Source: Astropecten irregularis
Lineage: Eukaryota > Echinodermata > Asteroidea > Paxillosida > Astropectinidae
NCBI GenBank assembly: GCA_963971285.1
Contig: OZ020247.1
Span: 8,142,614 to 8,206,613, forward strand
Reading direction: 5' to 3'
DNA: 64,000 nt
The position numbers and the translations under genes were made by a program. The notes beneath the pieces are model-generated. The model worked only from the letters and a program-made list of their open reading frames with translations. It made no database searches and was not told the DNA's origin. Of the stretch, positions 1-64,000 are shown one piece after another. Every line of letters starts with the position of its first letter. Positions within the stretch are counted from its first letter, which is position 1.

Positions 1-529
1 GAATGTTTTTTGGTTGATCATAATAGCACCCAAACATTTATCCTTATAAGATCATCTTCAGTCTATTCTTATTCTCCATTCAAGAAAACAAATGAAAGAA
101 TACCGTGCGATTTAGACTGATCTATTACCTATTATGAATTGAATATGCTTGCAATACCAATATAGTGTTAATATGTGTAGGCTTGTAATTTATGAATCAT
201 GATATGAAATCTTAATTAAAATTGCCACATGAATATTAGTTCTTTCTTTTTTTAGAATCCCGGACTACTGTTACAATATATAAAATAGATAAAACTAGTA
301 ACTTGAAACTTTGCAAATAGAAAAATCTTTTTAAGAAAACGTTATATAGTATTTTGGAATTTTATCAAAACTTTAGACAACAACTCCAACTCCAAATCAT
401 TTGAAACCTCACAAATTTACTTTGCTGGCATTAACATTTAAATTAAGCATCACATGAATGCTTAATTGATGCTGATTGATCATAATATAATTATCAAAAC
501 TTATCCTGCTATTTATCTTCCCAGCAAAT
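1..529. other. 3' flank of the RING-finger gene
   Basis: AT-rich sequence downstream of the stop codon of the minus-strand RING gene. It presumably holds its 3' UTR. I found no convincing AATAAA signal close to the stop and no other gene or repeat. Confidence 0.4.
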
Positions 530-724
530 TCATGTGGAGCCAAACAGTCTTCCAACAGACTGTATACCTGCCTTACAGAATGGGCATTCACCACCATTGT
601 CTTGAACGTGAATTGCACACAACAGGCAGATTGTGTGACCACATGGCACTAGAAAGCTATCCATGGGTCTGTCGGCACAGATGTGACACACTGGCAAATT
701 GACGGGCTGTTCCTTGAATGTAAC
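530..724 (-). CDS. Last exon of RING gene: C3HC4 RING finger and stop
   Basis: Acceptor cacaacacag precedes GTT ACA TTC, and the exon ends at the TGA at 530-532. In the full protein the metal ligands fall at about C351, C354, C366, H368, C371, C374, C385 and C388, spaced C-x2-C-x11-C-x-H-x2-C-x2-C-x10-C-x2-C, the textbook C3HC4 RING. The core reads VCHICADRPMDSFLVPCGHT. Ten residues follow the last cysteine pair and include GRLFGST at the C-terminus, so the RING is terminal, as in many E3 ligases of the IAP/MDM2 layout. Confidence 0.92.
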   Translation of the reverse strand, partial: VTFKEQPVNLPVCHICADRPMDSFLVPCGHTICLLCAIHVQDNGGECPFCKAGIQSVGRLFGST

Positions 725-3700
725 CTGTGTTGTGGTGACATGAGAAAAACAAATTATGTTACTCATTTTAACACCCCTGTGTTGGCAGTGTACACTGCAG
801 TCTACAATAATAATTATTGTTATATTGCTGTAGTGTTTCAAGTCTACGTGTCAACATTTAATTGCCTCATATATATACACACAGTGTGTATGTATTTTAA
901 ACAGTCCAGTGGCACATGGCCTTTGGAGTGTTTATGGGGAACATGTGAGCCATTTCATTTTAAAAAATTAAGTTAGGCTAGCTCAAAATAGCAAATTGTT
1001 TTAGAAGATTGTTGGTGCTGCTGCTTCTGTTTTTGCTGGGTTTTTTTTACTATTCAAAGTTTATTGGTTTTTTTTTTTTTCGGGGAAGGGGGTGATGGGG
1101 ATGTTTAAGAAATAGCTACACACAAGAATAGAAACAACAACATAAACAAGAACTCACGGTTGGAGTTCCTGAAGGGATTGTCACTTTTTCATGTGCCTGT
1201 GCTGGTGTCAAAGGTTTATGTGAGGATGATGCAACCTGTGCTTGAGATGCATCAGTAGTTGATACATCGGCCACAGCACCAACTGCAGGAGGCACATCCA
1301 CGAATCCCTCCTATTGAAATGATGACAGAAGAATGAATGCATTCATTAATTTTTACCTGTTATACCTGATTGAGTTATAATTTCACATCATTAGGGTAGA
1401 TGATTCACTAAGACAAGTGGCTTATACCCCTGCAAGCAGTAGCCTGCAATTGTGCTATAAAGTTGACTAGTTTCTCAGTTACTGACATTATAATTTTGAA
1501 AAGAGGTTTTACAATTATTTGCAAATCAAAACTGAAATAGGAGAAATAAGCTGAAGGGAAGTCTAAAAGGAAGGGAATGGGGATAGATATAAATTATGCC
1601 CAAAGACCAAGCAAAATATGGCAACAAAGGTGATTGCTGGCATTATTGAGAGATGTGGCTGCAGTCATGGTAGTGGCAAGTGCTCTGTTAGATGTAATAA
1701 TTACATCCTCAAAATAAGTTTACAACTTTTCCTTTAAGCCTTTATTTGTGAAAGTCAAAATTGGGGTTAGCATAAACCATTATTGGAGAGGCTTGTCTTC
1801 GGTTGCTACAAGGCACTGCCCTTTCACTTGTCAATGAATGTTTTAGATTTGATTAAACTTACCACCACTGGTGAAGAAAGGTATGCATTTGCATTGAGGT
1901 TTACATCTGGCAAGGAGCTGGAGTCTGATGAGGTCTGAAACAAAAAAATTACTCTAAACATTGAGTAACTTTTGTAACTTTGTCAAATTTTTATAGAATT
2001 TACGCAGATCTTAAACCACAAGATCTTTTAATCACCACCCAAATATCTCGGATAGAAGGGGAGCACTTTCAGACACCAATGAAAACCATTTTTATCAAAT
2101 AACTATACAGAGTAATAGCATACTTAATGTAATGGTGCAGAGTATCAAGTTGTCCATTATTACCCTACTTGAAGTCATGACATAGATTTTTGTCAAGTGG
2201 CAGATAAAGCTCAGGCAAAGATGGCTTTAGGTTAATCTAACCCTAACTCAAAAAACCCATGAAATAAAAAATAATCATAAGAAATAAAAGATATGAATAG
2301 TATTCTCATTCCAAATTTCAAATTCAGAAGCTTTTACATGAGAATTTCATCCTATTTATCCTCTTATGTGATTATTGTGCTTTTGTTCAATGAACTTTTG
2401 ATGGTTACCAGTTACTTATTTAAATGATAGCACTGTGTGTCCTTACTAAATACCCTAGTCTTTAGTTTATGGTATGATGATTGTGGTAATGTCTTTATTG
2501 AACTAAATAAAAAGTGCTCTCACAGAAGTCTTGATTCTTTAGGCACTTTTGAGAAAGGAATAATAATTTGTGGTTTTAAATTTTATAAAAAACAGTAGCT
2601 TCTTAGAAATAATGGTACTTACATTTTCCACCTCTCTGTCCGAAGAATGACTTGAACTGTCAGAAATGTCAGGCTCATTTTCGACCACCTACAAAAAAGA
2701 AGTCGAGGCAAAGTTGTTGGTATACCACAATAAGCTCAATAACTAACTTTAATTTATTTAACTTTAGGTATGTATTTAACATTTTGCTTAGTTTTGCTGG
2801 TATGAGTTCGGGAAACGGGTAAAAAGCAATTGACCTCAAAGACACTGGTGACAACATTCAGCAATGTTTTGTTAGCTTGATCTGTACATGCATAATTATG
2901 AAGGTTGGCTGGGGTAAGCAAAAAGAAAATCACCAGCAGGACTTCTGGCAACAGCATCCCTAAAGTCTCCATATAACTGGTTCACCTTGAAAAACAACAA
3001 TCAACTGATCATTGTTCTTATGATTTATAATCACCTGTGTCTCACTTTCACCAGGAACTGATGGACACCCCTGAAAATAAAACAAAACCAATATTGAACT
3101 TTACAAGTCAATGGTTTAATATACACACACTTTTATTATGTTGTTGTTTTTTAAATTGAAAAGAAAAGTTTCATGTATGATTTTTAGGAAACATGAAGCA
3201 TTTGTTTATTCTTTCTGCATTTGCCAATGACACATTAATTTAATAAAAGTAAGTTTCATATTGGATCTGAAAGTAACAAAACCGCTGGACAGACAACTTG
3301 GATATTGAAATAGGGATTGTTGTTATTGCAGTCTGTTGATTCACTGTGAATAATGATTGTCTAAGAAGAACAAAAACGTTTATATTTCAGGACTGTTATT
3401 ATACTGTTCTACTTGTACTAAAATCTTATGTCCATACAAATAAATGACCAAACTTTTTTTTTAATTTCTAAAAGGATTCTGGCTTTACCTTATGTGTGGT
3501 GAACACATAGATTCTCGTTCGAGAAGGATTTCCATGTTGCTCGATGACATCTTGCAAATGAAATTCTTCTTTCTTCAGAAGTTGCTGGAAAATTCCAATG
3601 CCATCAATCTCAAACTCGTCAATGGCTCCCATTGGACTGTTCCCTTGGGGAAAAAATGCACCAACACCTGTTTGCTGCAATTCCTCATAGGAGGCGCCAA

Positions 3701-5224
3701 GACTAACTGACAAATATCGGGTCCCGCCACCTCTAGCGAAGCGAACACCTTTGTGTTGGGAACTGCTGTTGTTCCTGTTTAACCATCCGAAGGTTAATCT
3801 TACTGTCTTGGTTGGTGCTTTTTTGCTGGACGATGCAGGTTTCTGCATATACAAGTTTAAAAAGATGAATATTTTACATTGACATTAAAATTCACATAAT
3901 ACTTTGTGTTGGTGAGTGAGTGGGAGAGATTATCAAACTAAAGAGAGGGCCCTGTTCTACAGAAATTCAATATCACAACAAAATGTATCACAATTTCATA
4001 AAAAAAAAGATGTGTGGTAGATTTACCTTTGAATATGATTTCTTCAGTTCCTCCAAGTGCTGAGCAAAAGATCTTTTCGGTCCTCTTGTTAGTTCTGGTA
4101 ATCGAAATACATGTAATGAATTTGTTTGTGGAGCAATATGCAATTATGCATCATCTGTCTGCAAACACATTGTGTTATAATACAAAATTAAAAATATGAT
4201 TAGGCTATCCAATAAATTATGATGAGTAATTGGGACAATTTCAAGTAAAGGAATATTAGGAAAGTATTGCATTGAGTCAGCGCTGCCACATACACTAAAA
4301 TAATACCTGCTAGCAGGCCTATTTGTAATTGTATTTTGTGGCACATAAAGTGTCAGCTTTTAATTGTCACTCCGAAAAAGTATTGTTATACACACGAAAT
4401 TCCAAGCAGATAAGTAGGATTTACCCTAGGTGCACTCATGTGGACCTATTATTGTCATTACTATATAGTATTTTGCTTTCCACTGCATGAGTGCTTGTGG
4501 TATTAATTCAGTGTTATAATATGGCTCCATGTCACTGATGTCTTCATTTACAATAATAGTACTGTACTATAACTGACATACCTGCCCCTGATGATGTTCC
4601 CTGTGAGGTTCCTGGAGTAGCCTCTTCTTGTTGAAGGTTGACTATAACAAATTAGACCAGAACATACTTTATATACTTACGAATAAATGCAGACAAACAC
4701 ACCAACAATGACGGCGAAATATTGCAATCTTGCTGTTGGCCTAGTCTGCATGGTGCGTCAGTTCAAATACATGTACATGTTATGCTTACCAATTCGAAAT
4801 CTGTCCAGGGCATTGACTTTACCACAAAAGCGATACACAACAAATTCCTGGAAGTCTTTATCGAAGTATTCAAGCTGTTGCCTCTCAGTTATTTTCAGTT
4901 CCTGAAGGGTAACAAAAAAAGAACAACTAATTGCAGGGGCATGCTTTGAAACTTAACCTGGTACAAACAAGTCAGCTTCTGTACGGTATGAATCCATATT
5001 GTATAAGCATGGAGGCTAATTGTACACGAACACAACATGCAGCGCAGGCATGGTAATTATGAAGGGCACAATTGCAGATTAAGAAAAAAACATACTAATT
5101 ATTAGATTGGTACCAAGACACATTCTCTTACCTTTGACATGTCCACGTTTTCGTCAACAAAGTGAACTTCTTTCTGGCCAGAATTTTCTACAAGGACTTT
5201 CACCTTGTCCATTTCGTCAGTCAT
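530..5224 (-). CDS. RING-finger protein, ten exons, complete (about 402 aa)
   Basis: A probable RING-type ubiquitin E3 ligase. Coding exons in transcript order: 5132-5224, 4790-4901, 4582-4641, 4027-4094, 3489-3842, 3035-3070, 2623-2688, 1863-1934, 1158-1310, 530-724. Every intron is GT-AG and the frame stays open throughout (31+80+118+12+22+24+51+64 residues). The start ATG at 5222-5224 opens MTDEMDKVKV. The N-terminal 100 residues are acidic and amphipathic (KITERQQLEYFDKDFQEFVV) and may be a small ubiquitin-like or protein-binding module; I do not recognise it firmly. The 118-residue exon carries a GGGTRYLSVSLG...AFFPQGNSPMG module that resembles, from memory, a conserved domain of many uncharacterised animal proteins. 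A Ser/Glu-rich linker follows, then the RING. Gene structure is well supported; substrate and pathway are unknown. Confidence 0.88.
3489..3842 (-). CDS. Large central exon of RING gene (GGGTR module)
   Basis: A 354-bp phase 0-0 exon with acceptor tatgcag and donor AAG|gtaaag. It encodes a basic start (KPASSSKKAPTK), then TVRLTFGWLNRN, KGVRFARGGGTRYLSVSLG, AFFPQGNSPMGAIDEFEIDG and a helical end closing RTRIYVFTTHK. This looks like a folded alpha/beta domain. I associate the GGGTR plus FFP.G.S..G pattern with a recurrent but functionally unassigned animal domain; that is recollection, not a search result. Confidence 0.75.
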
Positions 5225-5336
5225 CTCGGTACGCGCCGCGTCCTACACGATCTTGGATAATAACGGCAACTTGAAGTTGTAGCCTATAAATCAATCGGCA
5301 TTGGATTCCTACTTCCGGCCTGATTTCACACGTGTC
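5225..5336 (-). promoter_or_regulatory. Probable promoter and 5' UTR of RING gene
   Basis: Directly upstream of the start codon on the minus strand is a GC-richer stretch (ggcgcgtaccgag just before ATG). It has a CCGGAAGT ETS/GABP-type site at 5312-5319 and a CCAAT motif nearby. No clear TATA box is placed for this start. ETS sites in TATA-poor promoters are typical of broadly expressed genes. The 31-bp minisatellite begins immediately beyond. Confidence 0.45.
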
Positions 5337-6840
5337 TTTATCATTGGGAGAGTTTCACAGAATTCCGTGTTTCACAGATACCTTATCATTGAATTCCGCG
5401 TTACTGAGATAAGTTATCATTGAATTCCGCATTACTGAGATACGTTATAATTGAATTCCGTGTTACTGAGATAACCTATCATTGAATTCCGTGTTACTGA
5501 GATAACTTATCATTGAATTCCGTGTTACTGAGATATCCTATCATTGAATTCCGTGTTACTGAGATATCCTATCATTGAATTCCGTGTTACTGAGATAATT
5601 TATCATTGAATTCCGTGTTACTGAGATAACTTATCATTGAATTCCGCATTACTGATATAACTTATCATTGAATTCCGTGTTACTGAGATATCCTATCATT
5701 GAATTCCGTGTTACTGAGATATCCTATCATTGAATTCCGTGTTACTGAGATAATTTATCATTGAATTCCGTGTTACTGAGATAACTTATCATTGAATTCC
5801 GCATTACTGAGATAACTTATCATTGAATTCCGTGTTACTGAGATAACATATCATGGAATTCCGTGTTACTGAGATAATTTATCATTGAATTCCGTGTTAC
5901 TGAGATAACCTATCATTGAATTCCAAGTTCCCTATCGTTGAATTCCATGTTAACATGAAAACATTCCGTGTTTCCGCGATACATTATCTCAGTAACGTGG
6001 AAACTCGGAAGGCAATTCAAGCTTCCGTAGATACCTTATCATAATTGAATTCCGTGTTACTGAGATACCTTATCATTGAATTCCGTGTTACTGAGATACC
6101 TTATCATTGAATTCCGTGTTACTGTGATACCTTATCATTGAATTCCGTGTTACTGTGATACCTTATCATTGAGTTCCGTGTTACTGTGATACCTTATCAT
6201 TGAATTCCGTGTTACTGTGATACCTTATCATTGAATTCCGTGTTACTGAGATACCTTATCATTGAATTCCGTGTTACTGTGATACCTTATCATTGAATTC
6301 CGTGTTACTGATATACCTTATCATTGAATTCCGTGTTACTGTGATACCTTATAATTGAATTCCGTGTTACTGTGATACCTTCCGTGTTACTGTGATACCT
6401 TATCATTGAATTCCGTGTTACTGTGATACCTTATCATTGAATTCCGTGTTACTGATATACCTTATCATTGAATTCCGTGTTACTGTGATACCTTATCATT
6501 GAATTCCGTGTTACTGTTATACCTTATCATTGAATTCCGTGTTACTGTGATACCTTATCATTGAATTCCGTGTTACTGAGATACCTTATCATTGAATTCC
6601 GTGTTACTGTGATACCTTATCATTGAATTCCGTGTTACTGTGATACCTTATCATTGAATTCCGTGTTACTGTGATACCTTATCATTGAATTCCGTGTTAC
6701 TGAGATGTATTAACATTGAATTCCAAAATTCCTTGATATTCTATCGTTGAATTCCTTGTTATCATGAGAACATTCTGTGTTTCCGAGATAAGTTATCTCA
6801 GTAACATTGAAAGTCGGAAGGCAATTCAAGCTTCCGTACG
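5337..6840. repeat. 31-bp minisatellite in two blocks, each closed by a unique end module
   Basis: The unit is ATTGAATTCCGTGTTACTGA plus GATA and seven to eight variable bases ending TATC. Each unit holds an EcoRI site (GAATTC). Block one (about 5370-5925, roughly 18 units) uses mostly GAGATAACTTATC and GAGATATCCTATC variants. Block two (about 6040-6715, roughly 21 units) uses mostly GTGATACCTTATC. Each block ends in a homologous segment of about 115 bp (about 5926-6035 and 6716-6836) that carries one reversed unit core (TATCTCAGTAAC) and ends GGCAATTCAAGCTTCCGTA. Thus array plus end was duplicated as a whole and the blocks then diverged. Block one has a five-unit higher-order period of 155 bp (5521-5675 repeated from 5676). 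Confidence 0.93.
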
Positions 6841-7092
6841 ATATATATAATTTAGAGCAGTGTCAGAACCTGTCGAGGCGTAAAATGCGTCAGCTGCCTG
6901 ACTGCTATACCTCTTCAGAACTGCCAATCGTTTATGACAAACATCTTGAAACATTAAAGTCGCCATTTTGGGTGTTTGCGCAGAAAAGTACGTCCTTCGA
7001 ACCTTTTGTGAATTGTGAGGCATCTTCAAAAACCACAAATTATTAATATTGCACAGTATACAATAATAATGCGTGCTGAACTTGGTTCATTA

Positions 7093-7329
7093 AAGGTACA
7101 GTACAGGATGATGCCCAAACAAAAATATTCACAGATCTACCTATACCCTTCAATGTATATGAAGATGGTGCTGGTATATAGAAACATATACCGTTAAAAT
7201 ATTTCCGCCTGAAATTTTGTATTTATTCAGAAATGAGTAAAACAAAGACCGAAAACTGTTTTGATCTCGGGGTAAGATCAAAACCATTCTGTTTTATCAT
7301 GTAATAATGTAAATCATGTAATATACCTT
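7093..7329 (+). mobile_element. MITE family B, short copy
   Basis: Begins TA-AAGGTACAGTACAGG and ends ATATACCTT-TA. The interior shares the acagatctacctataccctt and ccgttaaaatatttccgcc stretch with family A, so B and A are relatives. It abuts the next element with one TA between them. Confidence 0.7.
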
Positions 7330-7331
7330 TA

Positions 7332-7699
7332 AAGGTAGTACATGTATCATACTTTGGTAAGAAACCAAAACAGAAATGTTCACAGATTTACGTATCATTT
7401 TCAGGGTGTGCAGATGGTAGTGGTAGAAACATACCGTTAAAATTGTTCCGCCTGAAATGGTGTTTTTATCCAAAAATGAGTAAAACAACGACGGGAAATC
7501 TTTTTGATCTTTTAAAGAGATCAAAAATAAAAGAGAAAAGACTTATGAAATACTGTGGCTGTTTTCACTGTTTTCTCAGAAAAGCGGGCACCGTATGGGA
7601 CTGAAATTGTCACAGATGACTGTTACTGTATATCTGTCTTGATATCTTTGCCCATGAATTTGCATTTATTTGATAAAAACCAAAGTATGATACTACCTT
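7332..7699 (+). mobile_element. MITE family A, copy 1
   Basis: The terminal inverted repeat is AAGGTAGTATCATACTTTGG with its complement at the far end; the left end here has a small insertion (acatg). The centre holds the family's palindrome (GATCTTTTAAAAGATC-like). The right flank is TA-TCG, so TA but not TTAA is present. Confidence 0.85.
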
Positions 7700-7867
7700 T
7701 ATCGCACGGTCTAGATTTGCAACTTTTCGTGCGTAAGTAAGCGCTGGTCCCTTATAATGTATTGTTCATGGTCTACTTGGCAGGGCAACTTAGCACGGGA
7801 CGATCATGTGCCACGCCGATACGGGAACCTGATAGACCATGGAGTAGTGGATAGACTCATCCTTTCT

Positions 7868-8107
7868 GGAGCCAATTTCATAAAACTGTTAAGCACAAAA
7901 ATTTGCTTAGCACAAAAATGTCTCGCCCAATAAAACAAACCACCATTGAAAATTTCATTTGATGTTCATGGTCAGCGAACAGCAGCCAAATAACAATCAC
8001 AAGTGGTACACAACACGTGGAAATTTTGTTGTTAACCCTGTTTTTATTAAGACAGAAATGTCATGCTTAGCAAATTTTTGTGCTTAACAGTTTTATGAAA
8101 TTGGCCC
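7868..8107 (+). mobile_element. MITE family E, copy 1
   Basis: An inverted-repeat element of about 240 bp with ends of about 45 bp starting GG(A/G)GCCAATTTCATAAAAC and containing TTAAGCACAAAAATTTGCTT. The interior holds ccaccattgaaaatttcat and the acacaacacgtggaaatt block found in every E copy. The first base pairs at the left end have drifted (ggagcc). Confidence 0.85.
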
Positions 8108-8544
8108 AAGGTGTTGAGACGACATGATCATGAAAATGTTTTACTCTACAGCAATACACGAGGACAATAATTAAGAAACGCGTGTTATTCCACCATCATC
8201 CTCATCCATCAGACAGTCACACACAAAGGTTGTTACATGAATTCAATGAAGGGGCACTGCAATCATGTTAAGTATAGGCCTAAGATCGAAACATAATTAT
8301 GTTCATATTTTAAATTTCACCATGCTTCAAATTATAAGCAGTATAAAAAGTACTTGGCAGGAAAAACCTCTAGTTAAACAAATTCTGCCCGAAGTGAAAT
8401 GCTATCCTCCTTTCGAAAATGCCTACTTCTCTTGGAGATTAAAACTAGGTGGGGCTGAGTTTAATATAAAGTTTACAGGTGTGTCGTTTCACTAACATGT
8501 TGGAACCACAAAGCAGGGACTGGCTCTTAATTGCTCTGTGGTTT
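8108..8544. other. Intergenic, nothing recognised
   Basis: No paired ends, no splice-bounded ORF and no RNA gene seen. Confidence 0.4.
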
Positions 8545-8568
8545 GTGCCGTGCGAGTTTTCCAAACCT

Positions 8569-8611
<43 letters not shown>

Positions 8612-8815
8612 CTCTCCGTCATCCATACGCTGAAAAAAAAAGGTTGTGGGTTTTCATTGAAGCTGAAGCTCCGTTTTCCCTTTCAAACCAGAGAATCTAC
8701 TTTCGAACCACAGCCAAAAGTCTCTATTTTGATACCCGTTATTTTAAAATTGACTCAAGATATGGAGCTGGAGCCGGAGCCGAGGTTTGGAAAAGGGCCC
8801 TGTTCTTTACGGCAC
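8545..8815. mobile_element. Inverted-repeat element T with internal (GGCTCC)n
   Basis: The left end gtgccg...TTTTCCAAACCTCGGCTCC is mirrored by GGAGCCGAGGTTTGGAAAA...cggcac at the right. The left arm carries about seven GGCTCC hexamers (8568-8610). ORFs here that translate to Arg/Leu or Gly/Ser runs come only from this hexamer. Confidence 0.6.
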
Positions 8816-8932
8816 TTACCATTTTGTTCCCTTTCCCCAAGATCCTACAAATGTTGAGGTCGAAGACTAACCCAAGTTCTTAACAATCTTAACAATACCT
8901 GATACAACATTATTTTTGGGGGTGGTTAGGAC

Positions 8933-9225
8933 GTAACAGTAATAGTCATCTGTGAAAATTTTAGTCCCATACGTTGCCCACTTTTTGAGAAAACAGCGAA
9001 AAACGGCCACAATATTTCTTAAGTGTTTTCTCTTCTATTTTTGATCTTTTAAAAGATCAAAAAGATTTTCGGTCGTTGTTTTACTAATTTCTGGTTTTTA
9101 CACCATTTCAGGCGGAATAATTTTAACGGTATGTTTCTACCACCACCATCTTCAGACCCTGTAAGTTATACGTAAATCTGTGAACATTTCTGTTTTGGTG
9201 TCTTACCAAAGTATGATACTACCTT
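8933..9225 (-). mobile_element. MITE family A, copy 2 (one end missing)
   Basis: The interior from aacagtaatagtcatctgtg through the GATCTTTTAAAAGATC palindrome to CCAAAGTATGATACTACCTT is intact. The opposite end, with the first 60-70 bases of the family, is replaced by unrelated sequence. Confidence 0.8.
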
Positions 9226-9657
9226 TAAAACAAATCTGATTGGCTGAATCTGAAACGCAACCGACACGCGCAGAAGTATAAAGCAAATTGCCGCATCAAT
9301 GTTGTTCTACTAAATCGCATGCCTTGGTACAATGTTGAGTTTGAGCGACAATTTTGCATAAGATTCCCCACACTCATTTAAAAATAAAACATTTCAACGC
9401 AGAACAAAAGAACATAAAAAATGTACTTTGAATGCATGAATTGGTAAATGGCCATCACATGTTTTAGTATAATGGGAAATGGTGCATTATGTATCAAAGT
9501 GACTGCGGCTATTCCCTTTAATGCTCATCAGTGCTCAGAGCTAAGTTACCAAAATGATGGACTATAAACTACGTCATTATGATTGCCCCCCTCACATACT
9601 CCGCTCACACTTCGCCTGCCGCGGTGAAAGATAAGCACCGTGATCGTGGGGCTTCAT
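9226..9657. other. Intergenic, nothing recognised
   Basis: No gene or clear repeat seen. A short CpG-containing patch (gcctgccgcggtgaaag) near 9615 is isolated. Confidence 0.35.
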
Positions 9658-10020
9658 TAGGTATAATACACGACTGGTAAATGTTACAGAACAGCACCCA
9701 CACTTTGTCTCATCCATAATGTGTATGAAATGATAAACCTGTGTAAATTTGAGACCAATCGGACATCTGAGTCACGAGAAAATAATAGCGAAAACCAAAC
9801 TCATTTTTGTCTTATAAAACATTAAGAAATGTTTTGATCTTACTCCGAGATCAAAACTGTTTTCGGTCTTTGTTTTACTAATTTCTGGATAAATGCACCA
9901 TTTCAGGCGGAAATATTTTACCGGTATGTTTCTACCAGCACCATCTTCATACCTTGAAAGTTATACGTAAATCTGTGAATATTTCTGTTTTGGTTTCTTA
10001 TCAAAGTATGATACTACCTT
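9658..10020 (-). mobile_element. MITE A/B hybrid copy
   Basis: The left third (ggtataatacacgactgg, tgttacagaacagcaccc, agaccaatcggacatctgag) matches family B. The right half, from cggtctttgttttactaatt to AAGTATGATACTACCTT, matches family A. A second B-like end fragment follows at 10021-10085. This is a recombinant or intermediate subfamily. Confidence 0.65.
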
Positions 10021-10103
10021 TAATAGGTATAATACATGTCAGATTGACAAAGGTCGCAGAACAACACCCACACTTTGTCTGATCCAACAAGTATATAAAA
10101 TAT

Positions 10104-10542
10104 TTGTCCCAAAAAAAACGCAACACTTTGTGTTGAGAACTATTATATGAACATTTAACTGTTTACCACTTCAAGATTCAGATATACAACCATGTCTTGG
10201 CTATCACCATGTCGAATTTGAGCAAAATTTGATTGAAATTGAGGGAAGAAAAACTAAGACTGAATTATCCAACCTCAAAACCCGATTTTCATCTTTCTTT
10301 CAATACACATAATGTGTGCATTGACCACTTATTCTGGAATACTGCAAATTTGTTTTTACAGAGTACTCTTTCAATTGGTCATAATTATTGTCGCAAATTT
10401 TAGCCCGATTTTGCTTAAATTCTACATAATGATAGCCAAGACATATGGTTGTATCATATAACTGAATCTTGAAGTGATAAACAGTTAAATTTTACCATAA
10501 TGGGTCCCGACACAGTGTTGTGTTTTTTTCTGGGACGCCCTG
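10104..10542 (-). mobile_element. MITE family G, copy 1 (mariner-like ends)
   Basis: The ends read TGTCCCAAAAAAAACGCAACA and the complement of CAGGGCGTCCCAGAAAAAAA. The interior carries cttggctatcaccatgt and its inverted partner tgatagccaagacatatgg, so the inverted repeats are long. A CAGGGTGTCCC start is common among Tc1/mariner elements (family knowledge). Confidence 0.75.
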
Positions 10543-11198
10543 ATGTATATAAAGGAATGAGCTCATGTCTTTATCACTAGTAAATATTCCCCTTCCAGCC
10601 CACTCTGTGTTTGTTACGGCTCATAACCTTTGGCAACTAAAGCGAGCCAGTCCCATAAACTATTCATAATGCGCATTGAATGCATTGCGTATATGATTCA
10701 AGCACCAGCACAATATAATACCGCCAAAAGTGACACAGAATCCTCCTCTATGGTGGATTTAATGACTTTGTCACGGCCTTGGGCTACCATTCCACGGCAA
10801 CATGTATCACACTAACGGCGCATTTTCCTCATCAATGTTGCAGAACCAACACTCCCTTTAAAAAAATGATCAGCGGCGCACAAAGGAGACCGGGGGAAGG
10901 GGAGGGAGGTGTAGGAGGTTCTCAGGAAAACATCTTCATTATTCATCGATATTTTGGTGACGTTAACAGCAGTTTTGATGTTTAAAGGCACACAAAGGCA
11001 CAAGGGAATTATATAATATTGATTACTATGATACCAACTATAAGCTGTTTGTCAACTCTATGAAGGGCAATACAAATTTCATGGAGCGCCGAGTGTGGCA
11101 ACCCGCATGTAAGCGAGGTTCGGACCTCACGTCAGGCTACTCACGTTTGGTCTTACAATGACGTGGAAATTGGTTTAAAAAAAAACCCAAAACAATTA
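10543..11198. other. Intergenic, nothing recognised
   Basis: Contains overlapping ORFs of 60-70 codons on both strands without splice consensus or domain signal. No paired repeat ends. Confidence 0.35.
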
Positions 11199-11726
11199 AA
11201 GGGTCCCTGCAGTAGGAATATCATGGCTTGAACATGTGCCAATAAAAAAAGTGTACATTCGGACTGTGATTTTACCCATGCATTTTCTCACACTGGTTTG
11301 TATGCTAATTAGCATTTCCATATTCATGAGCGAAACTGTGATGTCATCTTGGGAACTGAGAGCAGTAACCCAATTGATTTGTGCACAAAAAGTTGCGGTT
11401 GTTTTTTAGGTTTTCTGACAGACCTTTTCCTTCTCAATGGGTTTTATTTTGCCAAATATGTTCCTTTTACTCAACTGTTACTCAAACCATTTCTGTAGGT
11501 CAAGTTTGCCTCTCCATTTGTTATGTTTTTTTCATGAAGTTGCTGTTGGTTCCCTACACGAGTATGCGTGAAAATCCTGCGCGGCGTTTTACAAAGCCAT
11601 TCAAAGGAAAACCAAATGCTGGTTTGAAACCAAAATAAGACTTGCCATTCATTATTTGTCAGTATATTCTCTGTATGAAGGCAATAAAATAACCTGACTG
11701 AAAAAATAAACACTGCAGGCACCCTT
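11199..11726. mobile_element. MITE family O (single copy)
   Basis: TA-AAGGGTCCCTGCAGTAGG at the left pairs with ACACTGCAGGCACCCTT-TA at the right. About 530 bp long. The interior is unrelated to families A-D although the AAAGGG terminus is shared. Confidence 0.65.
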
Positions 11727-12201
11727 TAAATTAATTGCTTAGATTCAGTGGAAAGCTAATCACTAGTAGTGATCGAGATGAAATAAATACAATAAATGAA
11801 ATAAAACGTTTTTTTTTATAATGATAATCTCTCAAAGAAACAGCGGTTTGAGTCGATCTCTGTGAATAATATCTCATGATTAATTTGGCATCTGGGAAAG
11901 AGTACTCTTCCATTTAGTCTCGGATAGCCAATGACACCACGGCGAGTGCATCACGTGACAGACAAGGCTTACTTGCCTTTGGAAAAAAAGTTGCCAGTCT
12001 CGAAACAACGCGAGAAATTCATGACAGCGCGAGAATACGCGAGACTCACTTCTCAACAAGCACCAAGCAAAGCAAAACTGTGGTACAGAAACGGTCATGT
12101 CCCTTCTTTCCGGTATGATTTCAAACGCATGAACACAACCACTGGAGCACAAAAACAACAAACAAACGAACTATTCACATCCGGGAGAGTACAAGAGGAC
12201 A
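11727..12201. other. Intergenic, nothing convincing
   Basis: Long overlapping ORFs occur on both strands around 11880-12160, but neither has a recognisable domain or splice context, and one runs into a MITE. Confidence 0.35.
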
Positions 12202-12447
12202 GGGGCCAATTTCATAAAACTGTTACGCACAAAAAATTGCTTAGCACAAAAATGTTTCGCCCAATAAAACAAACCACCAATGAAAATTCCATTTGATATT
12301 CATGGTCAGCGAACAACAGCTTTAAAGAACAATCACAAGTGATACACAACACGTGGAAATTCGGTTGTTAACCCTGTTTTTATTAAGACAGAAATGGCGT
12401 CATGCTTAGCAAATTTTTGTGCTTAACAGTTTTATGAAATTGGCCCC
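12202..12447 (+). mobile_element. MITE family E, copy 2
   Basis: Both ends are well kept: GGGGCCAATTTCATAAAACT and AGTTTTATGAAATTGGCCCC. Confidence 0.88.
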
Positions 12448-12845
12448 AGCAGGTTGACGTCCTTGCCTGAACCTGACAACCTCATGATATAAAGTGGGTA
12501 ATTTATTTCGTAGGTGAAAAACCCTCGAGATTCCCGATCAAGGGAGAAAGATATAATACTGTTTGAGCATTTTGCCACTGCCGAATGATGGAGTCTGACG
12601 CGTAGGCTGCGCTACCAGTGTAATATATGGAGGCTCATTTGTGAAGCGTGAAGTAATTTATTACCCGACGGTGATAAAATTGTAAGTGTCCCCTTCAGTC
12701 ACATGGCATGAAGCAACAGTCTGGAGCTTATACTGTATACTGTAGTTTGTACAGGCTTTTCTTTTGTGCATACAATGTCACTGCCCGAGCTTCTGCTGAC
12801 CAACCAAACTGCAAACTAAAATATTAAACATTGTGTTGAAACTTA
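12448..12845. other. Intergenic, nothing recognised
   Basis: No coding or repeat signal beyond short AT-rich runs. Confidence 0.35.
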
Positions 12846-13161
12846 AAGGTAATATCATACTTTGGTTTTTATCAAAGAAACACAGATTCATGAGCAAAAA
12901 TACCACGAAAATTTCAGTTCCATACGGTGCCCACTTTTTGAGACTAAAAATAGTGAAAAACAGCCATAGTATTTATCTCTTTTATTTTTGGTCTTATATA
13001 AAAGATCAAAAACATTTTCGGTCGTTGTTTTACAAATTTCTGAATAATACATCGGGTGGAAATTTTTTAACGGTATGTGCACCATCTTCATAAACTGTAA
13101 GTTATACGTAAATATGTGAACAATTCTGTCTTGTTTTATTACCAAAGTATAATACTACCTT
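12846..13161 (-). mobile_element. MITE family A, copy 3
   Basis: AAGGTAATATCATACTTTGG ... CAAAGTATAATACTACCTT, flanked by TTAA on both sides. A deletion near the right end removes part of the Met/His-rich CACCACCATC stretch. Confidence 0.85.
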
Positions 13162-13458
13162 TAACGTGGACAGAGCAGCTAATAAGATGTCAAGAAATGT
13201 TTTTTTCAATGTTTCGCCAGTGAAAAAACAAACATGCTAATTAAGAAAAAGCATCAATGAGAAAAGCAAAGTGGTCTGGTGACGACTACAGCACATCAGA
13301 TTGTATTCAGATGGGAAGAAATTAGGATCCAGGACAACAAGATAAATGAAACAACAATGAAACAATTAATCCTGTCCTGGGACGAACTTCTTTTGTTCAA
13401 ACTAAACTTGTCCTCTGAAGTACAGGTTGTTACAGCTGGTGTGTAGAAACCAACAGAT

Positions 13459-13600
13459 AGGCCTATAATGTACCAACAATCGTGACCGATAATGCATCCC
13501 AACCGATAATGTATCACAAATTGACCGATAATGTATCACAAATTGACCCATAGTGTATCATAAACAGATAATATATCACATGTCTACGGATAATGTACAT
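13459..13600. repeat. Short tandem repeat of about 22 bp
   Basis: Five to six imperfect units of GACCGATAATGTATCACAAA plus TT, drifting at both edges. Confidence 0.75.
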
Positions 13601-13639
13601 GAAGTAGCAAACAAAAATACTCTAACTCTAACGCGGTTG

Positions 13640-13900
13640 TACGGGGGGGGGGGGGGGGTAGGGGGGGGGGTGAGCCCCCAAAAATTGTGTCTAGCCCCCC
13701 CCCCCCCCCCAAAAAAATGCAATTGATTTTTTTGTCCAATTATTAAGCGTCATTTTACATAAGAAACGTGTTGTGTATAGGCTATATGTGCATGTTTTTC
13801 GACCCCTAAAAAGACATATCAGAAGCGAGTGTTAGCCCTCCCAACAAAAATGGCTCTTCTAGCCCCCCAAAAATATTGGCTCTAGAACCGCGCCTGGACG
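13640..13900. repeat. G-run/C-run repeat remnant
   Basis: A run of about 18 G, a second of about 10 G, then a run of about 16 C form a potential G-rich hairpin. Further on, agccccccaaaaatattggctctag followed by aaccgcgcctgg looks like the end of a dispersed repeat. Homopolymer lengths are unreliable in assemblies. Confidence 0.5.
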
Positions 13901-14148
13901 TGGCAGAGTCTTCTTTATTGCATATTTCATGGATTGTTTTCCAGAATGTTACCGATCTAAGAAACGTGTAAAAAGAAAAGCAGCGACATACCTCATTGGC
14001 ATGAACAAAAGACTGGAATTTGGGCCAAAACTTCCCAGACTGTTCGCATACTTTGGCACACAAGCATAATTATGGCTTCTTGCACGTTCCGCAATGCATC
14101 AAGGCAAACGTGCGTGTGCGACGTGCCGCGATTTCGGTCATACCTTTA
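13901..14148. other. Intergenic with a weak exon-like piece
   Basis: On the minus strand a stretch ending GCCAATGAG|gtatgt (donor at about 14000) is open and encodes CAKVCEQSGKFWPKFQSFVH. There is no clear acceptor or homology, so it is left as a note. Confidence 0.15.
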
Positions 14149-14489
14149 AAGGTAATATCATACAGATGCACGTGCACAAATACCAAGGAAGATAAAGTAA
14201 CAGTCATCTATGGAAATTTCAATCCCATACGGTGCCCACTTTTTGAGAAAACAGTGAAAAACGGTCACGGTATTTCTTAAGTCTTTTCTCTTTTATTTTT
14301 GATCTTTTTAAAAAACAAAAATAATTTTGGACACTGGTTTTACTCTTTTCGTGGTAAAAACAACATTTCAGGCAGAAAAACTTTAACAGTATATGTTTCT
14401 ACAATCACCATCTTCACACCCTGTAAGTTATATGTGAATCTGTGAACAAGTTTCTGTTTTGGTATATGTTACCAAAGTATGATACTACC
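14149..14489 (-). mobile_element. MITE family A, copy 4
   Basis: Left end TTTA-AAGGTAATATCATAC. The palindrome is partly decayed (gatctttttaaaaaacaaa). The right end stops at ATGATACTACC and passes into gatgatactcg, so the terminal bases are lost. Confidence 0.8.
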
Positions 14490-15551
14490 GATGATACTCG
14501 CGAGGCGCCCTGTCAAAACGTTGGAAACCCGTTTTCCTCGTTCCAATCATCGAATCACACAAAATATAATTCATTTTTTGCATATTTTACTGGTTTATAA
14601 ATGAATAATGCGAACTGAATCCCTTTACAGCCTGACTTTAAATTTCCGAATGCTTCAAGTTGATTTCTGTTTGCTTAGGCATCAATTCCCCTGTTTTTCG
14701 ACCCGTCTCAACTTCGAAAATAATTTAATCAGAAATTTCCAGTACAATGGCAATTTGTCATTCCCGAGTCAAAATAATGAATAAATAAATACCTCTGAAA
14801 TATCGGGCTCGTTTTTTTTTTTATGATAAACACAGTATACAAGCATACAAATTAGACCACAAAACACATAAAAGAGACATTTTCACAGAAAACAGTCACT
14901 CCATTAAAAAATCATAAAAAGAACTTGATTTATGGCGTTGAGTAGAGTCACAGTGGATAGAAGTAATTGAAACCCTCCTACGTCTTACAAAAAAAGATGA
15001 TGGTATAGCATTCGCTCGGGGCAGGTGGGCGGGCTGGTTTTTTCAATACCACTACAAAAGCACGTACATTACTTGTATATAGGCTTATAGAGGAAGCACA
15101 TCAATCTATGTGACATGGTTTTCAAGGACTTCCGGTACATGACGACCGAGACGGAAATGAGAATGAACGGCGCAGCCAGCAACCTCATACCAAAAGGAAA
15201 ATGAAAAAACCGAGATCATGTGATTTTCACTGTGGCCATGTATTAACAATGAAATCATTCTTTTGGTACATATTTTTTCATTTTGTAGCTGGGCTAAGAT
15301 CAAGATGGCAGAAACTTCATGTTTACGCATCAACGGAAAGCAAAACGATGTAATTTTCCATAAACATTCGATATAATAGTGGTGTTGAATTTGTGAGAAA
15401 AAGGGAAACATATTGCGATGTATTTTGCATGGCATAAAAGTTTGGTAAATAAACAAAGATGAATTTTATTACAAGGTATGTCAATTTGAGATTAGAATAT
15501 GTTTTGAAAGATTCGACATCCACACCAATCAGTATACAAACAGTACATTCA
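14490..15551. other. Intergenic, nothing recognised
   Basis: AT-rich. Two overlapping minus-strand ORFs of just over 100 codons (15106-15646) show no domain, no consistent splice sites and a low-complexity composition. Confidence 0.35.
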
Positions 15552-15670
15552 GCAGCCGATTTCACGAAACTTGAATTGTTGCGTATACGCAACATTTTGT
15601 TGCGTAACTTACGCAACATATGCATTTGGTTGCACAAGTTATGCACGTTTCATGAAACTTACGCAACATT
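15552..15670 (+). mobile_element. MITE family I, partial copy
   Basis: Starts GCAGCCGATTTCACGAAACTT, then nested gttgcgtatacgcaacattttgttgcgtaacttacgc-type palindromes. The second end is missing. Compare the fuller copy at 32772-32934. Confidence 0.65.
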
Positions 15671-15705
15671 TGTATATTCGTGAGGTGTATTCACCAACAA
15701 AATAG

Positions 15706-15969
15706 ATGTCCATTATCATTGGCACGTCCCACATAGTTTTATACGATCTGGCCATTCAGACTAATCGTGGTTGTACAATGTTGCACGCCGTCTGGATGCC
15801 AGACGAGTGGAGCCAACTGTGTCTATTAATGGCTCGTATGTCTGATGCAGATCCTTTGAGTGCATTACGTGGAATCATTAATGTGATCATGTCATTATCA
15901 GCGATGGATGAGGACATTATGGACAATTTGCTAAAAGAAATCTTGGAAGCGCATCAGAAGGGACGATAA
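15706..15969 (+). CDS. Uncharacterised small ORF, 87 codons (weak)
   Basis: An ATG-initiated ORF whose C-terminal two thirds look protein-like: WMPDEWSQLCLLMARMSD, then DPLSALRGIINVIMSL and EEDIMDNLLKEILEAHQKGR-type acidic helices. I do not recognise a family. The start follows a truncated MITE end. It could be a chance ORF, a relic of a transposon gene, or a terminal exon. Confidence 0.22.
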   Translation: MSIIIGTSHIVLYDLAIQTNRGCTMLHAVWMPDEWSQLCLLMARMSDADPLSALRGIINVIMSLSAMDEDIMDNLLKEILEAHQKGR

Positions 15970-16205
15970 GTAGCTTTCAGGTAGATCATCACTTGGATTT
16001 AAGAACTTCAAAACCACAAGAAGTTACAACAAGCAAAAGCAATAAATTAAAAGGAATGGAAATAAATGACGTAAAAAAAAAAATCAAATCAAATTCTGCT
16101 AAGGCGAAATTACAAACCAATGAATTAAACTAAGCATACAATCCAATGACTGAAATATAAAATTAGTAGGTAACTAGAGGTCAAACAGTTAATAAATGAA
16201 CCTCG

Positions 16206-16440
16206 ATGGGACATAGTGGAGACGTCTCAGCAGTCACGGATATAATTATTCTTCGTGACGTCGCCGCAACTGATGGAGACGTCTCGGAGACGTCGCGGAG
16301 ACAGGAAAAGGTCCAAAAAAATCAAACATGTTTAAACTTCTTGCGACTCCTCGGAGACTCCGTAATTTTCAGGACACGTCTCGGAGACGTCTCGGAGACG
16401 TCTCTGCAACCAGCAAAATCTGGAGTCGCGAACTAGTTTC
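16206..16440. repeat. GAGACGTCTC-rich palindromic element R
   Basis: The palindrome GGAGACGTCTCG recurs at least six times in about 230 bp, at both sides of an AT-rich centre (aaatcaaacatgtttaaac). The outer parts (tggagacgtctcagcagtc and gacgtctctgcaaccagc) suggest a foldback element. AatII sites (GACGTC) recur. Confidence 0.5.
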
Positions 16441-16464
16441 AAGCCCGGTGAGATACACCCCTTA

Positions 16465-16828
16465 AAGGTAGTATCATACTTGGGTTTTTATCAAAGAAAT
16501 ACAGATTCATGGGCAAAAATACTAAGACAGATACAGTAACAGTCAACTGTGAACATTTCACTCCCATACGCGGTGCCCACTTTTTGAGAAAACAGTGAAA
16601 AACAGCCACATTATTTCTTAAGTGTTTTCTCTTTTATTTTTGATCTTTTTAAAAGATCAAAAAGATTTTCGGTCGTTGTTTTACTAATTTCTGGATAAAT
16701 ACACCATTTCAGGCGGAAACATTTTAACGGTATGTTTCTACCACCACCATCTTCATACCGTGTAAGTTATACGTAAATCTGTGAACATTTCTGTTTTGGT
16801 TTCTTAACAAAGTATGATACTATACCTT
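16465..16828 (-). mobile_element. MITE family A, copy 5 (near full length)
   Basis: TTAA-flanked, AAGGTAGTATCATACTTGGG to ACAAAGTATGATACTATACCTT. The central palindrome GATCTTTTTAAAAGATC is intact. Confidence 0.9.
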
Positions 16829-17223
16829 TAACTGAACAGAGTTAGCAAATTTGTACCATCGAATGCTGACCAGTTGGTCGGAAAAAATAAATCAATAAAT
16901 ACAAAAAACGGCATGCAGTAGACGGATGGAAACATACCGTTTGTGTATAGTGGCCTTCATTATTAACATCGTCATGGCCAGGGACACATACGATCGGTCT
17001 TATGAGTGGAAACAGGATGCGGAATAAAAACTTGACATTTCCACATCATCTCACTTCGGCGTGTCTATTTTTCGCCATCACAATAGACTAAATATAAACC
17101 ACAATGAGAGGGCGAATGAATAAGAAATCAAATGCAGATTGGATTGGGAGAAAAACGGAATTTTACCTCAGCTTCGCTGATCAATTAGATTAAAATGTAG
17201 AGCGCGACCATGATAATATTTTC
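16829..17223. other. Intergenic, nothing recognised
   Basis: No paired ends, ORF or RNA signal seen. Confidence 0.35.
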
Positions 17224-17470
17224 TGGTTAGAGCGGTTAGGCCAGTACACACACATGAGGAGTCAAATAAAGAGTAAAAGCAGTTCTTTCTATGCCTTTCA
17301 CCTCAGGATGACCGGGTTCGATTCCGACTCGGTCCACAAACCAACTCAGGTTTTCAATCCCTACCCGATTCCATGGGTTTCTGCCTAGAATGTTATACTC
17401 CGAGTTATTTTTTTTTCTCGTCATCTTTTCCATAACGGTTTCATCGGGTTTTCGAGGTATATTTTGATTT
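17224..17470 (+). mobile_element. tRNA-derived SINE (type 1), diverged copy
   Basis: Carries the head pieces gagcggttaggcc and accgggttcgattccgac (Pol III B box) and the body (ttttcaatccctacccgatt, catgggtttctgcctagaat, tcgtcatcttttccataac) shared with 63151-63424 and with the reverse copy at 40157-40446. About 45 bases in the head are unlike the other copies, and the A/T tail is lost. Confidence 0.7.
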
Positions 17471-17489
17471 TATCTTCTGAGAGGGGATG

Positions 17490-17705
17490 TTAACACCGGC
17501 GCACCCAGGATTTTGTCTTGGGGGGCTCAAAGAAAACTTTTCTCCCACAAATCAACTAGGCCTACTGTATGTAAATAATGTAGGGTTGTGACCCCCCTCC
17601 CCCTCCTCCTCTCCCTTTCCCTCTCCCCCATTTTTTTCGGGGACCCTCTTGGGGGGGGGGGGGGGGTAAAGCCCCACGAGCCGCACCCTTGGGTGCGCCA
17701 CTGGA
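17490..17705. repeat. G/C-run repeat remnant
   Basis: ggcgcacccaggattttgtc...gggggct at one side and a pyrimidine run, a G18 run and cttgggtgcgccactgg at the other give a GGCGCACCC inverted pair of about 200 bp. It is probably a short non-autonomous element. Confidence 0.5.
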
Positions 17706-17710
17706 TTTTA

Positions 17711-18061
17711 AAGGTAATATCTTACCGTTGGTATAGGAAATCAAAACAGAAATGTTCACAGAAATACGTATAACTTACAGGGGGAAATGGACATGGTACA
17801 AACATACCGTTAAAATGCTATTTTTATCCAGAAATGAGTAAAACAAAAGACCGAAAACAGTCTTGATCTAGGAGATCAAAACTTCACAATTACAATTAAC
17901 AACTTCACTCAACAATTTGCAACGGTGTTTAGCTGTTTTCTGCTGATTCTAATGATCAAATAAGTTGAACATTTCACAGGTTTGTTTTTATTTCAGGACG
18001 AATCAAAGATTGAAAAGACCGCAGCTGTTCTACCAACTTTGACAAAGTATATTACTACCTT
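17711..18061 (+). mobile_element. MITE family A, rearranged copy 6
   Basis: The left part (AAGGTAATATCTTACC, aaatcaaaacagaaatgttc) and the right end (AAGTATATTACTACCTT-TA) belong to family A. The middle contains a foreign AT-rich stretch. Confidence 0.65.
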
Positions 18062-18884
18062 TATAAGTGGCAGCCAGTTGTTCATAATTCACCGGGCTGG
18101 CTGCCCGAACATGGCCGCTGAGACATGGACACCGCCCAAGCCATGCAATGCCATAATCACGGAAACAAGAAAAGAATTCATTTAATGTGTGTTGGTTTAA
18201 TCAAGCATGTTCAAGTCCAATCTACAGGCTAGCTGATGGGAAGAAGGAAGATCTTTGACCGACCAGTGAAGGGCTATATGGCCAGGAACGCTCTCGGACG
18301 AAAATGATTCGGATCCCCCAATGATTCGGTTGCCAACGCCGCCACGGCATGCATGCATAAATACATCACGACCAGAGGTCTGATTAATAAACTCCCACAG
18401 AAATCATCGGCGCCGTCCGTCGGTACGTACCGCTCCAATCAGCAATCGAAGTGGCAAATCAGTTACAGGAATAGAAAAAAAAAATGTTGATGATTTGTGG
18501 TAAATCGGTTTACATGAATAAATTATGATAATTTGAACTTGACAGCATACCTGTCATCATTCTAAGGAATGGTTCCTTTTTAACGACGATGAACGGATAA
18601 TATGAAGGAAGCGCGAGCAATTGCAATTTCAGCCTTTCAATTATCTTTTAAATCATTCTATAGTAGACGGTATGTCGATCGTGGTAGATGTGGGAATTAA
18701 AATAAAAACTGATTTTCCATAATTTGTCCTTCGTGGAGATGAGTTTCAGTAAACGAGTTTTCGCAATTCGTTTGTGTTGGTATGGATGTACTGTGGTTGA
18801 ATCTAGGCAGCGAAAGCGGAATTTTAGAATCTGTTTGAGACCGGAGTCATAGTTTACTTACAAACAATGTAAAAATGTAACAAC
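18062..18884. other. Intergenic, nothing recognised
   Basis: No gene or repeat that I can support. Confidence 0.35.
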
Positions 18885-18888
18885 ACGA

Positions 18889-18982
18889 ATTGAACCGAAC
18901 TGATTCGAACCGGACCGGACCATATATACCAAACCGGACCGAACCGGACCAGACCAAACCGGACCGGACCGGACCGGACCGG
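18889..18982. repeat. (ACCGG)n pentamer microsatellite
   Basis: Imperfect ACCGA/ACCGG units, becoming perfect GGACC repeats at 18958-18982. Next to it (18983-19037) are three copies of an ATATCGCAAT-type palindromic motif. The repeat accounts for the Ser-Gly-Pro-Val-Arg ORFs on the opposite strand. Confidence 0.85.
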
Positions 18983-19037
18983 CATATCGCAATATATTGC
19001 GATAATAGGCATAATTGCGATATAGGCATATCGCAAT

Positions 19038-19195
19038 TTTCGGCCAGCCTTCTCGATACGCCTTTGTCTTCGTGTAGGCCGATGTTTTCTTCTTTTTACA
19101 CCGAATTCCGTGCTTGCGTGCCGGGCCAGTATCACATTGCAATGTGACGAGAAGTAAAATATTGATTACTTGACAAATTAGAAAAACACTGAACA
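19038..19195 (-). CDS. Possible signal-peptide ORF (weak)
   Basis: The ATG at 19193-19195 sits in a purine-at-minus-3 context (gggcgATGT) and opens MFSVFLICQVINILLLVTLQ, a plausible signal peptide, followed by a very basic stretch (RKHGIRCKKKKTSAYTKTKA). In frame it runs on into the microsatellite, which is unlikely to be coding. No good splice donor lies between. It may be a chance ORF. Confidence 0.15.
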
Positions 19196-19395
19196 TCGCC
19201 CACGGACGAGAGGTAGAATTTAGCAGAGTTCGTGGCGACACGTCATAATGTACAGTATATCACGCACGTATACCCCAGTCAACAATAATGACGAACCTGG
19301 CGAAAAGTGGTTTCTTCTGCTGTGCGCGACTAATGAATGGGTCTGGATCATAATTATCTATCTACAATTTGTAATGCATGATTACACGGTCTTTA

Positions 19396-19790
19396 AAGGT
19401 TTAATGTAATCAAAACTCAAGTGAAGTTAAATACATCTGTATTGTTATAAAACTCAACCTGTCTATCATTGTTTGTGCTAAAAAAAATAGTGAATATAGA
19501 AAAAGGTGGTATTTTAGACCCATATTTAGCACCTCACTTTTCGTGACGAAAAAACGCCACACAGTATACTGTGATGCGAGCCTATACTAGTTTTGTATGT
19601 GACGTCACACGCCATTGTTGCGTGGATCGGTTCCAAGGGGGACTTTTTTAGGGGGGGGGGCATACATGTACTGATTTTGTAATTTTTTTATCAAAATTAA
19701 GCACTTATAAAAACATAAATCTATAGTAATTGATTATACATTAAGCAAAGTACTTTCACCCCTATTCTAAATTTGATGACAGTAAACCTT
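19396..19790. mobile_element. MITE family N (single copy)
   Basis: TTTA-AAGGTTTAATGTAATCAAA at the left pairs with TTTGATGACAGTAAACCTT-TAAA at the right. About 395 bp, with a TGACGTCACACG motif in the middle. Confidence 0.65.
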
Positions 19791-21138
19791 TAAAGAGGTA
19801 TACTGTCTCTATACATTTATCTGCCCGGCGTGATTAAATGCTAAATTGGAGTATTAGTTGCAGTGCCGGTAGAGAAGCGCGGATATCTCAAAGCCGAATA
19901 CGGATCAGGATTTCTAAGCCTATTTCCACTCCACCATTGGCACACAAATTACAATGAGAGAAGGGGGTCGCGATGGTAGCTGACACCATTTCCACACTTT
20001 ATTAAACCGGTATCTTGTTCATCAATTACACCAATAGGTGGTGACGTGGATGGGCGGTCAAGCGCGTGCTCCGGACACATGTTCTTGCGACATATGACGC
20101 CTCGATGCTGATGGTCAGTATCCCGTGAGTCCTCTGTGTCTTATAGACAAATACTTTAATATTAATAGACTGTGGGTCCGTGGATTACAGTGGATTGCCA
20201 TGGTACATCCATGAAGATTGTTCTTCCTCCGTGGTTCACCTAGGGACGGTGAGGTGGATTGGTGGTCAAGCGCTGGCTCCGGACACACGTTTTTGCTGTC
20301 ATGATGGGTATTACAACGCCCCAGTGCTGATAGTCAAGGAGCAAAGTTGTGAAAACCCTCTTATTAAGGAGTTAGCTCAACACCCACTACATCTATGGTT
20401 AAACAATGGAAGTAACAGCTTTGTTAGGCAGTATGTGGCTTCAAGTTGTGATATCACGTTTGAGAAAATGTGGTATCGTTTGAGGAACAAAAAAAAAACA
20501 AGAATAACTTTCCCACAATGCAACTGTAAAAGGGGCGTGATCGTATTTTCTGCCCCCAAGTCCTTGATATGTATTTTTTTAAATACATTCACAGAGAAAT
20601 AGCATTTAAAAAAAAATAAGTCAGAAGCAAGAGCTTAAACCCATTTGTTGAATTTTCTTTTGTTTTTCTTAACTTGTTGGTGGAAATATTACGATAATTT
20701 TTGGGATATTACACAAAAGTGCTTCTACAATTTGAGGTCACATAGTACCTAGAAATGTTCCCTGAGGTCTGCTCAATCAATTTGTGAAGTCAGACCTTAG
20801 ATGTGGTCGGTGTTGAGAGGTAAAATTTGTTCATGGTCCACGCTCCTTGACTATGATAGTCAGCATTCTGTTAGTCCTCTGTGTCTTAGACAAATACTTA
20901 GTTAATAGACTGGGAAAAAAGTGGTGTGTGTGTCCTTGAGCAAGATATCAATTGTTTCTAATTGCGTCTCCACCACCCAGACAGGAGTGAGTGAATAACC
21001 ATGTGAGTGTATGACCAGGATATGAACGGCACTGTATGTCTTTGTTTGCATGTTTGGTTAGCCCATGCATGCTTTTAATAAACGAAAAACAAACAATGAT
21101 CCCAAATAGACAAGGTTCGTATAGAATTTTATACTCCC
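19791..21138. other. Intergenic with a diverged duplication
   Basis: The segment tgacgtggatgggcggtcaagcg...gctccggacacatgttcttgc near 20043 is echoed at about 20250, and agtcctctgtgtcttagacaaatactt recurs near 20130 and 20875. A gtgtccttgagcaagatatc motif near 20931, followed by ccaccaccca, resembles the tail domain of some SINEs. No gene is supported. Confidence 0.4.
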
Positions 21139-21346
21139 CCGTGCAAAACAAAGACCGAAAACAGTTTTGATCTCGGGGTAAATGATCAAAACCATTCTTT
21201 ATGTTTTATAAAATAAAATTGATTGAGGTTTTCGCTTTTTAGTCTCGTTACTCATATGTCCGATTGAGCTCAAAATTTCACAGTTTTATCATTTTGTGTA
21301 CATATTTGATCAGACAAAGTGTGTGTGCTGTTCTGCGACCTTTACC
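21139..21346 (+). mobile_element. MITE family B fragment
   Basis: Holds the family B half from caaagaccgaaaacagttttg through atgtccgattgagct to gtgctgttctgcgacctttac. The AAGG end is missing. A tRNA-like stretch (aggattcaaaccagcaacct) follows, so a SINE fragment may have joined here. Confidence 0.6.
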
Positions 21347-21633
21347 TGTCATTGCAGGATTCAAACCAGCAACCTTCAGGAATGCTGCACCGATGCCTCA
21401 CCAACCGTGACTGAGCCGCGGCCCAGCTCTTTACTAAGGGGCGTTCCACATCATCAATTACACAGTATAAATTACCGGTATCGAAATTAATAGTAATATG
21501 AAAAGGCATTCGGTTTTATACCATTAATGAAAGTAGCAGACGTACAGTAGGCAGTAAACCGGTAAAAACCGACTAGCGAATTCAGATCAAAGAAAAGGGG
21601 TAATGGGTCTAGGATCCAATTTGAGCGTATTCA

Positions 21634-21879
21634 GGGGCCAATTTCATAAAACTGTTAAGCACAAAAATTTGCTAAGCATGACATTTCTGTCTTTGTCTTA
21701 ATAAAAACAGGGTTAACAACCAAATGTCCATGTGTTGTGTATCACTTGTGATTGTTCTTTGGCTGTTGTTTACTGACCATGAATATCAAATAGAATTTTC
21801 AATGGTGGTTTGTTTTATTGGGCGAGAAATTTGTGTGCTGAGCAACTTTTTGTGCTTAACAGTTTTATGAAATTGGCCC
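21634..21879 (-). mobile_element. MITE family E, copy 3
   Basis: Inverted orientation relative to copy 1. The flanks attca and tgaat extend the inverted repeat outward by five bases. Confidence 0.88.
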
Positions 21880-21933
21880 TGAATGGGACGTTGTGGATCT
21901 GCAGATCATGGATCTCGTGCGCGTAAACAAACA

Positions 21934-22175
21934 GGGGCCAATTTCTTTAGAGCGGCTTAGCACACAAAAAATTGCTTAGCGCAAAAATGGCTTGTCCAAT
22001 AAAACAAACTACCATTGAAAATTCGATATGATAATCGTGGTCAGCGAACAACAGCCAAAGAACAATTCCACAATTCCACAACACATTTGGTTGTTAATCC
22101 TGTTTTTATTAAGACAGAAATGTCATGCTTAGCGAATGTTTGTGCTATTAAAAGCAGCTCTATGATATTGGCCCC
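21934..22175 (+). mobile_element. MITE family E, copy 4
   Basis: Lies 54 bp from copy 3. The ends GGGGCCAATTTC and GATATTGGCCCC are kept, but the adjacent arms are diverged (tttagagcggcttagc against gcagctctatg), a sub-type also seen at 22841-23071 and 53190-53804. Confidence 0.8.
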
Positions 22176-22840
22176 AGGCCGTTATGCTTATACTACAGAA
22201 ATTATTAATACAAAAAGTGATGTAAAATTGCAACGAGTGCTAACTTATGCATGGCTCTTGCTATTTATACCGTCCTCTGCGATTTGAATGGACCGACTGA
22301 AGTCATCCTAGCATATATCTAGCCTCGATCATACATTCATGATTGTAATCAGATGGCCAATCTCTATAAAACAAATTCAGGTTTTAATGTGGAAGTCGGT
22401 CAAGGGGTATTAATACAAGAAGATTTTGTTAAGCGTGTTTTTATTTTAACAGACTAGTAAAAGAAACTGGAGAGTAGTAGAAGTGTTAATAATTATGATT
22501 TAGTCAGACAGGTTTGTACAAACAATCATGAACGACAAACAATCAAAATATAGGGTTTTCTATATTTTCTGCAAATGAGAGGTCAATTTTATTTTCACGT
22601 ATTTTTGTTGACATGATTTTGCCTCCTTGGTAGAAACCGTCACTCGATTTCACTTTGATGCATCAGTTTTTATAGCATTGCATTCAATTAAAATCAACAG
22701 TCGTTCAGTTTCGCCATGCAAAATCGGCATTCAATTTAGCACGCTGCCAAAAGCCGTTGCGAATTTAAATGCTGTTCGAATGGAATTTTAAATTTAAAGG
22801 CGATTATTTTTAATTGGAACATTTTGCTTGCAAATTTCAT
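22176..22840. other. Intergenic, nothing recognised
   Basis: AT-rich with no paired repeat ends or supported ORF. Confidence 0.35.
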
Positions 22841-23071
22841 GGCCCTACTTCAGCACGAAAAAAAATCCTAACAATGAAATTTCTGTCATGATAAAACAAA
22901 ATTAAACGCCGAATTTCCATGTGTTGTGTATCGCTTGTGATTGTTCTTTGGCTGCTGTTGGCTTTTAATGAATATCAAATGGAATTTTTGATGTGGTTTG
23001 TTTTATTGGACAACTTGACATTTTGTGCTAAGCAATTTTTGTGTGCTTAGCAGCTCTATGAAATTGACCCC
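22841..23071 (-). mobile_element. MITE family E, decayed copy 5
   Basis: The right end gtgcttagcagctctatgaaattgacccc is readable. The left end (ggccctacttcagcacg) is badly decayed. The core gtgttgtgtatcgcttgtg is kept. Confidence 0.7.
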
Positions 23072-24340
23072 CTGATCTCCAGTGTCCATCCTGAGGATCA
23101 ATTACACTATAGCCCGAGGCCGGATTCTAGGAAACAAGGCATGATCACTTCATTTTTTAATTACAAAATTAAACAGTTAAAAGAAAAAAATGCAATCATT
23201 GGTACGTGAATCTCTTGAGAGGCACCGACGGACTTGCTTTTTTGGAAATTTGATGAAGCCACTCAAGAACGACCCTGCGCGCTCAACCGACAGTGATTGT
23301 CTTCATTTTAAATTCTGACCTTGCATAGGTAAGGGTGGGGATGGAAACTAGATAATGAATATGAAGTGAATTCTCCCGAGGCATGGATGCACACAGCTTT
23401 ACGAAAAGACCGGTATAACACGATATAGTGTGGTTTCGTATCCCGTGCGAGATGCGGTGGTCGCCATGACACATGACACTTGTGGCGCGCATTACATTAC
23501 TCATAGTGTGAAATTAACTATGCATATCATGCTCAAAACGGCAAAGAAAGGTGGCGCAAGAGAAACATCGAACATCAGAAATATCTTCCCACATATTATG
23601 TTTGATATAGGGTATAGGCCCTATCACTAATTCAAAAAATATCTGCGCAGTTTTGTTATGTGATGTTTGCACGTGCATTATAATGACGTATAACGATACA
23701 TCGTACATCCCAAATCTTTTTTCTTTGGGTGTTTTTATAGTGGCATGATTTTTTCTGAATACTCTTTGTTTCCTTTAGTTTACGATTATTACAAATCAAG
23801 TGAAATGTACACAAAAAGTTATTAAAACAGCGGTCAACTGCCACTATAACGGGGTGCAGTTAGTGGTTGTGAAGTGGTTGTGATTCGCCCATAGTGCCAT
23901 ATGCCATGACGGCCACAAAAACAAAAAATGCGTAAGGACACTTGTAAGGGGTAGTATAGTAGTTCCTTATATACCTATTTATTGTTTTACCTATTGGTGG
24001 CGCTGTGTCGGACGCCATCTTTTGGGTATGTTAATATGTCAGATAAGGAAAAAATCCAATTGATATACCTGGAATGAAGTTAATTTACCCACATTACAAT
24101 TAAATTGATATAATTATATACTGTATTAAGCTACAAGGATTGTGACATTATGGGGAAGATAACGTCAGGATATTGTAATCCCAAGATGGCGTCTACAGTA
24201 CAGAGCGCTTGTAATTACAAAGGTTTAGGTTTAAGGTTTAGTATTTCTTTTCTTTCATTAATCACCCAGAACTTAATAAGCAGTCAACAATATCATTTTG
24301 GAGTACATTTTGGGTATGACAACACCTTTGACAAGAGTTA
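23072..24340. other. Intergenic, nothing recognised
   Basis: Several ORFs of 60-75 codons on both strands overlap each other and show no domain. A tattggtggcgctgtgtcgg motif near 23994 is partly shared with an intron of the HYR gene (about 58943). Confidence 0.35.
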
Positions 24341-24699
24341 AAGGTAGTATCATACTTTGGTAAGAACAAAAACCCCAGAAATGTTCACAGATTTACGTAT
24401 AACTTACAGGGTATGAAGATGGTGCTGGAAGAAACATACCGTTAAAATGTTTCCGCCGGAAATGGTGTATTTATCCAGAAATTAGTAAAACAACGACCGA
24501 AAATCTGTTTGATCTTCTAAAAGATAAAAAATAAAAGAGAAAAGACTTAAGAAATACTGTTGCTGCTTTTCACTGTTTTCTCAAAACGTGGGCACCGTAT
24601 GGGACTGAAATGTTCACAGATGACTGTTACTGTATCTGTCTTGGTATTTTTGCCCATGAATCTGTATTTCTTTGATAAAAACTAAAGTATGATAACCTT
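24341..24699 (+). mobile_element. MITE family A, copy 7
   Basis: AAGGTAGTATCATACTTTGG to TAAAGTATGATAACCTT, TTAA on each side. The centre is GATCTTCTAAAAGAT. Confidence 0.88.
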
Positions 24700-25342
24700 T
24701 AATTATTTAAATTCATTACGATACGGACTCCATACAATTACTCAGTGTTTGCCTCAGTCACATTCCTTCTATAATTGTGAACATGTAAACACTCCCGTCT
24801 GCATGAGGCGCACGCGTATAAGTAAATAACTTCACAAAATGATTCATATGTCATATAAATTCGCATTATTCCCCTTTAATTTATATACAATGCATTATTC
24901 AATATCCATAAACGATATATTTCGTCTTTGAAAATGTTATATTAATGATTGCTTGTCCGGTTTTCATTGTATGCATAATGGCCTAATGACATTTCAAACC
25001 GATTAATTTCAAAAACGTCTGCAGCATATAGTAATTGCCTGATCATCATAATTCCGACACATTTTAAAATTGCGATCATGTATAAAGCAGTCTTTTGAAT
25101 GATAAATGCTGTATCAGTAATAAATTTCCTACTAATGTTTTTCTTTCAATTCGTCGTTCACTGAATCGTCTTTGGTTTTAATGTAAAAAAATGTAGTTTT
25201 TGCAGGCACCCGTAGTCAGAACTGCAAATAATATAAGTGTCAAGAAATACATGAAAACGATGTTCGCCTCGTTTTACTGGGAAATTTTACGTCATTTTTC
25301 GTGATCTGTTGATGATGACTGTTATTAATGCTGGTAGATTTA
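24700..25342. other. Intergenic, nothing recognised
   Basis: AT-rich, no features seen. Confidence 0.35.
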
Positions 25343-25702
25343 AAGGGATGGTACAGAACTGGTTTTTGCGACAAAAACAGTGAAAGCACATTATGTAATC
25401 CATCATATGCCTTAACTGACAAACCTGTAGAAGTTTGAGGTCAATCAGCCATCTGGGTCACGAGAAAATAGTGAAAACCCGTGTACAGAGAACTGTACAC
25501 ATTTCAACGAATGAATAAAACGCTTCGAAGCGATTTATTCCAATCGGAAAATAGTTTCATTTATTTCTCAACGAATATGGCATTTCAAACAAAAACATTT
25601 CATGGGATGTTTTCTCCTATCATCACCATTATACTGTGTAAGTTTTATGTGAATCCGTGATAATGAAGTGTTTTTTGTCTTACCAATTCTGTACCATCCC
25701 TT
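25343..25702 (+). mobile_element. MITE family D, copy 1
   Basis: TA-AAGGGATGGTACAGAACTGG pairs with CCAATTCTGTACCATCCCTT-TA. The interior includes acagagaactgtacac and acgcttcgaagcgattt palindromes. It shares the AAAGG terminus with family A but not the interior. Confidence 0.85.
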
Positions 25703-26208
25703 TAAGGACTGGTCTTAACGCCAATCAGCATGCATGTCTCCGCCTACTCGTTTCCCGGACCGTCGTCAAATTCTAGCATTCAGCAAAAAGTTGCTGGAGT
25801 TTCTAAGGTGTACCTTTCTTATCAATTCGTCGCAAGATTTCGCGAGCAAAAGTCTGGTTTCACAATGTGCTACCGAGCGCTAGCGCTCAAGCATTAAAAT
25901 GTTTGTTTTTACAGAATATGTGCAGCTGCAAAACCAATGACGAATTATTTTACCGCGAGTGTGAAAATTCACCTGTTCTCGCTCGCTGTAGCAACGTTGT
26001 CTTTTTGTTTATTAGGAGACCTTTAGTGGGAAAATTAGTTTTGTAGAACAACGATTTTTCTTTTTATGGGGGAAATCTGAATTTAATCACCAACCAATGA
26101 CTGATAATAATGATACCATAATATTCATTTCAATTAATGACAATCGTCGTTTAACGGCAATTATGATGATGATAATAAAAAGACAAATATTATGTACTGG
26201 TGACTTAC
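25703..26208. other. Intergenic or intronic with a weak plus-strand exon-like piece
   Basis: At 25918, tttgtttttacag precedes an open stretch NMCSCKTNDELFYRECENSP of 43 codons to a stop at about 26045. It has four cysteines but no family I know. If the minus-strand exon next to it is real, this region is its first intron. Confidence 0.2.
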
Positions 26209-26296
26209 CGGTCTTCACTGGTAGCAAAAGTAAGATCATCAGAAGAGGCGCTAGGCGGGTGATTCTTGACGTTAAACCGGTAAATAATGACTCCAT
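26209..26296 (-). CDS. Probable first coding exon of a secreted or membrane protein
   Basis: The ATG at 26294-26296 lies in a good context (gcgATGG). It encodes MESLFTGLTSRITR followed by a leucine-rich core LAPLLMILLLLPVKT, a clear signal peptide, and ends at a consensus donor G|gtaagtca after 88 bp. This gives a phase 1 intron, the phase usual between a signal-peptide exon and EGF, HYR or Ig modules. The upstream 300 bp are CpG-rich. No later exon could be recognised downstream on the minus strand, so the mature product is unknown. Confidence 0.45.
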
Positions 26297-26620
26297 CGCG
26301 GTCCCGATCCTCGGAGTACCGGACTTATCTGCGGAAGAAAAAAAAAAACACCGACAGATACTGTACTAGAAAGGCGCAACAGGTGAAGAGGCAGTATAGC
26401 GTGACGGGAAAAAAGTCCCTGTAATTGATTCGCCGGGATGTATACGGTGCAGGCATGTCAGCGCCTACGTGCGACGCGTAACTCGGCCGGCTCCCACCGG
26501 TTCCACCCGCTCGCTACGGTGCTAATGGCCGGCGCGAGAACGAGGAACAAATTAGCGGCCCTATAGCGCGTGTGCTTGTCAGGGCACCGTTATTAGCATC
26601 CCCATGGATCATTATTTGGA
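26297..26620 (-). promoter_or_regulatory. CpG-rich 5' region upstream of the signal-peptide exon
   Basis: Dense CpG (gtgcgacgcgtaactcggcc, ccggcgcgagaacg) against an AT-rich background, directly upstream of the candidate start at 26296. It could be the 5' UTR and promoter. No specific site is assigned. Confidence 0.3.
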
Positions 26621-27266
26621 AACAAGATTTGGAAACCCGGCTTCGCTCAGATCGGAAGAGATGGAATCTTCTTGTCACGATGATATCCCTTTTCTCAACA
26701 ATTATTATTATTACACATAATGAAAAGATTACACATACACCAATTCCTTCTTCATCCGTTTTCTTATTTGATTTTGTCATGGATAATTGTGATCAATTCA
26801 AATTTCCAGCGATTCGAAAATTATCTTTCAGTGCATAATTAACATTAAGCAAATATCACCCTTGATAGTTTTGTTTCCGAAACATTTCCTATCAAACCCC
26901 CAAATTGTTACAATGGAAAACAAGCAAGTTAGTTTTGTACATAAGAACAACAGCTTAAAAAGTACAATTTATGGTTATCTGTTGAGATTATGTGCCTGGT
27001 TTGATGTCTAGTCTTTTTATTCTCCTTTGTGGATATTTAGCCTATACAATGCAACCAGTTAAGTATACCAGCAGTTTAAATTCCAGCATCAACATTGCAT
27101 TGTTAAGTGAAGTGACCAAATTATACCCCACGCTTGATCTAATAAATAAACACGACCACTTCCAATACATTTTCCATCAAAGCTAAAAAAAATAATAATA
27201 CTTTTAATGATGATTCACCTCTACATCATCCGGCCGACAATTAGAATAATGGTACTGGAAATTTTA
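26621..27266. other. Intergenic, nothing recognised
   Basis: AT-rich, no supported feature. Confidence 0.35.
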
Positions 27267-27630
27267 AAGGTACAGTATACAGGATTTGTAACAGACCCAA
27301 ACAGAAATGTTCACAGATTTACGTATAACTTTCGGGGTATGAAGATAGTGCTGGTAGAATCATACTGTTAAAATATTTTCACCTGAAATGGTGTATTTAT
27401 CCAGAAATTGGTAAAACAAAGACAGAAAACAGTTATTGACCTCGGGGTATTAGATCAAAACCATTCTTTATGTTTTATAAGAAATATTGAGTCGGGTTTT
27501 CGCTATTGACTCAGATGTCCGATTGAGATCATATTTCACAGGTTTATCATTTCATGCACAGTCATATTGGATTATACAAAGTGTGAGTGCTGTTCTGTGA
27601 CCAATACCGTTCATGTATTATAAATACCTT
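27267..27630 (+). mobile_element. MITE family B, full copy
   Basis: TTTTA-AAGGTACAGTATACAGG to GTATTATAAATACCTT-TAA. The family A-like half (acagatttacgtataactt) and B-specific half (cagatgtccgattgagatc) meet at gatcaaaaccattcttta. Confidence 0.8.
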
Positions 27631-28143
27631 TAACGGTTTAACAGTGCATATACAAGATCAACAGTTTAATATTGAATACCCGGTGATTATATTAATCCGT
27701 CAAACGAGCGGTATAGACGGGACACATAATTACATGCATTTCCATATACTCCTGAAATGCCCGCATTTAGTTATAATCCATTCACACTGTATGACTAAAT
27801 ATAGGGGTAAATCGCTTATGTAGTTTGTGTTTAATGTCGTCCCTGCTGGAAAAATTATACGAATTTTGTTTTATGTTGTTATAATATTCTAGATTGGACC
27901 AAGCACAAACTTCCCATTAAAGTCGCCCTGAGCCCAGTCGCCGGTCGCGTGAACCCTGACTTGGTCAATGACTTGAGTCAAGAGGAAAGACTAGTGTCAT
28001 TGAAAACGATCGAGACATTGACATCCAGAGTCAAACCATTCAATCAGGCCCAGTCCATGGCTGCAAATATACTATAAGTCCATAGAAATCCATTGTATGT
28101 GTCCAATTTCATTGGCTCTGCTTACCGCAGAAGTTGGAGCTTA

Positions 28144-28458
28144 TGAGCCTCATTCCTCGCCAATTTACACAGTGAGTGTCCTTTTTGTTTTCTCTGACAG
28201 AGTAAGCGAGAAATTCCTAGTTTTCGTGAACTACGCTTGCACGCAACTGAAAATCCCTTGCTAATCCACGAAATTATAGGATCTCGTAAACACAGAATTT
28301 CCTGTTTCCGTAAGCGCCGATTTCACGCTTATTAAACTACACATAGGCAGATCCACGAATCGAAACTGGGCCCCGTTCTGCGCGTGCGTATTTTGCGTAA
28401 GTATAAGGATTTCTCGCAAATTGGGCGCCGAACCCACCAAGCGAGGAATGGGGATCAT
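28144..28458. mobile_element. Inverted-repeat element S
   Basis: GAGCCTCATTCCTCGCC at the left and GCGAGGAATGGGGATC at the right are imperfect inverted copies. The inside holds further palindromic bits around ggatctcgtaaacac and agatccacgaatcg. Single copy here. Confidence 0.45.
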
Positions 28459-28653
28459 ACGCACAGATTATTATGCTTTCATGGAGGCATGGAATCAGCT
28501 CCATAATAAATGAGATCAAGTAAATCTATACAAGTAATCAACCATGGCTTGAAAAGAAAGTGACTAATGGCTGTAAATCAAAGTGCAAAGACAGAATAAA
28601 AATGACACGAAGCCTTATAATGCAATCATTTCAATGCATGTAAAGCGTCCTGA

Positions 28654-29018
28654 AAGGTAATATCATACTTTGGTTTTTGTCAAAGAATTACAGATTCATG
28701 GTACACAATATCAAGGAAGATACAGTAACAGTCATCTGTGAAAATTTCAGTCCCATACGGTGCCCATTTTTTGAGAAAACAGTGAAAAACAGCACCAGTA
28801 TTTCTTAAGCCTTTTCTCTTTTATTTTTGATCTTTTAAAAGATCAAAAAGATTTTCGGTCGTTGTTTGACTAATTTCTGGATAAATACACCATTTCAGGC
28901 GGAACAAAAATTTAACGGTATGTTTCTACCACCACCATCTTCATACCCTGTATTAAAGTTAAACGTAAATCTGTGAACATTTCTGTTTTGGTTTCTTACC
29001 AAAGTACGATACTACCTT
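28654..29018 (-). mobile_element. MITE family A, copy 8
   Basis: AAGGTAATATCATACTTTGG to CCAAAGTACGATACTACCTT. The left flank is TG rather than TA, a later change. Confidence 0.88.
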
Positions 29019-29154
29019 TAAACCGTCACACTATGAAACAATCCACCCATTAAAGCCAGACCGAATCGAGTCAATAAAAACGCAACTGGTCATTATTTGG
29101 CATTTTGATCTTCAAGTGGCAGATGAAATAATGATATGAATACCTCTTACTAAT

Positions 29155-29834
29155 TCAGTGTAGAGCCCGTCCTGGCGAGAACTGATGATTCCAAAAATCG
29201 TCTGAAGTGTCGCAGTGTTTATCTAATTTTCTGAAGACAGAGGGGTGTGGTCGTTTTACGCCGAGTTTGGGTCCGCGTCGTGGGTTGTAGCTTCGATCTT
29301 CACCGTTACTCCGTTGATCTAGCGACAACACACGGTACAAGGTAAACGAGCGAGACCGCACAGATATTCCACACCGTTCAAATATTCGCGTTCACTGACC
29401 ATCGCATCGAGTAGAGTATTTTTGACGGTAAAACTGCGCCGTGTATTATACATGTATATGCTATCAAAATAATACTCACCGTATTATGAATTATTCAAGC
29501 GAATGATTGAACATGCATATTCATGAAGTGCACCTGCGTAGTATGCGCATGGAAACGTGTGAATGTATGTAGAAAGTATGCCCGATATAGACAAAAAAGA
29601 GCAACCGCTGTGCATGGATTCATAATGAAAAGACGATTTGGTTTAGAGGGTTTTCGTGAGACATCCAGACCGGTCCTTAACGGGTGACTTAGCTTGTGAG
29701 GAGGAACCGGAGTTGACATCACCGCGCCTCTTAATGGATACTCGTGTTTGCACGTCACTACGGCAACCGAGTATAAAGTCGCCAAGTGATGGCATTTCAG
29801 CGACATTTCCGTCCACTGGCGGGGGAGATTCCAT
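29155..29834 (-). other. CpG-rich, exon-like stretch of uncertain status
   Basis: Two minus-strand open stretches have protein-like composition: one starting at the ATG at 29832-29834 (MESPPPVDGNVAEMPSLGDF, then SIKRRGDVNSGSSSQAKSPV) and one at about 29155-29355 (RSYNPRRGPKLGVKRPHPS). Splice sites linking them are not clear. Upstream at 29991, caagatggcggac is a YY1-type initiator motif, and aaacag|gtaaag on the minus strand near 30020 could end a leader exon. This may be the 5' part of a gene or its relic. Confidence 0.22.
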
Positions 29835-30034
29835 GAGGAGACCGGGCTGGAGTCAAGGTCAGGGCATGGAAGAAGCAAAGTTTGCATTTTCGCAGTTTCG
29901 GCACGGAGTAGAATTTCGAAGGTTGGATTCTTGCCTAATTTGTTGTTTATTCACAAGAGGGATGCGATGTGCCCCAAAGGACTTATTCAAGATGGCGGAC
30001 GAATTCACTTTACCTGTTTTCTCAAGATTTTGAA

Positions 30035-30822
30035 CAGAAATATGAAGAAAACTCGATGAGTAAGAGGAAGCGCGCAAATGTTTTTTTTTTTTTCAATATT
30101 AAATGATGATAATTAATTAATCAATTCGTGATTTTTGCTAATACGAATTCTTTCTTTGTCTGTCTGTCATGTGTTAGTCTCTCGACGTTCTGAAGATCAG
30201 GATGTTTCATATCATCAAAGATAAATCCTATGGGCAACAAGTTGTGGAGAAAACAACAGTCATTGTTTTCCTTGTTTCCCCTTTTCCGTGTCGTAAAATA
30301 AATTAAAGTACCTCCCTCACTTTCCTCAGTGGCCAGGGATAGGTAGCCACTACCAACTCAAAGGTGGGGCGTGGCTCTTTTGCCATCCAGCCTGGCCTCC
30401 CCTGGGGGTTGCCAGAAAGTGGGCACCTGATGCCCACGTGCACTCCCTCTCATCCCTCCCCCACCCTCCCCTCCCCCCCCCCTTCCCCAAGCTTAATCTA
30501 GCCCACATACAATACAGACTATCTGTTCTTTAGTTACCTTTGTAAACTTAAAGTGTTTTCAATGTTTATTTTTCTCAGACGTTTTTTTGTATACTTTAAA
30601 TGCATCTTTATTGCTCGACTAGTTATACCCAGTCACTTACTCGACAAACTATTCTCACTTGATCTCCTCACAATACTTTTATTTTTTGGCTTAAATCGTT
30701 TATAGTTTTGTTTTTCTTTGTTTTCTTATATAATGTATCATTTTCTGAAAGAATTTAGTAAGAATAAAGTTATCTTTTGAAAATGAAAAGATGTAATGAT
30801 GAGTACAGAGCATGTATCCTAA
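30035..30822. other. Intergenic, nothing recognised
   Basis: A C-rich run (ctcccccaccctcccctcc) near 30460-30490 lies in a stretch with tggccagggataggtagcc. The rest is AT-rich. Confidence 0.35.
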
Positions 30823-30966
30823 ATGGGAGACTTTTGTAGAGTCGGTCTTGAGTCAACAGCGCACGCGCACGCACGCGCAAAACAACGCGCGCGTACTCAC
30901 AATTGCGCAAGCATGGTTTGCGCGTGCGCTGTTGACTCAAGACCGACTCTCCAAAAAGTCTCCCAT
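30823..30966. mobile_element. Foldback MITE family H, copy 1
   Basis: ATGGGAGACTTTTGTAGAGT pairs with ACTCTCCAAAAAGTCTCCCAT. The arms continue through gagtcaacagcgcacgcgc and gcgcgtgcgctgttgactc, so nearly the whole 144 bp folds on itself. The loop region is alternating GC/AC (cgcacgcacgcgc). Confidence 0.85.
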
Positions 30967-31288
30967 TGTGAAACATGCAGGGGATTGTGTCTACAGAAGC
31001 CGTCTCACAAGGACGTGAGTGTGTCAGGAGCACTCGCTTGCTAACATGGTAGAGTCGTTTAATAATTGGTAACTCTAGAACAGTATTTGTTCGCTTGATG
31101 GCTCACATTATTACAATGCGAAGACAGATGGTAAGGTAATAATCGTAAACAGTCTCAAATTTGAAAGGGGGGGAGGAGAGGGACGAAAAGTTAATGTTTA
31201 ATGATCCCTAGATCCATGTTACATGAGGCAATTTATGCAAGCAATCAGTTCCGGACAATCTCCCATAAAAAAATAAGATTCCTCTTTA

Positions 31289-31648
31289 AAGGTAATATCA
31301 TACTTTGGTTTTTGTCAAAAAATACAGATTCATGGGCAAAAATATCAAGACAGATACAGTAAGTAACAGTCATCTGTGAAAATTTCAGTCCCATATGGTG
31401 CCCACGTTTTGAGAAAACAGTGAAAAACAGCAACAGTATTTCTTAAGTCTTCTCTTTTATTTTTGATCTTTTAAAAGATCAAAAAGATTTTAGGTGTCTG
31501 TTTTACTAATTTCTGGATAAATACACCATTTCAGGCGGAACAATTTTAACGGTATGTTTCTACCACCACCATCTTCATACCCTGTAAGTTAAACGTAAAT
31601 CTGTGAACATTTCTGTTTTGGTTTCTTACCAAAGTATGATACTACCTT
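31289..31648 (-). mobile_element. MITE family A, copy 9
   Basis: AAGGTAATATCATACTTTGG to CCAAAGTATGATACTACCTT with TTTA/TTAA flanks. The palindrome GATCTTTTAAAAGATC is intact. The 155-codon plus-strand ORF starting inside it is an accident. Confidence 0.9.
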
Positions 31649-32771
31649 TAAATTTGCACATAATTTTCTTCCGGATAGTGAGAAAATGGCCGAAAAAAGA
31701 AGTATTTTGTTTCGCCACAATTTTCCTTTTGCATGCATGCAGGGCATGTAATAATGGCTGTCTGCATGTAAAGCCTGTAAAACAATTGCAACGGGTGGCA
31801 TGGGGAACAATTATGATAAACATAGGGGATGGGCCATCATTTGCTTTATCTCCCTTTATGTACCAATGTCTAATTCTAGAAATTGTTAAATTTAATAACG
31901 TCGCAAATGGAAATCATTGTGTTCCTTTGGATGCAAAATTGTCTTCTACAAAGTTGATCGGAGAAGGATGTTATTTAGGAAAAGGGGACGGCGTATTTGA
32001 TTATAATTATTGTTGTGACAACATAGGCCTACACAATAGGGATATTATAGGGAGACAAGTTAGCATCTGAATGTGAACATTTTAGGAGACATTAATTTTA
32101 AGGGAGACATTTCGATGTCTGCCTATAAGATATTTTGTATAACTATCCTTTGAAGACAATTAATTGTGTACATATTTTAATTACACAGAGCATGCTCTCA
32201 AAATGAACATATATTCTGTCAATTAATCAAGATTATAGGATTGGAAGATGTTGTAGAACGGATAAGTAAATTATTTGCATAACCCAATGGGAATATCTCT
32301 CTCTACATACTGATTCTCGGTAATCTAAATAATTACAATTATGCATCATAGTCATTGAAAAAACAACCGTGGAATTTGGTATGGGTAAGCCGGGTTAGCT
32401 TGACGTATCAAGGCCTAGTTAGCCAATATGTAATCATACCGGTTTGTCCGTATTGTTCCTTTTCTAATTAACCGAACAAAATAATATAGGTTTGTTGAAA
32501 TTATTTACATTTCACAGTCAGCCATGCACGCAGCCGGTCGAGACGTATACGGAAGGTATAGCCTACCAGCAACTTCATTGTTTGTCCGGCCCAGGTCAAA
32601 GTATTTGCTCGTTCGATATTGTATGTGTATAATTATTAGGCTTTACTTACGCAATTTATGCAAATACACAGTCATTAAAATCAATCAAACTATTGCAATC
32701 AGAAACGGATCCGGACTGAACGCATTTTGGTCACTTCGTCAGGCCTGGGGTCGGCAGCTGTAAGAGCGGAT
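31649..32771. other. Intergenic, nothing recognised
   Basis: No paired ends, domain-bearing ORF or RNA gene. Confidence 0.35.
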
Positions 32772-32934
32772 GAAGCCAATTTCACGAAACTTCAATGTTG
32801 CGTACGCAACATTTTGTTACGTAACTTACGTAACATTTTCCTCCCTTGGTTGCTAAAGTTATGGCCGTTTCACGAAACTTCCGCAACATTTTTATGTTGC
32901 GTAAATTACCCAAAATTTCGTGAAATTGGCTGCA
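32772..32934 (+). mobile_element. MITE family I, fuller copy
   Basis: GAAGCCAATTTCACGAAACTT pairs with ATTTCGTGAAATTGGCTGC. The inside repeats gttgcgtacgcaac and gttacgtaacttacgtaac palindromes. Confidence 0.75.
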
Positions 32935-33107
32935 GCTAGGTCTTTGCAAAACGGAGGCGGGGGGGGGGGGCGTGGAAATAAAATACACTGATTCAATAGA
33001 CACGGATGAATATCGGGGCGATCACAGCTATAGCAGGTCACGGTGGGCCTGACGTGAACTGCCCAATAAATGTTGTGTATACCCGTCTTTTTTCATCGAG
33101 CGGCGGG

Positions 33108-33345
33108 ATTCGAACCAGCGACCTCCATGTCCTGGGGTCGATTTTACCAAACTCTTCGTAACTTACTATCAATCGTAGGACTTTTGATGATTTATTATTG
33201 AAGCCCTACGTGGGATAGGCCCCCTACGATGGGTTATACTTCGTAACTTGAGTTACGGTCGATCGCAGGGCTTCGTGAAATCGACCCCAGGTCGCTGGTT
33301 CAAATCCCTCTCCAGTCAATTTTACTTCTTTCACTTTTCAATGAC
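33108..33345. mobile_element. Type 2 tRNA-SINE in inverted halves around a MITE
   Basis: Left half gggattcgaaccagcgacct and right half aggtcgctggttcaaatccc are inverted copies of a Pol III B-box region. The right half continues tccagtcaattttacttctttcacttttcaatgact, the tail also seen at 50205-50360. MITE F copy 1 lies exactly between them. Confidence 0.6.
33134..33288 (+). mobile_element. MITE family F, copy 1
   Basis: GGGGTCGATTTTACCAAACT pairs with GCTTCGTGAAATCGACCCC. The inner arms hold cgtaacttactatcaatcgt and gtaacttgagttacggtcga. Confidence 0.85.
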
Positions 33346-33358
33346 TTGAAAGTGTAAG

Positions 33359-33802
33359 TTGTGTCCCAGAAAAAACCGCAACATTGTGTTGGGACCCATT
33401 ATGTTAAAATTAAACTGTTTATCACTTTAAGATTAAGAAATGTGATACAACCATGTCATGGCTATCACCATGTACAATTCAAGCAAAATCGGGCTGAAAT
33501 TGGCGAAAAAATTACCAATTGAAAAAGTACTCCTTAAGAATAAATTTGCATGGATAACACGCATATAGTGGTCAATACACACATAATGTGTATGAAAGAA
33601 AGATGAAAATCGGGTATTGAGGTTGGGTAATTCAGTCTTAGTTTTTTCACTCAATTTTAGTCCAATTTTGTTCAAATTCTACCTGGTAATAGTCAAGACA
33701 TATATAGCTTTATCACATATCTGAATATTGAAGTGATAAACATTTAAATTTGTATATACTAGTTCTCGACACAAGTGTTGCGGTTTTTTGGGGGACACCC
33801 TG
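33359..33802 (-). mobile_element. MITE family G, copy 2
   Basis: GTGTCCCAGAAAAAACCGCA to the complement of CAGGGTGTCCCCCAAAAAAC. It abuts the SINE tail to its left. Confidence 0.8.
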
Positions 33803-33920
33803 TACAGGAAAACATCGACATCAATGCACTTGTATAAAGGGTCCACAAGGGAGAATCTATTATATGACTGTGCTGGTGATTGTGTTTTAGGTCGTCATTA
33901 ATTCCAAATGTAATTTATGA

Positions 33921-34228
33921 TTCTTAGGCCTAGACTATACGCCGTGCTACTGCCGCGCCGAACTCAAATAATTTTACATTTTCAAGTTTGGCACGGCAAT
34001 AGCACGGCGTTTAGCGTGAATTTGGCTCGGCAAATTGAGTTTGGCACGGCAAGCTCTTTGGCTCGGCAGGATCTGCCGCGCTAACGGTATTCGGAACGAC
34101 AGTGGCGCAACACTTTCAATTAAGCTCGGCGTTTAGTGCAACTGCCGCGCTATTGCCGTGCTATTGCTGCACTCAATTGATTTAAGTTCGGCACGGCAGT
34201 AGTACGACGTATAGCCTAGGCCTTAGAA
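33921..34228. mobile_element. Inverted-repeat element K
   Basis: TTCTTAGGCCTAGACTATAC and GTATAGCCTAGGCCTTAGAA are the outer ends. The arms continue through gccgtgctactgccgcgccg, and the inside is a mosaic of gcacggca and gctcggca motifs. About 308 bp. Confidence 0.75.
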
Positions 34229-34908
34229 GTCTACACAGATTCCATTTGATACAAATCGAAGAAAGCACATTCGAGCCTCCGTGACATTGAAATTGAGTGA
34301 TAATTTTCACGGATAAAACTGTGTTGACGAATGTGTTCGTTTCCATTGTACAAAATGATTAAATTAAGGAAGCAAGTAAGAGAAGAAAGACATTTTCCCA
34401 TTGACTTGCATGAGGAGCCGATGGTAATGATTCTATACTGACAAACATGGTCATATACAAGTTAATTCACAGTCACACATAATTTATACAAACCGCTGCT
34501 TCAATTTTGTATCGTGCTGCATAACTTAATATTTTGCTAGTTCTGCTAGATTGACATTGTTGTGTAAAGCTCGACGAGACTGGAATGTTTCCCCATTTAA
34601 AGGCCTCATCAAAAATTGCAATGATTTTTTCATTCATTCAGTTTTATTGCGCTTTCATATTTGTATAAACTCAAAATAACACAAAACGAATTGGGTTTTA
34701 TTATAAAAGTCCCCTTTGTTATTTGTTGTTGTGTGTTTGCAGAATAGATTGCCAATTTTGTGTGCATGTTTATTCAGCTTAATTAGTGGAAAGACAAGGG
34801 GAGTACAGTTTCACATAAATATGAAATGCACCCTATACATTTCAGTCTCGTGTTTCATCATGTATGCTAAGAACGCCTTTATATGCATTAGGGTATTATA
34901 CTGATCCT
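34229..34908. other. Intergenic, nothing recognised
   Basis: AT-rich, no supported feature. Confidence 0.35.
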
Positions 34909-35026
34909 GGGGTCGATTTCACCAAACTCATCGTAACTTACTATCAATCGTAGGACTTATGATGCATTGCAGTCCTACGTTGGCTACGATGGGTTATCCT
35001 TCGTAACATGAGTTGAAAACGACCCC
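34909..35026 (+). mobile_element. MITE family F, copy 2 (shortened right arm)
   Basis: The left arm GGGGTCGATTTCACCAAACT is intact. The right arm runs acatgagttgaaaacgacccc, lacking about 25 bases present in copy 1. Confidence 0.75.
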
Positions 35027-35077
35027 TGGAGCGCTTGCATGCATTTTAGGGCCAGTTGTATACGAGCCTTGCTTGAC

Positions 35078-36755
35078 CATGGGCGGAAATCCCGGGGGGG
35101 ACAGGGGGGACACGTCCCCCCCATGATTTTGGAAGTGGGGGACATAATGTCGATTGTCCCCTCCATGTTTTAACCCTTTACCATGAGCAACGTTTTTGTC
35201 GACTGCGCACTGACGGCTTGCTCATTTCCATGGGCGAATTTTGTGAACTGTCGTGTTTGCCATGCGACTCAAATCGACGACGTGCAGTTGAGATGCCCCT
35301 GCATGGCCGGGCCGCATGCATACACGTAACGTTTACTGCACTGCAATCGACTTTAACCGTATAGAGTCTGCATACGTATACATTTTTGTGTATACAAATC
35401 TGGTTAGGCATCTCCCGTTCGAATCGATCCATTTAAAACCGTTTTTTCCATAGAGCACCATGCTCAAATCCATCAATTTTGCACTGACTCATGATGGAAT
35501 TAATCTCGTTCGACGTCGGAGTTTCGCGAAACTTCTTCAGTTATTCTTCACATGATACTGCGTTTTGAATGAAGTTGCCTTATTCAAACTATATTTCTGA
35601 AGAATTCTCGTACATCCATAACAAAACACAAGGTGCCATATTTGGAAATATTAAGGTACATTATATTTATTTTTGTCATCTGTCATTACGTTTGTAATGA
35701 ATGTAAAGTTCTCATGATTTTTACAGAATTACAGAATTTGAGTACAATAGAGTACAGTATAGAAGTCTACCTAAGCCCGTAAAATACAGTGCCTTCAATT
35801 AAAAACTTCACTGGTTCACCAAAGTATTGTTTTCAGCTGAAGCAAAACATTTGCATTTTCTTCATTCAAAATATGTTTCTCATTTTGAGGTTTACATTTT
35901 TTGCTTCACCATAGGCATATTTCTAAATTCAAATCTGCGACCTCACAGGATCTTTTTAAGTTCGAAAATGTTTTGTGTCGTTGTTTTACTAATTTCTTGA
36001 TAAAGTACACCATTTTAGGCAGAACAATTGCTAAACTTTCGCAGAACTTTCGCTAAACAAGTCTGAGGAAAGTGGCCGGAAATTACCTTAGAATGCACCA
36101 CAGAGCATCTAAAATCAAAATTTTCACGGGGCCCTTAAGCGGGCCCCGGACCCCACGCCGTAACTTTACTTGCCTTAAAAAGTCATAGGTTTGCGAGCGA
36201 CCAGAGCATACTGGTCGGAACATCCAGTTATCATGCTCTTTTCAGACCAAAAACGTACTCACACAAGAGTGTCACATGGTCTTACCAAAAAGCCTATTAT
36301 GTACTTCTACCATGCAAGTCGCTAAAAAAAGTCTGAGGAAAGTGGCCATGAATTGCCTTAGAATGCACTACAGAGCATCTAGAATCAAAATTTTCCCGGG
36401 GCCCTTAAGCGGGCCCCGGACCCAACGGGGTAACTTTATTTCTTTACACAAATTTTTAGGTTTGCCGGCAACTTAAGCACACTGGTAGGAACATCGAGTT
36501 AACCGGCTCCGTTCAGAGCCATACTCTCACCAGAGTGTCACATGGTGTTACCAAACAACCGGTACTTCTACCATGCATAGCCTCATATCTAAGTTTTATT
36601 TTACTAAGTTGGAGAACACTCGTGATCGGCACACCTACCACACATGCAAGCGTATGCTAGGCCATAGGCATGGCACTGTATACTGAAAGTTACTATCTTA
36701 TGAAGTGTAAATTGATGTCCCCCCATGATCGAGGAGCGATTTCCGCCCATGCTTG
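35078..36755. mobile_element. Large inverted-end element Q (about 1.7 kb)
   Basis: CATGGGCGGAAATC at the left end pairs with GATTTCCGCCCATG at the right. GCTTG occurs just outside on both sides and may be the target duplication. A cccggggggga...cacgtcccccccatg hairpin follows the left end. The interior has a direct duplication of about 270 bp (about 36043-36312 and 36314-36590) built around ggcccttaagcgggcccc. No transposase was recognised, so it looks non-autonomous. Confidence 0.55.
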
Positions 36756-36872
36756 CTTCTCACGGTGTTGCACCTGCAGGCACTATCCTTTTAAATAACC
36801 CGGATTTACATGTTAAAACCAATTCAATTTATATGATAAAATCAACAATAAATTGTTAATATTGTAAATATT

Positions 36873-37015
36873 ATGGGAGACTTTTGGAGAGTCGATCTTG
36901 AGTCAACAGCGCGCGCGCAAACCATGCTTGCGCAATTGTGAGCATGCGCGCGTTGTATTGCGCGTGCTTGCGCGTGCGCTGTTGACTCAATACCGACTAT
37001 CCAAAAGTCTCCCAT
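36873..37015. mobile_element. Foldback MITE family H, copy 2
   Basis: ATGGGAGACTTTTGGAGAGT pairs with ACTATCCAAAAGTCTCCCAT. The centre is gcgcgcgcaaaccatgcttgcg and its partner cgcgtgcttgcgcgtgcgc. Confidence 0.88.
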
Positions 37016-37644
37016 TACAGGGAAAAGTGAACTGAACTGAATTACACCCAAAGTAAAATGCCAAACCTGACCCGTCATGACAAATGGAAAGCTGTGCTGT
37101 CTGACTTGGATGAACATGTATTCAGTAGACGAATATAAAACCATGTATTTATTAACCTATAAAAAACTACTAAATTTACATTCAAGTTCCACTCAACGTT
37201 TCTACACAAATTACTTCTGTTTCGTTGATCTATCACGTTTCGTCATATGGCATAAATACGGAAATTTCGATTTGCATAATCTCATGAACGTGACACTCTG
37301 AAAACAAAATGGCCGTGACAGAGGGTAAGATAAAAAAAAAGGCACTAGCTGCGTTTACCATCATGCATGGTCTCTGTTAAAAACAAGTGAAACGCTGACT
37401 GGCGAGAGATTCGCTCGTTTCAAGTTCAATTTCAGACCAACTTTTCCCCCTTTTTTCCACAAGTTCCATTCTCCTTTTGTACACTAGATCTTTCCCCTTT
37501 TTACACAAAATGTATTTCTTTCCCCCAGTTTGTACACTAGTTCTTTCTAATTATGTGTACTCAACTGTTCTGCCTACAGAAAGAGAATAATGAGTGGTTA
37601 TTGGCATTATTCACCGATTATTAAACAATCACTGTCCACCTCTA
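37016..37644. other. Intergenic, nothing recognised
   Basis: No supported feature. Confidence 0.35.
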
Positions 37645-37983
37645 AAGGTAGTGTCATACTTTGGTAAGAGACCAAAACAGAAATGTTCACATATTTACGT
37701 ATAATTTACAGGGTATGCAGATGCTGGTGGTAGAAACATACCGTTAACATTTTTCCGCCTGAAATGGTGTATTTATTCAGAAATTAGTAACGCAACGACC
37801 AAAAATCTTTTTGATCTTTTAAAAGATCAAAAATAAAAGAGAAAAGCCTTAAGAAATACTGTGGCTGTTTTTCACTGTTTTCTCAAAAAGTGGGCACAGA
37901 TGACTGTTACTGTATGTGTCTTGATATTTTTGCCCATGAATCTTTGAATTTCTTTGTTAAAAATCAAAGTATGATATGACCTT
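37645..37983 (+). mobile_element. MITE family A, copy 10
   Basis: AAGGTAGTGTCATACTTTGG to CAAAGTATGATATGACCTT. The left flank is CTA, keeping TA but not TTAA. A small internal deletion removes the CCGTATGGGACTG stretch. Confidence 0.88.
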
Positions 37984-38614
37984 TAAAAAACAATGGCCTG
38001 GGATTTAAAGGAACTTCGGTCACACTCACGCGTGCGGAAAGGTTACGCATTAATTGTATGGATGATAATGATAATTAGCCTACCTAGTAATTAATTTCAG
38101 CCTTCGATAAACATCCTGGTAGGATCGAAACGCATTTATAGGCCCTCCATATTCCAAGCAAAGTCATTAACATTATAACGATACGGTCACTGGTCCTTAC
38201 TCAGCTCAATGGTCAGTGACCCTTTTTTAGTATGGAAGGATTATTGACATGTTTTACTGAGCCCCATAATACGATTTATTGTATGATCGAAATGGTATAT
38301 GTCTTATTATCGTATATACCAACGATTTTCAATCATAACCTCGCACATGTAATGTAATGAACCAGTATTAACATTAACCTAATAATGAAAAGTGCCCTTT
38401 TCTAAATTCTACACCAAAGATAGCGCCCCATGTCAGCGACCCACTTAACCCCTTACTACGGGGTCTTTGCAAGATCTTTCCCTTCTGCTTCGGCTTTGAA
38501 CCCTATGTAGCCCTGGCCGGCTATTATACCTCTCCGTTTACGCGTTATGAAAAATCCGTTAATAGATGTGCAATTTGCTTTCCCGCTGAAGCTACCACCG
38601 AACCGACGGGCTAA
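37984..38614. other. Intergenic, nothing recognised
   Basis: No supported feature. Confidence 0.35.
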
Positions 38615-39118
38615 GTGGCCGTCCATAAAGTACGTACGCACGAAATGCCGACTTTTTTTACCCCCCCCCCTCCCCCTCTGTACGCATGGCGTACGCAGTG
38701 GTCACACCCCCCCCCCTCCCCCCTGTACGCATACGCATTCCACATTAGGTTTTTCACTTCTCGTGGTCCCTTGCTTTGGCATCATTAAAATGTCACCGTA
38801 ATCCGGGCCGGTACCGTTATTGGGACATCACTTTCAAATTCTGAAATGAATGACTAAAGTTTAACAGGTATACATTTACAGATGGATTTTACTATTTTTT
38901 ACCATGTTGAATAAGAAAAAAAAGGAAAAAACAAAACAATCCCGGTGCTTTTTTCACGTTTTTTACCTCTCTTTTCGCGCGATAATGCTATGCAAATTTT
39001 TCGTTTGCGTTTGGCCTTAACCCCCCCCCCCTCCCCCCCTGTACGCATGGCGTACGCATCGGTAACAACCCCCCCTCCCCCTCCCCCCTTCGTGCGTACG
39101 TACTTTATGGACGGCCCC
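38615..39118. mobile_element. Inverted-repeat element P with C-rich subterminal runs
   Basis: GGCCGTCCATAAAGTACGTA continues as CGCACGAA, and the same 28 bases recur inverted at the right end. Inside each arm is a ctccccctctgtacgcatggcgtacgca motif repeated twice with C-runs. About 504 bp; resembles DNA transposon ends seen widely in invertebrates. Confidence 0.75.
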
Positions 39119-39191
39119 TAAAAGTCCAAATTTGGACATAGCGGGGTTTACTTTTTATAATGTATCCAGAGCCTCGTCCGATGTTTCACAA

Positions 39192-39313
39192 TTGGAGACT
39201 TTGGAGAACCGGTCTTATAAAGTCAACAGCGCAGGCGCAAAACAACGAGCGCATGCTCACAATTGCGTGCGCGTGCGCTTTTGACTTGAAGACCGGTTCT
39301 CCAAAGTCTCCCA
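39192..39313. mobile_element. Foldback MITE family H, copy 3 (shorter)
   Basis: TTGGAGACTTTGGAGAACCGG pairs with CCGGTTCTCCAAAGTCTCCCAA. gtcaacagcgcaggcgc faces gcgcgtgcgcttttgac. Confidence 0.85.
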
Positions 39314-39519
39314 AGACTAATAATGACTTCTCCCAATCGAGAGTTGCCGGATGGCGCAGGGCCGGGGGAGAGAGTTGCTTTGCGTAAGAGGAAAACAGTT
39401 GGATAGTTTTCAATAATAAGTTTTTGTGTGTAAATGGCATTGTGTTACTAATTCGAGCTAAGATAGGCAAACGTAGAGCAGGGGAAGGGAAGGGAGGGTG
39501 AACATTCCATCAATATACC

Positions 39520-39829
39520 CATGAGTCCATGGGTGCCGATCCCGGGGGGGATATATTCCCCAATATTTTAGGTCTGGGGATGGCGTGTATTATCATCCCC
39601 CCAATATTTCGGGGTTGAATGTCATTTAATACTGACAAAAATATCTAAAGTACCAAAAAAAAAAAAAAATTGCAATATCGTTTTTAAATGTTCTAAAATG
39701 CGACTTTGGCGACTCTGTCCCTGGTGTGGGACGGGAGTATCCCCCTCCGCTTTGTCGTTTCGCTCTCTCGCATAAGACACCAAAATACCAATCATCCCCC
39801 AATCATGAAAAGAAATCGACACCTATGCA
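39520..39829. mobile_element. Short element with the Q-like G-run terminus
   Basis: The left end catgggtgccgatcccgggg resembles the start of element Q. The right end aaatcgacacctatgcatg is its imperfect inverse. The inner block ggcgtgtattatcatccccc...gaatgtcatttaatactgac recurs at 47618-47760. Confidence 0.5.
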
Positions 39830-40156
39830 TGAGTCGGACAATAGAGAGTTCAACTGCTAGGTCAAACTTGTTATTGAGTCTCATGCACGCTGCACACCGC
39901 ACGTACTTGGAATGCAAGTTTTATATCCAGTTTATCTTTACAGTAATTGACAATATTGTTTAATAATCATAACCTTTCATCTCTGGCGCCTTTTATAACA
40001 ACAAATTAGGAACTGAAACTTGAGGCTTTGTCACGCAGCGAAGAGGAGCTGCCTTGTTCGTCAACCGTGACGGTAACACCTGGTGGTGAACTTGTATCAA
40101 TGGGACGGTTCACCAATGCGAGGAGTGTTCACCTACTTCGTGCGCCCGTACCATAT

Positions 40157-40446
40157 ATGATCATTTATTTATTTATTATTTATTTACTTCTGGTAATGAC
40201 ACCAATGATTCCTCAAAAGCGCTCTAGGCATTGTAGCTCGAAAGCCGATGAAACCTTTTACGGAAAGATGATGAGAAGAAGATACAGTTTTAGAGGTGGG
40301 AGGAAAACCTAGAGTAATATTCTGGGTAAAACCAACAGAATCAGGTAGGTACTAAAAACCCAATTCACTTGTGTGGACCGAGCCGGACTTGAACCCGGTC
40401 CGCACAGAGGTGAACGGCGAGGAAAGAACCGTTACACCAACCTGAC
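40157..40446 (-). mobile_element. tRNA-derived SINE (type 1), reverse copy
   Basis: On the minus strand the head reads GGTTGGTGTAACGGTTC (A box) and ACCGGGTTCAAGTCCGGC (B box), then the shared body, then a TAAATAAATAAT tail at 40157-40185. The ORF at 40028-40312 is its antisense. Confidence 0.85.
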
Positions 40447-40958
40447 TCCCATAAAACCTGACTCACCGTCATAAAAAGACTGATAATTTAGTGAAAGGAA
40501 AACTGATAATAATAATTAAAAAAAAACCACTGAAATAGCCAGCATTCTTGAAAACTACAAGTAACAGGTACTTTTGCTCTGCGAAGATTATTTACCAGGA
40601 ACTACCTGTATATGCTCGCCTGTACTCATTATCAAATTAATTAAGTCAGTAATAACAATGAATGATGACTCCTGGTGATCCATCCCCGCGGGCTCAAAGA
40701 CAGAACCTTCCCATCTCGCTCATCCCCTTCCTCCCGCTGAAAGTAATCAGTTAACTTACTTTCAGTCGCTTAAAAAACGTCATTAAAAGGCCTAAGAAAG
40801 AAAATCACAGCATTGGGTTGAGACGAATTTCGACAAGCGCTTTTAGTGATATACACGTGGGATAAGTGCTCCCCTTGTCTCTGCAAAGTGACAAGTTCTT
40901 GAGTGTTTGGGGACGGGAGTGGGCAGTGCACGGTGTTATTTTTCTGTTGTTGTTGTTG
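40447..40958. other. Intergenic, nothing recognised
   Basis: No supported feature before the minisatellite. Confidence 0.35.
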
Positions 40959-41990
40959 TTATTTTTGCTGCTGCTCTGCAGCTTCTGCCGCTTGTTGCAT
41001 GTTATTGCTGCTGCTCTGCAGCTTCTGCCGCTTGTTGTATGTTATCGCTGCTGCTCTGTAGCTTCTGCCGCTTGTTGTATACATTATCGCTGCTGCTCTG
41101 CAGCTTCTGCCGCTTGTTGTATGTTATCGCTGCTGCTCTGCAGCTTCTGCCGCTTGTTGTATGTTATCGCTGCTGCTCTGCAGCTTCTGCCGCTTGTTGT
41201 ATGTCATCGCTGCTGCTCTGCAGCTTCTGCCGCTTGTTGCATGTTATTGCTGCTGCTCTGCAGCTTCTGCCGCTTGTTGTATGTTATCGCTGCTGCTCTG
41301 CAGCTTCTGCCGCTTGTTGTATGTTATCGCTGCTGCTCTGCAGCTTCTGCCGCTTGTTGTATGTTATCGCTGCTGCTCTGCAGCTTCTGCCGCTTGTTGC
41401 ATGTTATTGCTGCTGCTCTGCAGCTTCTGCCGCTTGTTGTATGTTATCGCTGCTGCTCTGCAGCTTCTGCCGCTTGTTGTATACATTATCGCTGCTGCTC
41501 TGCAGCTTCTGCCGCTTGTTGTATGTTATCGCTGCTGCTCTGCAGCTTCTGCCGCTTGTTGCACGCTATTGCTGCTGTTTCTTCTGCAGTTTATGCCGCT
41601 TGTTGCACGTTTTTGCTGCTGCAGCTTCTGCCGCTTGTTGCACGTTATTGCTGCTGCTGCAGCTTCTGCCGCTTGTTGCACGAGTTGCTGCTACTGCAGC
41701 TTCTGCCGCTTGTTGTATGTTATCGCTGCTGCTCTGCAGCTTCTGCCGCTTGTTGCACGCTATTGCTGCTGTTTCTTCTGCAGTTTATGCCGCTTGTTGC
41801 ACGTTTTTGCTGCTGCAGCTTCTGCCGCTTGTTGCACGTTATTGCTGCTGCTGCAGCTTCTGCCGCTTGTTGCACGAGTTGCTGCTACTGCAGCTTCTGC
41901 CGCTTATTGCAAGTTGTTGATGCTGCTGCAGCTTCTGGGGCGCTTGTTGCACGTTATTGCTGCTTCTGCCGCTGCTACATGTCGCCTCTT
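40959..41990 (+). repeat. 40-bp minisatellite, stop-free in all three plus-strand frames
   Basis: The unit is GTTATCGCTGCTGCTCTGCA plus GCTTCTGCCGCTTGTTGTAT, with a PstI site (CTGCAG) in most units and about 25 units. Because 40 is not a multiple of three, successive units are read in shifting frames, yet no frame meets a stop, giving overlapping ORFs of 282-392 codons rich in Cys, Leu and Ala. The 3' third has a longer period: 41562-41755 is repeated from 41756. I read it as non-coding; the ORFs are by-products. Confidence 0.92.
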
Positions 41991-42044
41991 CGAGCCCACG
42001 CAAAACTGAACCTTAAGCTGTGCAATCCACATGCGTATTCATAA

Positions 42045-42975
42045 TAATCCCGATTACATTTCATGATGACCCACAGAAGAGTGAAAAAAATAAAAATGAA
42101 TTGGCATGCGATCTAAGGATTAACACTCCTTTGTAGATAACCACGGCCGCAAACTTCAATGGATCTAGTCAAACACGATAACGTATCGCCTGTCATCGAC
42201 TGGCTAATTATTAAAGGAATATTAATTAACGTCGCTCAGGAATAATAATTAATTCAAGCCATTTTCAAGGCTAAGACACAAAAAAACAAAACATGAAATT
42301 CATGACTCACTTCTGAAGGCACCGCGCCGGAACTAATTGAAAGTGCAAAATATACCGGCGTTTTATGCCTATGTGAAAACAAATTAGCGGTAATGGAAAT
42401 GCCATCAGCCCAATCGCAAACACACTCTAGTCTTGTACAGTGCATAGGTAATTACGGCAGTTTATTAAGAGATATAATTATGGGGAATTTTCATTTGCTT
42501 TAATAAGGTCCTATCTCTCGGCCGAGGAAAAATAAAGACAATGGCAATATCGACCACGACTTTTATATCTGACCATTACCGGATGTTGACCAATGGTATT
42601 TTTTCAACAACCTTTAAAAGCATGATTTTATAGTTGCTAATGTCATTAACCACTAAATCAAACGGTTTAGAGAAAAAAAAAACCATAAGATCATGTTGAT
42701 ATGAAGGCCCTACCCGAATTGCTTGACTTCAGACATTAGTTACACCACTGCCCATAATAAGCACCTACAATGCAGGGTATGAACCCACTACCTGTCACAA
42801 ACTTGCTTCAGCACGAAAAGAAATACTTCAACGGTTGCCGAGCCAAATCACAATACAAATCAAGCATAATACACGATAAAGAAACATATACGTGTAAAAC
42901 GGTTGAAGCAATGTGAAACAAAAATACGCGACAACTCGACTGGCTATTAACCTGTTTTGGTTTGTAGACTTTTTA
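42045..42975. other. Intergenic, nothing recognised
   Basis: No supported feature. Confidence 0.35.
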
Positions 42976-43340
42976 AAGGTATTACATGTATCATACTTTG
43001 GTTTTTGTCAAAGAAGTACAGATTCATGGGCAAAAATATCAAGGAAGATACAGTCACAGTCATCTGTGAAAATTTCAGTCCCATATACGGTGCCCACTTT
43101 TTGAGAAAATCGTGAAAAACGGGCACAGTATTAAGTCTTTTCTCTTTTATTTTTGATCCTTTAAAAGATCAAAAAGATTTTCGGTCGTTGTTTGACTAAA
43201 TTCTGGATAAATACACCATTTCAGGCGGAAACATTTTAACGGTATATGTTTCTATCACCACCATCTTCATACCCTGTAAGTTATACGTAAATCTGTGAAC
43301 ATTTCTGTTTTGGTTTCTTACCAAAGTATGATACTATCAT
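42976..43340 (-). mobile_element. MITE family A, copy 11
   Basis: The left end has an acatg insertion after AAGGTATT, as in copy 1. The right end CCAAAGTATGATACTATCATT has lost the final CCTT. Confidence 0.85.
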
Positions 43341-43448
43341 TTAGTGAAGCAGAAATGTCTGAGCCACGCCGGCAACTGCGAGAAAGTTGCCCCAAGTGAT
43401 TCGGACCAATTCTGAGTACATCTTTGAAACTAATAACACAATCACTGT

Positions 43449-43580
43449 AATTCTTACCTTCCAAACTGCGAACACCTAATCCATAGACACCGGCGGTTTC
43501 CATTAGCCCGCCTTCGCCAGACACTACCGTCAATATTTACTTATTTGAGCCACATCGTGCGTCGGCGTTCCATTACCTAC
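43449..43580 (-). other. Exon-like segment with strong splice sites, frame unclear
   Basis: A pyrimidine-rich acceptor (catttttttgttgtag) and a consensus donor (TTGGAAG|gtaaga) frame about 125 bp on the minus strand. No frame is open across all of it. A short ATG frame (METAGVYGLGVRSLE) reaches the donor in phase 1. Possible 5' UTR exon, lncRNA exon or chance. Confidence 0.2.
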
Positions 43581-45167
43581 AACAAAAAAATGCAGGTATG
43601 GTCACATTGACAACAAAGGGAAAAAATAATAACTAACTTGTTCCGTGTATAGGGCCTGTTCACTTAATCATTCAAGTTCAGTCATAAAACCTTCAATTTT
43701 TTTTTTCAAAAGAACTGCTCAACTGAAAACGTCTTTTGCGACTCTAATTCTGCGCCATGCAGCCAGGGTGCATGCGACCTTATGAAAACCCTTTGTTAGA
43801 TAGGACCTTTCTAAACAGATTTTGGTTATGTCAGCGAACAAAATTTTTTTTATTTCGACCTGGCTTCCCTCTCTCTGAAATGCATGAGAAAATGTCCGTG
43901 CTGTAATAATAATGGAGATATGTAATGATAATAAAACTGAACAATGGTACATGAAGGTTAACAATTCGAACTGCATGGCCAAAGGGTATAGGCCTAGCGC
44001 AATCAGTATACACATGTACAACTGGCATCTGAAAAAGGGTGATTTCTTTCCAGCATGGTTGTGCGTAATTTGGGCAATCACATGAATTCAATTTCACTCA
44101 AGAATACGCGCAACCTTATTTTGGATCAAGAAATCATGATGCAACATGCAGGTCGCGTTGACTAAGCAAGGTTGTTTATAAGCACAAACATCTTGGCCTG
44201 CAATTTGTCTCGTGATATGAGCAATGTATTTTTTCACCTGTCAGGTGGGCAGCGCAGCTGCAACTATGATAGTTTCATGTCATACATTTCACTCGGCTTT
44301 GCCATGAATATGCGACATCAAAACTGTACCTTCTTACTCCTTTTCAGTTAGAGATATGAAATAAATTGTCACTCGAATTACCGGAAAATATTTCAGAAAT
44401 AAAAAAAAAATTTAACTCTGAGACTGTCGTCATTTTGATCCCTATGTACATAACACGCCGGGAATTTCTCCCAGTCTGGCCGCCAGCAGGCACGGAGATC
44501 TTACGCCTGACTAGACCCATAAATCCTGGCTCGGCCAGGTAAGCACGCCCGGCCTAGTAATACCCGGAAAATGAAAAGGCTCATTTAAGGCTCTTTCCTT
44601 TATTCCGTTTTTATTTTTTTCTTAATTTATTCGTCCAGTGTTTACACGTCTCATTAATAAATTCAATAAAGTAAACAGTTTGCTTTCAACGTTTAAACAG
44701 ACCCACGCGCGATCAAACGGAAATACATCCTGTTAGCATTTCATGGTCTGTCAATATTACGATGCTGGACAACATTTTCATCAAGACATATTTGGATGAA
44801 ATGTACATAGGCCTATAGGAATATATATGACTGTGGTCTACAAAATTTCACAATTTATATGACCTGTCCAAACCGCATGACTATTACATGACTTCCGCTC
44901 TTTTCGATTTAGTCTGCTTCCCCTCGGTCTTGCCTAGCCTACCCAACTTTTACTGCCAATACGTATGATAATTTGTAGTTAACATTAATATGAGTTTAAT
45001 GATGTAGACTTCAACTGGTGTCAGGTTTCGTTCTTGATTAGGTTCCCAACACGGAGCGCCCTCTATTGATATATCTATGCGTTACTGGAGAGCGGATGGG
45101 GGCGCCCGATAACAATTTGACGCCGAGCGAAACTAGTATGGGCACGAGGCTAGACTTGGGACTTATT
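43581..45167. other. Intergenic, nothing recognised
   Basis: Two overlapping minus-strand ORFs near 43719-44097 lack domain or splice support. Confidence 0.35.
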
Positions 45168-45635
45168 TTGAGGGTGCACCCAAGTAAATAATTTCCCATA
45201 GGCTCCCATGGTAAATGGCCATTTTCAAAAAATATTTAAAATACTCAGAATTCTCACAGGCAATCAAGCTATACACCAAAATGAAGCTGAAATTTTTATT
45301 TTCCTTTCAAGTTTATATAGGGTCATCATTGACTTTTTGAGAAAAGTCCATCCAAGGGAAAATACCCTGAAAACGGCCATGTTGACTGGTGCCAGACTAA
45401 AACAATGTACCCCTCCCCTACAGGCCAAAGTAGAGCGAGTTTAGGGCCTGATATCATCCAAACAGCTCAATGTTGAAAGTCCAAACCCACGGTGACCGAG
45501 TTCCATCCATTTTATCTACAAGACTTCCCATGTAGGGCCTAGCAAACGATTTTATAAAAAAAAAATTGAGGGTATACAAAATATTAATGAGCTCCGCGGA
45601 CTGATTTGGACCTATTTACTGGGGTGCACCCTTGA
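45168..45635. mobile_element. Inverted-repeat element W
   Basis: TTTGAGGGTGCACCCAAGTA at the left pairs with TACTGGGGTGCACCCTTGAG at the right. About 468 bp, single copy. The plus-strand ORF at 45208-45444 lies inside it with no recognisable product. Confidence 0.65.
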
Positions 45636-45951
45636 GGCCCCAAAATGAAATGAAGGGATTGGGTCACTGGTGACGAAGCTGAAGAAAGCCTCCAGCTTCG
45701 TCGTGTATTTCACTTAGGACACAACATGGCGGAAGCAAAATAAATCCCGAGCCTAGCCCGAGCCTTAGACCCGGCAGCGGCTTTGACAAAAGCCCAAAGC
45801 CAAAGCCTGATCCTTAGACCCGGCAGCGGCTATGACAAAAGGGCAATGATACAAGTCATGTGCAATTAGAAGACTTGAAAGTCCTGGGCAAGTTCAGACC
45901 ATGATCATTTTATTCGTGTAATGTGAGCATAAAGCATGTAGGTAACAGCCA
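45636..45951. other. Intergenic with a hairpin and a short direct repeat
   Basis: gacgaagctgaag...cagcttcgtc (about 45672-45704) is a 10-bp-stem hairpin. ccttagacccggcagcggct occurs twice, about 50 bp apart (45764 and 45811). Confidence 0.45.
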
Positions 45952-46192
45952 GGTGCCATTTTCATAAAACTGTTAAGCACAAAAATTTGCTTAGCCCAAA
46001 ACTGTCTCGCCCAATAAAACAAACCACCATTGAAAATTTCATTTGATATTCATGGTCAGCGAACTACAGCCAAAGAACAATCACAAGCGATACACAACAC
46101 GTGGAAATTTGGTTGTTAACCCTGTTTTTATTGAGACAGAAATGTCATGCTTAGCAAATTGTTGTGCTTAACAGTTTTATGAAACTGGCCCC
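45952..46192 (+). mobile_element. MITE family E, copy 6
   Basis: AGGTGCCATTTTCATAAAACT to AGTTTTATGAAACTGGCCCC. The ends differ by a few substitutions. Confidence 0.87.
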
Positions 46193-46255
46193 AGGTCAAC
46201 ACCCGTTTCGACAAGGTGCGCCATACTTCCTGTATAAGTTATCACATGCATGTTA

Positions 46256-46610
46256 AAAGTAGTATCATACATTGGTTTTTGTCAACAAAGTACAGATTTG
46301 TGGGCAAAAATATCAAGGACGTTACAGAAACAGTCATCTGTGCAAATTTCAGTCCCATGCAGTGCCCATTTTTCGAGAAAATAGTGAAAAACAGCCACAG
46401 TATTTCTTAAGTCTTTTCTCTTTTCTTTTTGATCTTTTAAAAGATCAAAAAGATTGTTTTACCAATTTCTGGATGAATACACCATTTCAGGCTGAACATT
46501 TTAACGGTATGTTTCTACCACCATCATCTTCATACCCTGTTATACGTTATACGTAAATCTGTGAACATTTTTGTTTTGGTTTCTAACCAAAGTATATGAT
46601 ACTATACCTT
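46256..46610 (-). mobile_element. MITE family A, copy 12
   Basis: Left end AAAGTAGTATCATACATTGG, right end CCAAAGTATATGATACTATACCTT. The inner cggtcgtt block next to the palindrome is deleted. Confidence 0.87.
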
Positions 46611-46789
46611 TAACGGATACAATTACAGTATATAGGCCTAACCGAACTTGTGTCAGGTTCTACAGGCAGCCCATATCACGGTACACCTCCTGACTTGCTC
46701 ATGACATGTCATATAAGATGTCCAATCCGTAGCACAGTTCACCATACGTGTATAGGCTATCATTACCTTCAGTTATTGCGTGTGCCTAA

Positions 46790-46870
46790 GCTTAACATGG
46801 GCGTAGATCCCGGGGGGGAGCTAGGGGGGTTGCAACCCCCCCCCCCCCCCCCCCCAGGTTTTCACTTTTT
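46790..46870. repeat. G-run/C-run terminus like element Q
   Basis: catgggcgtagatcccgggg, then about 20 C. It matches the left ends at 35079 and 39520. No right partner was found. Confidence 0.45.
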
Positions 46871-48381
46871 GTATATATAAAAAATTATTTTGTGCACAAA
46901 CGTATATGGAAGAACGACCCAGCTACACGATCAACCCCCCCAGGTCTGAGGACGTGTCTACACTACTGCTAAGCTAGGCTTGTTTGTATTGGGTGTGCGT
47001 ATACGGTGCCTAAATATTGTGAGTAGATTACTCGAGCAGCACGGGGCTTTACTTTGCTGGCGATTAGGCTTATATTTTATAGTTTCTCCGGCCCAAACAA
47101 ACCATAGCTGCATGGCAGCCGTATCTACTAGTCTAACACAACTTAATTTAACACAACATAGACCTTAGTCGAGCTATAGGCCTAGGCCTACATGCTTTCA
47201 GAACTTAAAGTCTCACTCTTTGGCCTAGTGATGACTAACGCTATATACTTATACGTTTAAAAATTATCTGTATATAGGCCTACCTTAAAATGATTCCACG
47301 GGGCCATTGAGACCCCCTTTCACAGGTTTGCAGATATAATATCAGTCATTTCTATTCAAGCTTGACGTGTATACTGCCAGGTATCAGCAAACTCGTCCTC
47401 GGATGGCGATACGAAAAAAGTAGTCCCTAGCTCCAACCTAACATGACACGGTATGCATACAGCTCACGTTTGTCCGGTTATTGGACTACGTGAGCTGAGA
47501 ATGATGAGGGCGCTTTTTGAAAATTGCTGCAGTGTCCCTGCGCCGCACGCCTTTTGTCCGGCAACTAAAGAATTTACGTCCGCCGACCGCCGCACTTTAC
47601 GCTACGCTGCAGATATATTCCCAAATATTTGAGGTGGGAGAATGGCGTGCATTATCATCCTCCAATATTTCGACGTTGAATGTCATTATTTTTTTAATAC
47701 CGACAAAATATCTGACGTTCCAACAAAAAAATTTAAAAATAGCATGCTTGGAATGTAGAAAGACAATAGTTGTGTGTGTGCGTGTATTTGCCGAGTGAAT
47801 TATTATTTTGATTGCTCATTTTGCTAAGTTGATTGCTCATTTGATTGCTCATTTGCTCAGTATGATATAATCTTTAATATTTTAAATATATGTTATATCT
47901 CAAGGTTATATTAAAATGTAATCAAGACATTTCTCTGCTATATATGATTCACCACATGATGCTGGGATTATATGGCATTTAAGCTATACATCTAAAGCCC
48001 ACCGCACACTATACAATCCGACTACGACCCGACTGGTTTTTGGAAGGATCGCAAAGCATTCTTGGAGTCTTAACCGTGATTGTTCCCATTGCAGTCGCAG
48101 ACCCACTCTGATGGTCAGTCGGCAATATTCCATTCATAACAATAAACCTTTAACACTTGAAGTATATACACCGTAAACGAGAGTCTTGATCACAAGTCAA
48201 TTCGCTCTATTGAACTTTCATGGAACTATTCTATAGGGAACCACTTCGTGGAATGGTACATTTCATATCTCTCTCCTCATGAAATTGTTCTTGCAATTCC
48301 ACTTACAAACATCCATCATTTTGTATACTGCAATTTTTACGGGTAACTTAAAGGCAACCGTGCAAGTGGCAATTATAAACT
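46871..48381. other. Intergenic, mostly unremarkable
   Basis: Contains at 47618-47760 a decayed copy of the inner block of the element at 39520-39829, and at 47812-47862 a short gattgctcattt tandem repeat. No gene seen. Confidence 0.4.
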
Positions 48382-48622
48382 GGGGCCAATTTCATAAAAC
48401 TGTTAAGCACAACAATTTGCTAAGCATGATATTTCTGTCTTAATAAAAACAGGGTTAACAACCAAATTTCCACGTGTTGTGTATCACTTGTGATTGTTCT
48501 TTGGCTGTTGTTCGCTGACCATGAATATCAAATGGCATTTTCAATGATGGTTTGTTTTATTGGACGAGATATTTTTGTGCTAAGCAAATTTTTGTGCTTA
48601 ACAGTTTTATGAAATTGGCCCC
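48382..48622 (-). mobile_element. MITE family E, copy 7
   Basis: Well-kept ends GGGGCCAATTTCATAAAACT and AGTTTTATGAAATTGGCCCC, opposite orientation to copy 6. Confidence 0.88.
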
Positions 48623-49365
48623 AGGATGCAAAGTGAATTTAGGCTATCTGCCAGTGCCTTACTATGCCCGAGAAAAATATGTGTACTCTGAAGAGCAGTT
48701 GTCATTTATTCTTCACGATTGTTTGTGCCCGATAACCTGAAATTACATCGTGCAAAATGATCATAATTACCATGGATTCCCTGATTTTCTTTCATTTGAT
48801 AAATGTATTGAAATCACCCTTAAATAAACAATTATTAAATCAAGTCTAGTGGTAAAATACTTAAGTATTATGCTACTATATTATTATATAAAATTGCGTT
48901 ATATTTCCTGGTAAGTTATTTCACGTCATTTCTTGGTTATAATGATTCACGGCATAACGCTATATGATTATATCGGCATTCTGAATCTAATCAAACATAA
49001 CAATAAGGAAGTGTAAATTATGCCACTGTCATTCTACAAATTAGCCAATACTCAACACGTCATGCTGGCCTTCTTCCTCTATAAATGTTATTTTGCCGGA
49101 GGTGCGTTCATGTACATGTACATGTACATGTACTACAAACTGCCCATGCAATCAGAGTAAGAGAACGGCAAAAATAGCGTTTTTAGGAAGAATGGCGGTG
49201 CCGGCAAAATATACACTGCCTAAGAATAAACCTCTTCACACTCTAAGTATACACCGTAAATGAGAATCTGAAATCACCAATATAAAGTCAAACCCAGGGG
49301 AAACTATCACCACGGACTACATATAAAAAATGTTATAATAATGGATAATAGTATCAAACGCATTA
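48623..49365. other. Intergenic, nothing recognised
   Basis: AT-rich; a (GTACAT)n microsatellite at 49109-49133. Confidence 0.4.
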
Positions 49366-49716
49366 AGGGTAATATCATACTTAGGTTTTTATCAAAGAAA
49401 TACAGATTCGTGGGCAAAAATACCAACACAGAAAACTGATACAGTAACAGTCATCTGTGAAAATTTCAGTCCCACACGTTGCCCATGCACTTTTTGAGAA
49501 AGTATTTCTTAAGTCTTTTCTCTTTTATTTTTGATCTTTTAAAAGATCAAAAAGATTTTCAGTCGTTGTTTTACTAATTTCTGAATAAATACACCATTTC
49601 AGGCGGAAACATTTTCACGGTATGTTTCTACCACCACCATCTTCATATCCTAAAAGTTATACGTAAATCTGTGAACATTTCTGTTTTGGTCTCTTACCAA
49701 AGTATGATACTATCTT
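49366..49716 (-). mobile_element. MITE family A, copy 13
   Basis: Ends GGGTAATATCATACTTAGG and CAAAGTATGATACTATCTTTA. The palindrome is intact and a deletion removes the gtgaaaaacagccac stretch. Confidence 0.87.
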
Positions 49717-50204
49717 TAACAGAAACAGACATGACAATGTATATGTTACGCATAGCCAATATTAACAATACATAGCAAAGTAATATAGTGATATAGTAAT
49801 ATAGGCTTATAGTGAGTATACAATACTTATGAACATTACACAGAGAATATAATAATAAATGCATAGACAATGATTATAAAACCCACATGCCAAAATGCTT
49901 GAGCCTACATTTAAATATGTTTCATTCACCGATAGTTCTTGCCATGAGGTAGTTTGGTAGATCAAAGATGGAGTCAGTAAGTCCATTATAGTTATTGTAT
50001 ATTTGTTCAAATAGCGCACGTGGTCGGGTTCATGGAACGGCTGTGAGGTATACACTTGGTTTCCTTAGCATTATTTTTGCACGGCATGAGGCATAATAAC
50101 AATATACAGTAGTCAAATTAAAATGGTTTATTACGTGTATTAAAATATAAATCATATATTCGTGAAATAACCACAAGGGAAACTGACTGAGTTGTTTAAG
50201 TCAT
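49717..50204. other. Intergenic, nothing recognised
   Basis: AT-rich, no supported feature. Confidence 0.35.
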
Positions 50205-50360
50205 TGAAAAGTGAACAAAGAAAAGTTGACTGGAGCGGGATTCGAACCGGCGACCTCCTGAAGACCGTACAGGCGCTCTACCAACTGAGCCATCCAGCCT
50301 CCTTCAGGAGGTCGCCGGTTCGAATCCCGCTCCAGTCAACTTTTCTTTGTTCACTTTTCA
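50205..50360 (-). mobile_element. Type 2 tRNA-SINE head flanked by a perfect 59-bp inverted copy
   Basis: 50205-50263 and 50302-50360 are exact inverted copies (59 of 59), separated by 38 nt. On the minus strand, 50299 to 50227 reads as a tRNA-like head: acceptor GGCTGGA with TCCAGTC, A box TGGCTCAGTTGGTAGAGCGC, B box GGTTCGAATCC. The position before the would-be anticodon is C instead of U and there is a mismatch in the anticodon stem, so a SINE head fits better than a working tRNA. Confidence 0.8.
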
Positions 50361-50635
50361 AAATATAAATCAATTAGAAAAACTGCTAAAGGTCTTACAT
50401 GCCACCCAAAGAAAAAAAAACAAGAAAAACAATTAGTTTTTACGTCTAAAATACAAACCATTGGCTAAATTAGCTGCTTAATTAAGCGACAAATCTTACC
50501 CACAACATGAAAACCCATGCTTTATCAGAAGAAATACAATATCACACCGAGCAAATCTTCTTATACAACATTTACTGATTTTCACCTTGTATCCATCATT
50601 TAACATTTCGCAACATATATCCGGCTAACATTCAG

Positions 50636-50641
50636 TTTATT
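50636..50641 (-). terminator. Candidate polyadenylation signal of the HYR/EGF gene
   Basis: AATAAA on the minus strand, 80 bases after the stop codon at 50721-50723 and within aaaaaataaactgaatg. Confidence 0.5.
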
Positions 50642-50720
50642 TTTTGAAAAACACTTTAGATGTGCCATCACCGTAACCACTGTTTGCAGCCACTGGCTGC
50701 TTGGATCTTTTCTTTTCTTT

Positions 50721-51447
50721 TTAGAACATGGAGTCTTGTTCGTGCCAATATTGCTCCTGAGCAAGCCTGTTTCGCACAACACGGCCAGCCACTGGGTTGG
50801 AAGATGCAGCACCATCTATCTGCAAGGATAGAATCACCAAAAGACATGGACGGTTAATACGATAGGCAATTTCCAAAACTTTGCCAAAGACAAAGACACA
50901 GCCGAAGCCATTGGAATGACATTGTCATCGTAGATCTGTACGACGCTTCATGATATTATGACCTAAGTTATATTCCTTTGCTCTGAGAGAGTCGATGTAA
51001 AAAGCTCCAATCATTTGTCTATATGTGCAACATTAAAGGGAGCATAATAGGATTTGCAAGGCCTCCAAAAACAAATTACTGAGTTTGAGACAGAAAATGG
51101 ACTCAACAGTTCGTTAACAGTGCAAACAGTCACCATGGGAAATCTTGGTTCATCAGATGCTGGGTTTTTCAAGGAAATATATTGGGGAGTTGATAATTAT
51201 TATGCATAAATTCTAACACAAAAAATATTTACAAACATGAGGAATTCGAATCAATACAAATTTTTCAAATGTCAAAATGAAGCCAATTATTGGGATATTT
51301 TTCATAGAACAAGCCAAAGGGTAACATGAATACCAAACGGCAGGAAACACTATACGATGAAATGATGTTACTTACCTCCCGTTGTTCACCGAGGTACAAT
51401 GCCTCCATACCATCTACACGGAATGGTATGGCAGAGTTCCGGCCGTG
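50721..51447 (-). CDS. Cytoplasmic tail, two exons and stop
   Basis: Exons 51376-51447 ([20 protein letters not shown]) and 50721-50819 ([20 protein letters not shown], ending HEQDSMF). Phase 0 joins. No known signalling motif is evident; the C-terminus is not a classical PDZ ligand. Confidence 0.8.
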
Positions 51448-54400
51448 CTGTTTAAAGAGGTACGAACAGAAGATGATGGATAATAGTGTAGATTTGTAAT
51501 TTACAAAAAACAAAACAATCTCTAATGCTTTGATAACACTACTCCTTCATGTGCTTTTAAGGTCATAACTGTTCACTTTTTTTCTTCTAAATGTGATTAT
51601 TATGAGTCCGTAGGGTCGATCGTAACTCGAGTTACGAAGGATAATCCATCGTATCCTACGACCTCTTACTTGGGACTGCAGTGTATTCTTAGTTCTACGA
51701 TTGATAGTAAGTTACGATGAGTTTGGGGAAATCGAACAAGTGTTGGGAGTCAACGAATGACAGAAGTATCTTCTCTCAAGATCAAGTCATTGAACGACAG
51801 GTGGTGCCGCACTATGGAGTGGCTCATACAAATAAGGCAAATGACCTGTTATCAGACATATCCATGTACATGTACAGGGTGTCCCTGAAAAAAACCCGCA
51901 ACACTGTGTCGGGACCCATTATTTTATAATTAAACTGTTCATCACTTCAAGATTCAGATATGTGATACAGCCATGCCTTGGCTATCACCATGTAGAATTT
52001 GCAAGGATAACGCGCATAGTGGTCAATACACGCATACAATACATGTGTATGAAAAAAAGATGAACACCAGGTTTTGAGGTTGGGTAATTCAGTCTTATTT
52101 GTTTCACTCAATTTTAGTCAAATTTTGCTCAAATTCTACATGGTAATAGCCAAGACATATGTAGTTGTATTACATATCATTCAGTTGAACACAAACCTGC
52201 TGAACGTTCCTGGAAAGTTTGTTCAAGTCAGTTGGTCGCCTATCTCCAATCCACCACCAGTTATAGTAAGGATTACGAGCGATGGCATGACGAGAAACCA
52301 GCCCATCCCATCCAGTGGGTCTCTGCTTGGTGGACCGTACCACGTGCCTTGGTAAGCACAGGCACCAGACCAGTAAGCAGATTAGGACCAGAACGACAAC
52401 TGCAGCAACCACCCCTCCTACAACCCAGTACACCACGTACATGTCTGACGGTCGATATCAGAAATAGAAAACAAACAAATACACAAACTTAATACAAAAA
52501 TACTACAGAATTGGGTGATTTTAGGCAAACTTTGAAGACAACAGTCTTCACTTTGTATAGGAATCTATATGATGTAAATATAATTCATGAACATTTCAGC
52601 AACATTTTGGATCGATTGCATATAGCAGTTTACCAATTTTACGCGCCGAGACAATGCAGTGTCTTTTTCGTCGGCCCACCGTAACATTTTCCAAATCAGA
52701 CCGGGTAGAAATGTTTGTGTGTGTGTGAATGTGTGGCGTGGTGTGAAACGTTACGGCTATTAAGTGCACCGCCAAGAGTTTGAAATGCCTTGGCCAATCA
52801 CAATTCACGGAATTTGGTGACCCAATGCGCGTCTAGAAATTGACAGATTCCCGCGCACGTGATTGGCCAAAGCGCTGCAAACTTTTGATGACGCGCAATT
52901 TGGAAGTGCCCGTATTGATTTAGTGTGGGTCCAAGATTAGTATTGCAGCTTTGTATACTGATTAACTGGGTCATTTTGCAAATCTAAGTGATCTAACCTG
53001 ACATTGGGGTTTCTGTCGTGGCCGCCGTAGTTGAGCTCGTGACCTCTTCATCACACTGTGAACCTGTATACCCTGTTGCACATCTAGGAAAAGAAAAAAA
53101 GCAATCTTAGCACAAATGACGAAAATAATGCAAACAGAAAATCCAGCAGTTGCAACTAGCCGGACGTGGGTGATCTTATACAAAGCCCAGGGGCCAATCC
53201 CACGGCTTTACTCAGCACACAAACAAGTTTGATAACCATGAAGTTTCTGTCGTAGCTACCTAAAACAACCAAATGTCCATGTGTTGTGTACCAATTGTGA
53301 CTGTTAAAGAGATGGTACAGAATCGGTTTTATCGACAAAATCGTTGCCGACAGTGAAAGCAAATTATGTAATCCATCATATACCTTAACTGACAAACCTG
53401 TAGAAGTTTGAGGTCAATCAGCCATCTGGGTCACGATAAATAGCGAAACCCCGTGTACAGAGAACTGTACACATATCAACGAATGAATAAAATGCTTCGA
53501 AGCGATTTATTGCAATCTGAAAATAGTTTCATTTATTTCTCAATGAATATGGCATTTTAGACAAAAACATTTCATGGAATGTTTTCTCCTATCATCACCA
53601 TTATATTGTGTGAGTTTTATGTGAATCTGTGATCATGAAGTGTATTTTGTCTTACCAATTCGCTACCATCCCTTTAATAAGCTGTTGTTTTCTGGCCATG
53701 AATATGAAATGGAATTTATAATGTTGATTTCATTTATTGGGCAAGACATTTTTGAAATTGCATTTTTTTTTTGTGCTTATAGCAGCTCTTTGAAAATGGC
53801 CCCCAGAGTGTGTACGAAGTAGCACGAAAAATGTTAACCAATAGTTTACTAAATTGGATACGGTACCTGCATGTGAAAGTCTCGCGAGGATACAACCCAT
53901 AAACATCGCACACTCCTCCATTCTGACAGAAACCTGCTGGGCAGCCAGTCGTAGTTTCTTCGATAAAATATCAGAATAGGCATTGGGTATCAGGGGTCGA
54001 TTTCACCAAACTCATCGTAACTTACTATTAATCGTAGGACTTATGATGCATTGCACACCCACATAGAAGTCGCAGGATGCGATGGGTTATCCTTCGTAAC
54101 TCGAGTTACGATTGATCGTAGGACTTCGTGAAATCGACCCCAGGATATGCATACGTACGGCTCTTGTAGACCTGGGTCTTTAAAGGTAGTATCATACTTT
54201 GGTAAGAAACCAAAACAGAAATGTTCACAGATTTACGTATAACTTACAGGGTATGAAGATGGTGGTGGTAGAAACCTACCGTTAAAAGTTTTCCGCGTGA
54301 AATGGTGTATTTATCCAGAAATTAGTAAAACAATGACCAATCATTCTTTTTGATCTTTCAAAAGATCCAAAATAAAAGAGAAAACACTTAAGAAATAGTG

Positions 54401-57400
54401 TGGCCGTTTTTCACTGTTTGCTCAAAAAGTGGCAACGTATGGGACTGAAATTTTCACAGGTGACTGTTACTGTATCTGTCTTGGTATTTTTGCCCATGAA
54501 TCTGTATTTCTTTGATAAAAACCAAAGTATGATACTACCTTTAATATTGTGCTATTTAGCCCGAGTTTAGGGTGGCGTTGCATTGGCATTGTAAACATTT
54601 AGCCTACAGATTCCTCGATAGTAATACTACATTTCAAAAGGCAACGATCACAGAAAGATTTGATATTTTTTACTATGTTAAATAAAGGGCATGTACAACA
54701 TTGGTAACAAACCAAAATATAAATGTTCACAGATTCACGCCTGAAACGGTGTATTCATCCAGAATGAGTAAAACCAAACACCAAAAAATTGAGTCGATTT
54801 TTCGCTATTTTCTCGGGACTCAGATGTCCGATTGCATGAGCGAACCTTTCACAGGTTTATTATTGCATGTACATACTGGATTATACAAATTGTGGATGCT
54901 GTTCTGTGACCTTTGCCAACGTTGTACACGCCCTTTAAACAATTATCTCTTCTATAGAGAAACTGAACAATATTTCGGTTCTATACCATGATACTATGAA
55001 TGACTAACACCTTAAAAGACTCACCCACAACTTGTACTGCAGAATCCACTCGTAACTCCGTCTGCCCATCTGACAGTACACCACTAGCCCTGATATAATC
55101 TTGTAAGACTTGCGATATGGCATCGGGAGTAACAGCTGAATTAGTTGGTACCATTACCGCAAGACTTGCAATGACGCTACCTGGTCTCAATGCGATCCCC
55201 ACTACATCAACAACATTTACATTCCTCAGTGAAAGATGTCTCTTTATCTAGATTCGACGGTAACAAAAAATAACAAATAGTTACTACCGAGAATGGATAC
55301 TAAGGTAGACAATTCCATAGACTTGTGCACTAAAATAAACCCTCCTCCCCCCCCCCTCTTTGTTATTGGAACCCCCCCCCCTATGGGAGATAGATAATAT
55401 GCAAATTAGGCTTGGCCTTCACCGACGTGAATGAGCACTGCATACTCGGTGCTTGTTGAGCACACATGAAAAACATCATGCGCTGGCTCAGGCTGGATTC
55501 GAACCCACGACCTTCTGCTTCCTAGTGCAGATGCCATTAGTAAAGCTATGGAACCTCAAACCCTCAAAAACATTTTAGAAAGGCAAAATGGTGGTCCTTT
55601 TGACCGTTGTCTCGGAATGTTCACTTTTAGACACTTATGACCCCCAGTAACCTGACTCCCATTGTGCAATTTAGACAAAAGTAGTAGGTACAAGAACACC
55701 ATGCGTGGTCGTCTAGATCTGGTGCAAAAATAAATCGACTAATTTGACTATAAGCATCTTCAACCGATGCATCGCGATGGTTCTTAGACAGGTTTACGAA
55801 GAGTTATAGTCCTACACTCACTGTATCTTCAACTATTTTCAGAAGCTTGGTGGATGCTGCAGAATGTGTTCTGATATATGCAGGTGTGTAGGTCACTTCA
55901 GTACCATTCAGTCCCACAATACGCAGTTCAATTCTAAATGCTCTAGTCTCTGAAATTAAAAAAAGGGCGAAATATTTGAGATGTCATTGCTTCAAAAAAC
56001 GCAATACTGGTACTGCACTTGAGTTATTATTATATCATATCCATTGTCCAGTACGTTTTTCGTGGCAGCCATGTGTATCAATTACTGACGATGTGGACTT
56101 ACGAGTGCAGACAACCGAGGCGTCTCTGGAAAAACCGTGCAAACTGCGACACTCACAGGCGAAGCCATTCGGGCCCTTGTAAGGTGCTTCAACACAGTAT
56201 TCACCAGTCCCTGTGCACGGACTCGGTACTGCATTGCAAGGATTGTTACCTGAAATTATTGAAATGAGAGACAAACTGTGTCTGATCTTTATTCTGAAAT
56301 TCAGAAAGCTTCCTCGTTCACGTTTAGGTGTCCTGGAATGTATACGTGTATTCGTGTATACTTTACTTTTATAACACTGATTCAGCATTCAGCAGTAAAT
56401 GTCCTCCTTGGTTAAAGCCATGTACAACATTGGTATAACAAACCAAAACAGAAATGTTTACAGATTTGCGTATAATTTTCAGGATAATGAAAAAGTGCTG
56501 GTAGAAGCACATCGTTAAAAAATTCCGTCTGAAATGGTGTATTTATCCAGAAAGAGTAAAACCAAACACGTAAGAAAAAATTGATTTTGGCAAGATCAAA
56601 AATCATTCTTTTATACGATTTGTAAGAAATATTGAGCCGGATGTCCGATTAAGCCCAGATTTGCGCAGGCGTATTATTTTATGTACATGCTGGATTAGAC
56701 AAAGTGTGAGTGTTGTTCTGTCACATTTACCAACATTGTACACGCCCTTTAAAACAGGATTACCATCCAAATGACAATGTGATGTTTATTGCTTATATTT
56801 TAATTTAAAAGGTTTATCCAACCACTCGATCTTCACTCTCTACCTTCACATGTCTCGCCGGATGTTCCTTGAAGACAAACGCACTCGCAGTTGTCTGCAT
56901 CTAAATAGCCCGTAGGCAGTTTGCAGTTTGCAGAATTCACGGGGCATACTACGAGAAAGCCAAATGAAAGTATATAATTTACTCTGATCGAGTTATCCAA
57001 TGGGAAATCTGTATAAACGATCAGGAGATTACACTACTAGAACGTTCACTACGTCCAGAGATCGATTTCACAAAATACTTCTGTGTATCACGGACATGGT
57101 CTACAGGTTCTACAATTTATTGCATATACAGTGTATACCCATTTTCTTATAGAAGCTGAAATTCAGCACTATTAACATGTTGTGGCTGATCCAGCAATGG
57201 ATGTCAGAAATACACGTGCCATCTACGTTATATTGCATGGCCATGCGGTAGACTGCATTGTGCAGTACAGGTGTATATCTAGATTTTTACCTTCAGTGAC
57301 TTCGTACACTTGCCAGCCTACCTGAGCATGTGTCTCCTGTCCAGCTCTGTGGACAATTACTACACGTACATGACTGTAAGTTCATAGTTCCTCCGTTCAT

Positions 57401-60400
57401 ACAGACAGGATGTCCTGGGTCAAACAAAACAAAATGATCAAATAAACATAGAAATAAACTGCAAGATCGTTGCGAGTTCTGATTATTTTATACAGATCAA
57501 ACTTTTTACTCTTACTCTGAGTCTGAGAATGTGCGAATTGAACTTATAAGAATGATCTAAAGAAGATATTACCAACATCGGAAAGTGTGGGTATATATCT
57601 GGATAACAAAAGAGATTAGTACCTACAACAGAAAAAAGGAATGCGACTGGCGTAGCAGTGGAACCGTCCTTATTGACGGAGCAGGTGACAGTATGAAGCC
57701 ACTCTGTGAAGTCCGAACTCCAAGCATTTCCACAATTTAAGAAGATTTTACCATTTCAATAATGGTAATCTGAAGCATAAAACTAATGTAAAATCACTTC
57801 ATACCTGATACAAGGAATGAGAAATCTGACGTAGCTGGGCAACCATTCTTGGTGACTGTACACGTGACAGTGTGAGAATCTGCTGTCAAGATTCCTCCTG
57901 TCAAAGATATTGCTCCGTCTATCGAGTCCGTGCATGTAACTGTCTCACCATCAGCGTTTATAGCAGTGACCTCATCCCACGTGACAGAAGTTGTTGTTTG
58001 TCCAACCGCGATACACTGACCACCAACAGAGGGCGATGCAATAATTGGTGCAGCTGCGTGTAGAATAACACGTTTGAGGTGCACTTTAGAATTCGGGGGA
58101 TTCACAAAAGTGCGCCACCAAGAGTTTGCAACGCATTGGCCAATCACAATGCGCGGAAATAATTTTGTAGACAAACTGCGCATGCGGAGAGTTGAGCACT
58201 TTGTCGAGAAAATGTATTTCTTGAATTGTGATTGGCCAACGCGTTGAAAACTCATGGTGGCGCACTATTTTGAATCGCCGGACTTTTTCTGCAAATGGAG
58301 AAAAAATTCTGCCCTCAGTGAATAATCGAATTGAACAATGCAGGACCGAAATTGTAGTACAGGGCTGTACAGTGTGAGTTTACAATTGGACATTCAATGT
58401 TAACTTTAATAGCAAGATCACGATTTCCAAATCTGAGTTTATTTTGCCATTTCGATAAGGTTGTATCCCGTCTGCTGCATGGAAATTTAAAACATCACTT
58501 ACCCGATACAAGGAGTGAGAAATCTGACGTAGCTGAGCAACCATTCTTGGTGACTGTACACGTGACAGTGTGAGAACCTACTGTCAAGATTCCTCCTGTC
58601 AAAGATACTGATCCGTCTATCGAGTCGGTGCAAGTAATGGTTTCACCATCAGCGTTTACAGCAGTGACCTCATCCCACGTGACAGAAGTTGTTGTTTGTC
58701 CAGCCGCGATACACTGACCGCCAACAGAGGGCGTTGTAAAAGATGGCGTTGCTTAAGCAACAAAAATGGTAAGGACACTGTTAGTCTTCGGTGTTCCAAC
58801 AAATCATTATACTCTTCAAATAAAATATGTCCTTAAATGAATTACCTTCAGGTTAATCAAAACCCAGATAATACTGTTGAATCTGACTGTGTCAGACAGG
58901 CGGAGAGGGCGCTCTCCAAAGTGCTTGGACTGTGTTTCTTGCCTATTGGTGGCGCTGTTTGTTTAAAAAAAACCACGCATAATTGCTGTATACACGGGTT
59001 TACACCATGGCAGCCATCTTAGATTTTCATCGCAACTTCAAAACGAGGCACTTCCACGCATGCGCACTTTCCGAAGTGTAAGCCCGTCCATTGTCGAAGA
59101 CAATACACGGGTTTACACTTCGGCGGTTTTGATCGCGACTTCGAAACGAGGCACTACCACGCATGCGCTTTTTTAGAAGTGTAAACCCGTGTATTGACCA
59201 GTTTCAAGTTTGTTCCAGGAATTTCGCAGATTATATCCAATATGATCCCATTCCATAATCATTGACTGGGTGAGTTTAATAGGCATTATTAAAGACGATT
59301 ACGTAATGATCCTTTCGAGATATGGATACGTGACCAGGGTTAGATTCTAAACCTAGAATTATTGGTTTATTTCAAGGTTCTTTTATGGAATTAATTTCAG
59401 CAATGTGGGTAACCTAGATGTGCATGTTGGTTTTGCTATTCACACACCCTATTACCATTGCCTGTAATAATATGGACGGTTTATTTGGTTTGTCAAAACG
59501 ATTCTCAAACCATTGTTAACCATTGGGCTGGTCTCAGTTCTCAGACGAATTAGTCGTTCTGGTGGGGACTGCTTCAAAGTTCGACTTTGTAGCTATAAGC
59601 TTTAACACCATCGCTTTGCTACTAGTCTGGCAAAAAAGCTTCCTGATCGCCTCCACACCGAATTTCTGCAAAGAATGTGGCAGAAAGACCGAGGGCACCA
59701 GTACACCATCAAGCATCTGTCGGAGTGGCTTGAGAAGAAAACCGGTCCCGCTGGACTGATCCTGCTGGAGAAGTCAAGCCGAGGGAAAACCGGGAAGAAC
59801 TTGCCACCTTGGAAGGACAAGGATTGTGACCGGACCTACCATCAGCGAAAGTCTTCGAGGGAACAACCTACACCAACCCGAAGCTACCTTGCGGGTACTC
59901 AGCCGAACAAAAGAGATTAGTACCTACTACAGAAAAAAGGAATGTCACTGGCGTAGCAGTGGAACCGTCCTTATTGACGGAGCAGGTGACAGTATGAAGC
60001 CACTCTGTGAAGTCCGAACTCCAAGCATTATTTTCCACAATTTAAGTAGATTTTACCATTTCGATAATGGTAATCTGAAGCATAAAACTAATGTAAAATC
60101 ACTTAATACCTGATACAAGGAATGAGAAATCTGACGTAGCTGGGCAACCATTCTTGGTGACTGTACACGTGACAGTGTGAGAACCTGCTGTCAAGACTCC
60201 TCCTGTCAAAGATATTGCTCCGTCTATTGAGTCCGTGCATGTAACTGTCTCACCATCAGCGTTTATAGCAGTGACCTCATCCCACGTGACAGAAGTTGTT
60301 GTTTGTCCAACCGCGATACACTGACCACCAACAGAGGGCGTTGTAATAATTGGTGCAGCTGCGTGTAGAATAACATGTTCGAGGTGCACTTTAGAATTCG

Positions 60401-63400
60401 GGGGATTCACAAAAGTGCGCCACCAAGAGTTTGCAAAGCATTGGCCAATCACAATGCGCGGAAATAATTTTGTCGACAAACTGCGCATGCGGAAAGATGA
60501 GCACTTTGTCGAGAAAATGTATTTCCGTGAATTGTGATTGGCCAACGCAATACAAACTCCTGGTGGCGCACTATTGTGAATCGCCAGACTTTTTCTGCAA
60601 ATGGAGAAAAAATTCTGTCCTCAGTGAATAATCGAATTGAACAATGCAGGACCGAAATGGTAGTACAGTGTGAGTTTACAATTGGACATTCAATGTCAAC
60701 TTTAATAGCAAGATCACGATTTCCAAATCTGAGTTTATTTTGCCATTTCGATAAGGTTGTATCCCGTCTGCTGCAGGGAAATTTAAAACATCACTTACCT
60801 GATACAAGAAATGAGAAATCTGACGTAGCTGAGCAACCATTCTTGGTGACTGTACACGTGACAGTGTGAGAACCTACTCTAAAGATTCCTCCTGTCAAAG
60901 ATACTGCTCCGTCTATCGAGTCGGTGCAAGTAATGGTCTCACCATCAGAGTTTGTAGCGGTGACTTTAGCCCACGTGACAGAAATTGTTGTTTGCCCAGC
61001 CGCGATACACTGACCACCAACAGAGGGCGTTGTAAAAGATGGCGTTGCTTTAGCAAAAGAAAAATGGTAAGGACACTGTTAGTCTTCGGTGTTCCAACAA
61101 ATCATTATACTCTTCAAATAAAATATGTCCTTAAATGAATTACCTTCGGGGTAATCAAAACACAGAAATACTGTTGAATCTGACAGTTTCAGACAGGCGG
61201 AGAGGGCGCTCTCCAAAGTGCTTGGTCTAGACTTGCTAAAAGACCCGTGCACAGTTCTCTGCTCTAGTGTTGGGACGAAGTCAACGGTGGACTACGAGCG
61301 TGACGTCCTCATCAAAGTCGTCCCCCTTAGCGTGCATGGCCCAGATGGGATGCTTGAGACTTACGGCGTACTTGATCAATGTGTGCGGAGCGCACAATAA
61401 TTCTACAGAGGGCAATAGACCAACTTCAGATTCCAGGCCAAGAATAATCCCTCCGAGTCATAACTGTGTCGGGGGAAGCAGTCTGGAAAGGAAGATGCGT
61501 CATTTTCGAAGTTTCACCGAGAGATGATCCGAGCCACAGATACAACATTGAATGAGCATTCTCTGCAGATGACGTCCAGTTGGCTACCAGTGTGTCAGCG
61601 GAAAGGCTGCACTAGAGAAATCGGGCCGCACCTGAGAGGCCTTTCTCTCTTCTCTGCAACCAACGCCCAGCCAGTGGTTCTAATAGTGGCTGACCACATT
61701 GAACTGACGCTATCCAGTGAAGCTCGAACCGGCCCCCAAACTAGGTCCTGTTCACAACATGCCAGCAGCCAGAACACCAAATAATTATACCACTTGATGC
61801 AGAGATTCATGGCAGTAGACAAGCCTCCACACGTCAACGAAAGGGAGGCGACCCGCTCCCGACAAGACCGACAGGCCATCAAGACACTTGAGGAGAAAAC
61901 CCCTGTCCAAGTAGAAGAGATCCAGCGCTACGAGACCCCCCTGCTATGGAGGTCAGGCAGTAAGATCCCTTTCAGTTGCCCTAAAGCTGTGTAGGCATTG
62001 GCACGCTCTCATCAATGAAGAGTTCAACTTGAGCCGAAACTTGCTGAGTACTGCAGGGGGTACATGTCGAAGCTTAAGAATGATGGACATGTCCGAGAAT
62101 TGGGTCCTGTAGAGCGGCTTACAGTTGATGAGCTACGAGGATCACGTAGCTCATCGTGTATTAACGTGTATTAATTAGGGTATATTCTTTAATTATCTTG
62201 TTTCAGTATAAGGACATGTACATGTACTTGTAGTATTACTATATCAGCCAGAAGTGAGAAAATTAAACCGACGTTTACCGCTAACCAGTGACAGTGTCCA
62301 ATTCTTACAGTCCCAAACATATACTGAAAAACAGGCGTAGTGGTCTTTGAAATTTTGATTCTGCCATCCAGATTGCGATAACAAAAATGGCCTCCAGTTT
62401 CAGAAATCATTACATAATTACCTGTTAGAAGGAAGGAGAAATGTCCACTTGCCGTGCAAAAGCCCTTAGTGACAGAGCAGTTCACGGTATGGAAGCCTTC
62501 TGTATAGTTCCCTCCTGTTAAAGTTACCGCGTTTCCATCCATCGAATCGGCGCAGGTAACTGTCTCACCAACAGCGTTTGTAGCGGTGACCTCATCCCAC
62601 GTGACAGAAGTCGATGTTTGTCCAGCCAGGATACACTGGTTACCGACAGAGGGCGTTACTATGAATGATGTTGCTAATTGGTGGAGAAAAGAAATGATTA
62701 ATACAAAATGCCACAAAGACGCATTGTTCGCTGTGTGGCCTATACACGACATTGAAAAGTACTAGATTCTATACATGTTACACTCGCACGTGGTTTTGTA
62801 AGCTTTTAAATTAAAAGTACGCCTATACCTTCTTCACAGGTAGCTCCTGTGCATCCAGAGGCACACATGCACGTGTACGTGCCAAGCCCGTTCTCACACG
62901 TTCCCCCATTCGCACAGGGGTCGAAGGCGCATTCGTCAATATCTGTATGAAAAACCAATTGACAGTTACTCTCCATTTATATTGATTGGGGAGTCAGGGG
63001 CCGATTTCACTAACGCTTTTCGATCACCGTAAATCCCAAATTCATCGCTAAACGGAAAATTGCTATATGCAAAGTAGAGATCGATTTTCCGTTTAGCGAT
63101 GGATTTGGGCTTTACGATGGTCGCAAACCGTTAGTGAAATCGGCCCCTGGTTGGCGTAGCGGTTCTTTCCTCGCCTTTCACCTCTGTATACCGGGTTTAA
63201 GTCCGGCTCGGTTCACAAGTGGATTGGGTTTTTAGTCCCTGCCTGATTCCGTGGGTTTTACCCAGAATATTACTCTGGGGTTTTTCCCCCACCTCTAAAA
63301 CTGTATCTTCTTCTCATCATCTTTCCATAACAGGTTTCATCAGGCTTGCGAGCTACAGTGCCTTGGTCACTTTTGAGGAATCCTTGGTGTCATCACCAGA

Positions 63401-64000
63401 AATAAATAAATAAATAAATAAGTAATAAAGATTAATGATATAGACATTGTATTAAAGGTTAGTAAAGAAAACCGGGAAATCGTCCAAGAATGTCATTTAA
63501 CTACATACACAACGCTTAATCTAACAACAACGGTGACCAATTTCATACAGCTGCTTAAGCACAAAAATTTGCTTACGCATGAAAAGTCCTCCTTGTTCAA
63601 ACAGGATTACCAACCAAATTTTCATTGTGATATTTACTGCATGCCTTTGACTTGTATTCGACCATTGTTTGCTGCATGAGCATTAACATTCACATGAAGT
63701 TTTCGCTGGCATGCCGATTTTTATATTGCAAAGATTTTTAGTGCTTAAGCAATTAATGTTGGTGTTAAGCACCAACATTAATTGCTTCAGCTTAAACTCT
63801 ACAGAATTGGCCCAGATCTGAGAACAAAGTGAAACAAGCAAACAAACAAACCAATTAAGTCATGGGAGAGTCGATTATACCTTGACAAGTGAAGCCGTCT
63901 CCGGTGTACCCTGTGGGACATGACCCACAGGTCACCATGAGTGGTGATGGTGGACGATCAGTACAATTCACTCCCGGGTGGCAGGGCTCCAAAGGACAGA
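50721..64000 (-). CDS. HYR-, EGF- and SEA-domain type I membrane protein, 5' incomplete (977 aa in window)
   Basis: An extracellular adhesion- or matrix-type protein. Exons in transcript order: 63881->64000, 62829-62942, 62422-62673, 60799-61047, 60110-60358, 59924-60004, 58503-58751, 57805-58053, 57623-57703, 57322-57414, 56844-56948, 56103-56249, 55822-55949, 55025-55247, 53867-53957, 52998-53083, 52197-52444, 51376-51447, 50721-50819. All boundaries are GT-AG and the frame is continuous to TAA at 50721-50723. Most ectodomain introns are phase 1, which permits exon duplication. Order: EGF, cbEGF, five HYR plus two half-HYR, three EGF, SEA, EGF, Ser/Thr stalk, one TM helix, tail. HYR domains are Ig-like adhesion folds, abundant in echinoderm proteins. 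Whether all HYR exons are spliced into one mRNA is untested. Ligand unknown. Confidence 0.87.
51613..51737 (-). mobile_element. MITE family F, copy 3
   Basis: Reverse orientation; both ends eroded (tagggtcgatcgtaactcg and gtttggggaaatcga). It lies in the intron after the TM exon. Confidence 0.7.
51875..52179 (+). mobile_element. MITE family G, copy 3 (right end missing)
   Basis: Has the fullest left terminus, CAGGGTGTCCCTGAAAAAAAC. Homology to the other G copies stops about 18 bp before the splice donor of the TM exon. Confidence 0.75.
52197..52444 (-). CDS. Transmembrane exon
   Basis: 248 bp. [20 protein letters not shown] is the single TM helix, followed by Cys-containing WCLCLPRH and a basic, Trp-rich juxtamembrane stretch ([14 protein letters not shown]). 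This orients the protein as type I, with the domains outside. Confidence 0.88.
52763..52898. mobile_element. MITE family M, copy 1
   Basis: AAGTGCACCGCCAAGAGTTT faces AAACTTTTGATGACGCGCA. ttggccaatcacaat and its partner gtgattggccaaagcgc mark the inner arms. Intronic. Confidence 0.65.
52998..53957 (-). CDS. Membrane-proximal EGF and Ser/Thr stalk, two exons
   Basis: Exons 53867-53957 and 52998-53083, joined in phase 2. [24 protein letters not shown] joined to [11 protein letters not shown], then a short stalk [15 protein letters not shown] suited to O-glycosylation. The donor of the second exon (G|gttaga) is weak. A family D MITE inside a family E MITE sits in the intron between them. Confidence 0.78.
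53190..53804 (-). mobile_element. MITE family E, copy 8, split by a family D insertion
   Basis: The outer ends GGGGCCAATCCCACGG and TTTGAAAATGGCCCC bracket the E halves. The family D element 53307-53674 interrupts it at gactgtTA. Intronic. Confidence 0.8.
53307..53674 (+). mobile_element. MITE family D, copy 2, nested in family E
   Basis: AAGAGATGGTACAGAATCGG pairs with CCAATTCGCTACCATCCCTT. TTAA at both sides. Confidence 0.87.
53993..54141 (+). mobile_element. MITE family F, copy 4
   Basis: GGGGTCGATTTCACCAAACT to CTTCGTGAAATCGACCCC, the best preserved F copy here. Intronic. Confidence 0.87.
54183..54541 (+). mobile_element. MITE family A, copy 14
   Basis: AAGGTAGTATCATACTTTGG to CCAAAGTATGATACTACCTT with perfect 20-base ends and TTAA on both sides. 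A good reference copy. Intronic, only 40 bp from F copy 4. Confidence 0.92.
54685..54935 (+). mobile_element. MITE family C, copy 1 (internally shortened)
   Basis: AAGGGCATGTACAACATTGG pairs with CCAACGTTGTACACGCCCTT. The left flank is ATA, so TA without TTAA. The interior relates to family B. Confidence 0.8.
55025..55949 (-). CDS. SEA domain, two exons (55822-55949 and 55025-55247)
   Basis: The first exon gives [20 protein letters not shown] and a helix KLLKIVED. The second gives [20 protein letters not shown] then VIASLAVMV. The RPGSV sequence sits where SEA domains undergo self-cleavage at Gly-Ser. SEA followed by EGF and a TM helix is the layout of membrane mucins, so the ectodomain may be a cleaved, re-associated heterodimer (inference). 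Confidence 0.75.
55485..55558 (-). mobile_element. tRNA-like sequence, probably a SINE head
   Basis: On the minus strand: TAGCTTTACTAATGGCATC (A-box-like) and GTCGTGGGTTCGAATCCAGC (B box). No clean cloverleaf. It lies in the intron between the two SEA exons. Confidence 0.45.
56103..56249 (-). CDS. EGF-like exon before the SEA domain
   Basis: 147 bp, phase 1-1. [20 protein letters not shown], then [13 protein letters not shown] and VVCT. Longer loop spacing than the neighbouring EGFs. Confidence 0.82.
56415..56749 (+). mobile_element. MITE family C, copy 2
   Basis: AAGCCATGTACAACATTGG pairs with CCAACATTGTACACGCCCTT; TTA on the left, TTTAAAA on the right. Intronic. Confidence 0.8.
56844..56948 (-). 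CDS. EGF-like exon
   Basis: 105 bp, phase 1-1. [34 protein letters not shown]. Confidence 0.85.
57322..57414 (-). CDS. EGF-like exon
   Basis: 93 bp, phase 1-1. [20 protein letters not shown] then [11 protein letters not shown]; six cysteines. Confidence 0.85.
57623..57703 (-). CDS. Half-HYR exon, original copy
   Basis: 81 bp, phase 1-1, acceptor ttcacag, donor G|gtacta. Encodes [19 protein letters not shown]. It lies only 101 bp beyond HYR 5, with no matching first half nearby, so it may be a leftover of an older HYR exon that splices as a half domain or is skipped. Confidence 0.5.
   Translation of the reverse strand, partial: SGFILSPAPSIRTVPLLRQSHSFFLL
57805..58053 (-). CDS. HYR domain 5
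   Basis: 249 bp, phase 1-1. [39 protein letters not shown]. Four cysteines are conserved across the set. Confidence 0.88.
58102..58273. mobile_element. MITE family M, copy 2
   Basis: AGTGCGCCACCAAGAGTTTG faces GAAAACTCATGGTGGCGCACT. ttggccaatcacaatgcgcg marks the inner arm. It lies between HYR 4 and HYR 5. Confidence 0.75.
58503..58751 (-). CDS. HYR domain 4
   Basis: 249 bp, phase 1-1. [19 protein letters not shown] and [16 protein letters not shown]. Donor G|gtaagt is the strongest of the HYR exons. Confidence 0.88.
58929..59522. other. Intron with two tandem short foldback units
   Basis: 58993-59087 and 59106-59191 are related units with acgggtttacac / gtgtaaacccgt ends and a shared cgaggcac..ccacgcatgcgc interior. 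The rest is plain intron. Confidence 0.55.
59523..59905 (+). mobile_element. BEL/Pao LTR-retrotransposon fossil, gag-side piece
   Basis: Plus-strand fragment with gag/spacer-type coding resemblance to BEL/Pao elements (helical [20 protein letters not shown] type sequence). It is broken, lacks LTRs in view, and ends exactly where the duplicated HYR block begins. Probably old. Family call from general resemblance. Confidence 0.5.
59924..60004 (-). CDS. Half-HYR exon, duplicated copy
   Basis: 81 bp, phase 1-1, [19 protein letters not shown] then a hydrophobic strand ending SVVG. It matches only the second half of a HYR domain. The frame and both splice sites are kept in both copies, but whether it is used in mRNA is unknown. 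Confidence 0.5.
60110..60358 (-). CDS. HYR domain 3 (in duplicated block)
   Basis: 249 bp, phase 1-1. Counterpart of HYR 5. Reads [20 protein letters not shown] and ends SDFSFLVSG. Acceptor cacgcag; donor G|gtatta. Confidence 0.87.
60408..60580. mobile_element. MITE family M, copy 3 (carried by the duplication)
   Basis: Same as copy 2, differing at a handful of positions, so it was present before the block was duplicated. Confidence 0.75.
60799..61047 (-). CDS. HYR domain 2 (in duplicated block)
   Basis: 249 bp, phase 1-1. Counterpart of HYR 4 in the older block. Reads [20 protein letters not shown] and [20 protein letters not shown]. Intact reading frame and splice sites. Confidence 0.87.
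61226..62140 (+). mobile_element. BEL/Pao LTR-retrotransposon fossil, pol-side piece
   Basis: Plus-strand fragment resembling the protease-to-reverse-transcriptase lead-in of BEL/Pao elements, including a [10 protein letters not shown] stretch typical of that region. Broken by several changes, with no LTR recognised. It begins at the other edge of the duplicated HYR block, in the order expected after the gag-side piece. A GATGAGCTACG hairpin lies at 62127-62155 just after it. Confidence 0.6.
62422..62673 (-). CDS. HYR domain 1
   Basis: 252 bp, phase 1-1, 84 residues. Conserved HYR features: [31 protein letters not shown], then [13 protein letters not shown] and a terminal FSFLLTG strand. The most diverged of the five HYR exons. 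Confidence 0.88.
62829..62942 (-). CDS. Calcium-binding EGF exon
   Basis: 114 bp, phase 1-1. Starts [16 protein letters not shown], the Asp-x-Asp-Glu-Cys cbEGF signature, and ends CTGATCEE. Confidence 0.9.
62997..63147. mobile_element. MITE family J (single copy)
   Basis: GGGGCCGATTTCACTAACG pairs with CGTTAGTGAAATCGGCCCC; the arms run about 60 bp (ttccgtttagcgatggattt). It abuts the SINE to its right. Confidence 0.8.
63151..63424 (+). mobile_element. tRNA-derived SINE (type 1), full copy
   Basis: A box TTGGCGTAGCGGTTC, B box ACCGGGTTTAAGTCCGGC, body tgattccgtgggttttaccc and catcatctttccataacagg, then an (AAAT)n tail at 63401-63424. Intronic. Confidence 0.9.
63533..63813 (-). mobile_element. 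MITE family E, copy 9, with an extra inner hairpin
   Basis: Diverged ends GTGACCAATTTCATACAGC and TACAGAATTGGCCC. A perfect 17-bp-stem hairpin (AGCAATTAATGTTGGTG and its inverse) near the right end is not in other E copies. Intronic. Confidence 0.65.
63881..64000 (-). CDS. EGF-like exon (partial at window edge)
   Basis: Encodes [12 protein letters not shown], then [17 protein letters not shown], a thrombospondin/nidogen-style EGF repeat with six cysteines. Donor CAAG|gtataa, phase 1. Confidence 0.85.

Follow-up and report, generated by a model that had tools for sequence, protein, structure and literature searches.

Probable local copying of a host HYR exon block, at the DNA level, into a resident BEL/Pao element of Astropecten irregularis

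Gap-filling duplications inside transposons have been described as single-copy Pack-TIRs, in which the source lies within 15 kb in 56.9% of the cases (most of those under 5 kb), the microhomology has a median of 2 bp and the gap a median of 4.6% of the element (Tan et al. 2021, PMC8277862). The same account presents template switching as a means of gap filling for DNA transposons in animals (PMC8277862). The second system of interest is that of the BEL/Pao retrotransposons; as far as their outline in PMC3118150 goes, the elements of the present study resemble them by their TG...CA LTRs and 5-bp target repeats (in 4/4 tested relatives) and by the presence of DUF1759 and a reverse transcriptase in one relative (L037), whereas the copy studied here differs from them in being a fossil with large losses.

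The window, i.e. the whole stretch of 64,000 nucleotides that was analysed, corresponds to C10:8142614-8206613 in a genome of 475.7 Mb and 168 contigs. In it, we consider that a host exon block was copied locally, at the DNA level, into a resident, dead BEL element, a reading to which we give a probability of about 0.9. Set against the description of the single-copy Pack-TIRs in PMC8277862, the locus is alike in its single copy with a nearby cis source (here 2.3 kb), in an element that was resident first, and in its internal breakpoints and small gap (here about 4%); it may also be alike in a short microhomology (here 3 bp at the left junction and up to 5 bp at the right one, which is blurred). 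It is unlike them, as they are described there, in that the element is an LTR retrotransposon and not a TIR DNA transposon, and in that the start of this element's own LTR forms part of the filler. The features of the locus, numbered by position in the window, are:

57605-58874, minus strand: copy A (source), host part, a piece of a minus-strand gene that holds introns, two HYR exons and a further, partial one
57805-58053, minus strand: HYR exon A2, 249 bp, without a stop, AG/GT at the splice sites; matches Pfam HYR weakly (14.7 bits)
58503-58751, minus strand: HYR exon A1, 249 bp, AG/GT splice sites, no stop; Pfam HYR 23.6 bits
58870-58874, no strand: left target-site repeat AATAC
58875-59519, plus strand: BEL 5' LTR remnant, starting with TG; approximate on its right side, where no match goes beyond 59504
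58990-59196, no strand: MITE-like insert in the 5' LTR, with inverted ends ATACACGGGTTTACAC; approximate bounds
59522-59905, plus strand: BEL gag-region fragment, 92-93% to 5 relatives
59906-61171, minus strand: block B, host part, copy of 57605-58874 in the orientation of the source gene
60110-60358, minus strand: HYR exon B2, 249 bp, AG/GT kept, no stop; Pfam HYR 19.3 bits
60799-61047, minus strand: HYR exon B1, 249 bp, AG/GT kept, no stop; Pfam HYR 23.1 bits
61172-61225, plus strand: end of block B (54 bp), which repeats the BEL LTR start 58875-58928 with the host flank still attached
61226-62142, plus strand: BEL fragment that, going by the order in the relatives, lies between gag and the reverse transcriptase core
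62167-62319, plus strand: tail of the BEL 3' LTR, ending with CA
62320-62324, no strand: right target-site repeat TATAC
62422-62673, minus strand: adjoining upstream HYR exon of the host gene; weak Pfam HYR match (14.9 bits)

With the Pfam HYR cut-off at 21.7 bits, A1 and B1 score above it, and A2, B2 and the exon at 62422-62673 below it.

The duplication of 57605-58928 as 59906-61225, introns included, which had been proposed in the first-pass annotation, is borne out by a match over the full length of the block at 95% identity. Counted over 57622-58928, copies A and B differ by 53 substitutions in 1,296 aligned sites (4.1%), a value that gene conversion between the two could have lowered, making the copy look younger than it really is. 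Block B lies about 2.3 kb downstream of copy A, in direct orientation. The same annotation had taken the entire source for host DNA; this holds for 57605-58874, but 58875-58928 is the start of the BEL LTR. The junction between host and LTR thus lies within the copied block, with the same host flank in A and in B, and the LTR homology runs on beyond 58928 in A but stops there in B. Since the homology continues in A and ends in B, A is the source and B the derived copy, and since B carries the host/LTR junction and the end of the LTR homology, the BEL insertion came first and the copy second. In both A and B, a partial HYR exon without its first half is present (57614-57735 and 59915-60037, approximate positions), in which, by eye, the donor site is kept and the acceptor is not clear.

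Both edges of block B lie inside the BEL element, and the two flanks are each truncated where they meet the block. The left flank (59523-59905) was found at 5 other places in the genome at 92-93%, and the right flank (61226-62170) in the same five elements, as pieces of 88-95%, besides two more distant places on C10 (71-85%) and short tandem pieces. In the five relatives the two flanks occur in the same order and on the same strand. The flank anchors 59905 and 61240 are 316 bp apart in all five, a distance that amounts to about 4% of the 7,462-bp relative on C11, and the loss in the window element is near 308 bp as judged from the BLAST edges against relative L035. No HYR block was found in any of the five, either between the flanks or elsewhere in the stretches fetched. 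These data support the earlier view that the left neighbour is the gag side and the right neighbour the pol side of one plus-strand BEL/Pao fossil, and an origin of the two flanks in different BEL families, which would have made the link a chance one, is at odds with the five relatives that share both. The BEL identity of the window flanks is drawn from the relatives, since pieces of L037 match DUF1759 (E 3.1e-9), which we take to be a BEL/Pao-linked domain, and RVT_1 (E 5.3e-11); in the four short window pieces tested, no Pfam match to a BEL/Pao or reverse-transcriptase family was obtained.

A false duplication of a divergent haplotype in the assembly was considered as well. A divergence of 4.1% could be heterozygosity, which in marine invertebrates may reach such a value, but both ends of the copy fall within an element 2.3 kb away that lacks about 300 bp at exactly this place, and such an artefact is very improbable.

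The first-pass annotation had placed the BEL element at 59523-62140; the assignment to BEL stands and the extent does not, as the element spans 58875-62319, from LTR start to LTR end, with large internal losses, among them about 90 bp lost near 61745 in the fragment 61226-62142. Its LTR ends, TG at 58875 and CA at 62318-62319, align to those of the relatives. Its two LTR remnants cover different, non-overlapping parts of the LTR, so that mutual comparison and LTR-LTR dating are impossible. Elsewhere in the genome, the 13 LTRs aligned start with TGTTGAAT, and the four tested pairs end with CAGTCCCAACA and have exact 5-bp target repeats (4/4; the fifth relative, C1:15.15M, was left out of this comparison). 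The target repeats of the window element, AATAC and TATAC, are alike at 4/5 bases. The first ~90 bp of the 5' LTR remnant and its part from 59209-59220 onward match all 13 other LTRs, from which the insert at 58990-59196 is absent (13/13). This insert, with 16-nt inverted ends and two 70-nt direct repeats within, has the look of a MITE, or of two copies with one nested in the other. The LTR parts are assigned to the element only by order and target repeat, and both remnants are read as one element on the basis of their order, strand and LTR ends and of the target repeat with 4/5 bases alike. The start of the 5' LTR is indeed more similar to the LTR of the C10 type (86%) than to that of the C11 type (79%), its nearest matches being LTR variants on C10/C28, and the coding flanks are closest to C11-type copies, as could be expected if the two flanks were separate BEL insertions that border the block by chance. 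The coding flanks nevertheless match the same five copies in order, with the constant anchor distance of 316 bp, and separate insertions therefore appear extremely unlikely; for the coding flanks, two unrelated BEL families are rejected on these grounds. Among the BEL relatives, C1:14047399-14059391 measures 11,993 bp from LTR to LTR compared with 7,438 and 7,462 in two others, and its right-flank match is split by ~4.5 kb, so that something is nested within it.

The number of block copies in the genome bears on how the block arrived. A search with the whole block scored the best 40 of 2,410 candidates, an excess due to a common palindromic repeat held in the block intron, and the searches were therefore repeated with block parts free of it. 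The left end of the block retrieved B and A only (2/2 candidates scored), and a second repeat-free part retrieved B, A and three HYR exons of the same window only (5/5 scored). With the right end, taken from copy A, the matches were A, B and otherwise LTR starts (18/18 scored), four of which extend 2-16 bases into the flank. These repeat-free searches brought out no third copy of the block in the genome: the two copies found lie 2.3 kb apart, and the block was seen neither at a further locus nor, between the flanks, in any of the five BEL relatives. The palindromic repeat itself, of ~190 bp, lies in the intron of both blocks (58090-58285 and 60395-60591) and occurs at dozens of places genome-wide at least, on both strands.

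The RNA of a normal element starts inside the LTR and is thus devoid of a host flank joined to the LTR start. Since block B contains precisely this host/LTR junction, the activity of the element itself is disfavoured. A capture of host DNA by reverse transcription, with a template switch to a read-through antisense host RNA, would require an RNA starting upstream of the LTR, even though the antisense orientation would preserve the host introns and template switching of LTR elements in duplications is stated in the discussion of PMC8277862. A recombinant of this kind would also be expected at another locus, yet the 5' junction that B reproduces is that of the element in which B itself resides; the genome searches gave no further copy, and 0/5 relatives have the block between the flanks. 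RNA-mediated capture was rejected on account of the host/LTR junction in the block, the single locus and the lack of any relative with the block, and we regard it as highly improbable. Of the two alternatives put forward in the first-pass annotation, an insertion of the block into a resident BEL element is thus retained, and an uptake of host DNA by the element through its own life cycle is not. The proposed retroelement-linked spread of HYR exons finds no support either, as only two copies were found, both at the source locus, and 0/5 relatives carry the block between the flanks.

In the DNA-level copying that we favour, an intron of the minus-strand HYR-bearing gene first received a BEL/Pao element in plus-strand orientation. 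For the repair of a later break or stalled fork inside the element, DNA lying 2.3 kb upstream would then have served as the template; the ~1.32 kb copied comprise exons and introns of the host together with the initial 54 bp of the LTR, and this repair copy would have replaced ~300 bp of the BEL element. At the left junction 3 bp are common to the source (AAC) and at the right junction up to 5 bp (CTTGG), the exact point being blurred by later changes. In a random-join control, at least 3 bp were shared in 5.3% and at least 5 bp in 0.5% of the joins, which makes the left-junction microhomology borderline with respect to chance. Gap filling with template switching is, by a modest preference, the pathway that we would retain for this repair. 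A plausible though less probable pathway is a tandem duplication of 57605-59905 (host, LTR and gag) and then a deletion within the second copy, reaching from its LTR start to a point beyond gag; it would be a sub-case of the local, DNA-level explanation, with a different pathway and an equal sequence outcome. It accounts for the direct orientation, for the LTR start that ends B and for both junctions, and is in line with the regular arrays that HYR matches form in the genome, but it needs two independent events, the second within a fresh duplicate.

These arrays, found elsewhere in the genome, have a constant spacing and lie on one strand; at C19:17948726-17964089, 12 HYR matches follow each other in steps of 1,369-1,380 bp (among the matches listed, 150 of 808 candidates). 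Judging from this spacing, local tandem duplication at the DNA level looks to be the usual route of HYR growth in this genome, and as tandem duplication looks common here, a new route is not called for. The arrays, such as that of C19, resemble the locus of the window in their repeated HYR units; they are arranged head to tail, whereas block B sits inside an element and not head to tail. A new retroelement-driven route for HYR domain growth is not supported by our data.

The copied exons B1 and B2 keep their frame and splice sites, and the block lies in an intron in the gene's own orientation, which might provide two extra HYR domains. Over the two 249-bp exons, A and B differ by 13 non-synonymous and 6 synonymous codon differences, one further differing codon past the exon end being left out, and from these counts alone the copied exons would appear to bear no sign of selective constraint; no function is claimed for them. 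The locus is a clean case in which the order of events can be read and in which an LTR retrotransposon received a repair copy made at the DNA level; complete exons, their splice sites intact, thereby came to lie in an intron of the gene they stem from. Such copying could add protein domains without retrotransposition. It is conceivable, though we hold it to be unlikely, that repair copies with exons land time and again in dead intronic transposons, that this route, besides tandem duplication, supplies HYR genes with in-frame domains, and that splicing brings the two new exons of this locus into the protein. Among the literature matches listed, no title or abstract opening concerned HYR exons copied into BEL elements, which does not prove their absence in print.

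Other observations concern the exons and their surroundings. The differences between exons B1 and A1 are clustered in codons 21-36, and several B1-specific bases match, by eye, the upstream exon at 62422-62673; this cluster may possibly stem from gene conversion. The mitochondrial cox1 start reads FSTNHKDIGTLY, the usual cox1 start, only under code 9, that of echinoderms and flatworms (codes 5, 9 and 13 being compared; under code 2 the frame fell short of the start), which makes an echinoderm probable as the source. An inverted repeat at 62995-63149 has 66-nt arms that are 91% complementary and 23 nt apart.
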